From Polynucleobacter sp. 30F-ANTBAC (GTDB lineage Bacteria > Pseudomonadota > Gammaproteobacteria > Burkholderiales > Burkholderiaceae), in the NCBI RefSeq assembly GCF_018882385.1, contig NZ_JACVON010000001.1, forward strand, positions 108,942 through 172,941: a DNA stretch of 64,000 nt. Direction: 5' to 3'. The translations under genes and the position numbers were made by a program. The notes under the pieces are model-generated. The model was not told the DNA's origin and did not search any database. It was given only the letters and a program-made list of their open reading frames with translations. Positions 1 through 64,000 of this stretch are shown one piece after another (position 1 is the first letter of the stretch; the number at the start of each line of letters is the position of its first letter).

Positions 1-230
1 ATATCAAGCATTAATCCACCACCTGGCAACATTTTATCGCCATTGCCCATATCCATAATCATTCCACCACCTGGCAACATGTAGTCACCGTTACCCATAT
101 CAAGCATTAATCCACCACCTGGCAACATTTTATCGCCATTGCCCATATCCATAATCATTCCACCACCTGGCAACATGTAGTCACCGTTACCCATATCAAG
201 CATTAATCCACCACCTGGCAACATGTAGTC
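1..230. repeat. 48-bp coding tandem repeat with 96-bp higher-order period
   Basis: The motif acctggcaac recurs at 21, 69, 117, 165 and 213, exactly 48 bp apart. Alternate units are more alike: bases 1-96 and 97-192 are identical, and the copy starting at 193 matches until about 223. The array therefore evolved by duplication of a 96-bp double unit. It keeps the reading frame of the minus-strand protein. Confidence 0.9.
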
Positions 231-284
231 AGCAGCAAACAGGTTTGTACTCATTATCAAAAAGACCAAAACAAGCTTTTTCAT
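1..284 (-). CDS. Secreted tandem-repeat protein (LPGGG repeats), partial
   Basis: The gene reads leftward from ATG at 284 and runs off the window edge without a stop, so only 94 residues are visible. Residues 1-18 form a typical Sec signal peptide (two Lys, a hydrophobic core, then LFAA). After it the protein is only 16-residue units such as DYMLPGGGLMLDMGNG and DYMLPGGGMIMDMGNG, with the second residue Tyr or Lys. Four complete units and part of a fifth are visible. I do not recognise the family. The Gly/Met-rich, Cys-free repeats suggest an extended or beta-stacked extracytoplasmic protein, which is inference. The TATTTAA stretch just upstream of the start gives no strong ribosome-binding site. 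Total length is unknown. Confidence 0.75.
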   Translation of the reverse strand, partial: MKKLVLVFLIMSTNLFAADYMLPGGGLMLDMGNGDYMLPGGGMIMDMGNGDKMLPGGGLMLDMGNGDYMLPGGGMIMDMGNGDKMLPGGGLMLD

Positions 285-353
285 ATTTAACCTCTTACAT
301 CATCAGAATAAATTACAGATTAAGTTAACAGCATTAAATCTGATTTTGGTACA

Positions 354-614
354 TCAAGTCTTAGCTTGAGACACTTTACATTTGCTATCCTCATCAGCCC
401 ACTCAGGGTCAAAGTTTCTTTTTTCCTGACAAATCTCTAGGGGCTTCAAACCTTCCTTTTCACGCTTCATATTAACTTCATTGAAGTTTTGTATGAATTT
501 CTGTTTAGCCTCTATTGTTGTAGAGCCTTTATAGTAGTAGCCGCCAACCATGACGGGTAAACACGCAGTTAATAAAAAAGATGCAGAGATTGCGGTTAGG
601 GATTTTTTTAACAT
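354..614 (-). CDS. Small predicted lipoprotein
   Basis: An 86-residue protein starting at ATG 614. An upstream in-frame start at 662 exists, but the start at 614 places a clean lipoprotein signal at the N-terminus: two Lys, a hydrophobic stretch and the lipobox LTAC with the lipidated Cys at residue 18. The mature part is short, polar and Lys/Glu-rich, with two further Cys near the C-terminus (residues about 66 and 82) that could form a disulfide. I do not recognise a family. It lies downstream of the repeat protein on the same side of tRNA-Asn, and the two may belong to one accessory segment. Function is unknown. Confidence 0.65.
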   Translation of the reverse strand: MLKKSLTAISASFLLTACLPVMVGGYYYKGSTTIEAKQKFIQNFNEVNMKREKEGLKPLEICQEKRNFDPEWADEDSKCKVSQAKT

Positions 615-811
615 ATCAGTCTTCCTAAATTTATTAAAACTATAACAGTTATCTAAAGTCAAAAATACTTTTTATGTGGCTAAGAGGATTCCGCATTCTA
701 TTGATTGGTGAGTAAGGTAGCCCCCCGTATGTACTTTGTGTAAAGAATTTTCATATGGCTTGCTCGAGTAAGCATGTAATGTTGTCCATGTGTTGTCCAA
801 GATTCCTAAAA

Positions 812-850
812 GGAAAAAGCCTTCAGAGCTATTAACTCTAAAGGCTTTTA
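812..850 (-). terminator. Intrinsic terminator of tRNA-Asn
   Basis: On the minus strand, immediately after the tRNA, a stem AAGCCTTTAGAG / CTCTGAAGGCTT is followed by a T run. The loop is about 7 nt. Position and structure fit Rho-independent termination of the tRNA transcript. Confidence 0.75.
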
Positions 851-856
851 CTTATT

Positions 857-932
857 TGGCTCCTCGACCTGGGCTCGAACCAGGGACCTACGGATTAACA
901 GTCCGGCGCTCTACCGACTGAGCTATCGAGGA
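857..932 (-). tRNA. tRNA-Asn (GTT)
   Basis: A 76-nt tRNA read leftward with the CCA end encoded at 857-859. The acceptor arm TCCTCGA pairs with TCGAGGA, the D-arm contains AGCTCAGTCGGTAGAGC, the anticodon loop reads CTGTTAA (anticodon GTT), and the T-arm has GGTTCGAGCC. All arms are intact. A terminator follows directly. Confidence 0.97.
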
Positions 933-1025
933 ATAGACGAAGATTATAGCCTGATTTTCTAAAGATGCCAAATTTCCTATGACTTTGTTCTAATAGAAGA
1001 AATTCAGATCAAGGAATCATTATTG

Positions 1026-1379
1026 ATGCTCCATACATACCTAGGTCCTTTGGGCTTTGTGGGTTTATTAACCCTATCTAATATCTTCATGACTTTTGCT
1101 TGGTACGCCCATCTTAAGAACCTATCGGGCCATCCATGGTGGATTGCTGCATTGTTAAGTTGGGGAATTGCCTTTTTTGAGTATGCACTTCAAGTGCCTG
1201 CCAATAGAATTGGCTTTCAATATTTTGACTTGGCTCAGCTCAAAATCACACAAGAGATCATTACTTTGGCAGTTTTTGTGCCGTTTTCGATGTTTTACAT
1301 GGGGCAAGCATTTAAGACAGATTTTATTTGGGCAGGCTTGTGTCTACTGGGTGCCATCTATTTCATATTCAGATCATGA
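1026..1379 (+). CDS. DUF486 family small membrane protein
   Basis: A protein of 117 residues with four predicted membrane helices. It matches the DUF486 family, a relative of the drug/metabolite transporter fold of small four-helix proteins; conserved-looking features are the N-terminal NIFMTFAWYAHL stretch and the central Phe-Glu-Tyr (FFEYALQVPANR). The substrate is unknown. ATG at 1026 was chosen, although a TTG at 1023 is directly adjacent and the AAGGA at 1011-1015 would suit either. The stop overlaps the start of the following GNAT gene as ATGA, so the two are probably translationally coupled. Confidence 0.9.
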   Translation: MLHTYLGPLGFVGLLTLSNIFMTFAWYAHLKNLSGHPWWIAALLSWGIAFFEYALQVPANRIGFQYFDLAQLKITQEIITLAVFVPFSMFYMGQAFKTDFIWAGLCLLGAIYFIFRS

Positions 1380-1807
1380 TGGTTCAAATAGGCAGCTGGT
1401 CCTTATCTCACACCTTGATTAAGCCCATTCGTTATCAAGTATTTGTGATTGAGCAGCAAATACCTGAGACAGAAGAGTGGGATGACGGTGACCTTATAGC
1501 CACCCATGCTTTGGCATTTTCAAAAGATCTTCCCGTGGGCACTGGCAGACTCATCATCGATCAAGAAGAGCCGACTCATGCCAAGATAGGGCGTATGGCT
1601 GTTTTAGAGAGCTTTCGCTCACGAGGAATTGGTCGGGCTATCTTGCGCAAACTGATTGCCACTGGAAAAGAAAAGGGCGTTCAAGTATTAACCTTGCACG
1701 CCCAAGTCTCTGCCATTCCTTTTTATGCCTCAGAAGGCTTTATTTCTAAAGGTGCCATCTTTGATGAGGTCAACATTCCTCACCAAAAGATGTACTTAAA
1801 AATCTAA
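1376..1807 (+). CDS. GNAT family N-acetyltransferase (ElaA/YjcF-like)
   Basis: A 143-residue acetyltransferase. The N-terminal region with RYQVFVIEQQIPETEEWDD resembles the ElaA/YjcF branch of GNAT enzymes. The acetyl-CoA binding segment follows, with RMAVLESFRSRGIGRAILR (motif A, R/Q-x-x-G-x-G/A) and a C-terminal FYASEGF motif. The acceptor substrate is unknown. ATG at 1376 overlaps the stop of the DUF486 gene (ATGA); a second ATG at 1379 is also possible. A longer upstream frame is ignored because it would run through the DUF486 coding region. Confidence 0.88.
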   Translation: MMVQIGSWSLSHTLIKPIRYQVFVIEQQIPETEEWDDGDLIATHALAFSKDLPVGTGRLIIDQEEPTHAKIGRMAVLESFRSRGIGRAILRKLIATGKEKGVQVLTLHAQVSAIPFYASEGFISKGAIFDEVNIPHQKMYLKI

Positions 1808-1812
1808 ATCCA

Positions 1813-3990
1813 TCAAAAATCAAAAGTTGCGGTGGCTCTGACGATTCGTGGCGCACCGGGATACAGCGTATTAGAACCATACGTCTGACTTACGTCACGC
1901 CAGTAAAACGTATTAAACAGATTCTCTACGCTCAAGCGATAGGTCGCTTGACTCGCACCCAATCGATCCATGTACTTAAGACCTACATCAAACTTATGGT
2001 AACCAGGAGCTTTAATACGATTGTCTAGCGTCACACCTTTGCTAGAGATATATGTCCAGCCACCTTGAACGCTGAGATTTTCAACCTGGGGTAGCAAGTA
2101 GTCTGCGAATACCACTGCTTTCCAATGGGGGATGCCAATGGCCTGCTTGCCATTTTGGGAGGTTTCTGATGCACCCGACTGCTTCGCTTCAAGATACATT
2201 GCGCTCGATAGCACGTTCAACCGATTGGTGGCTTTAAACGCTAAAGTAGCTTCAGCACCTGAATTGGTTACTTTGCCTTCTTGAACCAATATCGATCTGC
2301 CGTAGCCTACTGCTGGATCAAATTGGTAATCTGTTGCGTATTCATTGGGTCTTTCACTTTGGAAAATGGCAAAACTCAAGAGGGAATCAGAGTTGATTGC
2401 ATACTTGCTACCAAGCTCCATTTGTTCAGTTCTTCTTGGAGCCATCACTTGAGAATTTCTAAAGCTATCCGGCAATGCAATCGTTCCTGGTTCCACACCT
2501 TTGCTGTAGCTGACATAATTGGTGAGTTGGCTTGTTAGAGCATGACTCGCACCAATCTGTGGCAAATGCCATGTCTTATTAACTGATGAGTATGGGTCGC
2601 CGGTATAAACATCATAGGCAGCCTGTTTCATCTGAAGGAAACGATGCCCCAGAAACAATTTGGTTTTTTCAGTTAACTGGATTTGATCATGAACAAACAA
2701 ACTGGTTTGACGATGATCTAAGATTTTATAAACCGCACCTGTTGAAGCGGTACTAGGACTGATGTTGGCATTGAGGTTATCTATATCATCTTGTCCACGG
2801 TATTCATAAACAGACGCACCTTTGTAAACGGATCTCTTCAATTCTGATACGCCGAGAGTCCATTGATGCTTGATCTGTCCAGTGTTTGCTTGACCGGTTA
2901 AACCTGTTTGAACGTGATCATTACGCCTAACTTCGCCTTCACTTCTAAAGTCATAAACGTCAAATTCACCACCCGAGCAAAATGACCCGCTGGCACCAGA
3001 GCTATCAACGCTACAACCATAGGGGTAGGCCAATCGATCGTTGATTGTCACTTCACTACGATTGGCATTGGCAAATAACTTTAAGGAATCATTGATTTCA
3101 TGATCAAGGCGTAGGCCGATATTCTTTGACTTGATTTCGGTGGGTAAAACCCAGGGGTAGTGGGATAAATTAATGTCTGTTTTAACAGAGGGTAGCGTTG
3201 TGCCACCCAAAAGCATCAAACCAGGAACTGATTTTTGGCTTTTATCTTGGTACTCCAAATCAAACTGTACTAAAGTTTTGGAGCTGATCTTTGCATCAGC
3301 CGCCAAGCTAAAAAATTGCCGTTCACCTTTGGCATCTTTAATGTAAGGGCGAAGATTTTCATTGGCCGCATTGATGCGGATACCCAGTGATTTTGTTTCG
3401 CCTAAAAATGTGCCAAAGTCTGCCGCCACATATTGCGTACCTCTTTCACCGATCCCTAAGGTAAAGGATTGAACATCTTTCGGTCGTTTGGTGACGTAGT
3501 TGATGATGCCGCCAGGGGATGCGGCACCCGCTTGCATGGCACTCACACCCTTGAAGATTTCAAGGCGCTCTTTGTTTTCAAATGCGATGTTTTGCTCACC
3601 AGTCACAGACATCCCATTGATACGATAGCTGGTTGCGGCATCCAAGGGGAAGCCTCGGATGTAGAGATTTTCGTAGTAACCCATTGCCGCGTAATAGTCA
3701 CCAATGGATGCATCCAATCGAGCTGCCTCTGACATGACTCGCGCTTGGCGGTCATCCAGTAAATCTTTGGCAATCACAGTGATAGAGGCAGGGATATCTT
3801 TAAGTTCCACCTCCTCAGTGCCGCCTGGCCCACCAATCATGGCGCGTTTGGCGGCATAACCACTGCCTTTTTCACCGGTGACCACCACGGGTGCTAGTTG
3901 AGTATCAGTTTGGGCAGAGCTTTGTGAAGAAAATAGGAATAACCAAGCGCATGCGCTGGCGATGTAGTTCTTTTTTGGCCTATAAGCCAT
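1813..3990 (-). CDS. TonB-dependent outer-membrane receptor under TPP riboswitch control
   Basis: A 725-residue outer-membrane receptor. A signal peptide ends near residue 26, followed by the short APVVVTGEK TonB-box-like stretch. The plug domain (about 55-165) includes NLYIRGFP and GAASPGGIINYVTKRP, and the beta-barrel ends in Phe (ATATFDF). By sequence it belongs to the siderophore-receptor branch. However, its leader holds a clear TPP riboswitch, and the gene just upstream on the same strand belongs to a PnuC-type transport set. I therefore infer import of thiamine or a thiamine precursor rather than iron chelates. A good AAGGAG sits 7 nt before the ATG, inside a hairpin described separately. 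The 3' end converges with the GNAT gene. Confidence 0.9.
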   Translation of the reverse strand: MAYRPKKNYIASACAWLFLFSSQSSAQTDTQLAPVVVTGEKGSGYAAKRAMIGGPGGTEEVELKDIPASITVIAKDLLDDRQARVMSEAARLDASIGDYYAAMGYYENLYIRGFPLDAATSYRINGMSVTGEQNIAFENKERLEIFKGVSAMQAGAASPGGIINYVTKRPKDVQSFTLGIGERGTQYVAADFGTFLGETKSLGIRINAANENLRPYIKDAKGERQFFSLAADAKISSKTLVQFDLEYQDKSQKSVPGLMLLGGTTLPSVKTDINLSHYPWVLPTEIKSKNIGLRLDHEINDSLKLFANANRSEVTINDRLAYPYGCSVDSSGASGSFCSGGEFDVYDFRSEGEVRRNDHVQTGLTGQANTGQIKHQWTLGVSELKRSVYKGASVYEYRGQDDIDNLNANISPSTASTGAVYKILDHRQTSLFVHDQIQLTEKTKLFLGHRFLQMKQAAYDVYTGDPYSSVNKTWHLPQIGASHALTSQLTNYVSYSKGVEPGTIALPDSFRNSQVMAPRRTEQMELGSKYAINSDSLLSFAIFQSERPNEYATDYQFDPAVGYGRSILVQEGKVTNSGAEATLAFKATNRLNVLSSAMYLEAKQSGASETSQNGKQAIGIPHWKAVVFADYLLPQVENLSVQGGWTYISSKGVTLDNRIKAPGYHKFDVGLKYMDRLGASQATYRLSVENLFNTFYWRDVSQTYGSNTLYPGAPRIVRATATFDF

Positions 3991-4017
3991 CGTATAACTC
4001 CTTAAAGGAACGATGGC
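3986..4017 (-). promoter_or_regulatory. Ribosome-binding-site hairpin of the TonB receptor
   Basis: On the minus strand GCCATCG (4017-4011) is the exact complement of CGATGGC (3992-3986). The second arm contains the start codon and the 18-nt loop contains the Shine-Dalgarno AAGGAG (4003-3998). This is a likely expression platform that hides the start when the upstream TPP aptamer is bound. The pairing is seen directly; the regulatory role is inferred. Confidence 0.6.
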
Positions 4018-4036
4018 GAGTTGGGGATGCGGTTTT

Positions 4037-4127
4037 GACGCTTCCCTGCGCTCGCATTATCGAGATCAGGTTCAACGGGTATTTCTCACCCACATCTAAT
4101 GCCACCAGATGCAGGACCCCGAGCTAA
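4037..4127 (-). promoter_or_regulatory. TPP riboswitch (THI element)
   Basis: Reading the minus strand, the leader contains the conserved TPP aptamer blocks in order: CTCGGGGTCC, then GGGTGAGAAATACCC, then TTGAACCTGATCTCGATAA, then TGCGAGCGCAGGGAAGCG. These correspond to P2/P3 with the TGAGA pyrimidine sensor and to P4/P5 with ACCTGATC. It lies 47 nt upstream of the receptor start. TPP binding is expected to lower expression. Confidence 0.95.
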
Positions 4128-4151
4128 TATCTAAAACAACTAGATGAGATG

Positions 4152-4181
4152 ATTATAGGTATTTTTTAGGATTGCTGTTGA
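4152..4181 (-). promoter_or_regulatory. Candidate promoter for the riboswitch transcript
   Basis: On the minus strand a perfect -10 TATAAT (4157-4152) lies 18 nt downstream of TCAACA (4181-4176, four of six to TTGACA), within the 3' end of the kinase gene. It would start transcription about 20 nt before the aptamer and give the receptor its own mRNA. Confidence 0.5.
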
Positions 4182-4762
4182 CTAAGCCAATTTCCGACAA
4201 ATTCTTGGGCTTTTTGGGTGCGATCCCGGGTGGATCCTGAGATCTTTAAGTAAGGTATTTCTAGTTTTTGAAGTCGACTCTCGATGAGCTGATGAACCGC
4301 AGCTTGAATTTCGGGGCCATCGCGTTGCACACCATCACTGACCCAAGGCAAATCAATTTCAGTCAACAAGGTTAAATCGTAATCATTTAACTCGGCGATT
4401 TGATCAACTAGGGCATCAGCTTGCCCAAAAATAACTTCGCTATAGATGCTGGTTATCAGAGGCGTTGTGTCACAAAACAGCAGGGCGTGCGGAGCATGAC
4501 CGGTCAATGGTTTTATTGGATCATGGTTATCCTGCAGCAAAGCGTGACTCAAGCGAGCTTCATGAGCTTTCTGCTCACGTGCAATCAGCACTTGCTCTTC
4601 TGCCAGCGGTGTTCTTTGGTGGTGATCAACAAAAGACCTCAGGTACTCTGGCACCCAGTTACTGGGGTAGTGCTGAGAGAAGTGCTCTGCCAAGCCCTTC
4701 GCCAGTGTAGATTTACCCGTGCACTCCGCACCAAGGATGGCAATCTTAACTAGGCGTCGCAT
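4166..4762 (-). CDS. NadR-like P-loop kinase, probably for the vitamin imported by the PnuC-type partner
   Basis: A 198-residue ATPase with a Walker A motif near the N-terminus (GAECTGKST, residues about 11-19), then VPEYLRSFVD, a central FCDTTPL strand and a C-terminal SGSTRDRTQKA segment. This is the arrangement of the NadR-type ribosylnicotinamide kinase domain; the adenylyltransferase and HTH domains of NadR are absent. PnuC-family facilitators depend on a kinase to trap their substrate. Here the gene overlaps the transporter by one base and lies next to a TPP-riboswitch receptor, so a thiamine kinase role is plausible. It could instead be a nicotinamide riboside kinase. Substrate is inferred, not seen. 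Confidence 0.85.
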   Translation of the reverse strand: MRRLVKIAILGAECTGKSTLAKGLAEHFSQHYPSNWVPEYLRSFVDHHQRTPLAEEQVLIAREQKAHEARLSHALLQDNHDPIKPLTGHAPHALLFCDTTPLITSIYSEVIFGQADALVDQIAELNDYDLTLLTEIDLPWVSDGVQRDGPEIQAAVHQLIESRLQKLEIPYLKISGSTRDRTQKAQEFVGNWLSQQQS

Positions 4763-5340
4763 CAGTGCTTATCCGATTGCAACAGATCCTGCGCCATTAT
4801 TTTCTGAGACCATTGGCGCCAACCCCAAAAGCATAAAACAACAAAAAGACCATAAAGTCCTGCTGTTAGATACAGATCCATATAGATATACAAGGCAATG
4901 TAAATAGGATTAAGAATCATCCATAGTAACCAATTCTCAATCCATTTTTGAGCACTCATCAAGGTTGCCATAATGCTGCCTGCTGTAAGGAGGGCATCCG
5001 CGTTTGGAACAACGGAGCTGGTGTAGTTCACCAGTACAAACTTGATGGCGATAAACAATACCAACCAAGCAAGCAAACACACTGCGATCATTTTTTTAGG
5101 AGCATGCCCAAATTGTTTGGCGAGAGTGCCCGAATCCATTTTTCTTGTCCAGCACCACCAAGCATAAATGGCCAAACTGATAAAAATGAACTGTAGAGCA
5201 GCGTCTCCAAATAAACCGCTGTCATAAAACACCCAGGCGTAGGTTGCAGAACTGGCAATGGAAAAAGGCCAAGTTAAAACATGGCCTTTGGCATTCAAGC
5301 TCACGCAAACCAGGGCAAGAAAGAATGCTGCGATTTCCAT
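4762..5340 (-). CDS. PnuC-family vitamin transporter, probably thiamine type (PnuT)
   Basis: A 192-residue membrane protein with about seven hydrophobic helices. The family signature is visible in WPFSIASSATYAWVFYDSGL and in LAIYAWWCWTR, matching PnuC-type facilitators that move unphosphorylated vitamins (nicotinamide riboside in PnuC, thiamine in PnuT, riboflavin in PnuX). The protein alone does not settle the substrate. The kinase overlapping its end, the DUF4743/NUDIX gene 15 bp upstream, and the TPP riboswitch receptor downstream favour thiamine. Transport would be facilitated diffusion in the inner membrane, pulled by phosphorylation. Confidence 0.88.
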   Translation of the reverse strand: MEIAAFFLALVCVSLNAKGHVLTWPFSIASSATYAWVFYDSGLFGDAALQFIFISLAIYAWWCWTRKMDSGTLAKQFGHAPKKMIAVCLLAWLVLFIAIKFVLVNYTSSVVPNADALLTAGSIMATLMSAQKWIENWLLWMILNPIYIALYIYMDLYLTAGLYGLFVVLCFWGWRQWSQKIMAQDLLQSDKH

Positions 5341-5355
5341 GAGTGAGTAGGCTAA

Positions 5356-6171
5356 TTACGCTTTTCTTAAAAGGAATTCAGCGGTGACTGCAGCTGCGTC
5401 CGGTGTGAGTGCGCCTTCTAAGATCAAATTAGCGGCCTGCGTGAAAGGAACCTTTATAAACTCGGATACTTCACCGTCTTTATTCTGAGGCTCAAACTCT
5501 TCTGGCAACAGTAAGTCATAGGTATAAAGGCTCTCATCATGAAGCCCTTTAGGTTCGACGATCCGGCGCACGTGGATATGTCCTACCGGGTTAGCGAGTC
5601 TAGCAATCTCCAAAGGCGCGCCGGCTTCTTCCCATAACTCTCGAATAACAGATTGCTGCAGCGTTTCATCGGCACTGATACCGCCAGCTGCTAAGTTGTC
5701 GAGCATATTCGGATCAGTTGCTTTGATATTGCTACGCAGACCCAAGTAAATCTCTTGCTGAGACGTGTACCCATTAACGTGACAGGCGCGACTGTGAAAG
5801 CCGAGCGAACGGAACACGGCTCTTTCCATCCGAAAACGCTCATGACCCAAGGTGTCCAACCAAGAAAAATGCTCATTGCGCCAGCCTGGGGCTAAGTTAT
5901 TTTTCTTCAAGAACTCCGCTAAATCTTGGAGCAATTGGCTCAATAAAAATGGGGGAAGGTTCTCTAATTGCAAATGATCGCCAAAACGAGCCAAGGCAGG
6001 AGTTTCTGCTTGCTCGATATAAGCATCTATGGTGGGCACATAGCTGGGCTGAATATGGCCAATAATCTCGCTTCCAAAGCGGATCTGTAACCAATGGTCT
6101 GGTGCAGGACGAAGGGCCGTTTCTAGAAGCTCTTCGAGTGCAGCGCGAGTTGTAGCGGAAATAAGTGACAT
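5356..6171 (-). CDS. DUF4743/NUDIX hydrolase, likely acting on thiamine diphosphate-type substrates
   Basis: A 271-residue protein with an N-terminal DUF4743 region (about 1-110) and a NUDIX domain. The NUDIX box runs from GGISADETLQQSVIRELWEE (residues about 163-182, GX5EX7REXXEE core). This two-domain form is known from the hydrolase part of yeast thiamine pyrophosphokinase Tnr3 and its relatives, which remove phosphate from thiamine diphosphate and damaged forms of it. It is the first gene of the minus-strand set with the PnuC-type transporter and the kinase. A salvage step between TPP and thiamine monophosphate is therefore inferred. No riboswitch is seen upstream of this gene. Confidence 0.88.
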   Translation of the reverse strand: MSLISATTRAALEELLETALRPAPDHWLQIRFGSEIIGHIQPSYVPTIDAYIEQAETPALARFGDHLQLENLPPFLLSQLLQDLAEFLKKNNLAPGWRNEHFSWLDTLGHERFRMERAVFRSLGFHSRACHVNGYTSQQEIYLGLRSNIKATDPNMLDNLAAGGISADETLQQSVIRELWEEAGAPLEIARLANPVGHIHVRRIVEPKGLHDESLYTYDLLLPEEFEPQNKDGEVSEFIKVPFTQAANLILEGALTPDAAAVTAEFLLRKA

Positions 6172-6250
6172 ATTTGTATTGTTTTTTAATATTATTAGAT
6201 TATCTTCTAAACAATCCTTAATCGCTGAAATTCATTAGAGAGTTTGTACC

Positions 6251-6688
6251 ATGTCTAACGAGCCCCAGAATACTGAAATTGACGACTTTGAGCCCTTGAT
6301 TCAGGCGGGGCATGTCATTTGCTCCTCCGGTAGCGTTGAGGATCTGGGTGATGGTTTTCGTTTCATGGTTAGAAGCTCCGATATAGCATCCCAAGTCCAT
6401 GGTATTGATCATCGGGTGGATGCTACTTTGCCTGCATTTTTAATTCGCCATGATGGCCAAGTTCATGCGTATCTGAATCGATGTGCTCATGTAGCTATGG
6501 AACTCGATTGGCAACCAGGTCAATTTTTGACACAGGATAAATCCGCCATCATTTGTGCTTCCCATGATGCGCAATATTTACCCGATACAGGGGAGTGCAT
6601 TTCTGGACCTTGTCCTCGTGGTGCAAGATTAATCAAGTTGGATATTGAAGAAAAAGAAGGTCAGATTTTTCTGTGTCAAGCGGTTTGA
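6251..6688 (+). CDS. Rieske [2Fe-2S] domain protein
   Basis: A 145-residue soluble protein carrying one Rieske domain. The cluster ligands are visible as Cys-Ala-His in NRCAHVAMELDW and Cys-x-x-His in IICASHDAQYLPDTGECISGP, about 40 residues apart. There is no signal peptide or membrane helix, so it is likely cytoplasmic, either a ferredoxin-type electron carrier or a stand-alone Rieske protein. No oxygenase catalytic subunit is adjacent. It is divergent from the NUDIX gene with 79 bp between them. Confidence 0.9.
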   Translation: MSNEPQNTEIDDFEPLIQAGHVICSSGSVEDLGDGFRFMVRSSDIASQVHGIDHRVDATLPAFLIRHDGQVHAYLNRCAHVAMELDWQPGQFLTQDKSAIICASHDAQYLPDTGECISGPCPRGARLIKLDIEEKEGQIFLCQAV

Positions 6689-6828
6689 GATATTTATTTT
6701 TAAATTTCTGAAAGTAAAAAATAGATAATAAAAATATAGTTTGTTGCTGCCTATTTTTTAGGCAAGCCAGCTCAAGCATTGCTAGATAAGGTTTCTTGAA
6801 TTTTTGACGTGAAGTAGTCCACACATTC

Positions 6829-6837
6829 TGTGGATAA
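6829..6837 (-). promoter_or_regulatory. Perfect DnaA box in an AT-rich intergenic region
   Basis: TTATCCACA, read on the minus strand, matches the strong DnaA-box consensus exactly. It forms one arm of a short inverted repeat, TCCACA-5 nt-TGTGGA (6818-6834), in the AT-rich gap of 213 bp between the Rieske and SemiSWEET genes. No dnaA, dnaN or box cluster is present here, so this is not proposed as the chromosome origin. Confidence 0.4.
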
Positions 6838-6901
6838 GTATTTTTTAATTATTTAGAAATTAATTATTTTTTCCTATTGACATCCCTTTATAAAACTTTT
6901 T

Positions 6902-7186
6902 ATGGCACCTGATTTTATTTTTAATTTAGATTTCCAAACAGCGCTGGGATATTTCGCGGCAACGCTTACCACACTCTCATTTTTGCCTCAGGTTATTCGT
7001 GTTTATCGAACAAAAAATACAGATGCCATTTCTTTTTGGATGTATTTGCTATTCAGTGCAGGAGTATTTTTTTGGTTCATTTATGGCGTCATGATTCAAG
7101 CTTGGCCAGTCGTGGTAGCCAATGCGATTACACTAGTGCTATCTCTTTCGATTCTCTGGATGAAAATCAATGAACAATCTCGTTAA
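6902..7186 (+). CDS. SemiSWEET sugar transporter (PQ-loop)
   Basis: A 94-residue protein with three membrane helices, the size of bacterial SemiSWEETs that dimerise to form one sugar pore. The PQ motif is visible in LTTLSFLPQVIRVYRTKNTD, followed by the Trp/Phe-rich second helix (FSAGVFFWFIYGV) and the Asn in VVANAITLVLSL typical of the substrate site. ATG at 6902 has no clear Shine-Dalgarno. The gene overlaps the start of the following lipoprotein by 17 nt, which suggests coupled expression. Confidence 0.92.
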   Translation: MAPDFIFNLDFQTALGYFAATLTTLSFLPQVIRVYRTKNTDAISFWMYLLFSAGVFFWFIYGVMIQAWPVVVANAITLVLSLSILWMKINEQSR

Positions 7187-7613
7187 ATTACTCACTATTC
7201 TGACCATGTCTTTGTCAGTAATTGCTTGTACAACAACACCCATAGCAAATGCTGATGGCGATACATTTCAGGATATTCAGACGAAGCTATTAGGCGATAT
7301 GCCAATTCCGGGTGGGGCAAAGATCATTCATGACAAATCGTTGATCTTGGGTTCAGGTGATACGTGGGCTGGTCGTGTTGCCATTACTGCTGTTCAAAAC
7401 TCAACAGAGACTTTCACATTCTTTAGAGAGCAATTCCAGAATGCTGGGTGGACCTTGGTTTCTTCAACGAAAACGAGAAATAGTATTTTAGTATTTATCA
7501 AAAAAGATCGAACAGCAACCATTGAAATTGAAGAGGGTTCAATTGTTGGAGGAACAGGCGTCATGCTGACAGTAGCCCCAAGGAGTACAGTCTCTCCACC
7601 GCCCACAAAATAA
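7170..7613 (+). CDS. Predicted lipoprotein of unknown function
   Basis: A 147-residue protein with a lipoprotein signal: a hydrophobic segment and the lipobox VIAC, Cys at residue 20, followed by Thr-rich sequence. The mature part contains MPIPGGAKIIHDKSLILGSGDTW-like sequence and a mixed alpha/beta pattern ending in a Pro-rich tail. It lacks further Cys. I do not recognise a named family. The residue after the lipid-modified Cys is Thr, not Asp, so outer-membrane sorting is expected. It overlaps the SemiSWEET gene by 17 nt and is followed by a terminator. Confidence 0.85.
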   Translation: MNNLVKLLTILTMSLSVIACTTTPIANADGDTFQDIQTKLLGDMPIPGGAKIIHDKSLILGSGDTWAGRVAITAVQNSTETFTFFREQFQNAGWTLVSSTKTRNSILVFIKKDRTATIEIEEGSIVGGTGVMLTVAPRSTVSPPPTK

Positions 7614-7640
7614 GTACCCAGTTCAAAGTAAGACACTCTT

Positions 7641-7667
7641 AAAAGCCATCAGATGATGGCTTTTTTG
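7641..7667 (+). terminator. Intrinsic terminator
   Basis: The stem AAAAGCCATC / GATGGCTTTT with a short AGAT-type loop is followed by a T run, 27 nt after the lipoprotein stop. It closes the SemiSWEET-lipoprotein unit. Confidence 0.85.
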
Positions 7668-7704
7668 CTTTATTGGTATCTCTATTAGTCTTATCATTGC
7701 TCTT

Positions 7705-10101
7705 ATGACGATCAAAAAAATAAGCTATCGAGTTCTTTTGCCGCTATCAGGTGCTCTGATTCTCATTTGGGCATTGATGTTTGTTTTTTTGCCAAACTTA
7801 ATCAAGAATAAATTAGAAGACTACGGTCAAAGTATCGGTTATCGGATCAGTTACCAAGACATACAGGTGACACCGTGGATATTACGAGTGGATCTGAAGG
7901 GGCTTGAACTTTCCAAGGCCTCTGGCACAACTGCTCAATCCTTATTAAAAGCTGATCATCTCAGGGTCAATGCTGAGTTAATGCCTTTGTTGCTAGGTCG
8001 CGTCCAGTTATCAGAACTTATGATCGATGGTCTTCAGTTCAGGCTCACTCGTGCAGCCTCTCACTATGCTATAAGCTCATGGAATTGGTTGGATTTCATC
8101 AAGGCGGTTCAATCTAAAAAAACAGATGAACCCAAACCCTCAACACTTCAATTAAAAGTCTCGGTCTTCGAGCTTAAAAATGCTCATGTCATCATTGATG
8201 ATCGGGTGGCTAACACCAAATACGACTTTCCAAATCTCCATTTCAATGCCATTGATTTAGCTAATTATGATCACACCGGTCAAGCGGGTGCTCAGGCAGA
8301 CTACAGTCTTCATTTGGATAGCTTGGATTTGCCAGTGCCCGGTTCTGCTAATCGCTTAAAGCTAACTGGCTTGTCTTTAAGTGGTCATTTGGAGTTTATT
8401 AAAAAAGAAGCGCTTCAAGTTCAAATGAATCTTTTGATGAATGGCTCAGCGATTAAGAGCCAATTTCAAATGGACATAAAAAGTTCCAAGTTAGAGGGTG
8501 AGGTTAGTTTTAAAGATCTGCCACTATCCCCATTCATCGCTTTATTACCCTCGAATAAAGTGCTGGTGACGCAAAAAGGAACGGCTAGCGCAGAACTCAA
8601 GCTAAAGACGGCTAAAAAAGGCTGGTCGATTCTTGGGGATGTTGATTTTGGTGAGTTAGCTATTTATGAACCGGGTGAAAAGGAAGCGCTACTCACCTGG
8701 GCTAAGGCGCATTTTGAAAAAATCGATTTCAACTTTTTAGATCAGCAGCAACGCCGCTTCAGTATTCAAGAAATTGCCATTAGCAAGCCGGGCATACGTT
8801 TTGAAGTGGCGCAAGATGGGCGCTCCAATTTCCGTCGCATGTTTGCACGGGAAAAAATCAGTCAAGAAACCTCAACAGAAGCAGCCGAATCGCAACAGCC
8901 TATGGCTGATAAGTCCAAAGTTCAAGTGGATATCAAAGCGATCAAAGTGAATGATGGAAGTATGTATTTCAGTGATTTCTCCTTGAAACCGCAATTTACA
9001 ACAAGAGTTCGTCAGTTAAACGGCACTTTATTAGGGGTTAGCAATATTCCTGGCCAGTATGCTTTGATAGCTTTGGATGGTCAGGTCGATCGCAGAGGTA
9101 GTATGCGTGCCCGCGGCCAATTGGCTTTTGAAGATCCAAGACGGAACAATGATTTAAGTCTGACCTTTAGAAATTTACCCATGCACAGTATGAATCCCTA
9201 TTCAGTTGCTTTTGCGGGTCATGAAATCGAATCAGGGCGTATTGATGTGGATCTCAAATACGCCACCAAAGAGGGGCTCCTTCACGGACAAAACCATTTC
9301 GTCATCAACCAAATTAAATTAGGTAAAGAGTTGGAAGACTTTAAGGGGCGACGTCTTCCAATTCAGTTGGCTATCAGCCTATTGGAAGACTCGGATGGCT
9401 TAATTGATGTCAACATACCTGTATCTGGCAATGTCGATTCACCCGAATTCAGTATGGGGCATTTGGTATGGCAGGCGATCACAACGGTTTTAGGCAACAT
9501 TGCAACAGCACCCTTTAAAGCCCTTGGCTCACTTTTTGGTGGTGAGAGCAGTATCAGTGGCGTTTACTTTCTCTTGGGAGAGAGTGTTGTGACACCTCCT
9601 GAGAGAGAGAAGTTAGAAAAACTAGCGGCTTTTCTCGTTAAAAGACCAACAGCCAAGCTCACTTTTTTTGGCACCTACGATGCTAAGGCGGATCGTGTTG
9701 AGCTCGCTCGAGCACAAGCCGATCGCGCGATTTTATTGGCTGCTGGTTTCAAGTTGGCCGATGATGAGCCCTTACCAGTGACTAGCTTGGTAGACCCAAG
9801 GATTCAGAGTGGTTTGAAGTCTGCATACGGTTCGCAAGTGGGGCGTATCAAGCTAGCACGCCAATTGATCAACTTGCCGAATACACCAGAGCGATGGACG
9901 ACGCTCAGAGATGAGTTGATACAAAGTTACACCATCACCGATCAACAACTCGCTCAATTAGCGGACCAACGTGCTAAAAATGCGAGAAGGGTTTTCTTGA
10001 AGAAAAACCCGGATATGGCGGATCGCCTCTCAATCGGTGATGTTCAAGCGGTTCAAGCGGAAACCATGGGCATTGCTCTTGGTGTGTCATTGGTTAAATA
10101 A
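7705..10101 (+). CDS. DUF748 (AsmA-like) envelope protein
   Basis: A 798-residue protein with an N-terminal membrane anchor (residues about 8-30) and a long periplasmic region rich in beta strands. The characteristic DUF748 segment is near residues 480-580 (NDLSLTFRNLPMHSMNPYSVAFAGHEIESGRIDVDLKY in part), followed by the SGNVDSPEFSMGHLVWQAI stretch. DUF748 proteins are distant AsmA relatives; roles in envelope lipid transport are suspected for that superfamily but not shown for this one. It sits between a terminator and a TAXI-type binding protein 22 bp downstream, probably in one operon with the latter. Confidence 0.88.
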   Translation: MTIKKISYRVLLPLSGALILIWALMFVFLPNLIKNKLEDYGQSIGYRISYQDIQVTPWILRVDLKGLELSKASGTTAQSLLKADHLRVNAELMPLLLGRVQLSELMIDGLQFRLTRAASHYAISSWNWLDFIKAVQSKKTDEPKPSTLQLKVSVFELKNAHVIIDDRVANTKYDFPNLHFNAIDLANYDHTGQAGAQADYSLHLDSLDLPVPGSANRLKLTGLSLSGHLEFIKKEALQVQMNLLMNGSAIKSQFQMDIKSSKLEGEVSFKDLPLSPFIALLPSNKVLVTQKGTASAELKLKTAKKGWSILGDVDFGELAIYEPGEKEALLTWAKAHFEKIDFNFLDQQQRRFSIQEIAISKPGIRFEVAQDGRSNFRRMFAREKISQETSTEAAESQQPMADKSKVQVDIKAIKVNDGSMYFSDFSLKPQFTTRVRQLNGTLLGVSNIPGQYALIALDGQVDRRGSMRARGQLAFEDPRRNNDLSLTFRNLPMHSMNPYSVAFAGHEIESGRIDVDLKYATKEGLLHGQNHFVINQIKLGKELEDFKGRRLPIQLAISLLEDSDGLIDVNIPVSGNVDSPEFSMGHLVWQAITTVLGNIATAPFKALGSLFGGESSISGVYFLLGESVVTPPEREKLEKLAAFLVKRPTAKLTFFGTYDAKADRVELARAQADRAILLAAGFKLADDEPLPVTSLVDPRIQSGLKSAYGSQVGRIKLARQLINLPNTPERWTTLRDELIQSYTITDQQLAQLADQRAKNARRVFLKKNPDMADRLSIGDVQAVQAETMGIALGVSLVK

Positions 10102-10123
10102 ATTTCAATAAAGCTTTCACTAC

Positions 10124-11458
10124 ATGATTAAAAATTACCTCAATCGCCTTTTATCTCGCTTGATTGAACCACCTCTGATATATATCTGGCCATTGATCTT
10201 GGTACTTTTATTGGGTTTATTATTTTGGTCTTTGGTGCCTCGTCCTAGTAATAAATTGGTGATTACAACAGGGATAGATCAAGGTTTGTATTACCGATTT
10301 GGACAGCAGCTATCAAAGGAGTTAGCTAAAGAGGGCATTCAGTTGGAGGTTTTAAGCTCGGCGGGTAGTGTTGAAAATATCGAGCGCCTTAAAGACACCA
10401 TCAAAGATCCAAAATCAGCTTCTCCATCAAACGCTCACATAGCCTTGTTACAAGGTGGCGTCGGCAAAACCGATGAGCACCCTCATATCTCAGCTCTATC
10501 TTCTATCTTTGATGAGCAAGTGTGGGTTTTTTACAGAAAGGCTGCTTTCAAAACGCCACTTACCCAACTGACAGCACTGGGCCAAAAGCGTGTTTCGATA
10601 GGCCCTCAAGGCAGCGGTACGCGGGCATTGAGTCAACAGCTTCTCAGTCTTAACGGGATAGATCCTGATAGAAATACCCAAGGCATTATTTTTAAAGATC
10701 TCAATGCCGTAGAGACCCTTACAGCACTCAAAGCCAATCAACTCGATGTGGCTATTTTGGTGAGTGCTCCTCAGGCACCGATCATCTTGCAGTATTTGAG
10801 AAGCCCGGACTTGGCTGTGATGAGCTTTGATCAAGCAGATGCCTATGCAATTCGATTACCTTTCCTTAAAAGAGTAACCGTTCCTCGAGGTGTTATCAAT
10901 CTTGCAGAAGATATCCCATCCAAGGACTTAACGATTTTGGCGACCCCAGCAGCCTTGGTGGTCAGTGATGAGATTCATCCTGCTTTGATTACGCCTTTGA
11001 TGCGCAGTGCTGAGGCAGCGATTACTCAGCTAGGCTTATTACAAAAAGAAGGGGAGTTTCCTTCGGCTTCTGGTTTTGCTTGGCCTCACAACGAAGACGC
11101 CAAACATTACTTAAAAACAGGCCCATCTTTCTTGCATCGTCATCTCCCATTTTGGAGTGTGGTTTGGATTGATCGCGCGATTCGGATTGGGCTGCCACTC
11201 TTAGTAATCTTGTTACCTTTGTTCAACTATCTACCAGTTTTGATACAGATGCGTGTTGAATCAAAAACATCAGCTATCTATAAACGTCTCAGGTCACTTG
11301 AGGAACGGTTACGACAAAATCGCACTTTGGATTGGCACAAAGAGTTGGATCAGATTGAAGAGCAGGCGCTCAAGATGCGTGTACCTAAAAAGTTTGCTGT
11401 GAATGTTTACGAGCTCAGAATGTACATCGATATGGTGAGAGCAAAGCTAGCTCAATAA
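10124..11458 (+). CDS. TAXI-family TRAP transporter solute-binding protein, membrane-anchored
   Basis: A 444-residue protein with an N-terminal membrane segment (about 18-40), a TAXI solute-binding domain (TTGIDQGLYYRFGQQLSKEL at the start, VSIGPQGSGTRALSQQLL in the middle), then a second membrane helix (about 350-375) and a charged coiled-coil tail. The TAXI fold normally delivers a solute to TRAP permeases. No permease gene is adjacent, and the extra C-terminal helix and cytoplasmic tail suggest a sensor or scaffold variant rather than a free periplasmic protein. It is the last gene before the proposed integrated element. Confidence 0.88.
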   Translation: MIKNYLNRLLSRLIEPPLIYIWPLILVLLLGLLFWSLVPRPSNKLVITTGIDQGLYYRFGQQLSKELAKEGIQLEVLSSAGSVENIERLKDTIKDPKSASPSNAHIALLQGGVGKTDEHPHISALSSIFDEQVWVFYRKAAFKTPLTQLTALGQKRVSIGPQGSGTRALSQQLLSLNGIDPDRNTQGIIFKDLNAVETLTALKANQLDVAILVSAPQAPIILQYLRSPDLAVMSFDQADAYAIRLPFLKRVTVPRGVINLAEDIPSKDLTILATPAALVVSDEIHPALITPLMRSAEAAITQLGLLQKEGEFPSASGFAWPHNEDAKHYLKTGPSFLHRHLPFWSVVWIDRAIRIGLPLLVILLPLFNYLPVLIQMRVESKTSAIYKRLRSLEERLRQNRTLDWHKELDQIEEQALKMRVPKKFAVNVYELRMYIDMVRAKLAQ

Positions 11459-11863
11459 GCAATTCTTGATTTGGTCCCGCTCGTAATTCTTTCAAGATAA
11501 ACCTTCAGTGTTGGACGTCACCCTCGATGGTTTAGTGCTCAAGTTAGATATAAGAATCTAACCTTTAAGTCTCTAATGACTGAGAAACAACTTTTCCAAG
11601 TTATATGAGCTACTTCATTGTTCTTATATTCAAATGAAATGCTTCATTATTCTATTCATCTTTACCTCAATTCATAATTCGAATGCTTTTGTCGCTTATT
11701 GAGGTTATCTTCATTTAAAAATACATCATTTAATGTTAATTTTTACGACTTTCTGATTTTTTATATTTATTACAATTTGTTACAGTTTATTAGCTTTAGA
11801 GCGTACAATCTGTGGCTAATTATTAGCCCTAAGGCTAATTTCTTGTAATAAATAGAGAAAAGT
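11459..11863. other. AT-rich intergenic region with candidate left att site
   Basis: No gene is visible in this 405-bp stretch. It holds the candidate left attachment repeat (11471-11480), a hairpin GTTAGAT-6 nt-ATCTAAC (11543-11562), a TACAAT hexamer (11804-11809) that could be a -10, and the repeated hairpin arms listed separately. Confidence 0.6.
11814..11839 (+). promoter_or_regulatory. Alternative hairpins in the autotransporter leader
   Basis: Three successive 7-nt arms read GGCTAAT (11814-11820), ATTAGCC (11822-11828) and GGCTAAT (11833-11839). The middle arm can pair with either neighbour, giving mutually exclusive structures, or the first pair can serve as a 15-bp palindromic operator. 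It lies 25-50 nt before the autotransporter start. Confidence 0.45.
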
Positions 11864-14554
11864 ATGAAAAATAAAAAATTAAGATCCATTTTCAAATTCA
11901 GCCCAATTTTTTTGGCGATATCAACTCTAAATATGCCTCTAGCAGTGCATGCAGCTGACTTTACTAACGGTGGGTTTGAGGCTGGAGATACATCAGGCTG
12001 GACGGTAACTGGCGGCACATGGAATGGAACTCCGATAGCTCCATTAGATCCAGCCACATACACGGGCGTTGGGGGTGTTAGCGCGGTAGTGACAACATCC
12101 ACCCCAGATTCATATATCGCTCAATATAATTCCTTAAATAGCACAACAATTTCCCCAGTATTTGATGGTTCAAGTGCAGTTAGGATTAATGACGATAACA
12201 ACAATACAAGCGTTACAGTTATCAGCCAAACTGTAACGGGATACGTCGGTAACAAAATTTATATTGCTTGGCTAGCCGTGCTTGAGGGATCACACGATGT
12301 TACGGATTCAGATCACTTTGTTATTAAGGTGCGTGACAACACAACAAATACGGACGTTCAAACAATTTCCTATAGCTCTGCAAATACTGCAGGATTTTTT
12401 ACAGATGTGGGTGGTGGTATCTACGTATCTGGATGGCAAGCTCAAGCCATCGATGTGACTCAAGGAAATGACTTTACGATTTCTTTGTTAGCAGCAGACT
12501 GTCCTTATGGTGGTCACTGGGGCTATGTATATCTTGACTTTGCTGGATCTGTTGCTCCTGCTGGACTTACCATTACATCTGGTCAACCTGGTGCCACTCC
12601 CAATATTGTCGCGGCTGGTAATGTGAGCGGTGGTAGCGGTGTCAATTTAATTTCAACACAAAACAACGGAGCGAGTCCGAACTATTACAACGTATTTGAT
12701 GGCGGCACTTTATCCATTGATACAACAGGTCAGACTTACTCTGGAGATTTCTCAATCACCTCGAACGGTGCTCTCATTGATCAAAATGGTAATGCAGTCA
12801 CTTTATCTGGAGTATTTTCTGATAACGCCTCTGATGTTGGCAGCTTACAAATTATTAATACAGGATCTGGAGGCGCAGTTACTCTAACAGGCGTTAATCT
12901 GTATACAGGCTCTACAACAATTGATAGTGGAGCAACCCTCATAATTTCTAGTGCTGGTGTTTTAGGTGCGGGAGATTACGCAGGTAACATCTCAAATTCA
13001 GGAACGTTGACTTATAACTCGACGGCTAATCAAGTTTTTAGTGGAATTGTGAGTGGAGATGGAGTTTTAAATAAATCCTCTACAAGTACTCTGACACTTA
13101 ATGGCGTCAACACATTCTCAGGTACAACAAACCTAACTGACGGTACATTACTAGTTGGTAGTTCTGCAAATAATTCAACAGCTAGATTGTTGGGAACTGT
13201 CATTATTGGTACGAGTGGTACCTTAGCAGGTTATGGTACGGTCGGTAGTTCAGCAACGACATTAATAAATAACGGAACAGTTTCACCTGGTAACAATTCT
13301 GTGGCAGTTCTCAATATTGGGGGCGCTTATACTCAAGCCGCATCTGGCAATCTCAGTTTGGACTTGACGCCGACTACTAATGATCAGCTAGCAGTTGTAG
13401 GCGCTGCCAATTTAGATGGATCGGTAACAGTTAATGGTAGTTCTGGAACTTACTCTCCTACAAGATATACGCTACTGACATCCAGTGGTAGAGCTGGTAC
13501 TTTTTCTACGCTAAATAGTGACTTGAGTAGCTACACATCCTTGGGATATTTTATAAGCTACGATACAAATAACGTTTATTTAACTCTAGGTCCAGATTCA
13601 GTAAATACAACTCTGGGATTGTCCGCAATTCATGATCAGCTAAAGAGTATTTTTGCTGCCAAGAATGAAAGCTTGTTATCAGGATTAAGCTACGACTGTA
13701 ATTTGTTTGGTGAAAATAATATTTGTCTAAGTACCGGTGGTCGCTTAACTTATACAAGTAGCTCGACAGATAAGTTGGATGACAATAGACCTAGTAATGC
13801 CTCAGCTCTTCTAATAGGGGCCTATAGAGCAGATAAAGATCTTCGAATTGGAGCATGGATTGACCAAGATCTTTATACGCAAAATAAAAATATTCGAATC
13901 TCGAATTCAAATCCAATGATCGGCTTATTTGGTGTTTATTATCCGTCCGGTAACAGCACAGGATTACAAGCTAAAGCTTCCTTGTCTTACGTGGATAAAA
14001 AAGTAGAAATAACTAGAGACCAACTTGCTAATACTGAGCCTGGTCAGGGTTCTACTAAATTCAAAGGTTTTGGAGCTCAATTTGAGCTTGCTTACGGATT
14101 GGATGATGTCATATCCGAATCTGTTTTGTCTCCATTTATTGGTGTGAGAAATTACGATAGTTCTACTGGGGCTTATAGCGAAGTTTCTAGTGCTACTGTA
14201 CAAGTGCCGGTTAATTACTCTAAGTATTCCCAGAGAGCTTCAATGGTATTTTCAGGTCTAAAGCTTGAGGGAAAGTTATCTAAAGAATTGACTTATAACG
14301 TTTCTGGCGGGCTTGAAAAAGATACTAATGCGAATAACCCAAGCTATGCTGGCACAAGTAATATTTATGGATTAAGCAGCTTCAACCTTAACAGCCAATC
14401 TAATCAACGTGAATCGAGAATGTTTGCCAATGTTGGGACAACTTACTTACTTGATAAAAATGAAACCTTGAGTCTAGGCGTTTCGTTTAGAGAAGATAGA
14501 TTTAAGGGGACAAGTTTAGTTTCAGGGATGCTTACTTATACAATTGGTTTGTAA
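11864..14554 (+). CDS. Autotransporter with passenger repeats and C-terminal beta-barrel
   Basis: An 896-residue type Va autotransporter. The signal peptide ends at VHAA near residue 30. The passenger opens with a Gly/Trp-rich beta domain (NGGFEAGDTSGWTVTGG), then carries autotransporter-associated beta-strand repeats (YTGSTTIDSGATLII, FSGTTNLTDGTLLVG, SSGTLAGYGTVG-like) typical of a right-handed beta-helix. The C-terminal 260-280 residues form the translocator barrel, ending in a hydrophobic beta strand (LVSGMLTYTIGL). An adhesin or surface-coat role is likely. No protease or other catalytic motif is evident. The codons are AT-richer than in the core genes, in keeping with the proposed integrated element. 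Confidence 0.9.
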   Translation: MKNKKLRSIFKFSPIFLAISTLNMPLAVHAADFTNGGFEAGDTSGWTVTGGTWNGTPIAPLDPATYTGVGGVSAVVTTSTPDSYIAQYNSLNSTTISPVFDGSSAVRINDDNNNTSVTVISQTVTGYVGNKIYIAWLAVLEGSHDVTDSDHFVIKVRDNTTNTDVQTISYSSANTAGFFTDVGGGIYVSGWQAQAIDVTQGNDFTISLLAADCPYGGHWGYVYLDFAGSVAPAGLTITSGQPGATPNIVAAGNVSGGSGVNLISTQNNGASPNYYNVFDGGTLSIDTTGQTYSGDFSITSNGALIDQNGNAVTLSGVFSDNASDVGSLQIINTGSGGAVTLTGVNLYTGSTTIDSGATLIISSAGVLGAGDYAGNISNSGTLTYNSTANQVFSGIVSGDGVLNKSSTSTLTLNGVNTFSGTTNLTDGTLLVGSSANNSTARLLGTVIIGTSGTLAGYGTVGSSATTLINNGTVSPGNNSVAVLNIGGAYTQAASGNLSLDLTPTTNDQLAVVGAANLDGSVTVNGSSGTYSPTRYTLLTSSGRAGTFSTLNSDLSSYTSLGYFISYDTNNVYLTLGPDSVNTTLGLSAIHDQLKSIFAAKNESLLSGLSYDCNLFGENNICLSTGGRLTYTSSSTDKLDDNRPSNASALLIGAYRADKDLRIGAWIDQDLYTQNKNIRISNSNPMIGLFGVYYPSGNSTGLQAKASLSYVDKKVEITRDQLANTEPGQGSTKFKGFGAQFELAYGLDDVISESVLSPFIGVRNYDSSTGAYSEVSSATVQVPVNYSKYSQRASMVFSGLKLEGKLSKELTYNVSGGLEKDTNANNPSYAGTSNIYGLSSFNLNSQSNQRESRMFANVGTTYLLDKNETLSLGVSFREDRFKGTSLVSGMLTYTIGL

Positions 14555-15052
14555 ATGCAAAAATTACTTGTTAGCTTTTTTGTCAGCTGTTTAATTTTTA
14601 GCGCGCCCCAATCTTTTGCTTCCGAGCAAAAGCAGGATGCATTTCTGAGTCCATGGGGCAGTACATGCAGTGCTGCTAATGCAACAGCATCAAAAATATG
14701 TGTTTTGGAGAGGCATCTCTTTTTGGACAAAACAAGCACAAGAAAATTATTAACCTTTGGCATTAGAACAGCATCAAATGAGCCACCAGTCATGTCAATA
14801 GTTCTTCCGCTTGGAGTTTTGCTTCCTGTTGGAGTCGAAGTTGGAGTCACAAAAACTCCTAAGAAATTAAACTTTCTTTTTTGTGACTCAACGGGTTGCA
14901 TTGCGCAATTGAGACTTGATGATACTTACTTAGATGAGTTATCTAAATCGAAAGTTTTAAATATCAAATATCAGCCTATAAATGGCAAATCAACTCTTAT
15001 TAATCTTGATATTTCAGGGTTCGGTGATGCTTATAAAAAAGTAAAACAATAA
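14555..15052 (+). CDS. IalB-family (invasion associated locus B) periplasmic protein
   Basis: A 165-residue protein with a signal peptide (cut near FASEQ, residue 23). The mature part resembles IalB-type proteins: paired Cys residues (Cys near 37 and 48, and a second pair in FCDSTGCIAQL) and the hydrophobic ISIVLPLGVLLPVGVEV-like strand region. IalB proteins are envelope proteins linked to host-cell entry or stress resistance in alphaproteobacteria; here the role is unknown. The start follows the autotransporter stop with no gap (TAA then ATG), so the two are almost certainly cotranscribed and may work together at the cell surface. Confidence 0.8.
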   Translation: MQKLLVSFFVSCLIFSAPQSFASEQKQDAFLSPWGSTCSAANATASKICVLERHLFLDKTSTRKLLTFGIRTASNEPPVMSIVLPLGVLLPVGVEVGVTKTPKKLNFLFCDSTGCIAQLRLDDTYLDELSKSKVLNIKYQPINGKSTLINLDISGFGDAYKKVKQ

Positions 15053-15228
15053 TCTTCTATATTCAGTAGCCTGCAACTATGGTGGGATTTTATTGAACGT
15101 GGGGTGGATTATTTCTTGGTTTATTTTCCATGTGACTCATTGAAATCGCTCAATACGTTATTCATGATCAAGGTCATGTGTTTTACTTCTGCCAATACAG
15201 CCCTGAAAGACTAAGTGCTGTAAGTGAT

Positions 15229-16581
15229 TTAAAAATCAAACCCAGACTGTTTCTTTTTAAATTCTTCCTCAGCTTTGTTCTCTGTAATGGGCTGACCAAT
15301 AAACTTAAAGAATGGATTCCAAGCTTTTTTTAGAGCTTTTAGTTTTCTATCAACAGATGAACCTTCACCATAGATGTTAGCTATGTTTTGTTTAGCCCCA
15401 CCATGGATTTCATCTTGAAGGTCTTTTGTGATGTCTGCATTTCTAAACATGTCTCTTAGAGTATGCCTAAATGTATGAGTTGTCTTATCTGTTTGAGTTA
15501 GTTCCTTTAACCATTTAGATGCATAGCTACTTGCAGAGTCAGCTCTAGGTTTATCAATTAAATTGTTATATCTAGGAAATAGGGCATCTGTCTCGCTCTG
15601 ATTGAGGGCTCTCACAACAACTTCTTGAGCTTCTGGTATCAGAGGGACAATTCTTGAGGAGTTTGATGTCTTGAGTATTCGTTGGTTATAAGGTGTGATT
15701 CTGATACAGGGTACTTTTTGAACAAATGTACAGTCTTGCTTCCTGAGACCCACAATCTCACCAATTCTTGCCCCTGTGTACATTTCAATCAATATGAGAT
15801 GTCGGATGTCATCATTGATTGCTAAGCACTTAGCCCTAATTAAAGCCAATTCATCATAGGTGTAAGAGAGTCTTTTCTTACCATCATCTTTCTTCGTTGG
15901 GCTGATTCGCTCAAAAGGATTGCTTACCTTAATTTCACCCTCCAAGATAGCAACAGCAACAATAGCTCGTAGGTTATTGAGTTCTCTTTGAACGGTGGCA
16001 CTCTTCTTACCCTGGGATTCTCTAAATTCAACATATTGGCGAGCCATGTCGTTGTTTAATTGCTCAGCAGGGCAGTCACCGATCAACTCAACAAATCTAC
16101 CCCAATCTCGCTTGACCTTTACTCTAAATAGAGAGTCATCTCCTTTACCGTCTGGATGATTGTCAAAATATATGTCTAATATTTCAGATAAGAATGTCGG
16201 CAATGGACTTTTCAGAGCCTGCATTACTAATCTATCTGCCTCTGTGGACAACTCATTCATCAAGTCATAGAACTTATCTGAGTGCGGTGTGTCATTGAGA
16301 CCAAACCCTTGAAGTGTTAATAAGGCACTTAGCTTTTTCTCTGGGATTATTAGCTCAGGATTGCCCCTATATGCCTCAAATAGCATGTCATGAGCTCTTG
16401 CCAGATTAGCCACTTGCTTGGCAGGCATTCCATTCTTGGGGTCTAGTTTGGACTTGAGCAACCTCTTCCCGAGTCTACTCACTAAGTCATCTGGAACTTT
16501 TCTTTGATAGTACGGTAGACCATTGTTATTGACGAGATATTTCACCAGAATCCTAGTAGACCCAATGCTTAATATTGCCAC
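15229..16581 (-). CDS. Tyrosine-type site-specific recombinase (integrase)
   Basis: A 450-residue integrase. The N-terminus shows a short arm-binding-type segment (YYQRKVPDDLVSRLGKRLL, like DUF6538 integrases), followed by a SAM-like core-binding domain (about 150-240). The catalytic domain has the first Arg in YTGARIGEIVGLR, the HxxR motif in THTFRHTLRD, a later His in DEIHGG and the nucleophile Tyr in ANIYGEG. All expected catalytic residues are present, so the enzyme looks intact. It reads away from tRNA-Arg(CCT), with its start 87 bp from the tRNA 3' end, the normal layout of an integrase beside its attachment site. Confidence 0.95.
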   Translation of the reverse strand: MAILSIGSTRILVKYLVNNNGLPYYQRKVPDDLVSRLGKRLLKSKLDPKNGMPAKQVANLARAHDMLFEAYRGNPELIIPEKKLSALLTLQGFGLNDTPHSDKFYDLMNELSTEADRLVMQALKSPLPTFLSEILDIYFDNHPDGKGDDSLFRVKVKRDWGRFVELIGDCPAEQLNNDMARQYVEFRESQGKKSATVQRELNNLRAIVAVAILEGEIKVSNPFERISPTKKDDGKKRLSYTYDELALIRAKCLAINDDIRHLILIEMYTGARIGEIVGLRKQDCTFVQKVPCIRITPYNQRILKTSNSSRIVPLIPEAQEVVVRALNQSETDALFPRYNNLIDKPRADSASSYASKWLKELTQTDKTTHTFRHTLRDMFRNADITKDLQDEIHGGAKQNIANIYGEGSSVDRKLKALKKAWNPFFKFIGQPITENKAEEEFKKKQSGFDF

Positions 16582-16668
16582 AAATACCTCTAAGTATCTA
16601 ATTAATATCTAAATTAGTCTTTATTTATACTATTAAGTATTTGATTTATATGGTTAATATAAATATAT

Positions 16669-16743
16669 TGGTCCCGCCAACAGGAATCGAACCTGTGTCT
16701 ACCGCTTAGGAGGCAGTTGTACTATCCACTGTACTATGGCGAG
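16669..16743 (-). tRNA. tRNA-Arg (CCT)
   Basis: A 75-nt tRNA read leftward. The acceptor CTCGCCA pairs with TGGCGGG, the anticodon loop is CTCCTAA (anticodon CCT) on an ACTGC/GCGGT stem, and the T-arm contains GGTTCGATTCC. The CCA end is encoded at 16669-16671. It is the likely attachment site of the adjacent element. Confidence 0.95.
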
Positions 16744-16764
16744 GATGATGAAGAGGTCGTTAGC

Positions 16765-16905
16765 TTACCATCCACACATGGTTAAGATGGTATTTGTGAT
16801 TTCAAAAATAAAATCTGTTCTCAAATAAGCCCAAAAAGTTAGTCCCAAAATAATGAAGACTGATAACTGAATAATGGCTTTATTAGATAAAAGTTTTTTT
16901 GACAT
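16765..16905 (-). CDS. Possible 46-residue single-helix membrane protein
   Basis: A short frame from ATG 16905 to TAA encodes 46 residues. A Lys-containing N-terminus (MSKKLLSNK) is followed by one strongly hydrophobic helix (about residues 10-28) and a short tail ending in Trp. It begins three nucleotides after the MFS transporter stop, so it could be a small partner subunit. No Shine-Dalgarno is visible before the ATG, which lowers confidence. Confidence 0.4.
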   Translation of the reverse strand: MSKKLLSNKAIIQLSVFIILGLTFWAYLRTDFIFEITNTILTMCGW

Positions 16906-16908
16906 TTT

Positions 16909-18141
16909 TTATGTTGGAATGACGTTTGATGGCCTGACTAATGTTGTCTCTTTGATGGGAAGATTGACTAATCCAGCAAGGATTCCAAGCGCAATAGCTA
17001 TTAACCAGACCCAATCATAAGATCCCGTTAGATCATAAAAATAACCGCCTAGGTAGACTCCCATAAAACTGCCTAACTGATGCGATAAAAAAGCAAAACC
17101 AGAAAGCATGGCGAGATATTTAACGCCAAAAATTTGAGCAATCAGCGCGTTAGTCACTGGCACGGTGGATAACCAGAGTATGCCCATCACTGCGGAAAAT
17201 AGATAAATGGAATAAGTGGATATTGGCAGGTATAAAAATAAAATAATAGCTATTGATCGGCTGACGTAGATGCTAGCCAAAATTAATCGTTTAGGTACTT
17301 TAGTACCTAATACGCCAGCGTAATAGGTGCCGAATACATTAAATAAACCAATTAAGGCCAGCGCAATGGTGCCAAGTTCTGGGTGACCAATGCCGGGATA
17401 TAGTTTGGACATATCTTTTAGATACGCTGGAAAGTGGACACCAATAAATACCACCTGGAAACCGCACACAAAATAGCCCAATAGGATCAGAATGAAACTT
17501 CTTTGTTTGAAAGCTTCTTTGATAGCTTGTCGAACAGTTTGGTCATTGATCTTTTGAACGAAGGTTTCCTTGGGTTCTTTCAAAATATAAGCCAAAGGCA
17601 GCATCATCACAGCCAAGCCAGCCAAAGCGATGAGAGCCGTTGATGAGCCAAACTGGGTGATTAAGGTTTGCTCAACAGGAATCATCAAAAATTGCCCAAA
17701 TGAACCCATCGCTGCCACGATACCCATTGCCCAAACCCTTTTTTCGCTAGGGCAGTTCCTGCCAATCGTGCCATAAATGATCGTATAAGTTGTACAGGAT
17801 TGTGCAACCCCAATTAGAACTCCTGCAGAAATGATGAATCCAATTGGAGAGCCTGATTGAGACATTCCTGTTAATCCGAGGGCATAAAGCAACCCACCAA
17901 ATAGCATAATTTTGAATGAACCAAGGCGATCAGATAGGCCGCCGAAAAGAGGTTGGCTCAGTCCCCAGACTAAGTTTTGAAGTGCTAGTGCAAAAGCAAA
18001 CGTTTCTCTTCCCCAGCCATTGGCCTGTGTCACAGGCAGGTTGAATAAGCCAAATCCATGACGAATCCCCATGGAGAGTGTCACAAGGAATCCGCCAGCA
18101 ATTAAAACTTTTGTGAGGCTTAACTGTTGTGAGGAGCTCAC
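16909..18141 (-). CDS. MFS transporter (monocarboxylate/oxalate-formate type)
   Basis: A 410-residue, 12-helix permease of the major facilitator superfamily. The family signature is seen between helices 2 and 3 (GLSDRLGSFKIMLFGG), with a large central loop near residue 200. The closest general resemblance is to the monocarboxylate and oxalate/formate group. The start overlaps the end of the CaiB-type CoA-transferase by 4 nt (18138-18141), so they form an operon. The pairing suggests import of an organic acid that is then activated by CoA transfer. The substrate is not deducible from sequence alone. Confidence 0.88.
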   Translation of the reverse strand: MSSSQQLSLTKVLIAGGFLVTLSMGIRHGFGLFNLPVTQANGWGRETFAFALALQNLVWGLSQPLFGGLSDRLGSFKIMLFGGLLYALGLTGMSQSGSPIGFIISAGVLIGVAQSCTTYTIIYGTIGRNCPSEKRVWAMGIVAAMGSFGQFLMIPVEQTLITQFGSSTALIALAGLAVMMLPLAYILKEPKETFVQKINDQTVRQAIKEAFKQRSFILILLGYFVCGFQVVFIGVHFPAYLKDMSKLYPGIGHPELGTIALALIGLFNVFGTYYAGVLGTKVPKRLILASIYVSRSIAIILFLYLPISTYSIYLFSAVMGILWLSTVPVTNALIAQIFGVKYLAMLSGFAFLSHQLGSFMGVYLGGYFYDLTGSYDWVWLIAIALGILAGLVNLPIKETTLVRPSNVIPT

Positions 18142-19358
18142 AAGATACCTTTATCCCGAAGTCCTTGGATTTCTGCGTCACTCAGTTGCAGACGTTCTTT
18201 GAGGATTTCCTCCGTATGCTCACCTAATAAAGGCGGTGGTCGATTCTCGACAACAGGTGTGGCACTCATTCTCATTGGACTTCTAACTAACGGAACTTTG
18301 CCTGCTGTTGGATGCGTCATCTCCATTTTGATGTCTCGGGCAATCACTTGCTCGTTCTCAAAAACTTCTTGGAAGTTATTGATCGGACCGCAAGGAACGC
18401 CCACATGATCCAAGGCATCGATCCATTCTTTTTTGGTCTTCTTTAAGGTCATCTTCTGTAGAAGCGGAATCAATTCATCCCGATGACGAATCCGTTCTGG
18501 ATTGGTTGCAAACTTGGGATCGTCTGCTAATTCAGGGCAAGCACCTGTTTCCACAAAATGTCTAAATTGACCATCATTACCAGCGGCAACGATGATCCAG
18601 CCATCAGCTGCTTTAAAGGTTTGGTAGGGCACAATATTTGGACTCGCGTTTCCCCACGAATGAGGTGCGACTCCACTGGTGAGGTAATTGCTGGCCACAT
18701 TGGCCATGGTGGCGATCTGCACATCTAAAAGTGCTAAATCAATGTATTGACCCACACCGGTTTTATCGCGGTGGATGATGGCGGCAAGAATGGCAGAAGT
18801 GGCATACATACCAGTGAATAGGTCTGCAATCGCAACGCCGGCTTTTTGAGGTCCGCCACCTGGAAGATCGTCTTTTTCACCGGTAACGCTCATAAAGCCA
18901 CCCATTCCTTGCACCACGAAGTCATAACCAGCGCGGTGAGCATACGGGCCTGTTTGGCCAAAACCGGTAATGGAGCAGTAAATTAAATCCGGTTTTATAG
19001 CGCTAAGACTTTGATAATCAAGAGAATATTTTTTTAATTGGCCAACTTTGTAGTTTTCAATGACGATATCGCAGTCTAAAACCATTTTTTTGATGATTTC
19101 TTGACCTTCTTTGGTCGAAATATCCAAAGTCATGGATCTTTTATTGCGATTAATCGCCAAATAAAACGCAGATTCTGAAGTTTCTTGACCCTCAGAATCC
19201 TTCAAAAAAGGGGGTCCCCATTGGCGGGTATCATCCCCCGTGATTGGCCGCTCAACCTTGATTACATCGGCTCCTAGGTCAGCTAGGTTCTGCCCAGACC
19301 AGGGTCCGGCAAGGACTCGACTGAGGTCTAAAACGCGAAGGTGATTAAGTGCTCCCAT
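18138..19358 (-). CDS. CaiB/BaiF family CoA-transferase
   Basis: A class III CoA-transferase of 406 residues from ATG 19358. It begins with the family signature LRVLDLSRVLAGPWSGQNLADLGADVIKVERP. The catalytic Asp is in HRAGYDFVVQGMGGFMSVTG, and PLVRSPMRMSATP and PPPLLGEHTEEIL close the C-terminus. These enzymes move CoA between acyl groups (for example formyl, succinyl, carnitinyl). In-frame starts at 19367 and 19385 exist upstream; 19358 was chosen because it is the normal family N-terminus and has GAGA before it. It is divergent from parE with only 36 bp between the start codons. Confidence 0.92.
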   Translation of the reverse strand: MGALNHLRVLDLSRVLAGPWSGQNLADLGADVIKVERPITGDDTRQWGPPFLKDSEGQETSESAFYLAINRNKRSMTLDISTKEGQEIIKKMVLDCDIVIENYKVGQLKKYSLDYQSLSAIKPDLIYCSITGFGQTGPYAHRAGYDFVVQGMGGFMSVTGEKDDLPGGGPQKAGVAIADLFTGMYATSAILAAIIHRDKTGVGQYIDLALLDVQIATMANVASNYLTSGVAPHSWGNASPNIVPYQTFKAADGWIIVAAGNDGQFRHFVETGACPELADDPKFATNPERIRHRDELIPLLQKMTLKKTKKEWIDALDHVGVPCGPINNFQEVFENEQVIARDIKMEMTHPTAGKVPLVRSPMRMSATPVVENRPPPLLGEHTEEILKERLQLSDAEIQGLRDKGIL

Positions 19359-19394
19359 GGATCTCATTTTCGCATGTGGATACAATTCTCCGCC

Positions 19395-21386
19395 ATGGCT
19401 ACAAAAAAATCAGATCAATACAGCGAATCGTCCATCAAAGTCCTAAAGGGGCTTGAACCTGTCAAACAGCGTCCTGGTATGTATACCCGGACCGATAACC
19501 CCTTGCATATGATTCAAGAGGTGATCGATAACGCTTCCGATGAAGCCCTAGGTGGCTACGGTAAGCACATCATGGTCACTTTGCATACCGACGGTAGTGT
19601 GAGCGTGGAGGATGATGGTCGAGGCATCCCTGTGGGTATGCACCCAGAAGAGAAAAGACCGGTGGTGGAGCTCGTTTTTACCCAGTTACATGCGGGTGGT
19701 AAGTTCGAAAAAGGCTCAGGCGGCGCCTATGCATTCTCGGGTGGTTTACACGGTGTAGGTGTTTCCGTCACCAATGCGCTTTCTAAGCGCATGGAAGTCA
19801 CAGTTTGGCGTGATAAACAAATCTCAACCTTGACCTTTGAAGCGGGCTTTGTGGTTGAGCCTTTGAAGACCAAGATTGCCCCAATGGGTGACCGTCCTAA
19901 CGGCACTCGTGTGAGAGCTTGGCCAGATAACAAATATTTTGATAGTGGCAACATCCCACTCGCTGAACTTCAAAGACTCTTGCGCTCTAAGGCGGTCTTA
20001 TTACCCGGCGTTAAAGTCACTTTGATCCAAGAAAAAGGTGGCGAGACACAAACTTGGTTGTATGCACAGGGTCTTAAAGGGTACTTAGATGAGGCGATGG
20101 CCCACGGTGGTCATAGTCCAGTGGTCATTCCAGCATTTGATGGCGAACACTTTGCAGACCCTAATCGTCCTGGTGAAGATTCTTTTGCTGAAGGTGAAGG
20201 CGCGAGTTGGGTGGTCGCTTGGACAGAAGATGGAGCACCGGTTCGTGAGAGCTATGTGAACTTGATTCCAACTCCTGCAGGCGGAACTCACGAAAGTGGT
20301 TTGCGTGATGGTCTATTCAATGCTGTGAAGTCATTCATTGATATCCATGCATTGCAGCCGAAGGGCGTCAAGCTCATGCCCGAAGACGTGTTTGCAAGAG
20401 CGTCCTTTGTCTTATCCGCCAAAGTATTGGATCCGCAATTCCAAGGACAGATCAAAGAGCGCCTGAATTCTCGTGATGCGGTTCGGTTGGTCTCTGGTTT
20501 TGTGAAGTCTGCTTTAGATCTTTGGCTTAATCAACACGTGGATTACGGTCGTAAATTAGCTGAGTTAGTGATCAAACAAGCTCAAGCAAGAACGCGTGCT
20601 GGTCAGAAAGTGGAAAAGAAAAAATCATCTGGCGTGGCTGTCTTGCCTGGTAAGTTGACCGATTGCGAAAGCGAAGACATTGCCATGAATGAAATCTTTC
20701 TCGTGGAAGGTGATTCTGCAGGTGGTTCTGCGAAGATGGGTCGTAATAAAGAGTACCAAGCGATCTTGCCTTTGCGCGGTAAAGTTTTAAACACGTGGGA
20801 AGCTGAGCGCGATCGCTTGTTTGCTAATAATGAAGTTCACGATATTGCGGTTGCCATTGGTGTCGATCCTCACGGTGCTCACGATGAACCTGATTTAACC
20901 AATCTTCGTTATGGCAAGGTTTGTATCTTGTCCGATGCGGACGTGGACGGTGCACACATTCAGGTATTGTTGCTCACGCTGTTCTACAAGCATTTCCCGA
21001 AACTCATGGAGCGCGGTCACGTTTACATCGCACGTCCTCCATTGTTCCGTGTGGATGCCCCGGCTCGCGGTAAGAAACCTGCACAAAAGCTCTACGCCTT
21101 GGATGAAGGAGAGCTGCGCTCGATTGAAGACAAACTTCGTAAAGAAGGTTTGCGCGAGGGTAGTTGGCAGATCAGCCGCTTTAAAGGTTTGGGTGAGATG
21201 AATGCCGAGCAGCTTTGGGATACCACGCTGAATCCGGACACGCGTCGTTTACTTCCTGTCACAGAAGGTGAGTTTGGTGAATCTGAAACGATTAAGACCA
21301 TGGATATGTTGATGGGTAAATCAGAGTCGGGCGCTCGTAAGACTTGGTTGGAAGAGCGTGGCAATGAAGTTGAAGCAGATATTTAA
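19395..21386 (+). CDS. parE: DNA topoisomerase IV subunit B
   Basis: A 663-residue ATPase subunit of topoisomerase IV, which decatenates daughter chromosomes. GHKL ATP-site motifs are in order: EVIDNASDEALGG, DDGRGIPVGMHP, and GGLHGVGVSVTNALS. The TOPRIM domain shows EGDSAGGSAKMGR, LPLRGKVLNTWE, and DADVDGAHIQ. Start ATG at 19395 gives the usual N-terminus; a longer frame from 19341 would overlap the divergent CoA-transferase. The ParE rather than GyrB assignment rests on length (GyrB is near 800), and on parC lying 9 bp downstream. Confidence 0.97.
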   Translation: MATKKSDQYSESSIKVLKGLEPVKQRPGMYTRTDNPLHMIQEVIDNASDEALGGYGKHIMVTLHTDGSVSVEDDGRGIPVGMHPEEKRPVVELVFTQLHAGGKFEKGSGGAYAFSGGLHGVGVSVTNALSKRMEVTVWRDKQISTLTFEAGFVVEPLKTKIAPMGDRPNGTRVRAWPDNKYFDSGNIPLAELQRLLRSKAVLLPGVKVTLIQEKGGETQTWLYAQGLKGYLDEAMAHGGHSPVVIPAFDGEHFADPNRPGEDSFAEGEGASWVVAWTEDGAPVRESYVNLIPTPAGGTHESGLRDGLFNAVKSFIDIHALQPKGVKLMPEDVFARASFVLSAKVLDPQFQGQIKERLNSRDAVRLVSGFVKSALDLWLNQHVDYGRKLAELVIKQAQARTRAGQKVEKKKSSGVAVLPGKLTDCESEDIAMNEIFLVEGDSAGGSAKMGRNKEYQAILPLRGKVLNTWEAERDRLFANNEVHDIAVAIGVDPHGAHDEPDLTNLRYGKVCILSDADVDGAHIQVLLLTLFYKHFPKLMERGHVYIARPPLFRVDAPARGKKPAQKLYALDEGELRSIEDKLRKEGLREGSWQISRFKGLGEMNAEQLWDTTLNPDTRRLLPVTEGEFGESETIKTMDMLMGKSESGARKTWLEERGNEVEADI

Positions 21387-21395
21387 AGTAAAAAA

Positions 21396-23819
21396 ATGAC
21401 AAAAAAGAAAAATAATCCGAATCAAGAACCAGATCTGTTTGCTGATATGGATGATTCTCAAGAGTCTGAAACTCAAGAGACTGAGATCCAGCCAGAAGCT
21501 GCTCCGCCGCGTCGTATTGTGCCCAATACGCCGGATGTGGATTCACTCACTTTAGCCACTTATGCGGAACGCGCTTACTTGGACTACGCGATCAGCGTGG
21601 TCAAAGGTCGTGCCTTGCCTGAAGTAGCGGATGGCCAGAAGCCTGTTCAGCGTCGCATCCTATTTGCGATGAATGAAATGAACTTGCGCTCGGATGCGAA
21701 GCCCGTGAAAAGTGCGCGTGTGGTCGGTGATGTGTTGGGTAAGTTTCATCCGCACGGTGACCAATCTGCTTACGATGCCTTGGTTCGTTTGGCTCAGGAC
21801 TTTTCATTGCGTTACCCATTGATTGATGGTCAAGGTAACTTTGGTTCACGAGATGGTGACGGTGCGGCAGCGATGCGTTACACCGAAGCACGACTAACCA
21901 AAATTGCGAGTTTGTTACTTGATGAGATTGATCAGGGTACAGTTGATTTCATTCCTAACTATGATGGTTCGATGCAAGAACCAAGACTCTTGCCAGCACG
22001 TTTGCCATTTGTTCTTTTGAACGGTGCATCTGGTATTGCGGTGGGTATGGCCACAGAAGTACCATCCCATAACTTAAAAGAAATTGCGGGTGCAACCATT
22101 GCGCTCATGAAAAATCCCAACCTCAGTCATGATGAGCTCATGAGCTATGTGCCGGGTCCTGATTTCCCAGGCGGTGCGCAGATCATTTCATCCTCCTCTG
22201 AAATTGCGCAGATCTATCAAACTGGTCGTGGTAGTTTAAAAGTTCGTGCGCGCTGGGTCATAGAAGATATGGCTCGAGGTCAATGGAAGTTGGTGGTTAA
22301 TGAAATGCCACCAGGCACATCGACTCAGAAAGTTCTGCAAGAGATTGAAGAACTCACCAACCCTAAAGTGAAGGTGGGTAAGAAAACATTAACGCCTGAA
22401 CAAAATAACCTCAAGCAAACTATCTTGTCTTTACTTGATTCTGTTCGTGATGAATCCAGTAAAGATGCTGCGGTACGTTTGGTGTTCGAGCCGAAAACCA
22501 AAAACATTGATGTCAACGAGTTTGTGACCACCTTATTAGCGCATACATCTCTTGAGTCCAATGCGCCGATTAACTTGGTGATGATTGGTAACGATGGTCG
22601 CCCACGTCAAAAAGGCTTGGGTGAGATTCTGCGTGAGTGGATTGAGTTCCGTGTTGCAACAGTGACACGTAGAACCGAGCACCGCTTGGGTAAAGTTAAC
22701 GACCGCATGCACATCTTGGAAGGTCGTCAACTCATCCTTCTTAATATCGACAAAGTGATCAAGATCATCCGTGGTAGTGATGAGCCTAAAGCGGATTTGA
22801 TGACGGCGTTCAAATTGTCAGAGCGTCAAGCCGATGACATCCTTGAAATTCGTTTGCGTCAATTGGCTCGTTTAGAAGCGATCAAGATTGAGCAAGAGCT
22901 TAAAGAACTCAAAACTGAAAAAGATGATTTAGAAAGCCTTCTTGGTAGCGATACACAAATGCGCAAGCGCATTGTGAAAGAAATTGAAGCCGACATGAAG
23001 ACCTTTGGTGACGAGCGTCGCACCATGATTCAAGAAGAGAAAAAAGCGGTTGCAGAAGCAAAGGTGATTGATGAGCCTGTTACCGTGATTATTTCTCAAC
23101 GTGGTTGGGTGAGGGCGCGTCAGGGTCATGAACATGATCCACAACAATTTAGCTTCAAAGCTGGTGATGGCATGTATGGCACGTTTGAATGCCGGACCAC
23201 CGATGTTGTTTTAGGCTTTGGTAGTAACGGCCGCGTTTATACCGTTCCAGTTTCCGATCTTCCTGGTGCACGTGGCGATGGTTCTCCGTTGACAGGTTTT
23301 GTGAACCTAGCAGCGGGTACGCAGATGGTGGCTTATTACGCTGGCCATAACGATGACTTACTTTTGTTATCGATGCGCTCGGGTAATGGCTTCTTAGCCA
23401 ATGTGACTGACATGACAACGCGTAACAAGGCTGGTAAATCATTTGTGGGTGTGGATGCCAAATTTGCACCGGGTGATGCACCATTACCACCCGCTAAAGT
23501 TTCAGATGGTATGAAACAGGTGGCATGTTTATCAGAAAACGGTCGCTTATTGGTATTTGCTTTGGATGATTTAAAGCGATTACCAACAGGTGGTAAAGGC
23601 GTGATCTTGATGGATCTTGAAAAAGGTGAGAGGTTGCAATCAGCGATTGCTGTAGGTAGTGGTGGTGCCACTATTGCTGGTTTGGGTCGCACAGGCAAAC
23701 CAACGGAAGCAGCGTTGGATGCTAAAACATTGAAATCATTTACAGTCAGTCGTGCTCGTAAGGGTCATGCACTTGAGCCGAAGATGAAAGATGCAAAGTT
23801 AATCCCCATCACTATGTGA
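21396..23819 (+). CDS. parC: DNA topoisomerase IV subunit A
   Basis: An 807-residue subunit with the breakage-reunion domain. It shows [20 protein letters not shown], the quinolone region with [20 protein letters not shown], and the catalytic Tyr in [14 protein letters not shown] coiled coil is at about 440-530 and the C-terminal beta-propeller blades follow. An acidic N-terminal extension of about 45 residues precedes the core. It forms the A2B2 enzyme with the parE product, whose gene is 9 bp upstream. The residue following HPHGD is Gln, where many relatives have Ser. Confidence 0.97.
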
Positions 23820-23833
23820 TTGATGAGATGAAA

Positions 23834-24601
23834 TCAGCACCCTTTGAAAACAGGGGTGCGTTTTTCTGCCCAGGCGCTGCGACCTTCTTGTAGATCCTCT
23901 GAATTTTGAGCTTGAGCAATATCCTGGTTCAGAGCGTCAAGATTTAGTTGACCTCTAGCAATCGTATTCAGATGCTTTTTCATGCCAAGAAGTGCCAGTG
24001 GTGCCATTTTCGTGAGTTGGCTAGTTAAAGTATTAACAGCATCATCTAATTCATTAGGTTTAACCAGTTCAGTTAAAAATCCAATGGTTTTCATCTCTTC
24101 AAATTGAATCTTTTCAGCCGTTAATAGTAGTTTTTTAGCTGTATCGATGCCTAGTCGCGATACATAGCGCTCAAGACCGCGCTTGTAAAAGTGAATGCCT
24201 AGCTTGGCTGCTGGCATCACCATTTCACAAGCTTCACTACCAACTCTAAAGTCACACGCTAAAGCTAAATCTGTAGCGCCACCATACACGCCTCCTTGAA
24301 TCGAGGCGATCGTAACTGGTCGACAATCTTCTATGGCATTGACAACTTCTTCAAATAAAAGTGATTTCTCTTGGGCTGATTGATCAAGGCTGCCAATATC
24401 AAAACCTGAACAGAAATATTTGCCAGTCGACTTAATCATTAAAACCAAAATAGTTTTATTTTGATTGATGGTGTCAATGTGCTCTTGCAAAGATGCAAGA
24501 TCATCAATCGACAATCGATTCGCAGCTTCAGGGTTGTTCAGCTGTATTGTGGCAACGGCACCATCAATGTGAAGAGTAGGTTTTTTCATGAGCTGAATCA
24601 T
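23834..24601 (-). CDS. Enoyl-CoA hydratase/isomerase family protein
   Basis: A 255-residue crotonase-fold protein. The oxyanion-hole segments appear as YFCSGFDIGSL and IQGGVYGGATDLALACDFRVG, and the C-terminal helical part ends in QEGRSAWAEKRTPVFKG. The Glu pair of classical hydratases is not obvious, so an isomerase or other crotonase reaction is possible. ATG at 24601 overlaps the RidA stop as ATGA; ATG at 24589 is an alternative. Cotranscription with the RidA gene is expected. The 3' end converges with parC. Confidence 0.88.
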   Translation of the reverse strand: MIQLMKKPTLHIDGAVATIQLNNPEAANRLSIDDLASLQEHIDTINQNKTILVLMIKSTGKYFCSGFDIGSLDQSAQEKSLLFEEVVNAIEDCRPVTIASIQGGVYGGATDLALACDFRVGSEACEMVMPAAKLGIHFYKRGLERYVSRLGIDTAKKLLLTAEKIQFEEMKTIGFLTELVKPNELDDAVNTLTSQLTKMAPLALLGMKKHLNTIARGQLNLDALNQDIAQAQNSEDLQEGRSAWAEKRTPVFKGC

Positions 24602-25056
24602 TCAACTTCAGCAATTAACTCGATCTCAACGCAAGCACCCAAGGGGATCTGAGCCACGCCAAACGCACTGCGAGCATGCTTGCCTGCTTCACCAAACACT
24701 TCAAACAATAATTCGGAGCAGCCATTGGTGACCAGATGGTGCTCGGTATAGTCTTGTGTCGAATTAACCAGACTCATTACTTTCACGATGCGCTTCACAC
24801 GATCTAAGTTACCCAAGTGGGCTTGCATGGTTGCCATCAAATCAATTGCAATGCTTCGGGCAGCCGCTTTACCTTCTTCCGTGCTCATAGTCAGACCCAA
24901 TTTACCAACCAGAGGTTTGCCATCTACTTTGGCAATGTGACCTGATAGGAAGAGGGTGTTTCCGGTTTGTGCTGACATCACATAGGCTGCTGCAGGTGCA
25001 CCCGCTGATGGCAAAGTAATATTTAATTCTTTTAAACGTTGTGCAATGGCTGACAT
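24598..25056 (-). CDS. RidA/YjgF family protein
   Basis: A 152-residue member of the RidA family, homotrimeric proteins that hydrolyse reactive enamine/imine intermediates from PLP enzymes. Family marks include GNTLFLSGHIAK near residue 35 and the C-terminal HARSAFGVAQIPLGACVEIELIAEVE region with the Arg that binds the substrate carboxylate in RidA. ATG 25056 was chosen because GGAG lies 7 nt before it. It is divergent from the cytochrome genes, with a 215-bp gap. Confidence 0.92.
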   Translation of the reverse strand: MSAIAQRLKELNITLPSAGAPAAAYVMSAQTGNTLFLSGHIAKVDGKPLVGKLGLTMSTEEGKAAARSIAIDLMATMQAHLGNLDRVKRIVKVMSLVNSTQDYTEHHLVTNGCSELLFEVFGEAGKHARSAFGVAQIPLGACVEIELIAEVE

Positions 25057-25271
25057 TTTTTTCTCCAAGATGACTTCTATTGTAAGGCGAAGCTTTTTGC
25101 TTATAAAAAAGCGGTTTTATCCAAAAATCCTGATGAAGCTTGAGTAAATGGCTTTTAGGTGCCTTTAAACCTTGAAAAATTTGTAAAAAATGCTTTTTCC
25201 AAGCCATTTTCCCCGAGCATCCGCTATACTTCCCACACTATTTTTTTGATCTACCTCAATATTTGGTTACT

Positions 25272-25619
25272 ATGAAAAAACTACTAACTGTTGTTGCAAC
25301 CCTCGGAATGATGGGTGCTGTTCAAGCTCAAACCATCAAGGGCGACGTTAAAGCCGCTGAATCTAAAGTGGGTATGTGTATTGGTTGTCACGCTATCCCT
25401 GGGTACCGTGCTAGCTACCCTGAGATTTACACAGTTCCTCTGTTGGGCGGTCAAAACGCTGCTTATATCGTTGCTGCTTTGCAAGCCTACAAAAAAGGTG
25501 AGCGTAAACACCCAACGATGCGCAGTATTGCAGCATCTTTGACGGATCAAGATATGGCTGATATCTCTGAGTACTATGCAGCTCAGACATCTGCCACCAC
25601 CATCAATAAATTGAAGTAA
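25272..25619 (+). CDS. Small c-type cytochrome
   Basis: A 115-residue periplasmic monoheme cytochrome c. A signal peptide is cut after VQAQ (about residue 20), the heme motif is CIGCH (about residue 37), and a distal Met ligand is likely in PTMRSIAASL. The size and layout fit class I cytochromes of the c553/c5 type. The gene is 13 bp upstream of a second small cytochrome, so the two probably serve the same respiratory branch. Start ATG 25272 gives the proper signal peptide; GTG/ATG codons just upstream are less likely. Confidence 0.93.
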   Translation: MKKLLTVVATLGMMGAVQAQTIKGDVKAAESKVGMCIGCHAIPGYRASYPEIYTVPLLGGQNAAYIVAALQAYKKGERKHPTMRSIAASLTDQDMADISEYYAAQTSATTINKLK

Positions 25620-25632
25620 GTAGGAGCCTAAT

Positions 25633-25974
25633 ATGAAACGCATTTTGATGGCTGCTGTAACAGCATCTTTCGTATTGTCAGCCAATGCTGCTGATCTAAA
25701 AAAGGGTCAAGAACTTGTTGCTAAGGGTGCTTGTATTGCTTGCCACGGTGAAAACCTTAACAACCCAGTAGTTGCAGAGTATCCTAAGTTAGCAGGTCAA
25801 CCGGCTGATTACTTGTACCATGCACTCAAGGCCTACAAAGTGACTAATAACCCTAACATTGGTCGTAATAACGCGATCATGGCAGGTCAAGTGGCTCAGT
25901 TTTCGAATCAGGATCTAAAAGACATGGCAGCTTATATCTCTAGCTTGCCTGGCACAATGGTGATGAAGAAGTAA
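25633..25974 (+). CDS. Small c-type cytochrome
   Basis: A 113-residue periplasmic cytochrome c with a signal peptide cut after ANAA (about residue 20), the heme motif CIACH (about residue 34) and a likely axial Met in NAIMAGQVAQF. The YPKLAGQPADYLYHALKAYK stretch is typical of cytochrome c553/c4-type domains. An AGGAGCC sequence precedes the ATG. It is cotranscribed with the cytochrome 13 bp upstream and followed by a terminator. The electron partners are not in the window. Confidence 0.94.
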   Translation: MKRILMAAVTASFVLSANAADLKKGQELVAKGACIACHGENLNNPVVAEYPKLAGQPADYLYHALKAYKVTNNPNIGRNNAIMAGQVAQFSNQDLKDMAAYISSLPGTMVMKK

Positions 25975-25991
25975 CCATCCCTAAGCCAATA

Positions 25992-26028
25992 AAAAGCCGC
26001 TCAATCTTATGATTCAGCGGCTTTTTTA
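25992..26028. terminator. Bidirectional terminator
   Basis: AAAAGCCGCT / AGCGGCTTTT with a loop of about 15 nt and flanking A and T runs, lying between the convergent cytochrome and GntR genes, so it can serve both strands. Confidence 0.85.
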
Positions 26029-26064
26029 ATACCTTTTTTGAATTTCGTTTATTAGGATCATGCC

Positions 26065-26697
26065 TTATCTAGCCGCCAACTGACCTTGTAATAAATGCTC
26101 TTTCATGAGGTTCTCAGATAACTCTGCATCTCGAGCCAATAGGGCAGACAGTATTTTGCGGTGCTCTAACAGCGAGCTTTCTAATCGACCTCGTTTGCTG
26201 AGAGAGTCACGTCGTTGGAGTTTGAGGACTTTTCTTAAATCATGGATCACACGTTGCATCCATGGGTTAGCGCAAATCTCTTGAATCTTGTCATGAAACT
26301 GCTGATTGATTGCAAAAAACTGATCTAAATCTCTATCTGCCGCTGAGCGCTCCAGTTTTAAATGGATGCTATCCAAATCCTCCAACTCCTTTTCAGTCGC
26401 CTTTTGGGTCACTTCGCGACAGGCTTGACCTTCTAGGAGGGCTAATACAGTAAAGATTTGGCTTAAGTCCGACTTTGAAACTTCGGTCACATAGGCGCCA
26501 CGACGCATTTTCATGGTGATCAAGCCTTCTGCAGCCAGTACCTTGATGGCTTCACGCATGGGGGTGCGACTAATACCATACTGAATGGCGAGAGCTTGTT
26601 CGTCTATCCAGTCGCCAGGGGCGAATTCGTGCGAAAAGATGCTGGTACGCAATCTTTCAGCTACTTCTTCGTAGAGAGGTCTTGGATTTAATGTCAT
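26065..26697 (-). CDS. GntR family regulator (FadR/FCD subfamily)
   Basis: A 210-residue regulator. The N-terminal winged HTH (about 10-75) has SRTPMREAIKVLAAEGLI, the usual recognition region. The all-helical FCD effector domain (about 80-205) carries the metal/ligand His residues typical of the subgroup (FHDKI, EHRKIL, EHL). It is divergent from methylmalonyl-CoA mutase, with an inverted repeat directly upstream of its start. It is therefore the probable regulator of the propionyl-CoA operon and of itself. The effector is unknown; a propionate-pathway intermediate is a reasonable guess. Confidence 0.92.
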   Translation of the reverse strand: MTLNPRPLYEEVAERLRTSIFSHEFAPGDWIDEQALAIQYGISRTPMREAIKVLAAEGLITMKMRRGAYVTEVSKSDLSQIFTVLALLEGQACREVTQKATEKELEDLDSIHLKLERSAADRDLDQFFAINQQFHDKIQEICANPWMQRVIHDLRKVLKLQRRDSLSKRGRLESSLLEHRKILSALLARDAELSENLMKEHLLQGQLAAR

Positions 26698-26723
26698 TTT
26701 GAATTATGAATTATGAATTCAAA
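26698..26723. promoter_or_regulatory. Candidate GntR operator
   Basis: TTTGAATT (26698-26705) and AATTCAAA (26716-26723) form a perfect inverted repeat with a 10-bp spacer. The spacer also continues a GAATTAT tandem. It abuts the GntR start codon in the divergent GntR-mutase gap. Confidence 0.5.
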
Positions 26724-26799
26724 AAATTAAAAATGCAAGGGAATTATCAAGAATAATCTGTTAAATTACGCTTATTAGTTCATGTGTCGTGGAGAAAAG

Positions 26800-28968
26800 A
26801 TGAGTTCAAGTAATAACAAGTGGCCGTCATTTACAAACCCAAGTATGGAAGCTTGGGAAAAAGCAGCCGGTAAGTCAGCCCCTAATGGCGATGTCGATGC
26901 TTTGGGTTGGAAGACACCGGATGATATCAAGCTCAAGGCTCTTTATACGGCTGCCGATACCGAAGGTTTACCTTTCTCCAACACCTTACCAGGATTTGAG
27001 CCATTTGTTCGTGGCCCACAGGCAACGATGTATGCCGTTCGTCCTTGGACGATTCGCCAATATGCTGGTTTCTCAACAGCAGAAGAGTCGAATGCTTTCT
27101 ACCGTAAAGCTCTAGCTGCTGGTGGTCAAGGGGTATCCGTGGCATTTGACTTGGCAACCCATCGTGGTTACGACTCTGATCATCCTCGTGTGACAGGTGA
27201 TGTGGGTAAAGCTGGTGTGGCGATTGATACAGTAGAAGACATGAAGATTCTGTTCAATGAAATTCCATTGGATAAGGTTTCTGTTTCTATGACCATGAAC
27301 GGCGCTGTATTACCTATCTTGGCTGGTTATGTTGTAGCAGCTGAAGAGCAGGGTGTGAAGCAAGATCAGTTGTCGGGCACGATTCAGAATGACATTCTGA
27401 AAGAGTTCATGGTGCGTAATACCTACATCTACCCACCAGAGCCATCCATGCGCATTATTGGTGACATCATTGAGTACACCTCTCAGAACATGCCGAAGTT
27501 CAATTCCATTTCTATTTCGGGTTATCACATGCAAGAGGCAGGTGCTAACCAAGCTTTGGAATTGGCCTTCACGATTGCCGATGGTAAAGAATATGTCAAA
27601 ACTGCTTTAACCAAAGGTTTAGATGTGGATGACTTCGCGGGTCGTTTGTCATTCTTCTTTGCCATTGGTATGAACTTCTACTTGGAAGTGGCCAAGCTAC
27701 GCGCTGCTCGCTTGTTGTGGTGGAAGATCATGAAAGAGTTCAATCCAAAGAACCCTAAATCCTTGATGTTGCGCACCCATTGCCAAACATCCGGATGGTC
27801 ACTGACAGAGCAAGATCCCTACAACAACGTGGTTCGTACCACGGTGGAAGCAATGGCGGCTGTCTTTGGCGGAACACAATCGTTGCACACCAATTCATTT
27901 GATGAAGCGATTGCTTTACCAACTGAATTCTCGTCACGGATTGCACGTAATACCCAGTTGATCATTCAAGAAGAGACGCACATCACCAATGTGATCGATC
28001 CTTGGGCGGGTTCTTACATGATGGAAAAGCTCACGCATGACATGGCGGATAAAGCTTTAGAAATCATTCAAGAAGTGGAAGCCATGGGTGGCATGACCAA
28101 AGCTGTAGAGAGTGGCTGGGCTAAGTTAAAAATTGAAGCTGCTGCTGCTGAAAAACAAGCTTGCATCGATTCTGGTAAAGATGTGATTGTTGGCGTTAAT
28201 AAATACAAGTTAGCCAAAGAAGACAACATTGATATTTTGGCGATTGATAACAACAAGGTTCGTGATTCACAGATCGTTCGTTTGAAAGATGTCAAAGCGA
28301 AGCGAGATAGTGCGAAGGTTCAAGCCGCATTAGATGCATTGACGCAAGCTGCCGAAACGAATACAGGTAACTTATTAGGCTTAGCGATAGATGCGATTCG
28401 CCTAAGAGCGACAGTGGGTGAAGTATCCGATGCATTAGAGAAAGTTTTTGGGCGCCATCGCGCCGATACTCAAAAGGTGACTGGTGTGTATGCAGCTGCT
28501 TATGACTCAGCCGAAGGTTGGGATAAATTAAAAACAGAAATCGCTGACTTTGCTAAAGAAGAGGGTCGTCATCCTCGTGTGATGATTGCCAAGCTCGGTC
28601 AAGACGGCCATGATCGTGGTGCTAAAGTTGTGGCGACAGCATTTGCTGACTTGGGCTTCGATGTGGATATGGGGCCTTTGTTCCAAACGCCAGAAGAGTG
28701 TGCTCGCCAAGCGATTGAAAATGACGTACATGCAGTGGGTATTTCAACACTAGCTGCAGGACACAAAACCTTGGTACCAGCGATCATTGCGGAGCTTAAA
28801 AAGCAAGGCGCTGATGACATCATTGTTTTCGTGGGTGGCGTGATTCCTCGTCAAGACTATGAAGAGCTCTATGAGGCGGGTGTGAAGGGCATTTATGGCC
28901 CAGGGACACCGATACCGGCATCTGCCAAAGATGTACTTGAGCAAATTCGTTTAGCGCTCAAGAAATAA
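26800..28968 (+). CDS. Methylmalonyl-CoA mutase (single-chain, B12-dependent)
   Basis: A 722-residue enzyme that rearranges (R)-methylmalonyl-CoA to succinyl-CoA with adenosylcobalamin. The substrate-binding barrel fills residues about 30-560 ([18 protein letters not shown] near the start). The cobalamin domain at the C-terminus has the DxHxxG motif in [16 protein letters not shown] 26800 has GGAG at 26791-26794. Both domains in one chain match the large-subunit (ScpA/MutB) length. No inactive partner subunit is present, so a homodimer is expected. The operon continues with the G-protein chaperone and propionyl-CoA carboxylase. No cobalamin riboswitch is seen. Confidence 0.97.
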
Positions 28969-29000
28969 ATCATCAAACTCAACTGAAAAGACCCAACTGA

Positions 29001-30020
29001 GTGGACGCACAAGACCAAGCTCTCGTGGATGCGATTTGTGGCCCAGGCGCACAGCCTGGTGCTGCTCAACGTCGCTCGATGGCAAAGGCGATTACGTTGC
29101 TGGAGTCGACGCGTCCTGATCATCGCTTGCGAGCGGATGATTTACTCAATGCAGTTTTGCCTAAGAGTGGTAACTCTTTTAGATTGGGCATTTCTGGCGT
29201 TCCTGGAGTTGGAAAATCCACCTTCATTGAAGCGCTGGGTTTGTACTTGATTGAAAAAGGGCATCGCGTTGCTGTTTTGGCGATTGATCCATCCTCTACC
29301 GTGAACGGCGGTTCTATCTTGGGTGATAAAACCCGGATGGAGTTTTTATCGGTTCATGAAAAAGCATTTATTCGTCCCAGTCCATCCTCTGGCAACTTGG
29401 GTGGTGTGGCTGAAAAAACCCGTGAGGCGATGTTGGTTGCCGAAGCCGCTGGTCATGATGTGGTTATTGTCGAGACCGTGGGTGTGGGTCAAAGTGAAAT
29501 AGCTGTGGCCAATATGACGGATATGTTTGTGCTATTGCAACTTCCCAATGCGGGCGATGATCTTCAAGCCATTAAAAAAGGTGTGATGGAATTGGCCGAT
29601 TTGGTGGTGATTAATAAGGTTGATCTAGACCCGGATGCTGCCATGCGTGCCCAAGGTCAGGTGATGAGTTCCTTGCGTTTATTTAGCATGCACGGTAATC
29701 CTGATCATGCTCACCATGATGAAACACTTTGGCATCCTCGAGTGATGAAAATGAGTGCCTTGAAGTCAGAGGGTATTACCGAGTTTTGGGACTTGGTCAT
29801 GCAATTTCAAAGCATACAAACTCAACACGGGCATTTAAAACAACGTCGCCAACACCAAGCGCAAGCTTGGATGTGGGAGCGCATTGAAGCAGGCTTAAAA
29901 CAAGGATTTGAAAACAACCAAGCTGTGCAGAAACTATTGCCGGATCTAACCCGTGCTGTTAATGCGGGGGAGGTTGCAGCATCTGTAGCAGCTCGAAAAT
30001 TATTGGATTTAATGAAGTAA
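29001..30020 (+). CDS. meaB: Methylmalonyl-CoA mutase-associated GTPase MeaB
   Basis: A 339-residue SIMIBI-class GTPase that protects and reloads methylmalonyl-CoA mutase with cofactor. Walker A is GVPGVGKST (residues about 64-72); DPSS and DKTRM switch residues follow. ETVGVGQSE carries the switch region and NKVD the guanine specificity motif. The start is GTG at 29001, 32 bp after the mutase stop, without a strong Shine-Dalgarno, so coupling to the mutase is likely. Older names for the family include ArgK. Confidence 0.96.
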
Positions 30021-30089
30021 AGAGAAGCAGTAAATAAAACGCAATTTAAAAGTTATTGATTCAGTTTTAGAAATAAGGGAGCACTTTCC

Positions 30090-31622
30090 ATGCATGAAAT
30101 CATTAAGCAACTAGAAGCCAAGCGAGAGCAGGCGCGCCTAGGTGGTGGTCAAAAGCGTATCAATGCCCAACATGGCAAAGGTAAGTTAACGGCACGCGAG
30201 CGTATCGAACTTTTACTCGATGAAGGTTCATTTGAAGAGTGGGACATGTTCGTTGAACATCGTTGCACTGATTTTGGTATGGCGGATGAATCCGTGCCAG
30301 GTGATGGTGTGGTAACAGGTTACGGCATGATCAATGGCCGTTTGGTATTTGTGTTTTCACAAGACTTCACAGTATTTGGTGGCTCTCTATCCGAAGCTCA
30401 TGCTGAGAAGATTTGTAAAGTCATGGATCAAGCGATGAAAGTTGGCGCACCTGTGATTGGTTTGAATGACTCAGGTGGTGCACGTATTCAAGAGGGTGTG
30501 GCATCTTTGGGTGGTTATGCAGAGATTTTCCAGCGTAACGTGTCAGCCTCTGGTGTGATTCCTCAGATCTCTCTCATCATGGGGCCATCAGCGGGTGGTG
30601 CAGTTTATTCGCCTGCTTTGACTGATTTCATCTTTATGGTGAAAGATAGTTCATACATGTTTGTGACTGGTCCAGAAGTGGTTAAGACTGTGACACATGA
30701 AGAAGTGACGGCTGAAGAGTTGGGTGGCGCGATGACGCACTCAACAAAATCTGGCGTTTGTGATCGTTCATTTGATAACGATGTCGAAGCGATCATGATG
30801 TTGCGTCGTTTCTTTAACTATTTGCCTTTATCCAATAAAGAAAAACCACCAGTTAGAAAAGGTGCGGATGCGGCTGAGCGTTTGGATTACTCATTAGATA
30901 CGCTAGTGCCAGATAATGCCAACAAGCCTTATGACATGCACGAGCTCATTACCAAGACGGTAGATGATGGTGATTTCTTTGAGTTGCAACCGGATTACGC
31001 TAAGAACATCATTATTGGTTTTGCGCGTATCGAAGGTCAAACGGTGGGTATTGTTGCCAACCAGCCATTGGTACTTGCTGGTTGTTTGGATATCAAATCA
31101 TCGATCAAAGCCGCACGCTTTGTGCGTTTCTGTGATGCATTCAATATTCCTGTTGTGACTTTTGTAGACGTGCCAGGCTTCATGCCAGGTACTGCTCAAG
31201 AGTACGGCGGCATCATCAAGCATGGTGCTAAATTACTTTATGCCTATGCGGAGTGCACGGTTCCTAAAATCACAGTGATCACACGTAAGGCGTACGGTGG
31301 TGCGTATGACGTGATGGCTTCTAAGCACTTAAGAGGTGACGTTAACTTTGCTTGGCCATCGGCTGAGATTGCCGTAATGGGACCGAAGGGTGCGGTGGAA
31401 ATTATTTTCCGTGAAGAGAAGGGTGATCCTGCAAAGTTAGCTGAGCGTGAAGCAGAGTACAAATCTAAATTTGCTAATCCATTCGTAGCAGGTCGTCGTG
31501 GTTACATCGATGATGTGATCATGCCTCATGAAACTCGTAAGCGTGTGGCGCGTTCTTTGGCAATGCTCAAAGACAAGGATCTAGAAAATCCATGGCGCAA
31601 ACACGGCAACATTCCCCTTTAA
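30090..31622 (+). CDS. pccB: Propionyl-CoA carboxylase, beta (carboxyltransferase) subunit
   Basis: A 510-residue carboxyltransferase. The N-terminal [19 protein letters not shown] stretch, the acyl-CoA oxyanion region ([20 protein letters not shown]), and the biotin-side oxyanion region ([20 protein letters not shown]) are all present, with [14 protein letters not shown] near the C-terminus. It transfers CO2 from carboxybiotin to propionyl-CoA to form (S)-methylmalonyl-CoA. The substrate is assigned from the flanking mutase, MeaB and alpha-subunit genes; acetyl-CoA use cannot be excluded. The alpha subunit starts 17 bp downstream. Confidence 0.95.
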
Positions 31623-31639
31623 TCGATTAGGAAAAGAAC

Positions 31640-33637
31640 ATGTTTAAAAAGATTCTAATTGCTAACCGTGGTGAGATTGCTTGCCGCGTAATTAAAACAG
31701 CCCGTAAGATGGGTATTAAAACGGTAGCGGTTTATTCCGAAGCAGATAAAGATGCGCGCCATGTTGAGTTGGCTGACGAAGCTGTTTGTATTGGCCCAGC
31801 TCCTTCACGCGAGTCTTACTTGGTGATGGATAACATCATCAAGGCTTGCAAAGATACAGGCGCTGAGGCGGTTCATCCGGGTTATGGTTTCTTGTCTGAG
31901 AACGAAGCCTTTGCAAAACGTCTCGAAGAAGAAGGCATTATATTCATCGGTCCTAAGCATCACTCGATCGCTGCGATGGGTGACAAGATCGCTTCGAAGA
32001 AATTAGCCAATGAAGCCAAAGTTAATACCATTCCAGGTTATAACGACGCCATTGATACACCTGAGGCAGCGGTAGAGATTGCTAAAGGCATTGGTTACCC
32101 TGTCATGATCAAAGCTTCAGCAGGTGGTGGCGGTAAAGGCTTGCGCGTTGCATTCAATGATAAAGAAGCGTTTGAAGGCTTTTCTGCTTGTAAAAATGAA
32201 GCTTTAAATAGCTTTGGTGATGATCGCGTATTTATTGAGAAGTTTGTTGAAGAGCCACGCCATATTGAAATCCAGATATTGGGTGATGCACATGGCAACA
32301 CGGTTTACTTGTGGGAGCGTGAATGTTCGATTCAGCGTCGTCACCAAAAGGTGATTGAAGAAGCACCATCACCGTTCATTAGTGAAGCCACTCGTAAAGC
32401 GATGGGTGAGCAAGCGGTAGCGCTTGCTAAAGCCGTTAAGTACCAATCAGCCGGTACGGTTGAGTTTGTCGTCGGTAAGGATCAGTCTTTCTACTTCTTG
32501 GAAATGAACACGCGTTTACAAGTAGAGCATCCTGTGACGGAATCCATTACCGGTTTAGATTTGGTCGAGCAAATGATTCGCGTGGCTGCCGGTGAAAAGT
32601 TATCCTTTGGTCAAGGCGATATTCAGCGCAACGGTTGGTCAATGGAGTGCCGTATCAATGCGGATGACCCATACCGTAGTTTCTTGCCTTCTACCGGTCG
32701 CTTGGTGAGATACCAGCCGCCAGCAGAAGTGGATGGTGTGCGTGTGGATACCGGCGTGTATGAGGGTGGTGAGATCCCGATGTACTACGACTCGATGATT
32801 GCCAAATTGATTGTGCATGGCAAAGATCGTATGGATGCCATTACCAAGATGCGTGCTGCTTTAAACAAATTTGTGATTCGTGGCATTCACTCGAACATTC
32901 CCTTCCAGGCAGCATTGATGCAGCACCCACGTTTTATTTCGGGTGATTTCAATACAGGTTTTATTGCAGAGCAGTTTCCGCACGGTTTCCGTGCCAGTGA
33001 TGTCAAGCCAACCGATTTAGGATTGATGGATGCTCTAGCAACAGCAGTTCATCGCCGTTACTTGGAGCGTGCGGCTGGTATTTACGGTCAGCTAGAGGGG
33101 CATGAGGTCAAAATCCCTAGCCACTTTGTGGTGGCATCTGGTGAACCGGGCAAGATGGATTATGTCGACGCTTCTCTTGAGGAAACGGCTAAGGGTTATC
33201 ACGTCACGGTTAACAATAAGACCTATGACATTGAGACAGATTGGAATCCTGGTCAAATCATTTACAGTGCTACCGTGAATGGTCAAGAAATCGCTGCACA
33301 AGTAGAGCGAACAGATTTGTTCTACCGTATTCAGTTTGATGGTGTGCGTGTTGATAGTTTGGTCTTGACGCCACAAGGTGCTGAAATGCAAAAGTTGATG
33401 CCTTTCAAAGAACCACCAGATATGTCGAAATTCCTTTTGTCACCGATGCCTGGTTTGTTGGTGGATGTGGCGGTGACAGTGGGCCAAAAAGTCGAAGCTG
33501 GTCAGCGTTTGGCGGCAATCGAAGCAATGAAGATGGAAAACGTTTTATTAGCTACGCAAGATGGTGTGATTGCTGAAATCATGGCCGCTAAGGGCGAGAG
33601 TTTGGCTGTTGATCAACAAATTCTTCGATTTGAATAA
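31640..33637 (+). CDS. pccA: Propionyl-CoA carboxylase, alpha (biotin carboxylase/carrier) subunit
   Basis: A 665-residue subunit. The biotin carboxylase domain fills about 1-450 ([14 protein letters not shown], the Gly-rich [14 protein letters not shown] loop, [12 protein letters not shown]). A BT linker domain follows. The C-terminal biotin carrier domain has the biotinylated Lys in [11 protein letters not shown]. It carboxylates its own biotin with ATP and bicarbonate for the beta subunit encoded just upstream. Length and domain order are normal. Confidence 0.96.
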
Positions 33638-33644
33638 GGCGGAT

Positions 33645-34121
33645 ATGACGAACTCAACCGTAACGAAGCCTTTCAAGATCCTAGGGATCCAACAAGTAGC
33701 CATTGGTGGACCTGATAAAACCAAACTTCAGAAGTTGTGGGTGGAGATGTTGGGTCTTGAAGTCACAGGTACTTTTCAATCGGAACGCGAAAACGTGGAT
33801 GAGGACATTTGCTCTATGGGCAAAGGTCCTTACAAGGTGGAAGTGGATTTGATGCAACCGATTGATCCTGAGAAAAAGCCAGCGGTGCACACGACACCCT
33901 TGAATCACATTGGTCTATGGGTGGATGATTTGCCGGTAGCAGTGGAGTGGTTAACTGCTCAAGGTGTGCGATTTGCACCCGGTGGCATTCGTAAGGGGGC
34001 CGCAGGCTACGACATTACTTTTTTACACCCCAAAGCCAATGAGGAGTTTCCGATAGCTGGCGAAGGAGTTTTGATTGAATTGGTTCAGGCTCCAGCAGAG
34101 GTGATTGCAGCTTTAAGCTAA
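33645..34121 (+). CDS. VOC family protein, probable methylmalonyl-CoA epimerase
   Basis: A 158-residue protein with two VOC (glyoxalase-fold) modules. Candidate metal ligands are His in [10 protein letters not shown] and the late Glu in VLIELVQAP; the first position, His in known epimerases, reads Gln in GIQQVAIGG. It is the last gene of the propionyl-CoA operon, 7 bp after pccA, exactly where an epimerase is needed to convert the (S)- to the (R)-methylmalonyl-CoA used by the mutase. Assignment is by context. Start ATG 33645 has AAGGCGGA before it; an upstream frame inside pccA is ignored. Confidence 0.8.
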
Positions 34122-34146
34122 GACACCCAGCAAACTGTAGCTAAAA

Positions 34147-34178
34147 AAATAAACGCCACATCTTGGATGTGGCGTTTG
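34147..34178 (-). terminator. Intrinsic terminator, stronger on the minus strand
   Basis: AAACGCCACATC / GATGTGGCGTTT with a 3-nt loop. On the minus strand it is followed by a T-rich tract, so it fits the small minus-strand gene beside it. It can also end the plus-strand propionyl-CoA operon. Confidence 0.8.
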
Positions 34179-34206
34179 TCTATTGAAATCTTACACACGA
34201 AAAGTT

Positions 34207-34377
34207 TTAAGCATAGGCCGACATGTAGGTCAGACCCTTACGCCATTCAGAGAACGCGGCTAGCTTGGGTGGCAATTCACGAATAGCCCCAATCAAGAGT
34301 AAGCCCTTGTTTTTATTCAACTCTTTACACAAACTAACAAACTCGTCATCTGATAAATGGTTAAAACCGTATCTCAC
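34207..34377 (-). CDS. Small 56-residue protein of unknown function
   Basis: A frame too short for most gene callers encodes 56 residues from GTG 34377 to TAA. It has a very good Shine-Dalgarno, AAGGAG, 8 nt before the start, and a terminator after the stop. The sequence begins MRYGFNHLSDDEF and includes KELNKNKGLLLIGAIREL and EWRKGLTYMSAYA, giving a soluble, mostly helical small protein with one Cys. I do not recognise a family. It lies between the propionyl-CoA operon and malate synthase, on the opposite strand to both. Confidence 0.7.
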   Translation of the reverse strand: MRYGFNHLSDDEFVSLCKELNKNKGLLLIGAIRELPPKLAAFSEWRKGLTYMSAYA

Positions 34378-34583
34378 CGAAGGCTCCTTTTAAAGTGTCC
34401 TTGTACCTTCAACGCGTGATAAATGAGTTTGGTTGACACCAATGGTAAAAATGACAGATAAATACTTCTTGGTTGGAATTAGCGACTGAGGACTTTTTTT
34501 CTTCCAAAAGGCATAATGTCTCTTTTGCAATAAAACGCTTTGCGTACCTATAACCATAACTATTTGTTTTACAGGAGTTTTTT

Positions 34584-36161
34584 ATGTCGAATTTGCCTCA
34601 AGGCATGGCTATTAGTGCCGAAATTACCCCAGAGTTTGCAACTATTTTGACGCCTGAGGCACTCGCCCTTGTCGCTAAACTTCATCGCGCTTTTGAACCA
34701 CGCCGCCAAGAATTGTTAAAGGCACGTGTTGAGCGTACCAAGCGTTTAGATGCTGGTGAAAGACCTGACTTCCTGCCTGAAACAAAAGCGATTCGCGAAG
34801 GTGACTGGAAAGTAGCAGCGATTCCTGCTGCATTGCAATGCCGTCGTGTTGAAATCACTGGCCCAGTAGAAGCTAAGATGGTGATCAACGCTTTCAACTC
34901 AGGCGCTGACTCTTACATGACAGACTTTGAAGATTCCAATAGCCCAAGCTGGACGAATCAAATCCAAGGTCAAATTAATATGAAAAAGGCAATTCGTCGT
35001 GAATTGTCTTTAGAGCAAAATGGTAAGGTTTACAAATTAAACGACAAGATTGCGACCTTGCAAGTGCGCCCACGTGGTTGGCATTTGGATGAGAAGCATG
35101 TAACCGTGGATGGTCAACGTGTTTCTGGTGGTATTTTTGACTTTGCTTTGTTCTTCTTCCACAACGCTAAAGAGCAATTGGCTCGTGGCGCAGGTCCTTA
35201 TTTCTATTTGCCAAAAATGGAAAGCCATTTAGAAGCTCGTTTGTGGAATGATATTTTCTGCATGACGCAAGATGAATTAGGTTTCCCACGTGGCACGATC
35301 AAAGCAACTGTATTGATCGAAACAATTTTGGCTGCATTCGAAATGGAAGAGATTCTTTACGAGTTGCGTGAGCATAGTGCTGGTTTGAATGCGGGTCGTT
35401 GGGATTACATCTTCTCTTGCATCAAGAAATTCAAGCTAGACAAAAATTTCTGCTTGGCCGATCGCGCCAAGGTGACAATGACTGCACCATTTATGCGTGC
35501 TTACGCTTTGTTGCTATTGAAGACTTGCCACAAGCGTGGTGCACCAGCGATGGGCGGTATGAGTGCTTTAATTCCTATTAAGAACGATCCAGAAAAAAAT
35601 GCGATTGCGATGCAAGGCATCATTAATGACAAAAAGCGTGACGCAACCGATGGTTACGATGGTGGTTGGGTTGCTCACCCAGGTTTGGTTGAAGCTTCTA
35701 TGGCAGAGTTCAAAGCCGTATTAGGCGATCGTCCAAACCAATTTGACAAGCAAAAACCTGAAGTCAATGTGACAGCTGCCGATCTATTGGATTTCCAACC
35801 AGAAACACCAATTACAGAAGCTGGTTTGCGCATGAACATCAACGTGGGTATCCATTACCTAGGCGCTTGGTTGGCTGGTAACGGTTGTGTACCAATTCAT
35901 AACTTGATGGAAGATGCTGCTACAGCAGAGATCAGCCGTTCACAAGTATGGCAGTGGATCCGTTCACCAAAAGGTGTTTTGGAAGATGGTACAAAAGTAA
36001 CTGAAGAGTTGGTTCGTAAACTGATTGCTGAAGAGTTGCCAAAAGTTAAAGCGAGCGGTGCAACAGGTCATTGGGATCGTGCTGCTGAGATCTTTGACAC
36101 GATGAGCACGAGCGAGAAGTTTGAAGAGTTCTTAACCTTGCCTTTGTACGAGGAAATCTAA
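34584..36161 (+). CDS. aceB: Malate synthase A
   Basis: A 525-residue enzyme making malate from glyoxylate and acetyl-CoA. Motifs include MTDFEDSNSPSWTNQIQGQ, the catalytic Arg in LQVRPRGWHLDEKHV, metal-binding Glu/Asp in the central barrel, and the catalytic Asp in HNLMEDAATAEISRSQVWQW. The length matches isoform A (about 530), not the 720-residue isoform G. ACAGGAG precedes the ATG. Isocitrate lyase is not in the window. tsaB follows with no gap. Confidence 0.96.
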   Translation: MSNLPQGMAISAEITPEFATILTPEALALVAKLHRAFEPRRQELLKARVERTKRLDAGERPDFLPETKAIREGDWKVAAIPAALQCRRVEITGPVEAKMVINAFNSGADSYMTDFEDSNSPSWTNQIQGQINMKKAIRRELSLEQNGKVYKLNDKIATLQVRPRGWHLDEKHVTVDGQRVSGGIFDFALFFFHNAKEQLARGAGPYFYLPKMESHLEARLWNDIFCMTQDELGFPRGTIKATVLIETILAAFEMEEILYELREHSAGLNAGRWDYIFSCIKKFKLDKNFCLADRAKVTMTAPFMRAYALLLLKTCHKRGAPAMGGMSALIPIKNDPEKNAIAMQGIINDKKRDATDGYDGGWVAHPGLVEASMAEFKAVLGDRPNQFDKQKPEVNVTAADLLDFQPETPITEAGLRMNINVGIHYLGAWLAGNGCVPIHNLMEDAATAEISRSQVWQWIRSPKGVLEDGTKVTEELVRKLIAEELPKVKASGATGHWDRAAEIFDTMSTSEKFEEFLTLPLYEEI

Positions 36162-36896
36162 TTGACGATTCTTGCCATCGACACCTCGACACAGTGGTGT
36201 TCTGTGGCTTTGGTCAATGCCCAAGGAGGTCGGGACTCGTCCCAGCCTCCTTTTTCTTTGGTTCGCCATGAGAACCTAGGGCCGGAGTCTAGCCAGCACG
36301 CTTTGGACTGGGTAGAAGCTTTACTCGGTGAAGCCAATATCTTCTTTAAGGATCTTGAAGCGATTGCTGTTGGCATTGGTCCTGGTGCTTTTACGGGGAT
36401 TCGGATTGGGGTGGGGATTGGGCAGGGTATGGCACTCGGTGGTGATCTACCTTGTTTGCCTATCGTTTGTTTGGATGCCATTGCTCTAGAAGGCATTGAT
36501 TCATTAAAGCTTCAATCAGGTGACCGTCTTGTAGTCGCAGTTGATGCACGCATGAGTGAGGTCTATTGGGCCGAGTATCAAGTTCTAGCTAATGGCTTAC
36601 CCGAGCGCTTAGGGGATATTCATTTGTCGGCACCGGAGTGTGTAGCACTTCCTGAGCAAGCTTTTTGCTTGGTAGGTAATGCTGTGACAGCTTATCCAGA
36701 AAAAATGCAGACTCATGCCGCTAAAGCGCAAAAAACAGATGCGGATGCAGTACCGCATGCAAGATCTATTGCGCGTTTAGGCTTTGATGCACTTGAAAAA
36801 GGTTTGCAGGTCAGCGCACAAGATCTTCAGCCGATTTATATCCGAGATAAAGTAGCTCAAACAATTGCTGAGCGCACTCAGGCTAAGCCTGAATAA
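36162..36896 (+). CDS. tsaB: tRNA threonylcarbamoyladenosine biosynthesis protein TsaB
   Basis: A 244-residue member of the ASKHA family that pairs with TsaD in forming t6A37 on ANN-decoding tRNAs. The N-terminal ILAIDTSTQWCSVAL and the GIGPGAFTGIRIGVGIGQG segment are diagnostic. It starts with TTG at 36162, directly after the malate synthase stop, which suggests coupled translation. RimI follows 11 bp later, the common tsaB-rimI order. Confidence 0.93.
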   Translation: MTILAIDTSTQWCSVALVNAQGGRDSSQPPFSLVRHENLGPESSQHALDWVEALLGEANIFFKDLEAIAVGIGPGAFTGIRIGVGIGQGMALGGDLPCLPIVCLDAIALEGIDSLKLQSGDRLVVAVDARMSEVYWAEYQVLANGLPERLGDIHLSAPECVALPEQAFCLVGNAVTAYPEKMQTHAAKAQKTDADAVPHARSIARLGFDALEKGLQVSAQDLQPIYIRDKVAQTIAERTQAKPE

Positions 36897-36907
36897 CTCC
36901 TAAATTC

Positions 36908-37384
36908 ATGTCAGAACTTAGATTGTTGCCCATGGCCGTGCGTGATTTGGATGAGGTGCTGGCCATTGAGCAGCGTGCTCATCTTGCCCCTTGGACAAAA
37001 GGTCAGTTAACAGACTCCTTGACGGCTGGGAACTGGGCGTATGTATTACGAGCATTGGGAGTGGATGATGCACCTGATACATTGTTAGGGTACTGTGTGT
37101 TGATGCCTGGTGTGGATGACATCAGCCTTCTCAATATTGCCGTGGATCCATCCTATCAAGGTCAAGGGTATGCTAAAAAAATGCTCTTAGTGATGGAAGA
37201 CCAAGCCATCGCTAAAAATTTTCTCAAGCTATTTTTAGAGGTGAGAGCCAGTAATGCACCAGCGATTGGCTTGTACCAAAAAATGCATTATCAGCAAGTG
37301 GGTATCCGAAAAGCTTATTATCCCGTTCATGAAGCCCCGCGTGAAGATGCCTTAGTCATGATGAAAGAATTAGTCAAACCATGA
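36908..37384 (+). CDS. rimI: Ribosomal protein bS18-alanine N-acetyltransferase
   Basis: A 158-residue GNAT enzyme that acetylates the N-terminal Ala of ribosomal protein S18. The motif LLNIAVDPSYQGQGYAKKML is the acetyl-CoA site, and EVRASNAPAIGLYQKMHYQQVGIRKAYYP is the RimI C-terminal signature, including the substrate Tyr region. It lies directly after tsaB, and its last four bases overlap the start of the next gene (ATGA), so three genes form one unit. Confidence 0.94.
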   Translation: MSELRLLPMAVRDLDEVLAIEQRAHLAPWTKGQLTDSLTAGNWAYVLRALGVDDAPDTLLGYCVLMPGVDDISLLNIAVDPSYQGQGYAKKMLLVMEDQAIAKNFLKLFLEVRASNAPAIGLYQKMHYQQVGIRKAYYPVHEAPREDALVMMKELVKP

Positions 37385-37986
37385 GTCAAACAGATTACTT
37401 AACCGCTATGGGTATCAGTACCTGGGTTTTAAATGATGCGGACGATGCCGTCGACCAATCACCATCAGAAGCTCCACAAGCCCAAGCAGCCGATATGCCG
37501 CAGCCTCTGACGGCTTCACAAGAGACGGCAACACCCCAAGCAGCACCCCCAGCACCAAAGGCGCCAGCAGCACCTGTTAAACCGCCTCAAACAGCACCTG
37601 TTCAGCCTTTAGCGATGGACCCTGCTTACGCACAAGCTTGGACCTTTGTGGTTGATCAATTAAACGGTGATGCCAGTTTATTGTTTGACAAAATTTTGGC
37701 TTCTTTGATGCTCTCTCGAACAGAGGTGCAGATACTCACCAGTACCGATGTATTAGGAGGCCAAGCCACAGGGCAGGTGATTGTCGCCATGGGGTCAGAC
37801 ATGGGCAAGAAAATACTACAGATGTCAGAGCCTTTTGAAGAGCTCAGAGGCGCTGTGCATTCTTTAGAAGCGGCGGATATGGAGTGGCCAATTGTTCTCA
37901 CGTATCACCCAGAGCACCTTTTAAAGCGTGCCTTGGATAAATCTAAAACTTGGCAAGATCTTATCTTGGCAAGATCACTGATTTAA
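37381..37986 (+). CDS. HolD (DNA polymerase III psi)-like / degenerate UDG-like protein
   Basis: A 201-residue protein. The N-terminus (LTAMGISTWVLNDAD) resembles the psi-subunit motif that contacts chi in HolD proteins (LGITQW-type). A disordered Ala/Pro/Gln linker follows (about 25-80). The C-terminal domain ends with EWPIVLTYHPEHLLKRALDKSKTWQDL, the closing motif of family-4 uracil-DNA glycosylases, which often follow rimI in Burkholderiales. The Fe-S cysteines and the GEAPG-type active site of such glycosylases are absent, so catalysis is unlikely. I favour a replisome role. It overlaps rimI by 4 nt. Confidence 0.75.
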   Translation: MSQTDYLTAMGISTWVLNDADDAVDQSPSEAPQAQAADMPQPLTASQETATPQAAPPAPKAPAAPVKPPQTAPVQPLAMDPAYAQAWTFVVDQLNGDASLLFDKILASLMLSRTEVQILTSTDVLGGQATGQVIVAMGSDMGKKILQMSEPFEELRGAVHSLEAADMEWPIVLTYHPEHLLKRALDKSKTWQDLILARSLI

Positions 37987-37999
37987 AAATCAGGTGATC
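37973..37999 (+). terminator. Stem-loop after the HolD-like gene
   Basis: GATCACTGATTT pairs with AAATCA(G)GTGATC, a 12-bp stem with one bulge and a 2-nt loop, overlapping the stop codon. No T run follows on either strand, so termination is uncertain. Confidence 0.35.
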
Positions 38000-38017
38000 C
38001 TGCCAGACAAAAAGGGA

Positions 38018-38770
38018 TCAAGAACCTAAGTTACTTTTCTTAGTTCTAGCGCGGATGTTAAGAAATTCAACGAACAATGAAAACGCCATGGCAAAGTAAA
38101 CGTAGCCTTTAGGGATATGGATATCCATACTCTCTGCAATCAAAACCATGCCAACAACCGTTAAGAATGACAAAGCTAAAACTTTGATCGATGGGTGTCT
38201 GTGAACGAAGTCACCAATTGATTTAGCAGCAAAGAGCATCACGGCAACGGACACCAAAACTGCTGAAACCATGATGGAGATCTCATCGACTAAACCAACC
38301 GCAGTGATCACACTGTCGAGTGAGAAAACAATATCCAAGATACCAATCTGAACCACGGCACCCCAAAACACCTTCCCCTTGGCTTTATTAGCAGCTTTTT
38401 GCATATCCTCTTGGACAATGGGTTCCTCTTCTTCTGCTTCCACCTCAAGGTAAATCTCTTTTGAAGCCTTCCAGAGAAGGAATAGGCCACCACCTAAAAG
38501 GATTAAGTCGCGACCGCTGATTTCTTGATTGAAGGCGTTGAAAATTGGTTCGGTTAAACCCATCACCCATGACAAGCTAAGGAGTAAAAGGATGCGAGTA
38601 ACGAGCGCAAACATCAAACCAAAGCGACGCACTTGATCGCGCATTTCAGCAGGCAATCGATTGGCAAGCACGCTGATGAAAATAATGTTGTCGATACCTA
38701 AAACAATCTCTAATGCTGCCAGCGTTAAGAACGCAATAATAGTATTAGGATCTAGTAAAAACTCGAGCAT
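38018..38770 (-). CDS. TerC family integral membrane protein
   Basis: A 250-residue protein with seven membrane helices. The TerC signatures are ALEIVLGIDNIIFISVLANRLP in helix 1-2 and VVQIGILDIVFSLDSVITAVG in the middle, each with the conserved Asp in a Gly/Asp-Asn or Leu-Asp-Ser motif thought to bind metal. An acidic loop (EVEAEEEEP) divides the halves. The family includes manganese exporters (Alx/MntP-like roles) and tellurium-resistance proteins. The exact substrate is unknown; metal export is the likely role. Confidence 0.9.
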   Translation of the reverse strand: MLEFLLDPNTIIAFLTLAALEIVLGIDNIIFISVLANRLPAEMRDQVRRFGLMFALVTRILLLLSLSWVMGLTEPIFNAFNQEISGRDLILLGGGLFLLWKASKEIYLEVEAEEEEPIVQEDMQKAANKAKGKVFWGAVVQIGILDIVFSLDSVITAVGLVDEISIMVSAVLVSVAVMLFAAKSIGDFVHRHPSIKVLALSFLTVVGMVLIAESMDIHIPKGYVYFAMAFSLFVEFLNIRARTKKSNLGS

Positions 38771-38847
38771 GGGATACCTTGTAGGTTAAAGATGAAGTCA
38801 TTCAATTGATGAATCAATGGGTCATTGATGTAAAAGGAATCAGCAGC

Positions 38848-40164
38848 TTAGTGCTTGTGCTCACCAATGAGATGTAAGGAGTCATACTCAGCTTGGTTTC
38901 TGTTGTGCCAGCGCATGATGAAAATCATCACTAAACAAACAAAGCTGCCAAATAACAAAATAACAAATGAGATTGGCAAGTCTAACCAGATGAGAAGCGC
39001 ATAAAGACAGAGCATGCCTAAAACAGATAAGTTCTCATTGAAGTTTTGCACAGCAATGGAGTGGCCTGCTGAAAGTAAAACGTGACCACGGTGCTGTAAG
39101 AGGGCGTTCATTGGTACAACAAAGTAACCCGACATCCAACCAATGACCATCAAGAAAAGATAGGTGATTAAAAGGTATAAAGGCATTTCGAATAAACCTA
39201 AATCAATCTGAATGTCTGCAATGAGATCTTTGCGGTAAATAGCCATCACCATGACTAAAGCGCCCATCATCGCGCCATACTTGAGGACAGTTAATGCTTT
39301 TTTCAGAGGAACACGTGCTGCCGCCCAAACAGCGCCACCGGCTACACCAAATGCGACTACGGCTTGCAAAATAGCGCCTTGGGACAGGGACATCCCTAAA
39401 GCTGATTCAGCCCACTTAAGAACAATGAACTGAAGTGTGGCTCCGGCACCCCAGAATAAGGTGGTCACAGCCAACGAAATTTGGCCCAAGCGATCTTTCC
39501 AAAGCGTATCAAAGCAATGTTTGAAGTCTTTGATCAAACGAATCGGGTTGCTTTCTTGCTTGGGGTAAACCGCTCCTGTATCTGGAATTCTTAAATTGAA
39601 TCCAGCGGCAATCAGGTAAACAAGGGCAATCACACAGATCGCCGCTTCAGGGGCAGTATCAATCCCGGTATCCATTAAAGGAAAATCAAAGCCTAATAGC
39701 ATTAAGGAAAGCTTATTAGAAATTAACATTCCACCCAAAACAGTTCCCAAGATAATAGAACCGACGGTTAAGCCTTCAATCCAACCGTTGGCAGCCACTA
39801 GTTTTTCTGGCGGTAATAATTCAGTCAAAATGCCATATTTGGCAGGAGAGTAGGCTGCTGCACCAAAGCCGACGATCGCATAAGCCATCAAAGGGTGGGT
39901 ACTGAACAACATAGCCATACAACCCACGATCTTGATCGTATTGGTCATGAACATCACTTTGCCTTTAGGGCGTGAGTCAGCAAAGGCTCCCACAAAGGCA
40001 GCCAATAAAACATAGGATAAAACGAAGAAAAGTTTCAGGAGCGGAGTCATCCAAGCCGGTGCTTGGAGTTGATATAGCAAAGCAATCGCTGCGATTAACA
40101 GCGCGTTGTCTGCGAGCGACGAAAAAAATTGCGCCGCCATAATTGTGTAAAAACCTGGTTTCAT
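38848..40164 (-). CDS. lplT: Lysophospholipid transporter LplT
   Basis: A 438-residue MFS permease that flips lysophospholipids across the inner membrane for re-acylation. About 12 helices are predicted; family marks include MAAQFFSSLADNALLIAAIALL, AFADSRPKGKVMFMTN and AYSPAKYGILTELLPPEKLVAANGWIEG. The acyltransferase partner Aas is not in the window. It is divergent from alr, an arrangement common in Burkholderiales. If alr begins at the only canonical start, the two genes overlap by 22 nt. Confidence 0.93.
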   Translation of the reverse strand: MKPGFYTIMAAQFFSSLADNALLIAAIALLYQLQAPAWMTPLLKLFFVLSYVLLAAFVGAFADSRPKGKVMFMTNTIKIVGCMAMLFSTHPLMAYAIVGFGAAAYSPAKYGILTELLPPEKLVAANGWIEGLTVGSIILGTVLGGMLISNKLSLMLLGFDFPLMDTGIDTAPEAAICVIALVYLIAAGFNLRIPDTGAVYPKQESNPIRLIKDFKHCFDTLWKDRLGQISLAVTTLFWGAGATLQFIVLKWAESALGMSLSQGAILQAVVAFGVAGGAVWAAARVPLKKALTVLKYGAMMGALVMVMAIYRKDLIADIQIDLGLFEMPLYLLITYLFLMVIGWMSGYFVVPMNALLQHRGHVLLSAGHSIAVQNFNENLSVLGMLCLYALLIWLDLPISFVILLFGSFVCLVMIFIMRWHNRNQAEYDSLHLIGEHKH

Positions 40165-41333
40165 TCGTACAATTCAGTTATCAACTTCCATTAAAACACG
40201 AAAGTGAGTCTTTTCTGTCTAGACCGACCGTAGTTCACCTCGATACCAATGCCTTGCGACACAACTTAGAGCGTGTTCGCCACCTCATGCCTGGAACAAA
40301 AGTATGGGCGGTGGTGAAGGCTAATTCCTACGGACACGGTATGATTAAAGCCTTGGAGGGCCTGTCAGGTACCGACGGATTTGCTCTATTGGATCTGGCA
40401 GAAGCGAAGGTATTACGTGAGCAGGGGTGGCAGGGGCCTATCCTACTTTTAGAAGGGTTATTTACTCAGGAGGATGTTTTTGAGGCTCTTGAGTTGGGGT
40501 GCGATTGTGTGGTGCACGAGCTCAATCAAGTAGATTGGCTGGAAAATGCCATGGAAGCGCGCCAATCTGCTCAAACTCTTCATCCTGAGACATTGCGCGT
40601 ATTTCTTAAAATGAACACGGGTATGAACCGTTTAGGTCTTAAACCTGCTAGTTATCGAGAGGTATTCCACCGCTTGCACGCTGTGGGCTTCAATGTGGCG
40701 CACATGACCCATTTTGCCAATGCCGACTATGTGGATCGCACGCCTACGGTAGACCAGCAATTGGAAGTCTTTCAATCAACAATAGCGGGCTTATCGGGTG
40801 AAACGTCTTTATCTAACTCAGCAGCGATTCTTTGGCATCACCACTTGGTTCAATGTGATTGGGTAAGACCTGGAATTATGCTTTATGGCGTTTCGCCATC
40901 TGGCAAGTATGAAGACATCGAGCATGCCCAGCTGCAAGCAGCCATGTCTCTCAGAACCAAAATCATCGGCATTCAGCATTTAGAGGCGGGTGAGAGTGTT
41001 GGTTATGGCTCTCGCTACCGCACGGATGTGCCGATTCGGATTGCTGTGATTGCTTGTGGTTATGCCGATGGCTACCCAAGGCATGCCCCAGATGGCACAC
41101 CAGTTTGGATCGCGGGCCCAGGTGGCTTGTCCAATGGAAAAATTTGTCCGATTGCGGGTCAAGTCTCGATGGATATGATCACCGTTGATATCACCGATAT
41201 GCCGCACGCTGAGGTGGGTACTGAGGTGGAGTTATGGGGACACTACTTACCGGTTGATCGAGTTGCTCAAGCGGCTGGCACAATTGGCTATGAACTCCTT
41301 TGTGCGATTGCATCAAGAGTTAAAAGAAGCTAA
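40143..41333 (+). CDS. alr: Alanine racemase
   Basis: A PLP-dependent racemase supplying D-alanine for peptidoglycan. The PLP Lys is in VWAVVKANSYGHG, the catalytic Tyr in GESVGYGSRYRTD, and CGYADGYPRHAPDG and GQVSMDMITVDITDMP follow. The start is unclear. TTG 40143 is the only ATG/GTG/TTG start upstream of the family core and adds about 24 residues that overlap lplT. A CTG at 40215, seven nt after the purine-rich AAAGTGAG, would give the normal family N-terminus (SRPTVVHLD). A long terminator follows. Confidence 0.93.
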   Translation: MCKNLVSFVQFSYQLPLKHESESFLSRPTVVHLDTNALRHNLERVRHLMPGTKVWAVVKANSYGHGMIKALEGLSGTDGFALLDLAEAKVLREQGWQGPILLLEGLFTQEDVFEALELGCDCVVHELNQVDWLENAMEARQSAQTLHPETLRVFLKMNTGMNRLGLKPASYREVFHRLHAVGFNVAHMTHFANADYVDRTPTVDQQLEVFQSTIAGLSGETSLSNSAAILWHHHLVQCDWVRPGIMLYGVSPSGKYEDIEHAQLQAAMSLRTKIIGIQHLEAGESVGYGSRYRTDVPIRIAVIACGYADGYPRHAPDGTPVWIAGPGGLSNGKICPIAGQVSMDMITVDITDMPHAEVGTEVELWGHYLPVDRVAQAAGTIGYELLCAIASRVKRS

Positions 41334-41352
41334 GCCTGAGGCATTCTCGCCA

Positions 41353-41387
41353 TAAAAAAAGGAAGGATTAAATCCTTCCTTTTTTAT
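41353..41387. terminator. Bidirectional terminator
   Basis: AAAAAAAGGAAGGATT / AATCCTTCCTTTTTT, a near-perfect stem between A and T runs, separating the convergent alr and bamD. Confidence 0.9.
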
Positions 41388-41426
41388 TTAACTTGGTCAT
41401 GAGTCATTCCTCTCATGAATCCAATG

Positions 41427-42239
41427 TTACTTCCGCCAGATTTGCCACCATGAAGGGGTTTTATCCTCGGCGGTGCTGCGAATGCCAGTTTCTACGATCT
41501 TACTGTTTGGGTAATTGAGCTTTAAAACACGAAGCGCATCATTACTTAGATCTTTCATCCCAATAGCATCATAGGACTTGTACAAAATATAGAGAGCCTC
41601 TTCAATGGCTGGCGCTCGATCATAGTCCGTAATAGCAATTTGAGCTCTATTAATGGCTGCTAAAAATGCGCCGCGGCGGTAGTAGAACCGCGCTGTATTG
41701 ACGTCGCTGTCCGCTAGAGAGTTCACGATATAACGCATACGATCCAAAGCATCTGGCGTGTATTTGCTATCAGGAAAACGAGTGGTCAAAATTTTAAATG
41801 CTTCAAAGGCATCACGTGCTGCCTTAGGGTCTCGCTCGCTTAAATCTTGACCAGTGATTTTCCCTAAAAAGCCTAGATTGTCATTGAAGGTGATCAAGCC
41901 CTTTAAGTAGTAGGCATAGTCAACCATCGCATGACCTGGATGCAGCTGAATAAAGCGATCAACTGCTGTGGCTGCTTGAGCTAGATCGTTTCCTTTCCAA
42001 TGGCAATAAGCCACATTAATCTGCGACTGTTGGGCATAGGGACCAAAGGGGTAGCGTGCTTCAAGTTTTTCGAAGTACTTCACGCATCTATCAAAATCAC
42101 CACCTTCCATGGCATCTTTTGCTTCAACATAAAGTTTATTTTGAGACCAGCCGGCAGTTTCATCCTCAGGCCCTCCGGCACACCCAGTGAGTAAGGCTGC
42201 TGAGACTAAGAATGAGACAGTAGTGAAAGACCCGAACAT
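41427..42239 (-). CDS. bamD: Outer membrane assembly lipoprotein BamD
   Basis: A 270-residue lipoprotein of the BAM complex that inserts beta-barrels. From ATG 42239 the signal ends in the lipobox LTGC with Cys at residue 20. TPR-like helices follow (YVEAKDAMEGGDFDRCVKYF, YPFGPYAQQSQINVAYCHWK, YAYYLKGLITF, RFPDSKYTPDALDRMRYI), the usual BamD order. A longer frame from 42302 would overlap the divergent rluD and spoil the signal peptide, so it is rejected. It faces rluD divergently, as in many betaproteobacteria. Confidence 0.94.
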   Translation of the reverse strand: MFGSFTTVSFLVSAALLTGCAGGPEDETAGWSQNKLYVEAKDAMEGGDFDRCVKYFEKLEARYPFGPYAQQSQINVAYCHWKGNDLAQAATAVDRFIQLHPGHAMVDYAYYLKGLITFNDNLGFLGKITGQDLSERDPKAARDAFEAFKILTTRFPDSKYTPDALDRMRYIVNSLADSDVNTARFYYRRGAFLAAINRAQIAITDYDRAPAIEEALYILYKSYDAIGMKDLSNDALRVLKLNYPNSKIVETGIRSTAEDKTPSWWQIWRK

Positions 42240-42277
42240 GCCTGAGCAAATGCGACTTAAACTAGCGGTGTTGATAG

Positions 42278-43321
42278 ATGGAAAGGCACCCAATTTTGGC
42301 ATTACCAGATTCTCCTGAGAACAATACTTCCGATTATATCGATGAGGAAGAGATTATTGCTGTATTTGTGCCAGATCATTTGGCAGGGGAGCGTTTGGAT
42401 AAGGTTTTAGCCCAATTAGTGCCTCAACATTCACGTAATCGTCTCAAAACTTGGATTGAAGACGGTTTTGTCACAATCGCGGGTCAAGTACCTAAAATCC
42501 GATATGCCGCCCAAGCAGGCGATCATATTGTGGTGATTCCTCAAGCGAGTGATGAAGAGCAAGCTTATGTCCCAGAGGACATTCCTTTAGACATTGTTTA
42601 TGAGGATTCTGAAATTCTCGTTATCCATAAGCCAGCAGGGATGGTGGTTCATCCTGCCAATGGCAACTGGTCGGGTACCTTACTAAACGGTTTGCTCTAT
42701 CGATATCCTCAGATTGCCAGCGTGCCTAGAGCGGGTATTGTGCATCGTCTTGATAAAGACACCTCCGGTTTACTGATGGTGGCTAAAACCTTAGAAGCCC
42801 AAACTGATTTGGTTCGACAGCTTCAATCTCGTCAAGTGATTCGACGCTATTTGGCTTTAGCGTGGGGGCAAGTACGCTCTCAAACAGTTCACTCGCCCAT
42901 TGGTAGAGATCCAAGAGATCGACTCAAGATGGCATTGATCACGGGCTCAGCTGGCAAACCAGCCGTCACCCACGTTGAGCTTTTGGAAATGGGCGCCTTT
43001 AATAAAGCCAAAGTCTCTTTAGTCGCTTGTCGCCTAGAGACCGGGCGTACCCATCAAATTCGGGTTCACCTTGAGTCACTGGGTAATGCCTTGGTGGGCG
43101 ACCCTGTTTATAAAAAGAAAAACCCAGCTGATGCTTCTATTTTGGAGTTCAGCCGAGGTGGGCAGGCATTGCATGCCGCTGTATTGGGGATCAAACATCC
43201 TAAAACCAAAGAAGAGTTGCTTTGGCAAGCACCGATGCCTGAAGATATGAAAGAGCTAGCTCTGAGACTGAATGTTCCTGAGGGCGCTCTGTGGCCGGAT
43301 TGGGAGAGCTTGAATGTCTAA
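42278..43321 (+). CDS. rluD: 23S rRNA pseudouridine synthase RluD
   Basis: A 347-residue enzyme that makes the pseudouridines of helix 69 in 23S rRNA. An S4 RNA-binding domain covers about 30-95 (ERLDKVLAQLVPQHSRNRLKTWIEDG). The catalytic Asp is in AGIVHRLDKDTSGLLMVAKT, and ETGRTHQIRVHLESLGNALVGDP follows. It ends with an 8-nt overlap with pgeF. Confidence 0.95.
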   Translation: MERHPILALPDSPENNTSDYIDEEEIIAVFVPDHLAGERLDKVLAQLVPQHSRNRLKTWIEDGFVTIAGQVPKIRYAAQAGDHIVVIPQASDEEQAYVPEDIPLDIVYEDSEILVIHKPAGMVVHPANGNWSGTLLNGLLYRYPQIASVPRAGIVHRLDKDTSGLLMVAKTLEAQTDLVRQLQSRQVIRRYLALAWGQVRSQTVHSPIGRDPRDRLKMALITGSAGKPAVTHVELLEMGAFNKAKVSLVACRLETGRTHQIRVHLESLGNALVGDPVYKKKNPADASILEFSRGGQALHAAVLGIKHPKTKEELLWQAPMPEDMKELALRLNVPEGALWPDWESLNV

Positions 43322-44096
43322 TGGATCGAATAAGCCATGGATTCAGCCAGAGTGGCCCGGGAAAGATGCTGTTAAGATTTTGATCACACATCGCGAAGGG
43401 GGTGTGAGTCAGCCGCCTTATGACTGCCTAAACTTGGGGGCACATGTGGGGGATGACCCTGAATCGGTTGCTGCCAATCGCCTGATACTCGGCACCTTTT
43501 TGCCATCTGACCCTATCTGGCTCAATCAAACACATGGCACCACAGTTTTTGATGCCGATCACTGGGTTCCTTATGGACCTTCTGGATATACCGAGCCCCC
43601 GGCAGCCGATGCGGCTATCGCTACCTTACCTAACTTTGTGCTCAGCATCATGACGGCAGACTGTTTGCCTGTTTTGCTGGCATCTACGGATGGGCAGGTA
43701 ATCGGTGCAGCCCATGCGGGTTGGCGTGGGCTGAGTGCGGGCATTCTTGAAGCAACGGTGAGCGCCATGAGACGCAAAGTGGCCAAAGATGATTTAGAGA
43801 TACAAGCTTATTTGGGGCCAGCAATTGGGCCGATGGCCTTCCAGGTCGGTGAAGAGGTCAGAGCTATTTTTGTCCTGCATGATCACCACAGTGATGCCGC
43901 CTTCAAGGCTTGTGATGAGCCTGGTAAATTTATGGCGGATATCTATCAATTAGCTAAATTAAGACTTCAAGCCGTGGGCGTAACCTCTATTGAGGGGGGC
44001 TGTGAGTGCACCTTTCAAAATGAACGCTTTTACTCCTATCGACGTGATCGCATTACGGGGCGGATGGCAAGTTTGATTTGGAAATCTAACAGTTAA
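43314..44096 (+). CDS. pgeF: Peptidoglycan editing factor / laccase-domain protein PgeF
   Basis: A 260-residue member of the YfiH/DUF152 family, earlier called polyphenol oxidase; the E. coli member edits faulty peptidoglycan precursors. Metal and active-site residues are His in LNQTHGTTVF, Cys in TADCLPVLL, and His in GAAHAGWRGLSAG; GGCECTFQNERFYSYRRD closes the protein. The start overlaps rluD by 8 nt, the widespread rluD-pgeF pairing, so cotranscription is expected. Confidence 0.93.
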   Translation: MSNGSNKPWIQPEWPGKDAVKILITHREGGVSQPPYDCLNLGAHVGDDPESVAANRLILGTFLPSDPIWLNQTHGTTVFDADHWVPYGPSGYTEPPAADAAIATLPNFVLSIMTADCLPVLLASTDGQVIGAAHAGWRGLSAGILEATVSAMRRKVAKDDLEIQAYLGPAIGPMAFQVGEEVRAIFVLHDHHSDAAFKACDEPGKFMADIYQLAKLRLQAVGVTSIEGGCECTFQNERFYSYRRDRITGRMASLIWKSNS

Positions 44097-44258
44097 ACGG
44101 ATTGACTAAATGATGTCACTCAAACCATGCCTCAAAAGCCCCACCACGTAAGCTTGATCGAAGTTATAGATAGGGTTAATTCTTATAACTAATTTAACAA
44201 TTAAACCTCAAAATAGAGCTATTAGACATATGGTTAAGTCTCTCTATTAAGGAAGTTT

Positions 44259-45890
44259 ATGGTTAAGACGCAAGGCTTAGGTAAGGGCCCCAGCCTCGCT
44301 CCGCAGCATATGGCTTTGATACCCCCAGAGAGGTTGGTGGAAATTGAACAGCAATATGCCAAAGACTTGGCCGCTTTATGGGCAAACCCAACTGGGTCTG
44401 AGATCAAGGATCGTCGATTCTTGGGGGATGCATGGAAAAACCCATGGAGCCAAGCCACGGTTAACTTCTATTTATTAAATTCAAAACATTTATTAACTTT
44501 GGCAGATGCAGTTGAAGCAGAAGCTAAGGCACGTCAACGGATTCGTTTTAGCATCGAGCAAATGATTGATGCGATGTCGCCATCTAATTTTTTAGCGACC
44601 AACCCAGAAGCGCATCAGCGTTTGATTGATACCCAAGGTGAATCACTGCGCACAGGTATCTTGAACGCTCTCCAAGATTTAGGTAAAGGCAAAGTCTCTC
44701 AAACCGATGAGACAGCTTTTGAGGTGGGGGTGAACATGGCGACCACCGAGGGCGCCGTGGTTTACCAGACAGAGCTCTTCCAGCTCATTCAGTACAAGCC
44801 GTTGACTGCTCAGGTTTACGAGCGACCTTATTTGATGATTCCGCCGTGCATCAACAAATACTACATTCTGGATTTACAGCCAGCGAACTCTCTGGTGAGG
44901 TACTTGGTTGAACAAGGGCATACTGTTTACTTGGTCTCATGGAAGAATCCTGATCCGAGCATGGCAGGCACCACTTGGGATGATTACATCGGTGATGGGG
45001 CCATCAACGCCATTGAAACAGTGCAAGCGATCAGCGGTCAAAAGCAAATCAATATCTTGGGTTTCTGTGTCGGTGGAACGATTACTAGTACTGCACTAGC
45101 GGTATTGGCTGCGCGCAACAAACACCCAGCTGCCAGTTTGACCCTTTTAACAACCTTGTTGGATTTCTCAGATACAGGCATCTTGGATGTGTTTGTAGAT
45201 GAACAACTTGTGCAGCTTCGAGAAAACTCCATTGGTGGCATGAACGGTGGTCAGTGCGGTATGTTGCGCGGCGTTGAATTGGCCAATACTTTCTCGTTCT
45301 TACGTCCCAATGATTTGGTATGGAACTACGTGGTAGATAGTTACTTAAAAGGTAACTCTCCGCCACCTTTCGACTTGCTCTATTGGAATGGTGACTCCAC
45401 TAACTTACCGGGCGCTATGTATGTCTGGTATTTACGTCACTTGTATTTGCAGAATGAACTCAAAGTTCCTGACAAATTAACCATTTGTGGTGAGAAAGTG
45501 GACCTTGGCAAAATTAAATGCCCGGTTTACTTGTATGCCTCTCGAGAAGATCACATCGTACCGTGGTGGTCTGCTTATGAATCCACCAAACTTCTTAAGG
45601 GCGCCAAAGTACATTTTGTATTGGGGGCCTCGGGACACATTGCAGGCGTGATCAATCCTCCTGCTAAAAACAAACGCAACTATTGGTCCAATCCTAAATT
45701 GGCAGCTAAAGCTGACACGTGGTTTGAGGGGGCCAAAGAAATTCCAGGCAGTTGGTGGCCTGACTGGATTAAGTGGTTGGCACCATTAGGTGGCAAGCTT
45801 AAAGCAGCCCCCAAAACCTATGGCAATACCAAATACAAGATGATTGAAAAGGCCCCAGGCTCTTACGTGAAAGAAAAGGCAAAAGATTAA
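44259..45890 (+). CDS. phaC: Polyhydroxyalkanoate synthase, class I
   Basis: A 543-residue PHA synthase polymerising 3-hydroxyacyl-CoA into storage polyester. The N-terminal domain precedes an alpha/beta-hydrolase core. The lipase-like box GFCVGG supplies the catalytic Cys, REDHIVPW the Asp, and ASGHIAGVINPP the His. The length is slightly under the approximately 590 of Cupriavidus PhaC; the difference is at the N-terminus. AAGGAAG precedes the ATG. The phaB gene follows after 93 bp. Confidence 0.96.
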   Translation: MVKTQGLGKGPSLAPQHMALIPPERLVEIEQQYAKDLAALWANPTGSEIKDRRFLGDAWKNPWSQATVNFYLLNSKHLLTLADAVEAEAKARQRIRFSIEQMIDAMSPSNFLATNPEAHQRLIDTQGESLRTGILNALQDLGKGKVSQTDETAFEVGVNMATTEGAVVYQTELFQLIQYKPLTAQVYERPYLMIPPCINKYYILDLQPANSLVRYLVEQGHTVYLVSWKNPDPSMAGTTWDDYIGDGAINAIETVQAISGQKQINILGFCVGGTITSTALAVLAARNKHPAASLTLLTTLLDFSDTGILDVFVDEQLVQLRENSIGGMNGGQCGMLRGVELANTFSFLRPNDLVWNYVVDSYLKGNSPPPFDLLYWNGDSTNLPGAMYVWYLRHLYLQNELKVPDKLTICGEKVDLGKIKCPVYLYASREDHIVPWWSAYESTKLLKGAKVHFVLGASGHIAGVINPPAKNKRNYWSNPKLAAKADTWFEGAKEIPGSWWPDWIKWLAPLGGKLKAAPKTYGNTKYKMIEKAPGSYVKEKAKD

Positions 45891-45983
45891 TTACGACATG
45901 ACGTAATGGATCAAGCAGCAAAGTAAGAAACAGAATTTTTATAGTGAAGTTTTAAGGCTAATAGCTCAACAAGGAGAAGTACC

Positions 45984-46724
45984 ATGAGTCAAAAGATTGC
46001 ATATGTAACAGGCGGTATGGGTGGAATTGGCACCGCTATTTGTCAGCGTTTAGCTAAAGATGGTTTTAAAGTAATTGCCGGTTGCGGGCCTAATTCACCC
46101 CGCAAAGATCGTTGGTTGGGTGAGCAAAAAGCGCTTGGTTTTGACTTCTCTGCCTCCGAAGGCAATGTGGGAGATTGGGATAGCACTGTTGCTGCCTTTA
46201 ATAAGGTAAAAGCAGAATTTGGCAAAGTAGATGTTTTGGTGAATAACGCAGGTATCACTCGCGATACGGTATTCCGCAAGATGACTCCGGATGACTGGCG
46301 TGCAGTGATCGATACAAACTTGAACTCCTTGTTCAACGTGACGAAGCAAGTGATCGATGGCATGGTCGACAGTGGTTGGGGGCGCGTGATCAATATTTCC
46401 TCGGTGAACGGGCAAAAAGGTCAATTTGGTCAATCTAACTACGCCACAGCCAAAGCAGGTATTCATGGCTTCACCATGTCATTAGCTCAAGAAACAGCTT
46501 CCAAAGGTGTGACTGTGAATACAGTTTCACCGGGCTATATTGGGACCGATATGGTGACTGCGATTCGTGAAGATGTTCTAGAAAAGATCATTGCCACTAT
46601 CCCTGTTAAACGCTTGGGAACCCCAGATGAGATTGCTTCGATTGTGTCTTGGTTGGCCTCCGATCATGGCGGCTTCTCAACCGGAGCAGACTTCTCACTC
46701 AACGGTGGATTGCACATGGGTTAA
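45984..46724 (+). CDS. phaB: Acetoacetyl-CoA reductase
   Basis: A 246-residue short-chain dehydrogenase that reduces acetoacetyl-CoA with NADPH to (R)-3-hydroxybutyryl-CoA, the PhaC substrate. The cofactor loop is TGGMGGIGTAI, with NNAG near residue 88, the catalytic Ser in INISSVNGQKGQ and the Tyr-x-x-x-Lys in YATAKAG. CAAGGAGAAG lies before the ATG. It lies between phaC and phaR with no thiolase gene between them. Confidence 0.96.
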   Translation: MSQKIAYVTGGMGGIGTAICQRLAKDGFKVIAGCGPNSPRKDRWLGEQKALGFDFSASEGNVGDWDSTVAAFNKVKAEFGKVDVLVNNAGITRDTVFRKMTPDDWRAVIDTNLNSLFNVTKQVIDGMVDSGWGRVINISSVNGQKGQFGQSNYATAKAGIHGFTMSLAQETASKGVTVNTVSPGYIGTDMVTAIREDVLEKIIATIPVKRLGTPDEIASIVSWLASDHGGFSTGADFSLNGGLHMG

Positions 46725-46731
46725 GTAGGTT

Positions 46732-46768
46732 AATGGGCTCTTTTGGGGGTGTAACCCATGAGCCCATT
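46732..46768. other. Inverted repeat between phaB and phaR
   Basis: AATGGGCTC (46732-46740) is the exact complement of GAGCCCATT (46760-46768); TGGG/CCCA inside the loop can add a second short stem. There is no T run, so a regulatory site, a processing hairpin or a weak terminator are all possible. Confidence 0.45.
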
Positions 46769-46829
46769 GCTGCTAAGCAATAAAAGGTCAGATTTGCACT
46801 TACAATAGAGGGACACAAGCCTCTAAAGA

Positions 46830-47396
46830 ATGATCATGGTTACTAAAAAACAATCTGCAAAATCTGCTGGCATCCGAACGATTAAGAAATACCCGAATCG
46901 TCGTCTTTATGACACTCAAACGAGCACTTATGTCACATTAGCTGACGTTAAAGTGTTGGTCTTAGGTCATGAAGAATTTAAAGTCGTTGATGCGAAGACG
47001 GAAGAAGATCTAACGCGCGCGATCTTGCTTCAAATTATTTTGGAAGAAGAGGCGGGTGGTGTGCCATTGTTCACAACCCCGATGTTGTCTCAAATGATTC
47101 GCTTCTACGGTCATTCCATGCAAGGCATGGTCGGTGGTTTGCTAGAGAAAAATATGCAATCGTTCATCGATATGCAAAGTAAGTTTGCAGAACAATCTCA
47201 GCAGGGCGGTGCTAAAGCAACACCCGAGGCATGGGCTCAGTTCATGAACGTTCAAAATCCCATGATGCCCGACATGATGGGTAATTACATTGAGCAAAGC
47301 AAAGCCTTGTTTGGCCAAATGCAAGAGAGCATGAAAGACCCGAGCAAAGCGTTTACAGGCTTTCCTTTTACGACCCCGACGAAGAGCGATAAATAA
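46830..47396 (+). CDS. phaR: PHA synthesis regulator PhaR
   Basis: A 188-residue repressor that binds DNA and PHA granules and controls phasin genes. The N-terminal PHB/PHA regulator domain is clear (TIKKYPNRRLYDTQTSTYVTL) and the PHB-accumulation domain follows (EEAGGVPLFTTPMLSQMIRFYG). A Gln/Met-rich helical tail completes the protein. ATG 46830 or ATG 46836 may be the start. The following rimO begins right after its stop. Confidence 0.95.
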   Translation: MIMVTKKQSAKSAGIRTIKKYPNRRLYDTQTSTYVTLADVKVLVLGHEEFKVVDAKTEEDLTRAILLQIILEEEAGGVPLFTTPMLSQMIRFYGHSMQGMVGGLLEKNMQSFIDMQSKFAEQSQQGGAKATPEAWAQFMNVQNPMMPDMMGNYIEQSKALFGQMQESMKDPSKAFTGFPFTTPTKSDK

Positions 47397-48755
47397 GTGA
47401 GCGGCAAGATTGGTTTTGTTTCCTTAGGTTGCCCTAAGGCTTTGGTTGATGCTGAACGTATCGTGACGCAATTACGCTCTGAGGGTTATGAGATCGCTAA
47501 GGACTACGCTGGATCAGATCTAGTGGTGGTCAATACCTGTGGTTTCATCGATTCAGCGGTGCAAGAGAGTTTAGATGCCATTGGTGAAGCATTAGCCGAG
47601 AACGGTAAAGTAATTGTGACTGGTTGTTTGGGTGCTAAAAAGAATGCTGATGGTTCCGATGTGGTGACATCGGTTCACCCCAAAGTTCTGGCGGTAACCG
47701 GCCCTCATGCAGCCGATGAAGTCCTGGCTGTGGTGCATCAGCACCTCCCTAAAGAACATGATCCATTTTCTGATTTGGTGCCTAAAGCAGGTATCAAGTT
47801 AACCCCGAAGCACTATGCGTATTTAAAGATTTCTGAAGGGTGCAACCATCGTTGTACTTTTTGCATTATTCCTAGTTTGCGCGGTGATTTGGTTTCTCGC
47901 CCGATTGGCGATGTCTTGCTTGAAGCGCAACATTTATTTGAAGCGGGAGTTAAAGAGTTATTGGTAGTTTCTCAAGACACCAGTGCTTATGGTGTGGACG
48001 TCCAATACAGAACAGGTTTTTGGGATGGTCGTCCCGTCAAGGCAAAACTCTTTGACATGGTCGAAGCCCTCGGTAAATTAGCGCGACAGCATGATGCATG
48101 GGTGCGCTTGCACTATGTTTATCCTTACCCTCACGTGGATGAGATCTTGCCCTTGATGGCACAGTTTGCTGATGAAGGTAGTGGTGTCTTACCGTATCTA
48201 GATATTCCAATGCAGCATGCTCACCCCGATGTTCTTAAGCGAATGAAGCGCCCAGCCAGTGGTGAAAAAAATCTTGATCGTATTCAGGCATGGCGTGCAG
48301 CTTGCCCTGATTTGACAATTCGTAGTACCTTTATCGCAGGATTCCCTGGTGAAACAGAAGAAGAGTTCAATTACTTATTGGATTTCATGCGTGAAGCTAA
48401 GATTGATCGTGCGGGTTGTTTTGCCTACTCTCCTGTAGAAGGTGCTAAAGCCAATGAATTGGAAGGTGCTCTTCCTGATGCCATCAGAAATGAGCGTCAA
48501 GCCCAGTTCATGGCCGTTGCCGAAGAGGTCTCAGCCAAGCTTTTGCAAGCGAAGGTTGGTAAACGTATTCGAGTGATTGTGGATGCTGTGGATGGTCCTC
48601 GTGGTGTTGGCCGAAGCCAATCGGATGCCCCAGAAATTGACGGTTTGGTGCATTTGTTACCAACTGATAAGATCTCTAAAAAATACAGAGCTGGCGAATT
48701 TGTTAAAGCAACTGTGGTTGGCACTCAAGGCCACGATCTGATTGCGCAGCTCTAA
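47397..48755 (+). CDS. rimO: Ribosomal protein uS12 methylthiotransferase RimO
   Basis: A 452-residue radical SAM enzyme adding a methylthio group to Asp88 of ribosomal protein S12. The N-terminal UPF0004 domain has its cluster cysteines in [20 protein letters not shown] and GCLGAKK. The radical SAM motif is [13 protein letters not shown], and a C-terminal TRAM domain ends the protein. It starts with GTG directly after the phaR stop, so translation may be coupled to phaR although function is unrelated. Confidence 0.95.
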
Positions 48756-48885
48756 TTTAAGGCTTTCATAAACCCATGGGTGATTACCCCTAGTTTTGTC
48801 CAATTGCTTGTTTTAGACAGTTAGTCGTAAGATTAGCCCTACAGACTAGTTTTTTCTAATAAAAAGTTTTTAAAGGGAGTTTCAG

Positions 48886-50067
48886 ATGGCTCGAGAAGTG
48901 GTTGTTCTAAGTGCAGTTCGTTCTGCTATTGGTGGTTTTGGTGGTTCATTAAGCAGTATGGAGCCAGCTGAATTGGCAGGTACAGTCATGAAAGAAGCTG
49001 TTAGCCGTTCTGGTGTTGACCCTCAACAAATTAATTATGTGACTGTTGGTAACTGTATTCCAACAGAATCACGCTTTCCATATGTGGCTCGTGTTGCTGC
49101 TATTCAAGCGGGTTTACCGATGGAATCGGTAGCTATGGCTGTTAATCGCCTATGTAGTTCTGGTTTACAAGGTATTGTCACAACATCTCAAGCCATCATG
49201 TTGGGTGATTGTGAGTATGGTGTGGGTGGTGGTGTTGAGGTGATGTCACGCGGTATTTACGGTGCTCCTTCAATGCGAACCGGTGCTCGTATGGGCGATA
49301 CCAAAATGATCGACTTAATGGTGTCGACTTTGACCGATCCATTTGGTGCTGGTCACATGGGTATCACAGCAGAAAACTTAGCCACGAAGTGGAACATCAC
49401 TCGTGAAGAGCAAGATGCTCTCGCGGTAGAGTCTCATCGCCGTGCTGCTGCAGCAATTGCTGAAGGTCGTTTCAAATCACAAATCACACCGATCACCATG
49501 CAAACGCGTAAGGGTGATGTGGTGTTTGATACTGATGAGCACGTTAAAGCTTCTACAACCATGGAAAGCCTGGGTAAGATGAAGCCAGCTTTCAAAAAGG
49601 ATGGTTCTGTAACGGCTGGTAATGCGTCTGGTATTAATGACGGTGCGGCATTCTTTGTTTTGGCATCGGCTGATGCAGCAGCAAAAGCTGGTCAAAAACC
49701 CATGGCGCGTCTAGTGTCTTATGCGCTAGCAGGTGTGCCGAATGACATCATGGGTGAAGGTCCAATTCCAGCGTCTAAGATTGCCTTGCAACGTGCCGGT
49801 TTAACCATCGACAAAATTGATGTTGTTGAATCCAATGAAGCATTTGCGGCACAAGCCATTGCAGTTTCAAAAGGTTTGGGTCTTGATATGGCTAAAACCA
49901 ATCCTAACGGTGGCGCCATTGCATTAGGTCACCCAGTAGGTTGTTCAGGCGCTTTCATTGCAACCAAGGCTATTTACGAGCTCCATCGCACAGGCGGTAA
50001 ATACGCACTAGTAACAATGTGTATTGGTGGTGGTCAAGGTATTGCAGTGATCTTCGAACGTCTCTGA
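48886..50067 (+). CDS. Acetyl-CoA acyltransferase (thiolase), BktB/PhaA type
   Basis: A 393-residue thiolase. The active Cys is in NRLCSSGLQG, the NEAFAAQ His-region motif is present, GGAIALGHPVGCSGA carries the catalytic His, and MCIGGGQG the second Cys. It probably supplies acetoacetyl-CoA (or 3-ketovaleryl-CoA) for the phaB and phaC products. The gene is separated from them by phaR and rimO and has its own AAGGGAG and upstream gap of 130 bp. BktB and PhaA types cannot be separated by eye, and a degradative role is possible. Confidence 0.93.
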   Translation: MAREVVVLSAVRSAIGGFGGSLSSMEPAELAGTVMKEAVSRSGVDPQQINYVTVGNCIPTESRFPYVARVAAIQAGLPMESVAMAVNRLCSSGLQGIVTTSQAIMLGDCEYGVGGGVEVMSRGIYGAPSMRTGARMGDTKMIDLMVSTLTDPFGAGHMGITAENLATKWNITREEQDALAVESHRRAAAAIAEGRFKSQITPITMQTRKGDVVFDTDEHVKASTTMESLGKMKPAFKKDGSVTAGNASGINDGAAFFVLASADAAAKAGQKPMARLVSYALAGVPNDIMGEGPIPASKIALQRAGLTIDKIDVVESNEAFAAQAIAVSKGLGLDMAKTNPNGGAIALGHPVGCSGAFIATKAIYELHRTGGKYALVTMCIGGGQGIAVIFERL

Positions 50068-50084
50068 TCAGGGTTTCAGCAAAG

Positions 50085-50116
50085 AAAAAAGCCGCTCTCA
50101 TGAGCGGCTTTTTTAT
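50085..50116. terminator. Bidirectional terminator
   Basis: AAAAAAGCCGCTC / GAGCGGCTTTTTT with a 4-nt-type loop, between the thiolase gene and the convergent antitoxin gene. Confidence 0.9.
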
Positions 50117-50120
50117 TGAG

Positions 50121-50474
50121 TTAAATTACTCTTAAAACTAATTTTGGTGACTTATCTAATATTTTTAGTAATAGTCTAGCTGGACCGGTTGGATATCTTT
50201 TTCCTTGCTCCCAATTTCTGATGGTGTCGAGTGGGACCAAAATTCTTTCGGATAATTGCTTTTGAGTAAATCCTAGCTTTTCCCTTATGCTTTTTGCATA
50301 CCTAGCAGCATCCATTTTCGCTTCGAGATCATCTTCAGCCTTCTGTTTTTCAATTTCTTTCTCATTAGTTGCATCTAGTAATTTCTGATTGACGTTCCAT
50401 TTCGGAAATGAAGTTGGGTCATTCGGATTAACTGTTATTTTTTTTATTTTTATATCTCTTTTTTTCTCTTTCAT
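50121..50474 (-). CDS. XRE/HTH-type antitoxin partner of the BrnT-like toxin
   Basis: A 117-residue protein with a Lys-rich N-terminus, a charged helix (about 40-60) and a C-terminal XRE-type HTH (REKLGFTQKQLSERILVPLDTIRNWEQGKR). It overlaps the upstream BrnT-like toxin gene by 47 nt and is cotranscribed. BrnT toxins usually pair with BrnA (ribbon-helix-helix/DUF4415); here the partner has an HTH fold like MqsA/HigA-type repressors, so it should neutralise the toxin and repress the promoter. An internal start is possible. Antitoxin role is inferred from position. Confidence 0.85.
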   Translation of the reverse strand: MKEKKRDIKIKKITVNPNDPTSFPKWNVNQKLLDATNEKEIEKQKAEDDLEAKMDAARYAKSIREKLGFTQKQLSERILVPLDTIRNWEQGKRYPTGPARLLLKILDKSPKLVLRVI

Positions 50475-50742
50475 TTGCTTTCCTCGCAGAAATTATCCTA
50501 ATTGCTTCACTTCTAATTGTGAAGACTACAACAAATAATGTTTCCGTAAACATGGCTAACATCTCATATCTGTCTTCGCCGTAATCATGTTTTTTATCCG
50601 TTTTAACTATTTTTTGTGGATCTAGAAAAACGTTAGTTATTTCCTCAAATCCGAACCCGCGTAACTTATGACATTCAATGCTTTTAACTTCATCCCATTC
50701 GTAATGTTTATGGTAGTTCAATGAACTACCATAGTCAAGCAT
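50428..50742 (-). CDS. BrnT family toxin
   Basis: A small RelE-fold ribonuclease-type toxin. The BrnT core is visible as YEWDEVKSIECHKLRGFGFEEITNVFLDP and the C-terminal IRIISARKANEREKKRY, which carries the catalytic-type Arg and Ser/Arg residues of DUF497. The 5' end is uncertain: ATG 50742 is used here, TTG 50757 has AAAGGTGA before it, and GTG 50805 is the longest frame but overlaps a hairpin. A perfect palindrome lies inside the first codons. The toxin gene precedes the antitoxin, as in brnTA operons. Confidence 0.85.
   Translation of the reverse strand: MLDYGSSLNYHKHYEWDEVKSIECHKLRGFGFEEITNVFLDPQKIVKTDKKHDYGEDRYEMLAMFTETLFVVVFTIRSEAIRIISARKANEREKKRYKNKKNNS
50710..50732. promoter_or_regulatory. 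Perfect 23-bp palindrome at the start of the toxin gene
   Basis: ATGGTAGTTCA (50710-50720) and TGAACTACCAT (50722-50732) are exact complements around a single central base. On the minus strand TTGACT lies just upstream, so it may overlap a promoter. It is the best candidate operator for the XRE-type antitoxin. Confidence 0.6.
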
Positions 50743-50805
50743 ATTAAGACGCTTCAAATATTCACCTTTTATCAATTTTGTTAATTTATTAAGTCTTGAA
50801 TGCAC

Positions 50806-50837
50806 AAAGCCCCCACTTCATAGAAGTGAGGGCTTTG
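50806..50837 (-). terminator. Terminator-like hairpin after serB
   Basis: AAAGCCC...CACTTC pairs with GAAGTG...GGGCTTT across a 3-nt loop, 48 bp past the serB stop. The T tract is short, so read-through into the toxin gene cannot be ruled out. Confidence 0.55.
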
Positions 50838-50884
50838 GATAATTAACGTTTAATTGTTTAAAAGGTTTACATCAAGAATATTTT

Positions 50885-51733
50885 TTACAAAAGATCTAAC
50901 CAAGCATCCAATCCAACATGATCAAAAGCCATATCTACTTTTTCTTTAACGATAGGTTTCGCACGATAACCAATTGATAGGCCTGCACCGTGCATCATCG
51001 GTAAATCATTGGAGCCATCACCCATCGTCACCGCAGCATGTTTATTTGATCCAAGACTCAGACAACGCGCTTCCACATAAGCAGCCTTAGCTGCACCATC
51101 CACGATGTTGCCAAGAACTTGACCAGTCAATAAACCGTCAATAATCTCTAGTTGATTGGCATGGGTTTCAGAAAGATGTAACTCAGCTTGTAGCTTTTGC
51201 GTAAAGAATGTAAAGCCACCAGAAACCAATAAGGTATGGATACCTCTGGCGTGAGCACCAGCAATCAGCTCTCTTGCACCAAGATTTAAACGTAAACGTT
51301 CGTTAAAAACACCTTCCAGGGCTGCTGCTGGTACGCCTTTGAGAAGAGCCACGCGACGACGCAAGCTTTCACTGAAATCTTTGATCTCGCCACGCATAGC
51401 AGCTTCAGTAATATCTGATACTTCTTTCTTTTTACCCACGGCATCGGCAATCTCATCAATGCATTCAATATTGATGAGTGTGGAATCCATGTCCATGGCC
51501 AATAATTTGATTTGGCTTGGATCGAAATGCTTCGGTAAAAATCCAATATCCGTTGCATGCAAAGTACACAGATTTCGTAAGTGTGTTCTTTGCTCAAGAC
51601 TTAGAACGTCTGTTAATTGCAGAACCGTTGTTTTAGTTGTTTTAGGAATTACCGATTGAACCTGGTGAGCGGACTCTATCTCGCGGATCAATTTTGGATC
51701 AATCGCGGTCATGTGGAATAGGGCTATTTGCAT
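50885..51733 (-). CDS. serB: Phosphoserine phosphatase
   Basis: A 282-residue HAD-family enzyme, the last step in serine synthesis. The nucleophile motif is LLAMDMDSTLI (DxDxT), followed by ECIDEIADAVGKK, motif II in LLVSGGFTFF, and motif III/IV in VTMGDGSNDLPMM. A regulatory-type N-terminal region of about 80 residues precedes the core, as in proteobacterial SerB. It lies 9 bp after mfd on the same strand. Confidence 0.95.
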   Translation of the reverse strand: MQIALFHMTAIDPKLIREIESAHQVQSVIPKTTKTTVLQLTDVLSLEQRTHLRNLCTLHATDIGFLPKHFDPSQIKLLAMDMDSTLINIECIDEIADAVGKKKEVSDITEAAMRGEIKDFSESLRRRVALLKGVPAAALEGVFNERLRLNLGARELIAGAHARGIHTLLVSGGFTFFTQKLQAELHLSETHANQLEIIDGLLTGQVLGNIVDGAAKAAYVEARCLSLGSNKHAAVTMGDGSNDLPMMHGAGLSIGYRAKPIVKEKVDMAFDHVGLDAWLDLL

Positions 51734-51742
51734 AAGGAACTC

Positions 51743-54700
51743 TTATTTTGGATCTTTAACAACAGTATCGCCTAAGTGCTTCATGAGTTGGCGAATGGCT
51801 TCTAATCGCTGAGCAAAGGTAATAAAAGCTTCTTTATCAGCAGGAATAATCTTGAGTTTATCTTGTCCGTTCAACTGTACACGTTTATTCGTTTGAACCA
51901 ATTGAATGATCTTGATCGGATCAATGGGTGGATTGGGAATAAATTGGATGGAGATTTGAACGGGGTTAGCGTCAATCTTCTTGATACCCAAGCGCGCCAT
52001 ATTGAGGCGCAAGCGATGCGTCTCAAATAAAGACAAGGCTTGCTCTGGTAACTCTCCAAAACGATCAACCAATTCTTCACGGATATCTATCAACTTTTCT
52101 TGAGTCTCCACACTGGCTAATCGTTTATACAAAGATAAGCGCTCATGAACGTCTGGACAGTAATCATTGGTGAGAAGTGCCGGCACGCCCAATGAAATAT
52201 CCGTAATGATTTCCATAGGCGCCATCAAGTCAGGTTCTTTGCCACTCTTTAGGGATTTCACAGCTTTGTTGAGCATCTCGGTATACAACTGGAAACCAAT
52301 CTCCGAAATATCACCGGATTGTTTATCTCCCAAAACTTCACCTGCGCCACGAATCTCTAAGTCATGCATCGCCAAATAGAAACCAGAACCTAATTCTTCC
52401 ATGGCTTGGATGGCATCCAAGCGCAACTTGGCCTGCTTGGTCAATGCTTCGGGATCTGGAACCGTTAAGTAGGCATAGGCTTGGTGGTGCGATCGTCCCA
52501 CGCGACCACGCAACTGATGCAACTGAGCCAAACCAAACTTATCGGCTCGGTGCATGATGATGGTGTTGGCCGTTGGAACGTCAATACCGGTTTCAATAAT
52601 CGTGGTGCATAACAAAATGTTGGCGCGCTGCGTCACGAAGTCTCGCATCACACGCTCAAGATCTCGCTCGTGCATCTGGCCATGAGCCACCACAATGCGA
52701 GCCTCCGGTAAAAGCTTTTCTAGGGACTGTTTGCGGTTCTCAATCGTATCGACTTCATTATGTAAGAAATAGACCTGACCACCACGCTTGATTTCTCGAA
52801 GGACTGCTTCACGAATGATGCCATCGCTCTCCCGACGCACAAAGGTCTTAATCGCCAAACGTTTTTGAGGTGCTGTCGCAATCACAGAGAAATCTCTCAA
52901 ACCTTCCAAAGCCATGCCCAAAGTTCGTGGAATCGGTGTGGCAGTGAGCATCAAGATATCGACTTCAGCCCGCAATGTTTTTAGCGCTTCTTTTTGACGC
53001 ACACCAAAACGGTGCTCTTCATCAATGATGACCAAGCCTAATCTTGGGAACTTCACGTCTGCTGAAAACAACTTATGTGTGCCAATCACGATATCGGCTT
53101 CACCTCTGGCCATCGCATCCAGTGCGGCGTTCACTTCTTTGGTAGTTTTAAAGCGGGATAGCTCCACAATTTTCACGGGCCAGTCTGCAAAGCGATCTTT
53201 CCATGTCTCAGCATGCTGTTCAGCAAGCAGGGTGGTGGGAGCTAAGATTGCGACTTGCTTGCCGCCCATCACTGCCAAGAAACTGGCCCTTAAAGCCACT
53301 TCCGTTTTACCAAAGCCAACGTCACCACAGACTAATCGATCCATGGGTTTATCACTGGTCATATCTTGAATCACTGCCGCAATCGCTGCAGTTTGGTCGG
53401 CGGTTTCTTCAAAACCAAAGCCGTCGGCGAAGGCTTCGTAGTCATGTGCTGAAAACTCAAAAGCATGCCCCTTGCGCAATGCACGCGCGGCATAGAGGTT
53501 GAGTAATTCGGCAGCGGTATCTCGAATTTGTTGAGCGGCTTTGCGCTTGGCTTTTTCCCATTGACCGGAGCCCAATTGATGCAAAGGGGCTGTATCAGGA
53601 TCCGATCCGGCATATCTAGAAATTAATTGGAGTTGCTGAACGGGAACATACAGAGCGGCAGCATGCGCATAGAGCAGATGTAAATATTCTTCTTCACCAT
53701 GACCGACGTCTAACAAAATCAAACCTTGGTAACGACCAATGCCATGCTCTGCGTGAACGACGGGGTCGCCCACTTTGAGTTCAGATAGATCGCGGACAAG
53801 GGTGTCGACGTTACTGGCTTCTTTATCTTTGCCTTTACGTCTGGTTCTAGCACTTGCAGCAAACAATTCAGTTTCGGTAACGATGATGAGTTGAGCTGCA
53901 GTTGAAACAAAACCATCGTGGATGGTGCTGTGAGTGATGCCGATAGGGTTGTCGGATAAGAGGAACTCTGCCAAGCTATCCGTTTGTTGTGCTCGTAAGC
54001 CGTTTTCTTCGAGGAGTTGACGCACGGTCTCCCGACGGCCAGCACTGTCTGTACTGATCAATATTCTGGATGTGGTCGTCGAGGCCAAATGCTTGAGTTT
54101 GGCGATCGGATCAGCCTCTTTGCGATTCACTGCGATATTTGGCAGTGGTAAGAAGGCGATATCCGTAACTAATTCATCGGATGTAGACTCCGAAGCTGCA
54201 TCAGCCGTTTTCTCTGAAGCATTGTTTTGTAATTGCAGTCTTGCAAACGGCTTTAATAAACTAAATAACTCATCGTTTTGCAAATACAGTTGCTTAGGAT
54301 CTAAAACAGGTCGTGCTGAATCATGTTTTAAGAAGTTGTAGCGTTGCTGTGTGTCTTGCCAAAAACCTCGGACATTGGTTTCTAGATCACCATGGATACC
54401 TAGCCAAACTGGACCCTTGCCTAAAGGTAAATAATCAAAGACCGTGGCGCCACCTTCAAAGAAGAGTGGCAAGTAAGACTCGATACCTGCACTAGGGATG
54501 CCTAGACCAATATCTTTGTAAATACTGCATCGTGATGGGTCGCCATCAAACACTTCGCGCCAGCGACCTCTAAAAGCTGTTCTGGATTCTTCATCCATCG
54601 GAAACTCATGACCGGGTAGGAGTCGGACTTCTTGTACGGGGAATAAGCTGCGTTGCGTATCGGGATCAAAGGAGCGGATTTGATCAATCTCATCACCAAA

Positions 54701-55303
54701 TAGATCGATGCGATACGGTAGTGCTGATCCCATTGGAAACAAATCAATCAAGCCACCACGAAGACTGTATTCACCAGGGCGAACTACTGCGCTGACAGGG
54801 TCATAGCCAGCTTGCTGCAACTGCAAGCGCAAAGCTTTTTCATCGAGTTTGTCACCTTTTTTAAAGAAAAAGGTATGTGCCGCTAAAAAGCTAGGAGGGC
54901 CTAGTTTCTGAAGGGCGGTGGTCACCGGCATTAAAACAATATCGCAGGCGCCAACTAAAAGTTCATGCAAGGTTGCCAAACGCTCCGAGACCAAATCTTG
55001 GTGGGGGGAAAATGCGTCGTAAGGCAAGATTTCCCAATCAGGCAGCAAACGAACCGCCAAGCTAGGAGCGAATACCGGAATCTCCTCTTGAAGGCGCGCC
55101 GCATCCAAGGCATTCGCACAAATAACTACCATGACAGAGAAAGCGGAGCGATGTGCAAGGGCTTGCTGGGCAATCACAGCGGCATCTGCAGAACCAATCA
55201 ACTTTGAAACGGTTAAGCGCTGCCCACCCCGGGGTCCCGGGAGGGGGGGTGACCATGTCACCTGATTCATGGAGGCTGTTAATTCAGCCGATAACTTCTG
55301 CAT
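51743..55303 (-). CDS. mfd: Transcription-repair coupling factor
   Basis: An 1186-residue ATP-dependent translocase that removes stalled RNA polymerase and recruits UvrA. The UvrB-like N-terminal domains cover about 20-350. The polymerase-interacting domain starts LKVGDPVVHAEHGIGRYQGL. Helicase motifs include CGDVGFGKTEVALRA, VIIDEEHRFGVRQKE, and LMLTATPIPRTL, with QLRGRVGRS in the second lobe; a TRCF C-terminal domain ends the protein. ATG 55270 is a possible shorter start. ispD diverges 25 bp away. Confidence 0.96.
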   Translation of the reverse strand: MQKLSAELTASMNQVTWSPPLPGPRGGQRLTVSKLIGSADAAVIAQQALAHRSAFSVMVVICANALDAARLQEEIPVFAPSLAVRLLPDWEILPYDAFSPHQDLVSERLATLHELLVGACDIVLMPVTTALQKLGPPSFLAAHTFFFKKGDKLDEKALRLQLQQAGYDPVSAVVRPGEYSLRGGLIDLFPMGSALPYRIDLFGDEIDQIRSFDPDTQRSLFPVQEVRLLPGHEFPMDEESRTAFRGRWREVFDGDPSRCSIYKDIGLGIPSAGIESYLPLFFEGGATVFDYLPLGKGPVWLGIHGDLETNVRGFWQDTQQRYNFLKHDSARPVLDPKQLYLQNDELFSLLKPFARLQLQNNASEKTADAASESTSDELVTDIAFLPLPNIAVNRKEADPIAKLKHLASTTTSRILISTDSAGRRETVRQLLEENGLRAQQTDSLAEFLLSDNPIGITHSTIHDGFVSTAAQLIIVTETELFAASARTRRKGKDKEASNVDTLVRDLSELKVGDPVVHAEHGIGRYQGLILLDVGHGEEEYLHLLYAHAAALYVPVQQLQLISRYAGSDPDTAPLHQLGSGQWEKAKRKAAQQIRDTAAELLNLYAARALRKGHAFEFSAHDYEAFADGFGFEETADQTAAIAAVIQDMTSDKPMDRLVCGDVGFGKTEVALRASFLAVMGGKQVAILAPTTLLAEQHAETWKDRFADWPVKIVELSRFKTTKEVNAALDAMARGEADIVIGTHKLFSADVKFPRLGLVIIDEEHRFGVRQKEALKTLRAEVDILMLTATPIPRTLGMALEGLRDFSVIATAPQKRLAIKTFVRRESDGIIREAVLREIKRGGQVYFLHNEVDTIENRKQSLEKLLPEARIVVAHGQMHERDLERVMRDFVTQRANILLCTTIIETGIDVPTANTIIMHRADKFGLAQLHQLRGRVGRSHHQAYAYLTVPDPEALTKQAKLRLDAIQAMEELGSGFYLAMHDLEIRGAGEVLGDKQSGDISEIGFQLYTEMLNKAVKSLKSGKEPDLMAPMEIITDISLGVPALLTNDYCPDVHERLSLYKRLASVETQEKLIDIREELVDRFGELPEQALSLFETHRLRLNMARLGIKKIDANPVQISIQFIPNPPIDPIKIIQLVQTNKRVQLNGQDKLKIIPADKEAFITFAQRLEAIRQLMKHLGDTVVKDPK

Positions 55304-55328
55304 AAGCGAAGCATTATAGAATTGAGGG

Positions 55329-56084
55329 ATGAATCCTGCTCAAACATCTTCGGACAAGCCCCATTCTTTGCACGTGCTCATTCCGTGTGCAGGAACTGGC
55401 AGTCGCATGGGTCAGCCATCTCAGCCACTCCCCAAGCAATTTCAATTGCTAGCTGGTCAACCGATGGTGATGCATTCGGTGCAAACATTCCTCGATATGC
55501 CAGAAATAACCAGTATTTGGGTTGGCGTATCTTCTGAACTGCAGGCCCCTCACGAATTCATCACATCCAATGACTCACGTTTAACAATTAGCCCAACAGG
55601 TGGTGAGAGCCGTCATCAGACCGTGCTGCAAACCTTGCAGGCAATGTTGGGTGCAGGGATTTCTGCTGATGACTGGGTTTTGGTGCATGACGCTGCTAGG
55701 CCCGGTCTGAGCATTGAAGCCGCAAGACGATTGATCCAAGCAGTCACCGAGCAGGTTTATGTATCCGGTGGCATCTTGGCCATGCCAATGGCTGATACGC
55801 TAAAAATGATTTCTCAAGCTAATCCTCAATGCATTGGCAAAACTTTGCCACGTGATGGGTTGTGGTTGGCTCAAACTCCGCAAATGTTCCGACTACAAGC
55901 GTTAAGCGAAGCATTGCAAGAAGCGTTAACTAGCAAAACGGAAGTGACCGATGAGGCCAGTGCCATGGAGCGAGCCGGTTGTGAGCCTTTATTGGTTCCC
56001 GGTGAGTGGCGCAATTTAAAAGTGACATATCCCCAAGATTGGTCTTTAATGAACGATCTACTTCGTTTAAAAAAAACATCATGA
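55329..56084 (+). CDS. ispD: 2-C-methyl-D-erythritol 4-phosphate cytidylyltransferase
   Basis: A 251-residue MEP-pathway enzyme that joins CTP and methylerythritol phosphate. The CTP-binding N-terminus has [14 protein letters not shown] and [18 protein letters not shown]; the phosphate-side [12 protein letters not shown], and later [16 protein letters not shown] and [12 protein letters not shown] follow. It overlaps ispF by 4 nt (ATGA), the common ispD-ispF pair. Confidence 0.95.
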
Positions 56085-56575
56085 GCGTTTCTTCATTTCC
56101 ATTTCGCGTTGGCCAAGGCTACGACCTTCATGCTTTAGTCGAGAACCGCGACTTAATTCTTGGTGGCGTAAAAATCCCTCATACTCACGGTTTGTTGGGG
56201 CACTCGGATGCTGATGCGTTATTGCATGCCATCACGGACGCTCTATTGGGTGCAGCTGCCTTGGGTGATATTGGTCGTCATTTCCCGGATACGGATCCAA
56301 AGTACAAAGGCGCTGATAGCCGTGTTTTACTTCAAGCAACGGTGAAACTGGTTCAGTCTGCCGGTTATCAAGTGGGTAATGTGGATGCCACAATCATTTG
56401 TCAGGCACCCAAGATGGCACCTCATATCCCAGCAATGATTAATCACATCGCCGCAGATCTGGGTATTGACTCCCATCAAGTGAACGTTAAAGCAAAAACC
56501 AATGAGGGCTTAGGCCACCTGGGACGAGGTGAGGGTATTGCGGTGCAAGCCATCGTGATGCTCTATCAGAGTTAG
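56081..56575 (+). CDS. ispF: 2-C-methyl-D-erythritol 2,4-cyclodiphosphate synthase
   Basis: A 164-residue MEP-pathway enzyme that forms the cyclic diphosphate. The metal site is visible as [10 protein letters not shown] (Asp-x-His) and [31 protein letters not shown] and [15 protein letters not shown] follow. ATG 56081 overlaps the ispD stop; a longer upstream frame is a shadow. A terminator follows. Confidence 0.96.
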
Positions 56576-56590
56576 ATCCAAGGACCAAAT

Positions 56591-56623
56591 AAAAAAGCGC
56601 TCTAAATTAGAGCGCTTTTTTTG
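56591..56623. terminator. Bidirectional terminator
   Basis: AAAAAAGCGCTCTAA / TTAGAGCGCTTTTTTT, between the convergent ispF and FKBP genes. Confidence 0.92.
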
Positions 56624-56656
56624 ACTTAGCTTACTAAGCCATTAACTGATTAGCAA

Positions 56657-57004
56657 TTAAACCGCTAAAAGTTCTACTTCAAATAGAAGCGTTGCATTTG
56701 GTGGAATCACGCCACCAGCACCTGATGCGCCGTAGCCTAATTCAGCAGGGATTACTAAACGACGTGTGCCGCCGATTTTCATACCCTGAACACCTTCATC
56801 CCAACCACGAATGACCATGCCGCCACCTAATGGGAACTCAAATGGATCATTGCGATCTTTACTGGAATCAAACTTTTGACCAGCTTGACCATTCTCATAG
56901 AGCCAGCCAGTGTAGTGAACTGTAACGTAATTGCCTTTTTTAGCTTCTTCGCCAGAACCAACAACTGTATCTTCGTACTGCAAACCTGATGGGGTCGTAA
57001 TCAT
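56657..57004 (-). CDS. FKBP-type peptidyl-prolyl isomerase
   Basis: A 115-residue single-domain FKBP with no signal peptide, so probably cytoplasmic. The fold is complete: VTVHYTGWL, FDSSKDRNDPFEFPLG, VIRGWDEGVQGMKIGG, RLVIPAELGYG and IPPNATLLFEVELL. Aromatic pocket residues (Tyr, Phe, Trp) are present. It follows mscL by 9 bp on the same strand, presumably in one transcript. Confidence 0.94.
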   Translation of the reverse strand: MITTPSGLQYEDTVVGSGEEAKKGNYVTVHYTGWLYENGQAGQKFDSSKDRNDPFEFPLGGGMVIRGWDEGVQGMKIGGTRRLVIPAELGYGASGAGGVIPPNATLLFEVELLAV

Positions 57005-57013
57005 TTTGATTCC

Positions 57014-57448
57014 TTATTTTTTAAGACTATCTCGAATTTCTCTGAGTAACTGAATATCTTCTGGCACCGGAGGAATTTCAGTAGCGGCGTCAGCTTCATC
57101 CTGAAGTTTAATGCGATTAATGATTTTGACCATTTGAAAAATAATGAAAGCCAAAATCACAAAGTTCAAAGTGATGGTCAAAAAGTTGCCATAAGCAAAA
57201 AGAGGGACGCCTGCTTTTTTGAGAGCATCGAGCGTGCGGGGCACATTCTCAGGAACCGTGCCCAAAACCACAAAAAGGTTTGAAAAGTCTAATTTGCCAC
57301 CAATTAGCCAAGCCACAATAGGCATAAAGACATCGCCAACCACAGAATCAACGATTTTTCCGAAAGCGCCACCGATAATCACGCCAACCGCCAAGTCAAT
57401 CACATTGCCTCGAACAGCAAAAGCGCGGAATTCTTGAATCATTTTCAT
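57014..57448 (-). CDS. mscL: Large-conductance mechanosensitive channel
   Basis: A 144-residue channel that opens under membrane tension to release osmolytes. The N-terminal amphipathic helix and pore helix are visible ([32 protein letters not shown]), with a periplasmic loop and the second helix [22 protein letters not shown]-terminal charged helix ([13 protein letters not shown]) forms the cytoplasmic bundle. The FKBP gene is just downstream. Confidence 0.95.
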
Positions 57449-57736
57449 AGGGTGACCTTTAAGCTCAAATATTGGAAAAACGCTATTTTGACATCATAAA
57501 GCCCAACAGATGATTCACTATAGGGCCAATAAGTTTTAGGGCTTGGAACCTAAATAGCATTGAGATGTTAAAGGCATTCAAGCTAAGTCATTGATTTATC
57601 GGGATTAGGGCAAACTGGAATGCCGCTATTCTTGCGCTCTCATGTAGAATAGTGAGCTTTTGTGATGTACTACTCAAGGTGGCAGGTCGATCTTTGGCTC
57701 TGCCCCTATTTTAATAAGCTTAAACGGGATACCAGC

Positions 57737-59071
57737 ATGTCTGTAACGATTGAAAACCTCGGCAATTTAGACCGCAAAATTACTATCAGCTTTCCAAAAG
57801 CCGATACAGCTCAGGCTCGCACTGCGCGCTTACAAAAATTATCTAAGACCGTCAAAATGGCTGGATTCCGTCCAGGCAAAGTGCCCATGAAGATGGTTGA
57901 AGCACAGTACGGTATGCAAGTGGATTTTGAGGCGCAATTTGATCACGCCACGAACCTTTTCTATGACATCGTTAAAAAACAAGAATTAAAGATTGCTGGT
58001 CAACCAAGTCTTGAGCCAAAGAGTGACATGACTGCTGATCCAGTGGTTTATGACGCTAAATTTGAAGTGTTCCCTGAAGTAAAGATGGGTGACCTCAGCA
58101 AAGCAGAAATCACACGTTATGCAACAGAAGTGAATGATGCTGAAATTGATAAGACATTAGAAGTGCTTCGCAAACAACGTGTTCACTTTCACACACGTGG
58201 CGAAGAAAGTGCTCACGGTAACGGCGGTGCCAACACAGCGGCTCAAACCGGTGACCAGGTAACCGTTGATTTCGTAGGTAAAATCGATGGCGTTGAGTTT
58301 GCTGGTGGTAAAGCTGAGAACTTCACATTTGTATTGGGTGAAGGTCGCATGTTGCCTGAGTTTGAAACAGCGTCTCTAGGTCTTAAAGCAGGTGAGTCTA
58401 AAGTGTTCCCATTAGCTTTCCCAGCCGATTATCAGGGTAAAGAGGTGGCTGGTAAGACAGCCGATTTCACAGTCACAATGAAAAAAGTGGAATGGCCACA
58501 TTTGCCAGAAGTAAATGATGAATTTGCTAAATCACTTGGTGTTGCTGAAGGCGTTGCCAAAATGCGTGAAGAGGTTCGTACGAACTTAACACGTGAAGTG
58601 AAGCGTCGCACACAGACTTTATTAAAGAGCCAAGTGATGGAATCTTTAACAAAGATTTGTGAGTTAGATGTTCCTAAAGGTTTAGCGGCACAAGAACAAG
58701 AGCGTTTGATTGCGAATGCACGTCAGGACTTGGCAGCTCGCGGTATTCCAAATGCTAAAGATGCACCGATTCCTGCTGAATTGTTTACAGCACAAGCAGA
58801 GCAGCGTGTGAAGTTGGGCTTGATCTTGAACGAATTGGTGAAACAACAGAAATTAGAAGCTAAGCCAGAGCAGATCAAAGCAGAAATCGAAGAGCAATCT
58901 TCTAGCTACGAAGATCCTAAAGAAGTGATGCGTTGGTACTACAGTGATCCAAAGCGTTTGGCAGATGTCGAAGCCTTGGTTCTTGAGAATAACGTAGTCG
59001 CTTATGTGAGCAGTTTAGCCAAGGTAACTGAAAAAGCAGTAAGCTTTGAGGAATTAAGTCAGGTTCAGTAA
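57737..59071 (+). CDS. tig: Trigger factor
   Basis: A 444-residue ribosome-bound chaperone. The ribosome-binding N-terminal domain contains the signature near [12 protein letters not shown]. The FKBP-like isomerase domain is at about 160-250 ([33 protein letters not shown]) and the C-terminal helical chaperone domain follows. ATG 57737 gives the normal N-terminus; a frame extending to 57662 is rejected. clpP follows after 41 bp. Confidence 0.96.
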
Positions 59072-59112
59072 TTGCTGAATCAAACCAAAGAATCCCAGGA
59101 GACGACAAAGAT

Positions 59113-59733
59113 ATGAACAACACTTTTAACAGCGCACTAGACACTCAAGCTTTGGGCATGGTTCCGATGGTTGTAGAAACATCTGGTCGTGGTGAGCGTG
59201 CTTATGATATTTATTCACGCTTATTAAAAGAGCGTGTTGTTTTCTTGGTGGGTGAGGTGAATGATCAAACCGCTAATGTGGTGATTGCTCAGTTACTTTT
59301 CTTGGAAAGTGAAAACCCAGAGAAAGACATTTCTTTGTACATCAACTCTCCTGGTGGTTCTGTTTCAGCTGGCTTAGCGATTTATGACACGATGCAATTC
59401 ATCAAGCCAGATGTGAGCACCTTGTGCATGGGCATGGCTGCCAGCATGGGCGCATTCTTGTTATCAGCGGGTGCTAAAGGCAAGCGTTTCTCATTGCCAA
59501 ATTCACGTGTGATGATTCATCAGCCTTTGGGTGGTGCGCGTGGTCAGGCTTCTGATATTGAAATTCAAGCGCGTGAGATTCTTTATTTGCGTGAGCGTTT
59601 GAATCAAGTATTGGCAGATCGCACTGGTCAAACGATTGAAACAATTGCCAAAGATACGGATCGTGATAACTTCATGTCAGCCGAGCAAGCAAAAGAATAT
59701 GGCTTGATTGACCAAGTGATAGAGAAGCGTTAA
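59113..59733 (+). CDS. clpP: ATP-dependent Clp protease proteolytic subunit
   Basis: A 206-residue serine protease. The catalytic Ser is in [14 protein letters not shown] and the His in [17 protein letters not shown], with the Asp in a later helix. [19 protein letters not shown] is the substrate-binding strand. It assembles with the clpX product encoded 57 bp downstream. CAGGAGACG precedes the ATG at a longer spacing than usual. Order tig-clpP-clpX-lon is the conserved one. Confidence 0.97.
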
Positions 59734-59790
59734 TCCAATAGCAACCTAGAAAATTGCAAAATAGAAAATAACAACAAAAAATAAACAGTT

Positions 59791-61080
59791 ATGAGTGAAA
59801 CAACGACGTCAACCGAGAAGCCACTTTTTTGTTCTTTCTGTGGAAAAAATCAGCACGAAGTTAAAAAGCTCATTGCTGGACCGAATGTCTTTATCTGTGA
59901 TGAGTGCATCGATTTATGTACGGACATCATCACGGAGGAAGCTGGTAAGGCGGTACAAGAGGGTGTTCGCGAAGATTTGCCAACGCCTCATGAAATTCGT
60001 GCCAGCTTAGATCAGTATGTGATCGGTCAAGATCATGCTAAAAAACAACTTGCTGTAGCGGTTTACAACCACTACAAGCGTTTAAAGCATATTGAAACAA
60101 CGGGTGCTGGCAAAAATAAAAAGACGGTTCACAACGGTGTTGAATTAGCTAAAAGTAACATTCTTTTGATCGGTCCGACAGGTTCCGGTAAAACATTATT
60201 AGCGCAAACATTAGCCAGACTATTGGATGTGCCCTTTGTGATTGCTGACGCTACCACCTTAACTGAAGCAGGGTACGTGGGTGAAGACGTTGAGGCGATT
60301 ATTCAGAAGTTATTGCAAGCGTGTGATTACGATAAAGATAAAGCACAGCGCGGCATTGTTTACATCGATGAGATCGATAAGATCTCTCGCAAGTCAGACA
60401 ACCCATCGATCACGCGCGACGTATCCGGTGAGGGTGTTCAGCAAGCTCTACTCAAACTCGTTGAAGGTACGATGGCTTCTGTACCACCACAAGGTGGCCG
60501 CAAACATCCTAACCAAGACTTCTTACAAGTCGATACGACGAATATTTTATTTATTTGCGGTGGTGCTTTTGACGGTTTAGAAAAAGTCATTCAGCAGCGC
60601 ACCGTGACTGCTGGTATCGGTTTTGGTGCTCAGGTACGTGGCAAAGACGATCGTTCTATTTCAGAGTTGCTAAAAGAAGTACAAACGGAAGACTTGATCA
60701 AGTTTGGTTTGATTCCAGAATTGATTGGTCGTTTACCGGTTGTAGCCACACTGACTCAATTGGATGAAGCGGCACTGATCCAAATCTTGACCGAACCTAA
60801 CAATGCTCTTGTGAAGCAATACCAAGCTTTACTCGATATGGAAGGTGTGGAGCTTGAGATTCGTGAAAACGCTTTAGGTGCGATTGCTAAAAAGGCGATT
60901 GCTCGTAAAACCGGTGCCCGTGGTCTTCGTTCTATCATCGAACATGCCTTGATGGATGTGATGTACGACTTACCAAGTCTTGAAAATGTGAAGCGCGTAG
61001 TGATTGATGAGAACACCATCAACGGTGACGGTAAACCTTTGATGCTTTACCAAGAAGCATCAGAGAAACTTGCTTCTTAA
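59791..61080 (+). CDS. clpX: ATP-dependent Clp protease ATP-binding subunit
   Basis: A 429-residue AAA+ unfoldase. The N-terminal C4 zinc domain has [11 protein letters not shown] and ICDECIDLC. Walker A is [12 protein letters not shown], Walker [11 protein letters not shown], followed by the [24 protein letters not shown] region and sensor-2 [10 protein letters not shown]. It feeds substrates to ClpP. The gene normally precedes lon directly; here a toxin-antitoxin pair on the opposite strand intervenes. Confidence 0.97.
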
Positions 61081-61085
61081 ACTAA

Positions 61086-61379
61086 TTATGAGGAGATAGG
61101 TCTAAGACTTAGTCTTAAACCTAATGCTTTAAATACTTTTAGTACAGTTGAGAATTCTGGGTTGCCGTTATCGGTCAATGCTTTGTACAAACCCTCACGA
61201 CTGATACCTGTCTCCTTTGCTAGCTGTGTCATTCCTCTAGCTTTAGCTATAACACCCAATGCATGTGTAATTAATTGAGGATCTCCATCCTCAAAGCATG
61301 CTTCCAAATAGTTGCTGATATCGATTTCTGTTTTTAATAATTCAGCGCTATCCCACTTAGTTAATATTTCTTTTGCCAT
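61086..61379 (-). CDS. HigA-like antitoxin (addiction module antidote)
   Basis: A 97-residue antitoxin of the putative addiction module antidote family. The N-terminus (SAELLKTEIDISNYLEACFEDGDP) is typical, and the C-terminal HTH is RGMTQLAKETGISREGLYKALTDNGNPEFSTVLKVFKALG. It lies 9 bp downstream of its toxin gene on the same strand, with the toxin first as in higBA. It converges with clpX, with only 5 bp between the stops. Confidence 0.93.
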   Translation of the reverse strand: MAKEILTKWDSAELLKTEIDISNYLEACFEDGDPQLITHALGVIAKARGMTQLAKETGISREGLYKALTDNGNPEFSTVLKVFKALGLRLSLRPISS

Positions 61380-61388
61380 AAGTTGCTC

Positions 61389-61679
61389 CTAAATTTCTTT
61401 TGATAACTTGATTGCGAGCTTGATATCTTTACTTTGCGTTGTTTTATCTCCGCCTGCCAATAGGACGATGATTTCTTTTCCACTCTTCATAAAATAAACT
61501 CTGTAGCCAGGGCCATAATGAATGCGTAATTCAAACAAACCAGACTCAATCGTTGAACAGTCTCCGAAGTGGCCTAACTCTAGTCTGTCTAGTCTTACTT
61601 GAATCCTGGCTTTACCTTTTAAGTCTTTTAGATCGAGTAGCCATTTATGAAATTTTCTTGTCTTTAGTATAGTCACCAT
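61389..61679 (-). CDS. RelE/HigB-like toxin (addiction module killer protein)
   Basis: A 96-residue RelE-superfamily toxin of the small addiction-module killer family. Features are KFHKWLLDLKDLKGKARIQVRLDRLELG and the C-terminal strands with ELRIHYGPGYRVYFMKSGKEIIVLLAGGDKTTQSKDI. The Arg, Tyr and the C-terminal Lys cluster match RNase-type RelE toxins. ATG 61679 is used; GTG 61676 is better spaced from GAGG. Its gene precedes the HigA-like antitoxin by 9 bp. Confidence 0.93.
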   Translation of the reverse strand: MVTILKTRKFHKWLLDLKDLKGKARIQVRLDRLELGHFGDCSTIESGLFELRIHYGPGYRVYFMKSGKEIIVLLAGGDKTTQSKDIKLAIKLSKEI

Positions 61680-61688
61680 TCCTCAAAC

Positions 61689-61706
61689 TGTAAACTATGG
61701 TTGACA
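61689..61706. promoter_or_regulatory. Candidate operator of the toxin-antitoxin pair
   Basis: TGTAAAC (61689-61695) and GTTGACA (61700-61706) form an inverted repeat with one mismatch around TATG, 10 bp upstream of the toxin start. On the minus strand TTGTCA (61715-61710) and TACAGT (61692-61687) with a 17-bp spacer may be the overlapped promoter. Confidence 0.4.
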
Positions 61707-61849
61707 ATTTGACAATCTATTTATGAAAAACATAATTAAATTGAGGTCATTTCATTACCCAAAGTAAATAAACCAATAAACAAAAAGTTCATTGAGAATA
61801 AAAATTCATCAAAAAAAACCATTTTTTAGTAAATTTCTTCACTTTTACC

Positions 61850-61877
61850 CTTGTTTTTGATCAAAACAGACCCAAAT
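61850..61877 (+). promoter_or_regulatory. Weak heat-shock-like promoter of lon
   Basis: CTTGTT (61850-61855) and CCCAAAT (61871-61877) are 15 bp apart and partly match the sigma-32 consensus (CTTGAA, CCCCATNT). They lie about 50 nt upstream of the lon start. Only a partial match. Confidence 0.3.
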
Positions 61878-61929
61878 TAGATGTATTCTTACCTTGTAGG
61901 AAATTACAAACACAATTTGGAGATTAACC

Positions 61930-64000
61930 ATGCCTGGTGACTTGTTACTTCCTTCTGAACCCATCCAACTGCCTTTGTTGCCGTTGAGAGATGTGGTGGT
62001 GTTCCCGCACATGGTCATTCCATTGTTCGTGGGTCGCCCAAAATCGATTAAAGCTCTTGAAGCTGCTATGGAAAGTGGCAAAAGTGTCCTATTAGTGGCT
62101 CAAAAGACCGCTGCCAAGGATGAGCCTGAAGTAGAGGACTTGTATACAGTTGGTTGTATTGCAAAGATTCTGCAAATGCTCAAACTACCTGACGGTACCG
62201 TGAAGGTGCTCGTTGAAGGTACGCAGCGTGCTGATGTGAGCCATGTTGAGGATAGCTTGGAGTATTTCATGTGCGAAGCAACGCCACATGATTCTGTTTC
62301 ATCTGAGGTTCCTGAGATTGAGGCCTTGCGTCGTGCAGTGGTTTCTCAATTTGACCAATACGTCAAACTCAACAAGAAAATTCCTCAAGAAGTATTAGCT
62401 ACTTTGCAGGGCATTGATGATGCAGCTCGTTTGGCAGATACCATTTGTTCCCATTTGCCGATCAAGCTCGATCAAAAGCAACGTTTGCTCGAATTAGCAA
62501 CGGTGGTTGAGCGTTTAGAAGCGATCCTTGCTCACCTCGAGAGCGAAATTGACATCTTGCAAGTAGAAAAACGTATCCGTGGTCGCGTTAAGCGTCAGAT
62601 GGAGAAGAGTCAGCGTGAGTACTATTTGAATGAGCAAGTTAAAGCGATTCAAAAAGAACTAGGTGAAGGCGAAGACGGTGCGGATATCGAAGAACTCGAG
62701 AAACGTATCAAAGCTGCCAAGATGCCTAAAGAAGCGCAAAAAAAGGTGGATGGCGAAATGAAGAAGTTGAAGTTGATGTCTCCGATGTCAGCTGAAGCAT
62801 CTGTGGTGCGTAACTACATTGAGACCTTGACCAACTTACCTTGGAGAAAAAAGAGCAAAGTGAACAACGATCTCACCAATGCTGAAAAAGTATTGAATGA
62901 GGATCACTACGGTCTTGATAAGGTGAAAGAACGCATCTTGGAGTATCTCGCTGTTCAACAACGTGTTGATAAAGTGAAGGCACCAATTCTTTGTTTAGTT
63001 GGCCCTCCAGGTGTTGGTAAAACATCTCTCGGTCAATCGATTGCACGTGCGACCAATCGTAAGTTTGTGCGCATGGCCTTAGGTGGTGTGCGCGATGAAT
63101 CAGAGATCCGTGGTCACCGCCGTACTTACATTGGTTCCATGCCTGGCAAGATCTTATCGAGCTTGACCAAGGTGGGAGTGCGTAACCCATTGTTCTTGTT
63201 GGATGAGATTGACAAGATGGGGATGGACTTCCGTGGGGATCCTGCGAGTGCGATGCTTGAAGTTTTAGATCCAGAGCAAAACCATACCTTCCAAGATCAC
63301 TACGTTGAAGTTGATTACGACTTATCTGACGTGATGTTCGTGGCAACCTCTAATTCATTAAATATTCCAGGTCCGTTATTGGATCGTATGGAAGTGATTC
63401 GTTTAGCGGGTTATACCGAAGATGAAAAAACCCATATTGCAATGAGTTACTTGATGCCAAAACAGATCAAGGGCAACGGTTTGAAGGATGGCGAAATCAT
63501 CATCGAAGAATCTGCGATCCGCGACATTATTCGTTACTACACCCGTGAAGCAGGCGTGCGTGCTCTTGAGCGAGAAATTAGTAAAATCTGCCGTAAGGTC
63601 GTGAAGCTATTGCTGTTGAAAAAAGAGGCTGCACCGATCAAAGTCGATGGCTCTAATCTAGATAAGTTCTTGTCTGTGCGCCGTTATGACTTTGGCTTAG
63701 CGGCTAAAGAGAATCAAGTGGGGCAGGTGACTGGTTTGGCTTGGACAGAAGTCGGTGGCGATCTACTAACGATTGAAGCTGCTGTGATGCCAGGTAAAGG
63801 CAACACCATCCGTACCGGCTCTTTGGGTGATGTGATGAAAGAATCAGTGGAAGCTGCTCGTTCTGTGGTTCGTTCACGTGGTCGTAAATTGGGTATTTCT
63901 GAAGAAGCATTTGAAAAGAAAGATCTTCATATCCACTTCCCAGAAGGTGCTACACCTAAAGATGGTCCATCCGCCGGTATTGCGATTACAACCGCTTTGG
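61930..64000 (+). CDS. lon: ATP-dependent Lon protease, partial (3' end outside window)
   Basis: The first 690 residues of an approximately 800-residue AAA+ serine protease are visible, with no stop before the window edge. The LON substrate domain opens with LPLLPLRDVVVFPHMVIPLFVG. A coiled coil lies at about 190-260. Walker A is VGPPGVGKTSLGQ, Walker B PLFLLDEIDKM, and the protease domain includes the catalytic Ser in TPKDGPSAGIAITTA. TTGGAGA lies before the ATG. Lon and ClpXP degrade antitoxins, which is notable given the pair just upstream. Confidence 0.96.
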   Translation, partial: MPGDLLLPSEPIQLPLLPLRDVVVFPHMVIPLFVGRPKSIKALEAAMESGKSVLLVAQKTAAKDEPEVEDLYTVGCIAKILQMLKLPDGTVKVLVEGTQRADVSHVEDSLEYFMCEATPHDSVSSEVPEIEALRRAVVSQFDQYVKLNKKIPQEVLATLQGIDDAARLADTICSHLPIKLDQKQRLLELATVVERLEAILAHLESEIDILQVEKRIRGRVKRQMEKSQREYYLNEQVKAIQKELGEGEDGADIEELEKRIKAAKMPKEAQKKVDGEMKKLKLMSPMSAEASVVRNYIETLTNLPWRKKSKVNNDLTNAEKVLNEDHYGLDKVKERILEYLAVQQRVDKVKAPILCLVGPPGVGKTSLGQSIARATNRKFVRMALGGVRDESEIRGHRRTYIGSMPGKILSSLTKVGVRNPLFLLDEIDKMGMDFRGDPASAMLEVLDPEQNHTFQDHYVEVDYDLSDVMFVATSNSLNIPGPLLDRMEVIRLAGYTEDEKTHIAMSYLMPKQIKGNGLKDGEIIIEESAIRDIIRYYTREAGVRALEREISKICRKVVKLLLLKKEAAPIKVDGSNLDKFLSVRRYDFGLAAKENQVGQVTGLAWTEVGGDLLTIEAAVMPGKGNTIRTGSLGDVMKESVEAARSVVRSRGRKLGISEEAFEKKDLHIHFPEGATPKDGPSAGIAITTAL

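Follow-up and report, generated by a model that had tools for sequence, protein, structure and literature searches.

A NadR-like kinase and a PnuC-family transporter beside a TPP riboswitch in Polynucleobacter: a putative thiamine import-and-trap locus

The locus and its riboswitch

The window (the whole 64,000-nucleotide stretch of the Polynucleobacter sp. 30F-ANTBAC genome that was analyzed) contains, in this order on the minus strand, genes for a NUDIX protein, a PnuC-family transporter and a NadR-like kinase, followed by a TPP aptamer and a gene for a TonB receptor (Table 1). The locus is complete. The first three genes are closely spaced: 15 bases separate the NUDIX and transporter genes, and the transporter stop and the kinase start have one base in common (TGATG). 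Pfam and Rfam matches confirmed the four minus-strand genes and the riboswitch named in a preliminary description of this DNA. The receptor does stand behind the aptamer, as proposed there, although its gene lies beyond the range 4037-6171 that was given for the cluster.

Table 1. Positions of the genes and features of the locus in the window
Feature	Position	Strand	Evidence or remark
NUDIX hydrolase, 271 aa	5356..6171	-	Pfam NUDIX; related to PDB 3dup
PnuC-family transporter, assigned as PnuT-like (putatively thiamine)	4762..5340	-	PF04973
NadR-like P-loop kinase, 198 aa, putative thiamine kinase	4166..4762	-	PF13521
Promoter-like site TCAACA-18-TATAAT	4152..4181	-	10/12 consensus matches; end of kinase gene, before aptamer
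TPP riboswitch aptamer	4026..4131	-	RF00059, 65.3 bits
Hairpin, likely expression platform	3986..4017	-	fold of 3976-4020
TonB-dependent outer-membrane receptor, omr1/OMthi-like by position	1813..3990	-	PF00593 and PF07715 above cut-off

The aptamer is the only TPP riboswitch found in the source genome. It exceeded the gathering score of the Rfam covariance model (54.3 bits; E 1.4e-10), and its identification rests on Rfam, as no family-like aptamer shape was recognized in the folded leader and the short fold was used for the hairpin only. The hairpin takes the receptor's Shine-Dalgarno sequence and its start codon into base pairs; the fold has an energy of -15.2 kcal/mol (z -3.22), and its outer stem is conserved in four Polynucleobacter loci. 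The TATAAT of the promoter-like site is likewise conserved in four Polynucleobacter loci, but over its full length the region holds no more such sites than shuffled sequence does (3 against an expected 3.6). Because the aptamer comes after the kinase gene and behind its own promoter-like site, the riboswitch probably governs only the receptor in this genome, and control of the kinase by it was rejected. The earlier picture of a one-path cluster stands with respect to the genes present, whereas the riboswitch lies 3' of the kinase gene. The receptor was accepted by the NCBI siderophore-receptor model (TIGR01783, 294.9 bits; cut-off 223.5), and its homologs stand behind TPP riboswitches in related loci.

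The NUDIX protein had been described as a DUF4743/NUDIX protein of the Tnr3 type. Its NUDIX domain was found (Pfam, 42.9 bits; cut-off 21.1), whereas DUF4743 scored 15.3 bits against a cut-off of 25 (22.6 bits in the relative L074). Its nearest solved relative is PDB 3dup (phmmer E 1.8e-25), a NUDIX protein of R. rubrum with no assigned activity. As far as the excerpts of PMC4921024 and PMC5389931 describe Tnr3-type proteins, the likeness consists of the NUDIX domain and a weak DUF4743-like N-terminal part; the source protein differs in having no TPK fusion and a DUF4743 score below the cut-off. Apart from the window, only three of the 80 named loci (best 80 of 551), all three from Polynucleobacter, have the NUDIX gene next to the kinase, and the gene had no match in 37 kinase regions (first search step, no profile). 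It was rejected as a core part of the system and is tentatively regarded as a Polynucleobacter-only addition. By distant resemblance, it might have a role in thiamine metabolism, perhaps in hydrolysis of TPP or oxidized TPP.

The kinase and the transporter

The kinase matched PF13521 (103.7 bits; cut-off 27), and its AlphaFold2 model (pLDDT 92.4) had NadR proteins as top structural matches (Z 19-21). It has the P-loop fold of NadR (TIGR01526, PF13521; PDB 1lw7, 8x7f and 6gyf) as well as the Walker A lysine, the Walker B aspartate and the lid arginine, and we expect it to be annotated as NadR-like. However, it consists of the kinase domain only, with no adenylyltransferase domain ahead of it (TIGR01526, 66 bits; cut-off 341), and it differs from NadR at residues 41 (Leu) and 57 (Gln) and by one extra residue in the lid.

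In a quick phylogenetic tree, 101 kinases, almost all from Burkholderiales-type genomes and including the source kinase, formed one set (SH-aLRT 94, just below the starred level) that contained no NadR; 53 rows fell outside. NadR rows were labeled by a nucleotidyl-transferase motif in the reading frame ahead of the kinase; three such proteins (L049, L059 and L061) were checked with Pfam. Two pairs of rows from the same loci (L036/L076 and L039/L137) were left in the tree, and two kinases (G142:C1 and G174:C2) are outside the tree but inside the distance count given below. Leu41 and Gln57 were present in all 101 set members. The former position is occupied by Gly in 20 of 20 NadR rows, within an E-x-G-R stretch that was recognized as a feature in this work, and the latter is mostly Leu, Phe or Tyr in NadR.

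The transporter belongs to the PnuC/PnuT family (PF04973, 152.5 bits; cut-off 27.3) and is the only PnuC-family match in the source genome. It was accepted by the NCBI model for the PnuC nicotinamide riboside transporter (64.5 bits; cut-off 42.45). In the transporter tree, one group of 90 rows (support 76) consists of the 88 transporters linked to kinases of the set plus two intruders, and related transporters are found directly in riboswitch-led operons, whereas the source riboswitch is downstream. The transporter was assigned as PnuT-like, with thiamine as its predicted substrate; Shewanella woodyi PnuT is outside this comparison. Possible substrate residues of the transporter were set aside as too weak to serve as evidence; the protein differs only modestly from NadR-linked PnuC.

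These data could also be read conventionally, with an ordinary nicotinamide riboside kinase, a nicotinamide riboside PnuC and a riboswitch that serves the receptor only, the neighborhood being accidental. Such a reading agrees with the NadR kinase domain being closest in sequence and fold, with the acceptance of the transporter by the PnuC model and with the position of the riboswitch in the source genome. Replacement of the NadR glycine by Leu argues against it, as does the wider distribution of the kinase.

Linkage of the kinase to TPP riboswitches

A survey of whether this kinase co-occurs with TPP riboswitches had been suggested from the start. For 59 of the 101 set members the fetched stretch contained a TPP riboswitch, a tie that sets them apart from NadR, compared with 0 of the 53 rows outside. 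The 59 linked rows correspond to 58 distinct loci, all in the set, one of which (L108) has a riboswitch truncated at the end of its contig. An association with NAD genes in the absence of TPP riboswitches, which would have spoken against the thiamine function, was not seen for the set, NadR proper being outside it. Of the 42 members with no riboswitch in the fetched stretch, 17 are named loci with long flanks; a Comamonadaceae-type subgroup among those lacking it has pyrG, kdsA and eno as neighbors (recognized by eye).

Among the named loci (best 80 of 551 confirmed), 47 of 80 had a TPP riboswitch in the stretch, a biased rate since the search patterns behind these loci were derived from A1; where both flanks were long, it was 41 of 59. 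A sample of 200 genomes of the order is less biased than the named loci. It yielded 36 kinase genes (from 38 rows, after split matches of two genes were merged by hand) in 32 genomes, and in 12 of these genomes the kinase was less than 5 kb from a TPP riboswitch, compared with 0.15 kinases expected by chance. In a phylum-wide sample (397 genomes, 75 matches, 40 regions fetched, some second matches being left out), 8 kinases were in the set and 32 outside, and no TPP riboswitch was found in the 40 regions with our own model, nor in the 28 of them that were also searched with Rfam.

Two arrangements recur among the linked loci. Riboswitch, receptor, PnuT and kinase follow one another in one direction at 15 distinct loci, which account for 16 of the linked rows. 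Five loci have the kinase, then the riboswitch, then a ThiB-type ABC importer in one layout, with no PnuC in the fetched stretch; therefore, the constant partner of the kinase appears to be thiamine and not PnuC. The importer assignment in these loci depends on the binding protein, the one component that exceeded a cut-off (TIGR01254); scores for the stricter ThiB model, the permease and the ATPase all stayed below theirs. Together, the linkage at 58 loci against none of the 53 rows outside the set, the 15 collinear loci and the five importer loci make a nicotinamide riboside kinase with an accidental neighborhood improbable. A thiamine kinase fits these observations better.

Thiamine genes and the proposed pathway

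The source genome, that of a freshwater bacterium, is 99.99% complete. Following the suggestion that thi biosynthesis genes be looked for, family-model searches were carried out, and they gave no match for ThiC, ThiE, thiamine pyrophosphokinase (TPK) or ThiK, whereas ThiL was present (309 bits; cut-off 184). As the genome has no match for ThiE, TPK or ThiK, thiamine monophosphate would have to come from a kinase or from import.

We applied the same tests to 35 genomes, 32 with a kinase homolog and 3 relatives without one. TPK was found in none, ThiL exceeded its cut-off in 34, and ThiK (TIGR02721) did so in none, although weak ThiK matches occurred in 10 of the 35 (the source genome not among them). 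Ten of the 32 kinase-bearing genomes lacked ThiE, all of them also lacking ThiC, and in exactly these ten the only TPP riboswitch adjoins the kinase. They account for ten of the 12 genomes with close linkage, the other two having kept ThiC and ThiE (Fisher one-sided 1e-6 for ThiE loss and linkage in the 32 genomes, kinship ignored). ThiL is kept in nine of the ten, the exception being G183 (98% complete). It should be noted that the ThiK model has a narrow reach, only 1 of 14 control genomes scoring above its cut-off, and that five of the ten ThiE-less genomes had weak ThiK matches (19-34 bits versus 299), so that a diverged ThiK-like enzyme may be present in some of them. If the kinase acted on nicotinamide riboside, the ThiE-less genomes would have no known route to thiamine monophosphate.

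It is also conceivable that the kinase makes TPP directly, replacing TPK, which was indeed absent from all 35 genomes. We consider this very improbable: ThiL, which needs thiamine monophosphate, is retained in nine of ten ThiE-less genomes, and NadR-type kinases transfer a single phosphate. Somewhat less remote, but still quite improbable, is that thiamine phosphates are imported, or that a precursor or analog such as hydroxyethylthiazole or HMP, rather than thiamine, is the kinase substrate. Genes for the uptake of precursors are also under TPP riboswitch control, and thiamine phosphates are among the compounds that ThiBPQ can transport; however, salvage of precursors needs ThiE, which the ten genomes lack, and imported thiamine monophosphate would require no kinase beyond ThiL.

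Phosphorylation of thiamine thus appears the best reading. Gene content and riboswitch linkage support the earlier proposal of a thiamine kinase in place of ThiK, and we think it likely that the enzyme is a further non-orthologous thiamine kinase, which would convert thiamine to thiamine monophosphate. Our confidence is lowered by the narrow ThiK model and by the ABC-importer models that stayed below cut-off. With similar likelihood, the locus is a thiamine import-and-trap system of an organism that would be a thiamine auxotroph. The TonB receptor would carry thiamine across the outer membrane and the PnuT-type transporter would pass it through the inner membrane; the kinase would then trap it as thiamine monophosphate, which ThiL, encoded elsewhere in the genome, would convert to TPP. 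TPP would close the riboswitch, and the hairpin hiding the ribosome-binding site and start codon would lower receptor synthesis.

A comparable set is found in Bacteroidetes omr1-pnuT-tnr3 operons, where, in the part of PMC5613172 that describes them, a TPP riboswitch, a TonB receptor, PnuT and a phosphorylating enzyme adjoin. There the partner is tnr3, called a thiamine pyrophosphorylase, whereas the Polynucleobacter locus has the NadR-like kinase, with ThiL elsewhere. E. coli ThiK (YcfN) carries out the reaction proposed here but belongs to a different family by model. Among the matches listed in open-licence literature, we recognized none that assigned thiamine to a NadR-like kinase.

Resources of the SEED and RegPrecise type presumably list PnuC-linked NadR homologs, and an earlier prediction of a thiamine role is possible.

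It seems rather likely, if slightly less so than for the source kinase itself, that the group as a whole comprises thiamine kinases of auxotrophs (with PnuT and ThiL) and of salvaging prototrophs, some of them Rhodoferax-type with the kinase beside a ThiB-type importer, filling the step from thiamine to thiamine monophosphate in lineages without ThiK and TPK. These kinases would have switched from nicotinamide riboside to thiamine, replacing ThiK and TPK in a step that is elsewhere carried out by enzymes unrelated to NadR-like kinases. Since NCBI models assign the transporter to nicotinamide riboside and the receptor to siderophores, such vitamin B1 scavengers would be misread. If the proposal is correct, it would explain the source of the ThiL substrate in ThiE-less betaproteobacteria that kept ThiL, and it would be a clear-cut example in which kinase domain and transporter have changed vitamin together.

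Layout of the cluster and reach of its riboswitch

The genes and the TPP riboswitch of the preliminary description were confirmed at their place on the minus strand. The NUDIX, PnuC-family and kinase genes are spaced tightly enough for a single operon. The aptamer follows these three genes, is preceded by its own promoter-like site, whose TATAAT is kept in four Polynucleobacter loci, and has on its 3' side a hairpin in which the receptor gene's Shine-Dalgarno sequence and start codon are base-paired (fold, z -3.22); thus, in this genome, the riboswitch most likely controls translation of the receptor only.

Features of the cluster and nearby genes (positions in the window)
Feature	Position	Strand	Remark
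NUDIX protein	6171-5356	minus	first in direction of transcription
PnuC-family transporter	5340-4762	minus	second
NadR-like kinase	4762-4166	minus	third
TPP aptamer	4131-4026	minus	fourth, after kinase
TonB receptor	3990-1813	minus	last
Rieske-type small protein	6251-6688	plus	divergent from NUDIX gene
SemiSWEET transporter	6902-7186	plus	one gene from cluster
Large autotransporter-like protein	11864-14554	plus	beta-barrel-like end (translation judged by eye)

The NUDIX protein carries a NUDIX domain and resembles 3dup (E 1.8e-25), entered as undetermined in a table of PMC5389931; its DUF4743-like N-terminus scores under the cut-off. Among the named loci (the best 80 of 551 confirmed kinase-bearing loci), it adjoins the kinase in just three, all of Polynucleobacter. 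Trimming of TPP or its damaged forms is a possible, tentative role for it.

The Rieske-type gene has the same position in three named Polynucleobacter loci (L072-L074). The SemiSWEET gene scores 109.6 bits against NF037968 (cut-off 80), and since PnuC is a SWEET homologue, according to the title of a cited reference, two superfamily members lie close together.

Thiamine genes in the host genome and across the order

The window's genome (1.96 Mb, 99.99% complete) contains one TPP riboswitch. The suggested check for absence of thi biosynthesis genes had this outcome: ThiC and ThiE, and also TPK and ThiK, had no match in this genome, and ThiL was found. Where ThiL is present and ThiE is lacking, free thiamine can be turned into TPP only after a single phosphorylation, and the kinase encoded in the uptake cluster is the obvious candidate for this step. 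The nearest kinases among the best 80 of 551 loci were those of Polynucleobacter meluiroseus, which points to a probable Polynucleobacter relative as the host. Two genomes of the host's genus, G030 and G074, retain ThiC, ThiE (slightly below the curated cut-off in G030) and a single TPP riboswitch just 5' of thiC, and had no PnuC-family or kinase match. Therefore, making versus scavenging thiamine varies within the genus.

Kinase homologues were detected in 32 of 200 genomes of the order. These and three relatives were scored for the riboswitch, ThiC, ThiE, TPK, ThiL, ThiK and PnuC; 168 kinase-less genomes of the order lie outside the ThiE scoring. In the suggested survey of kinases and TPP riboswitches in other genomes, kinase and riboswitch lay no more than 5 kb apart in 12 of the 32 (0.15 expected by chance). 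ThiE was missing in ten; all ten also lacked ThiC, had a single riboswitch each and belonged to these twelve (Fisher one-sided 1e-6 for 32 genomes, kinship uncorrected). They span five family codes (f1, f9, f17, f22 and f37). One further genome, G087, lacks ThiC and retains ThiE; its kinase is not close to its riboswitch and is outside the set of 101 kinases to which the window's kinase belongs. TPK was found in none of the 35 genomes, and ThiL was above the cut-off in 34, the exception being G183, one of the ten ThiE-less genomes. ThiK was above the cut-off in none of the 35, by a narrow model (1 of 14 controls above cut-off); weak ThiK matches occurred in ten, five of them ThiE-less and none the window's genome.

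The kinase family and its neighbors

A tree was built from 154 kinase domains. All 59 kinases with a TPP riboswitch in the fetched stretch around the gene ("linked") fell within one set of 101 rows (SH-aLRT 94), which included no NadR. For the other 53 rows, of which 20 bear the NadR label and 33 do not, our model detected no riboswitch in the sequence fetched, and a repeat with Rfam for 20 of them gave the same result. Of the 101 members, 42 lacked a riboswitch in the fetched stretch; three of these came from the order sample, eight were in the phylum sample and 31 belonged to the best 80 of 551 loci (14 on short contigs, 17 with long flanks). One unlinked genome, G194, has a second riboswitch elsewhere, before a receptor homologue. 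The set also holds Comamonadaceae-type PnuC-kinase pairs (L152-L158, L142 and L043); their conserved neighbors are housekeeping genes such as pyrG (named by eye from the translations), and the sequence fetched around them contains no riboswitch.

Among the residues that are invariant only within the set of 101 are Leu41, Pro52, Gln57 and Trp140 (numbered as in the window). Position 41 is glycine in all 20 NadR rows; Pro52 and Trp140 discriminate less well because they are present in 4 and 6 of these, respectively. A one-residue lid insert, Gln146 in the window's kinase, is missing from 47 of the 53 rows outside. The transporter tree agrees with the kinase tree: the 88 transporters that accompany kinases of the set fell within a 90-row set with two intruders, at support 76 only.

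The AlphaFold2 model of the kinase (pLDDT 92.4) best matched NadR (Z 19.2-21.3), followed by thymidylate kinases (Z about 16-17). The prediction indicates a NadR-fold kinase, and the substrate is not readable from the fold. An unlikely reading is that the kinase acts on nicotinamide riboside, and gene order bears on it. The 59 linked rows represent 58 distinct loci. In 29 rows, PnuT (the PnuC-family protein taken as thiamine carrier) and the kinase face riboswitch and receptor on the opposite strand; in 16 (15 loci), riboswitch, receptor, PnuT and kinase follow in one direction; and nine have the window's order, including G195 with its PnuC-family gene on another contig. In the remaining five (Rhodoferax-type L091, L106, L110, L117 and L124), the kinase precedes a riboswitch, which passes the Rfam cut-off in all five, and a ThiB-type binding protein of an ABC importer; these five stretches contain no PnuC. 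Against TIGR01254, the thiamine-binding subfamily (cut-off 93), the binding protein reached 288-315 bits in four scanned loci; it was detected by tblastn in L117, and fails the stricter ThiB model. The next two genes, scanned in L110 only, encode an ABC permease (closest to ThiP) and an ABC ATPase, under the ThiP and ThiQ cut-offs. PnuC and the ThiB-type importer are unrelated and have in common the TPP riboswitch and thiamine by annotation, and no other observation speaks more strongly against nicotinamide riboside as the kinase's substrate. Thiamine is very probably the substrate.

Known uptake parts and the kinase substrate

Operons of riboswitch, receptor and PnuT have been described (PMC5613172), as have PnuC genes behind TPP riboswitches (PMC2258182, PMC5301498). 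In the Bacteroidetes operons described in PMC5613172, the phosphorylating partner is tnr3, in contrast to the NadR-like kinase here. No NadR-like thiamine kinase was recognised among the papers listed by searches of the open-licence literature, key subscription papers and prediction databases being outside the search. To our knowledge, thiamine has not been known as a substrate of the NadR-like kinase family. The system is a known uptake module joined to a kinase family with no known precedent for thiamine: its uptake parts are ordinary, and thiamine is very probably a new substrate for the NadR-like kinase family.
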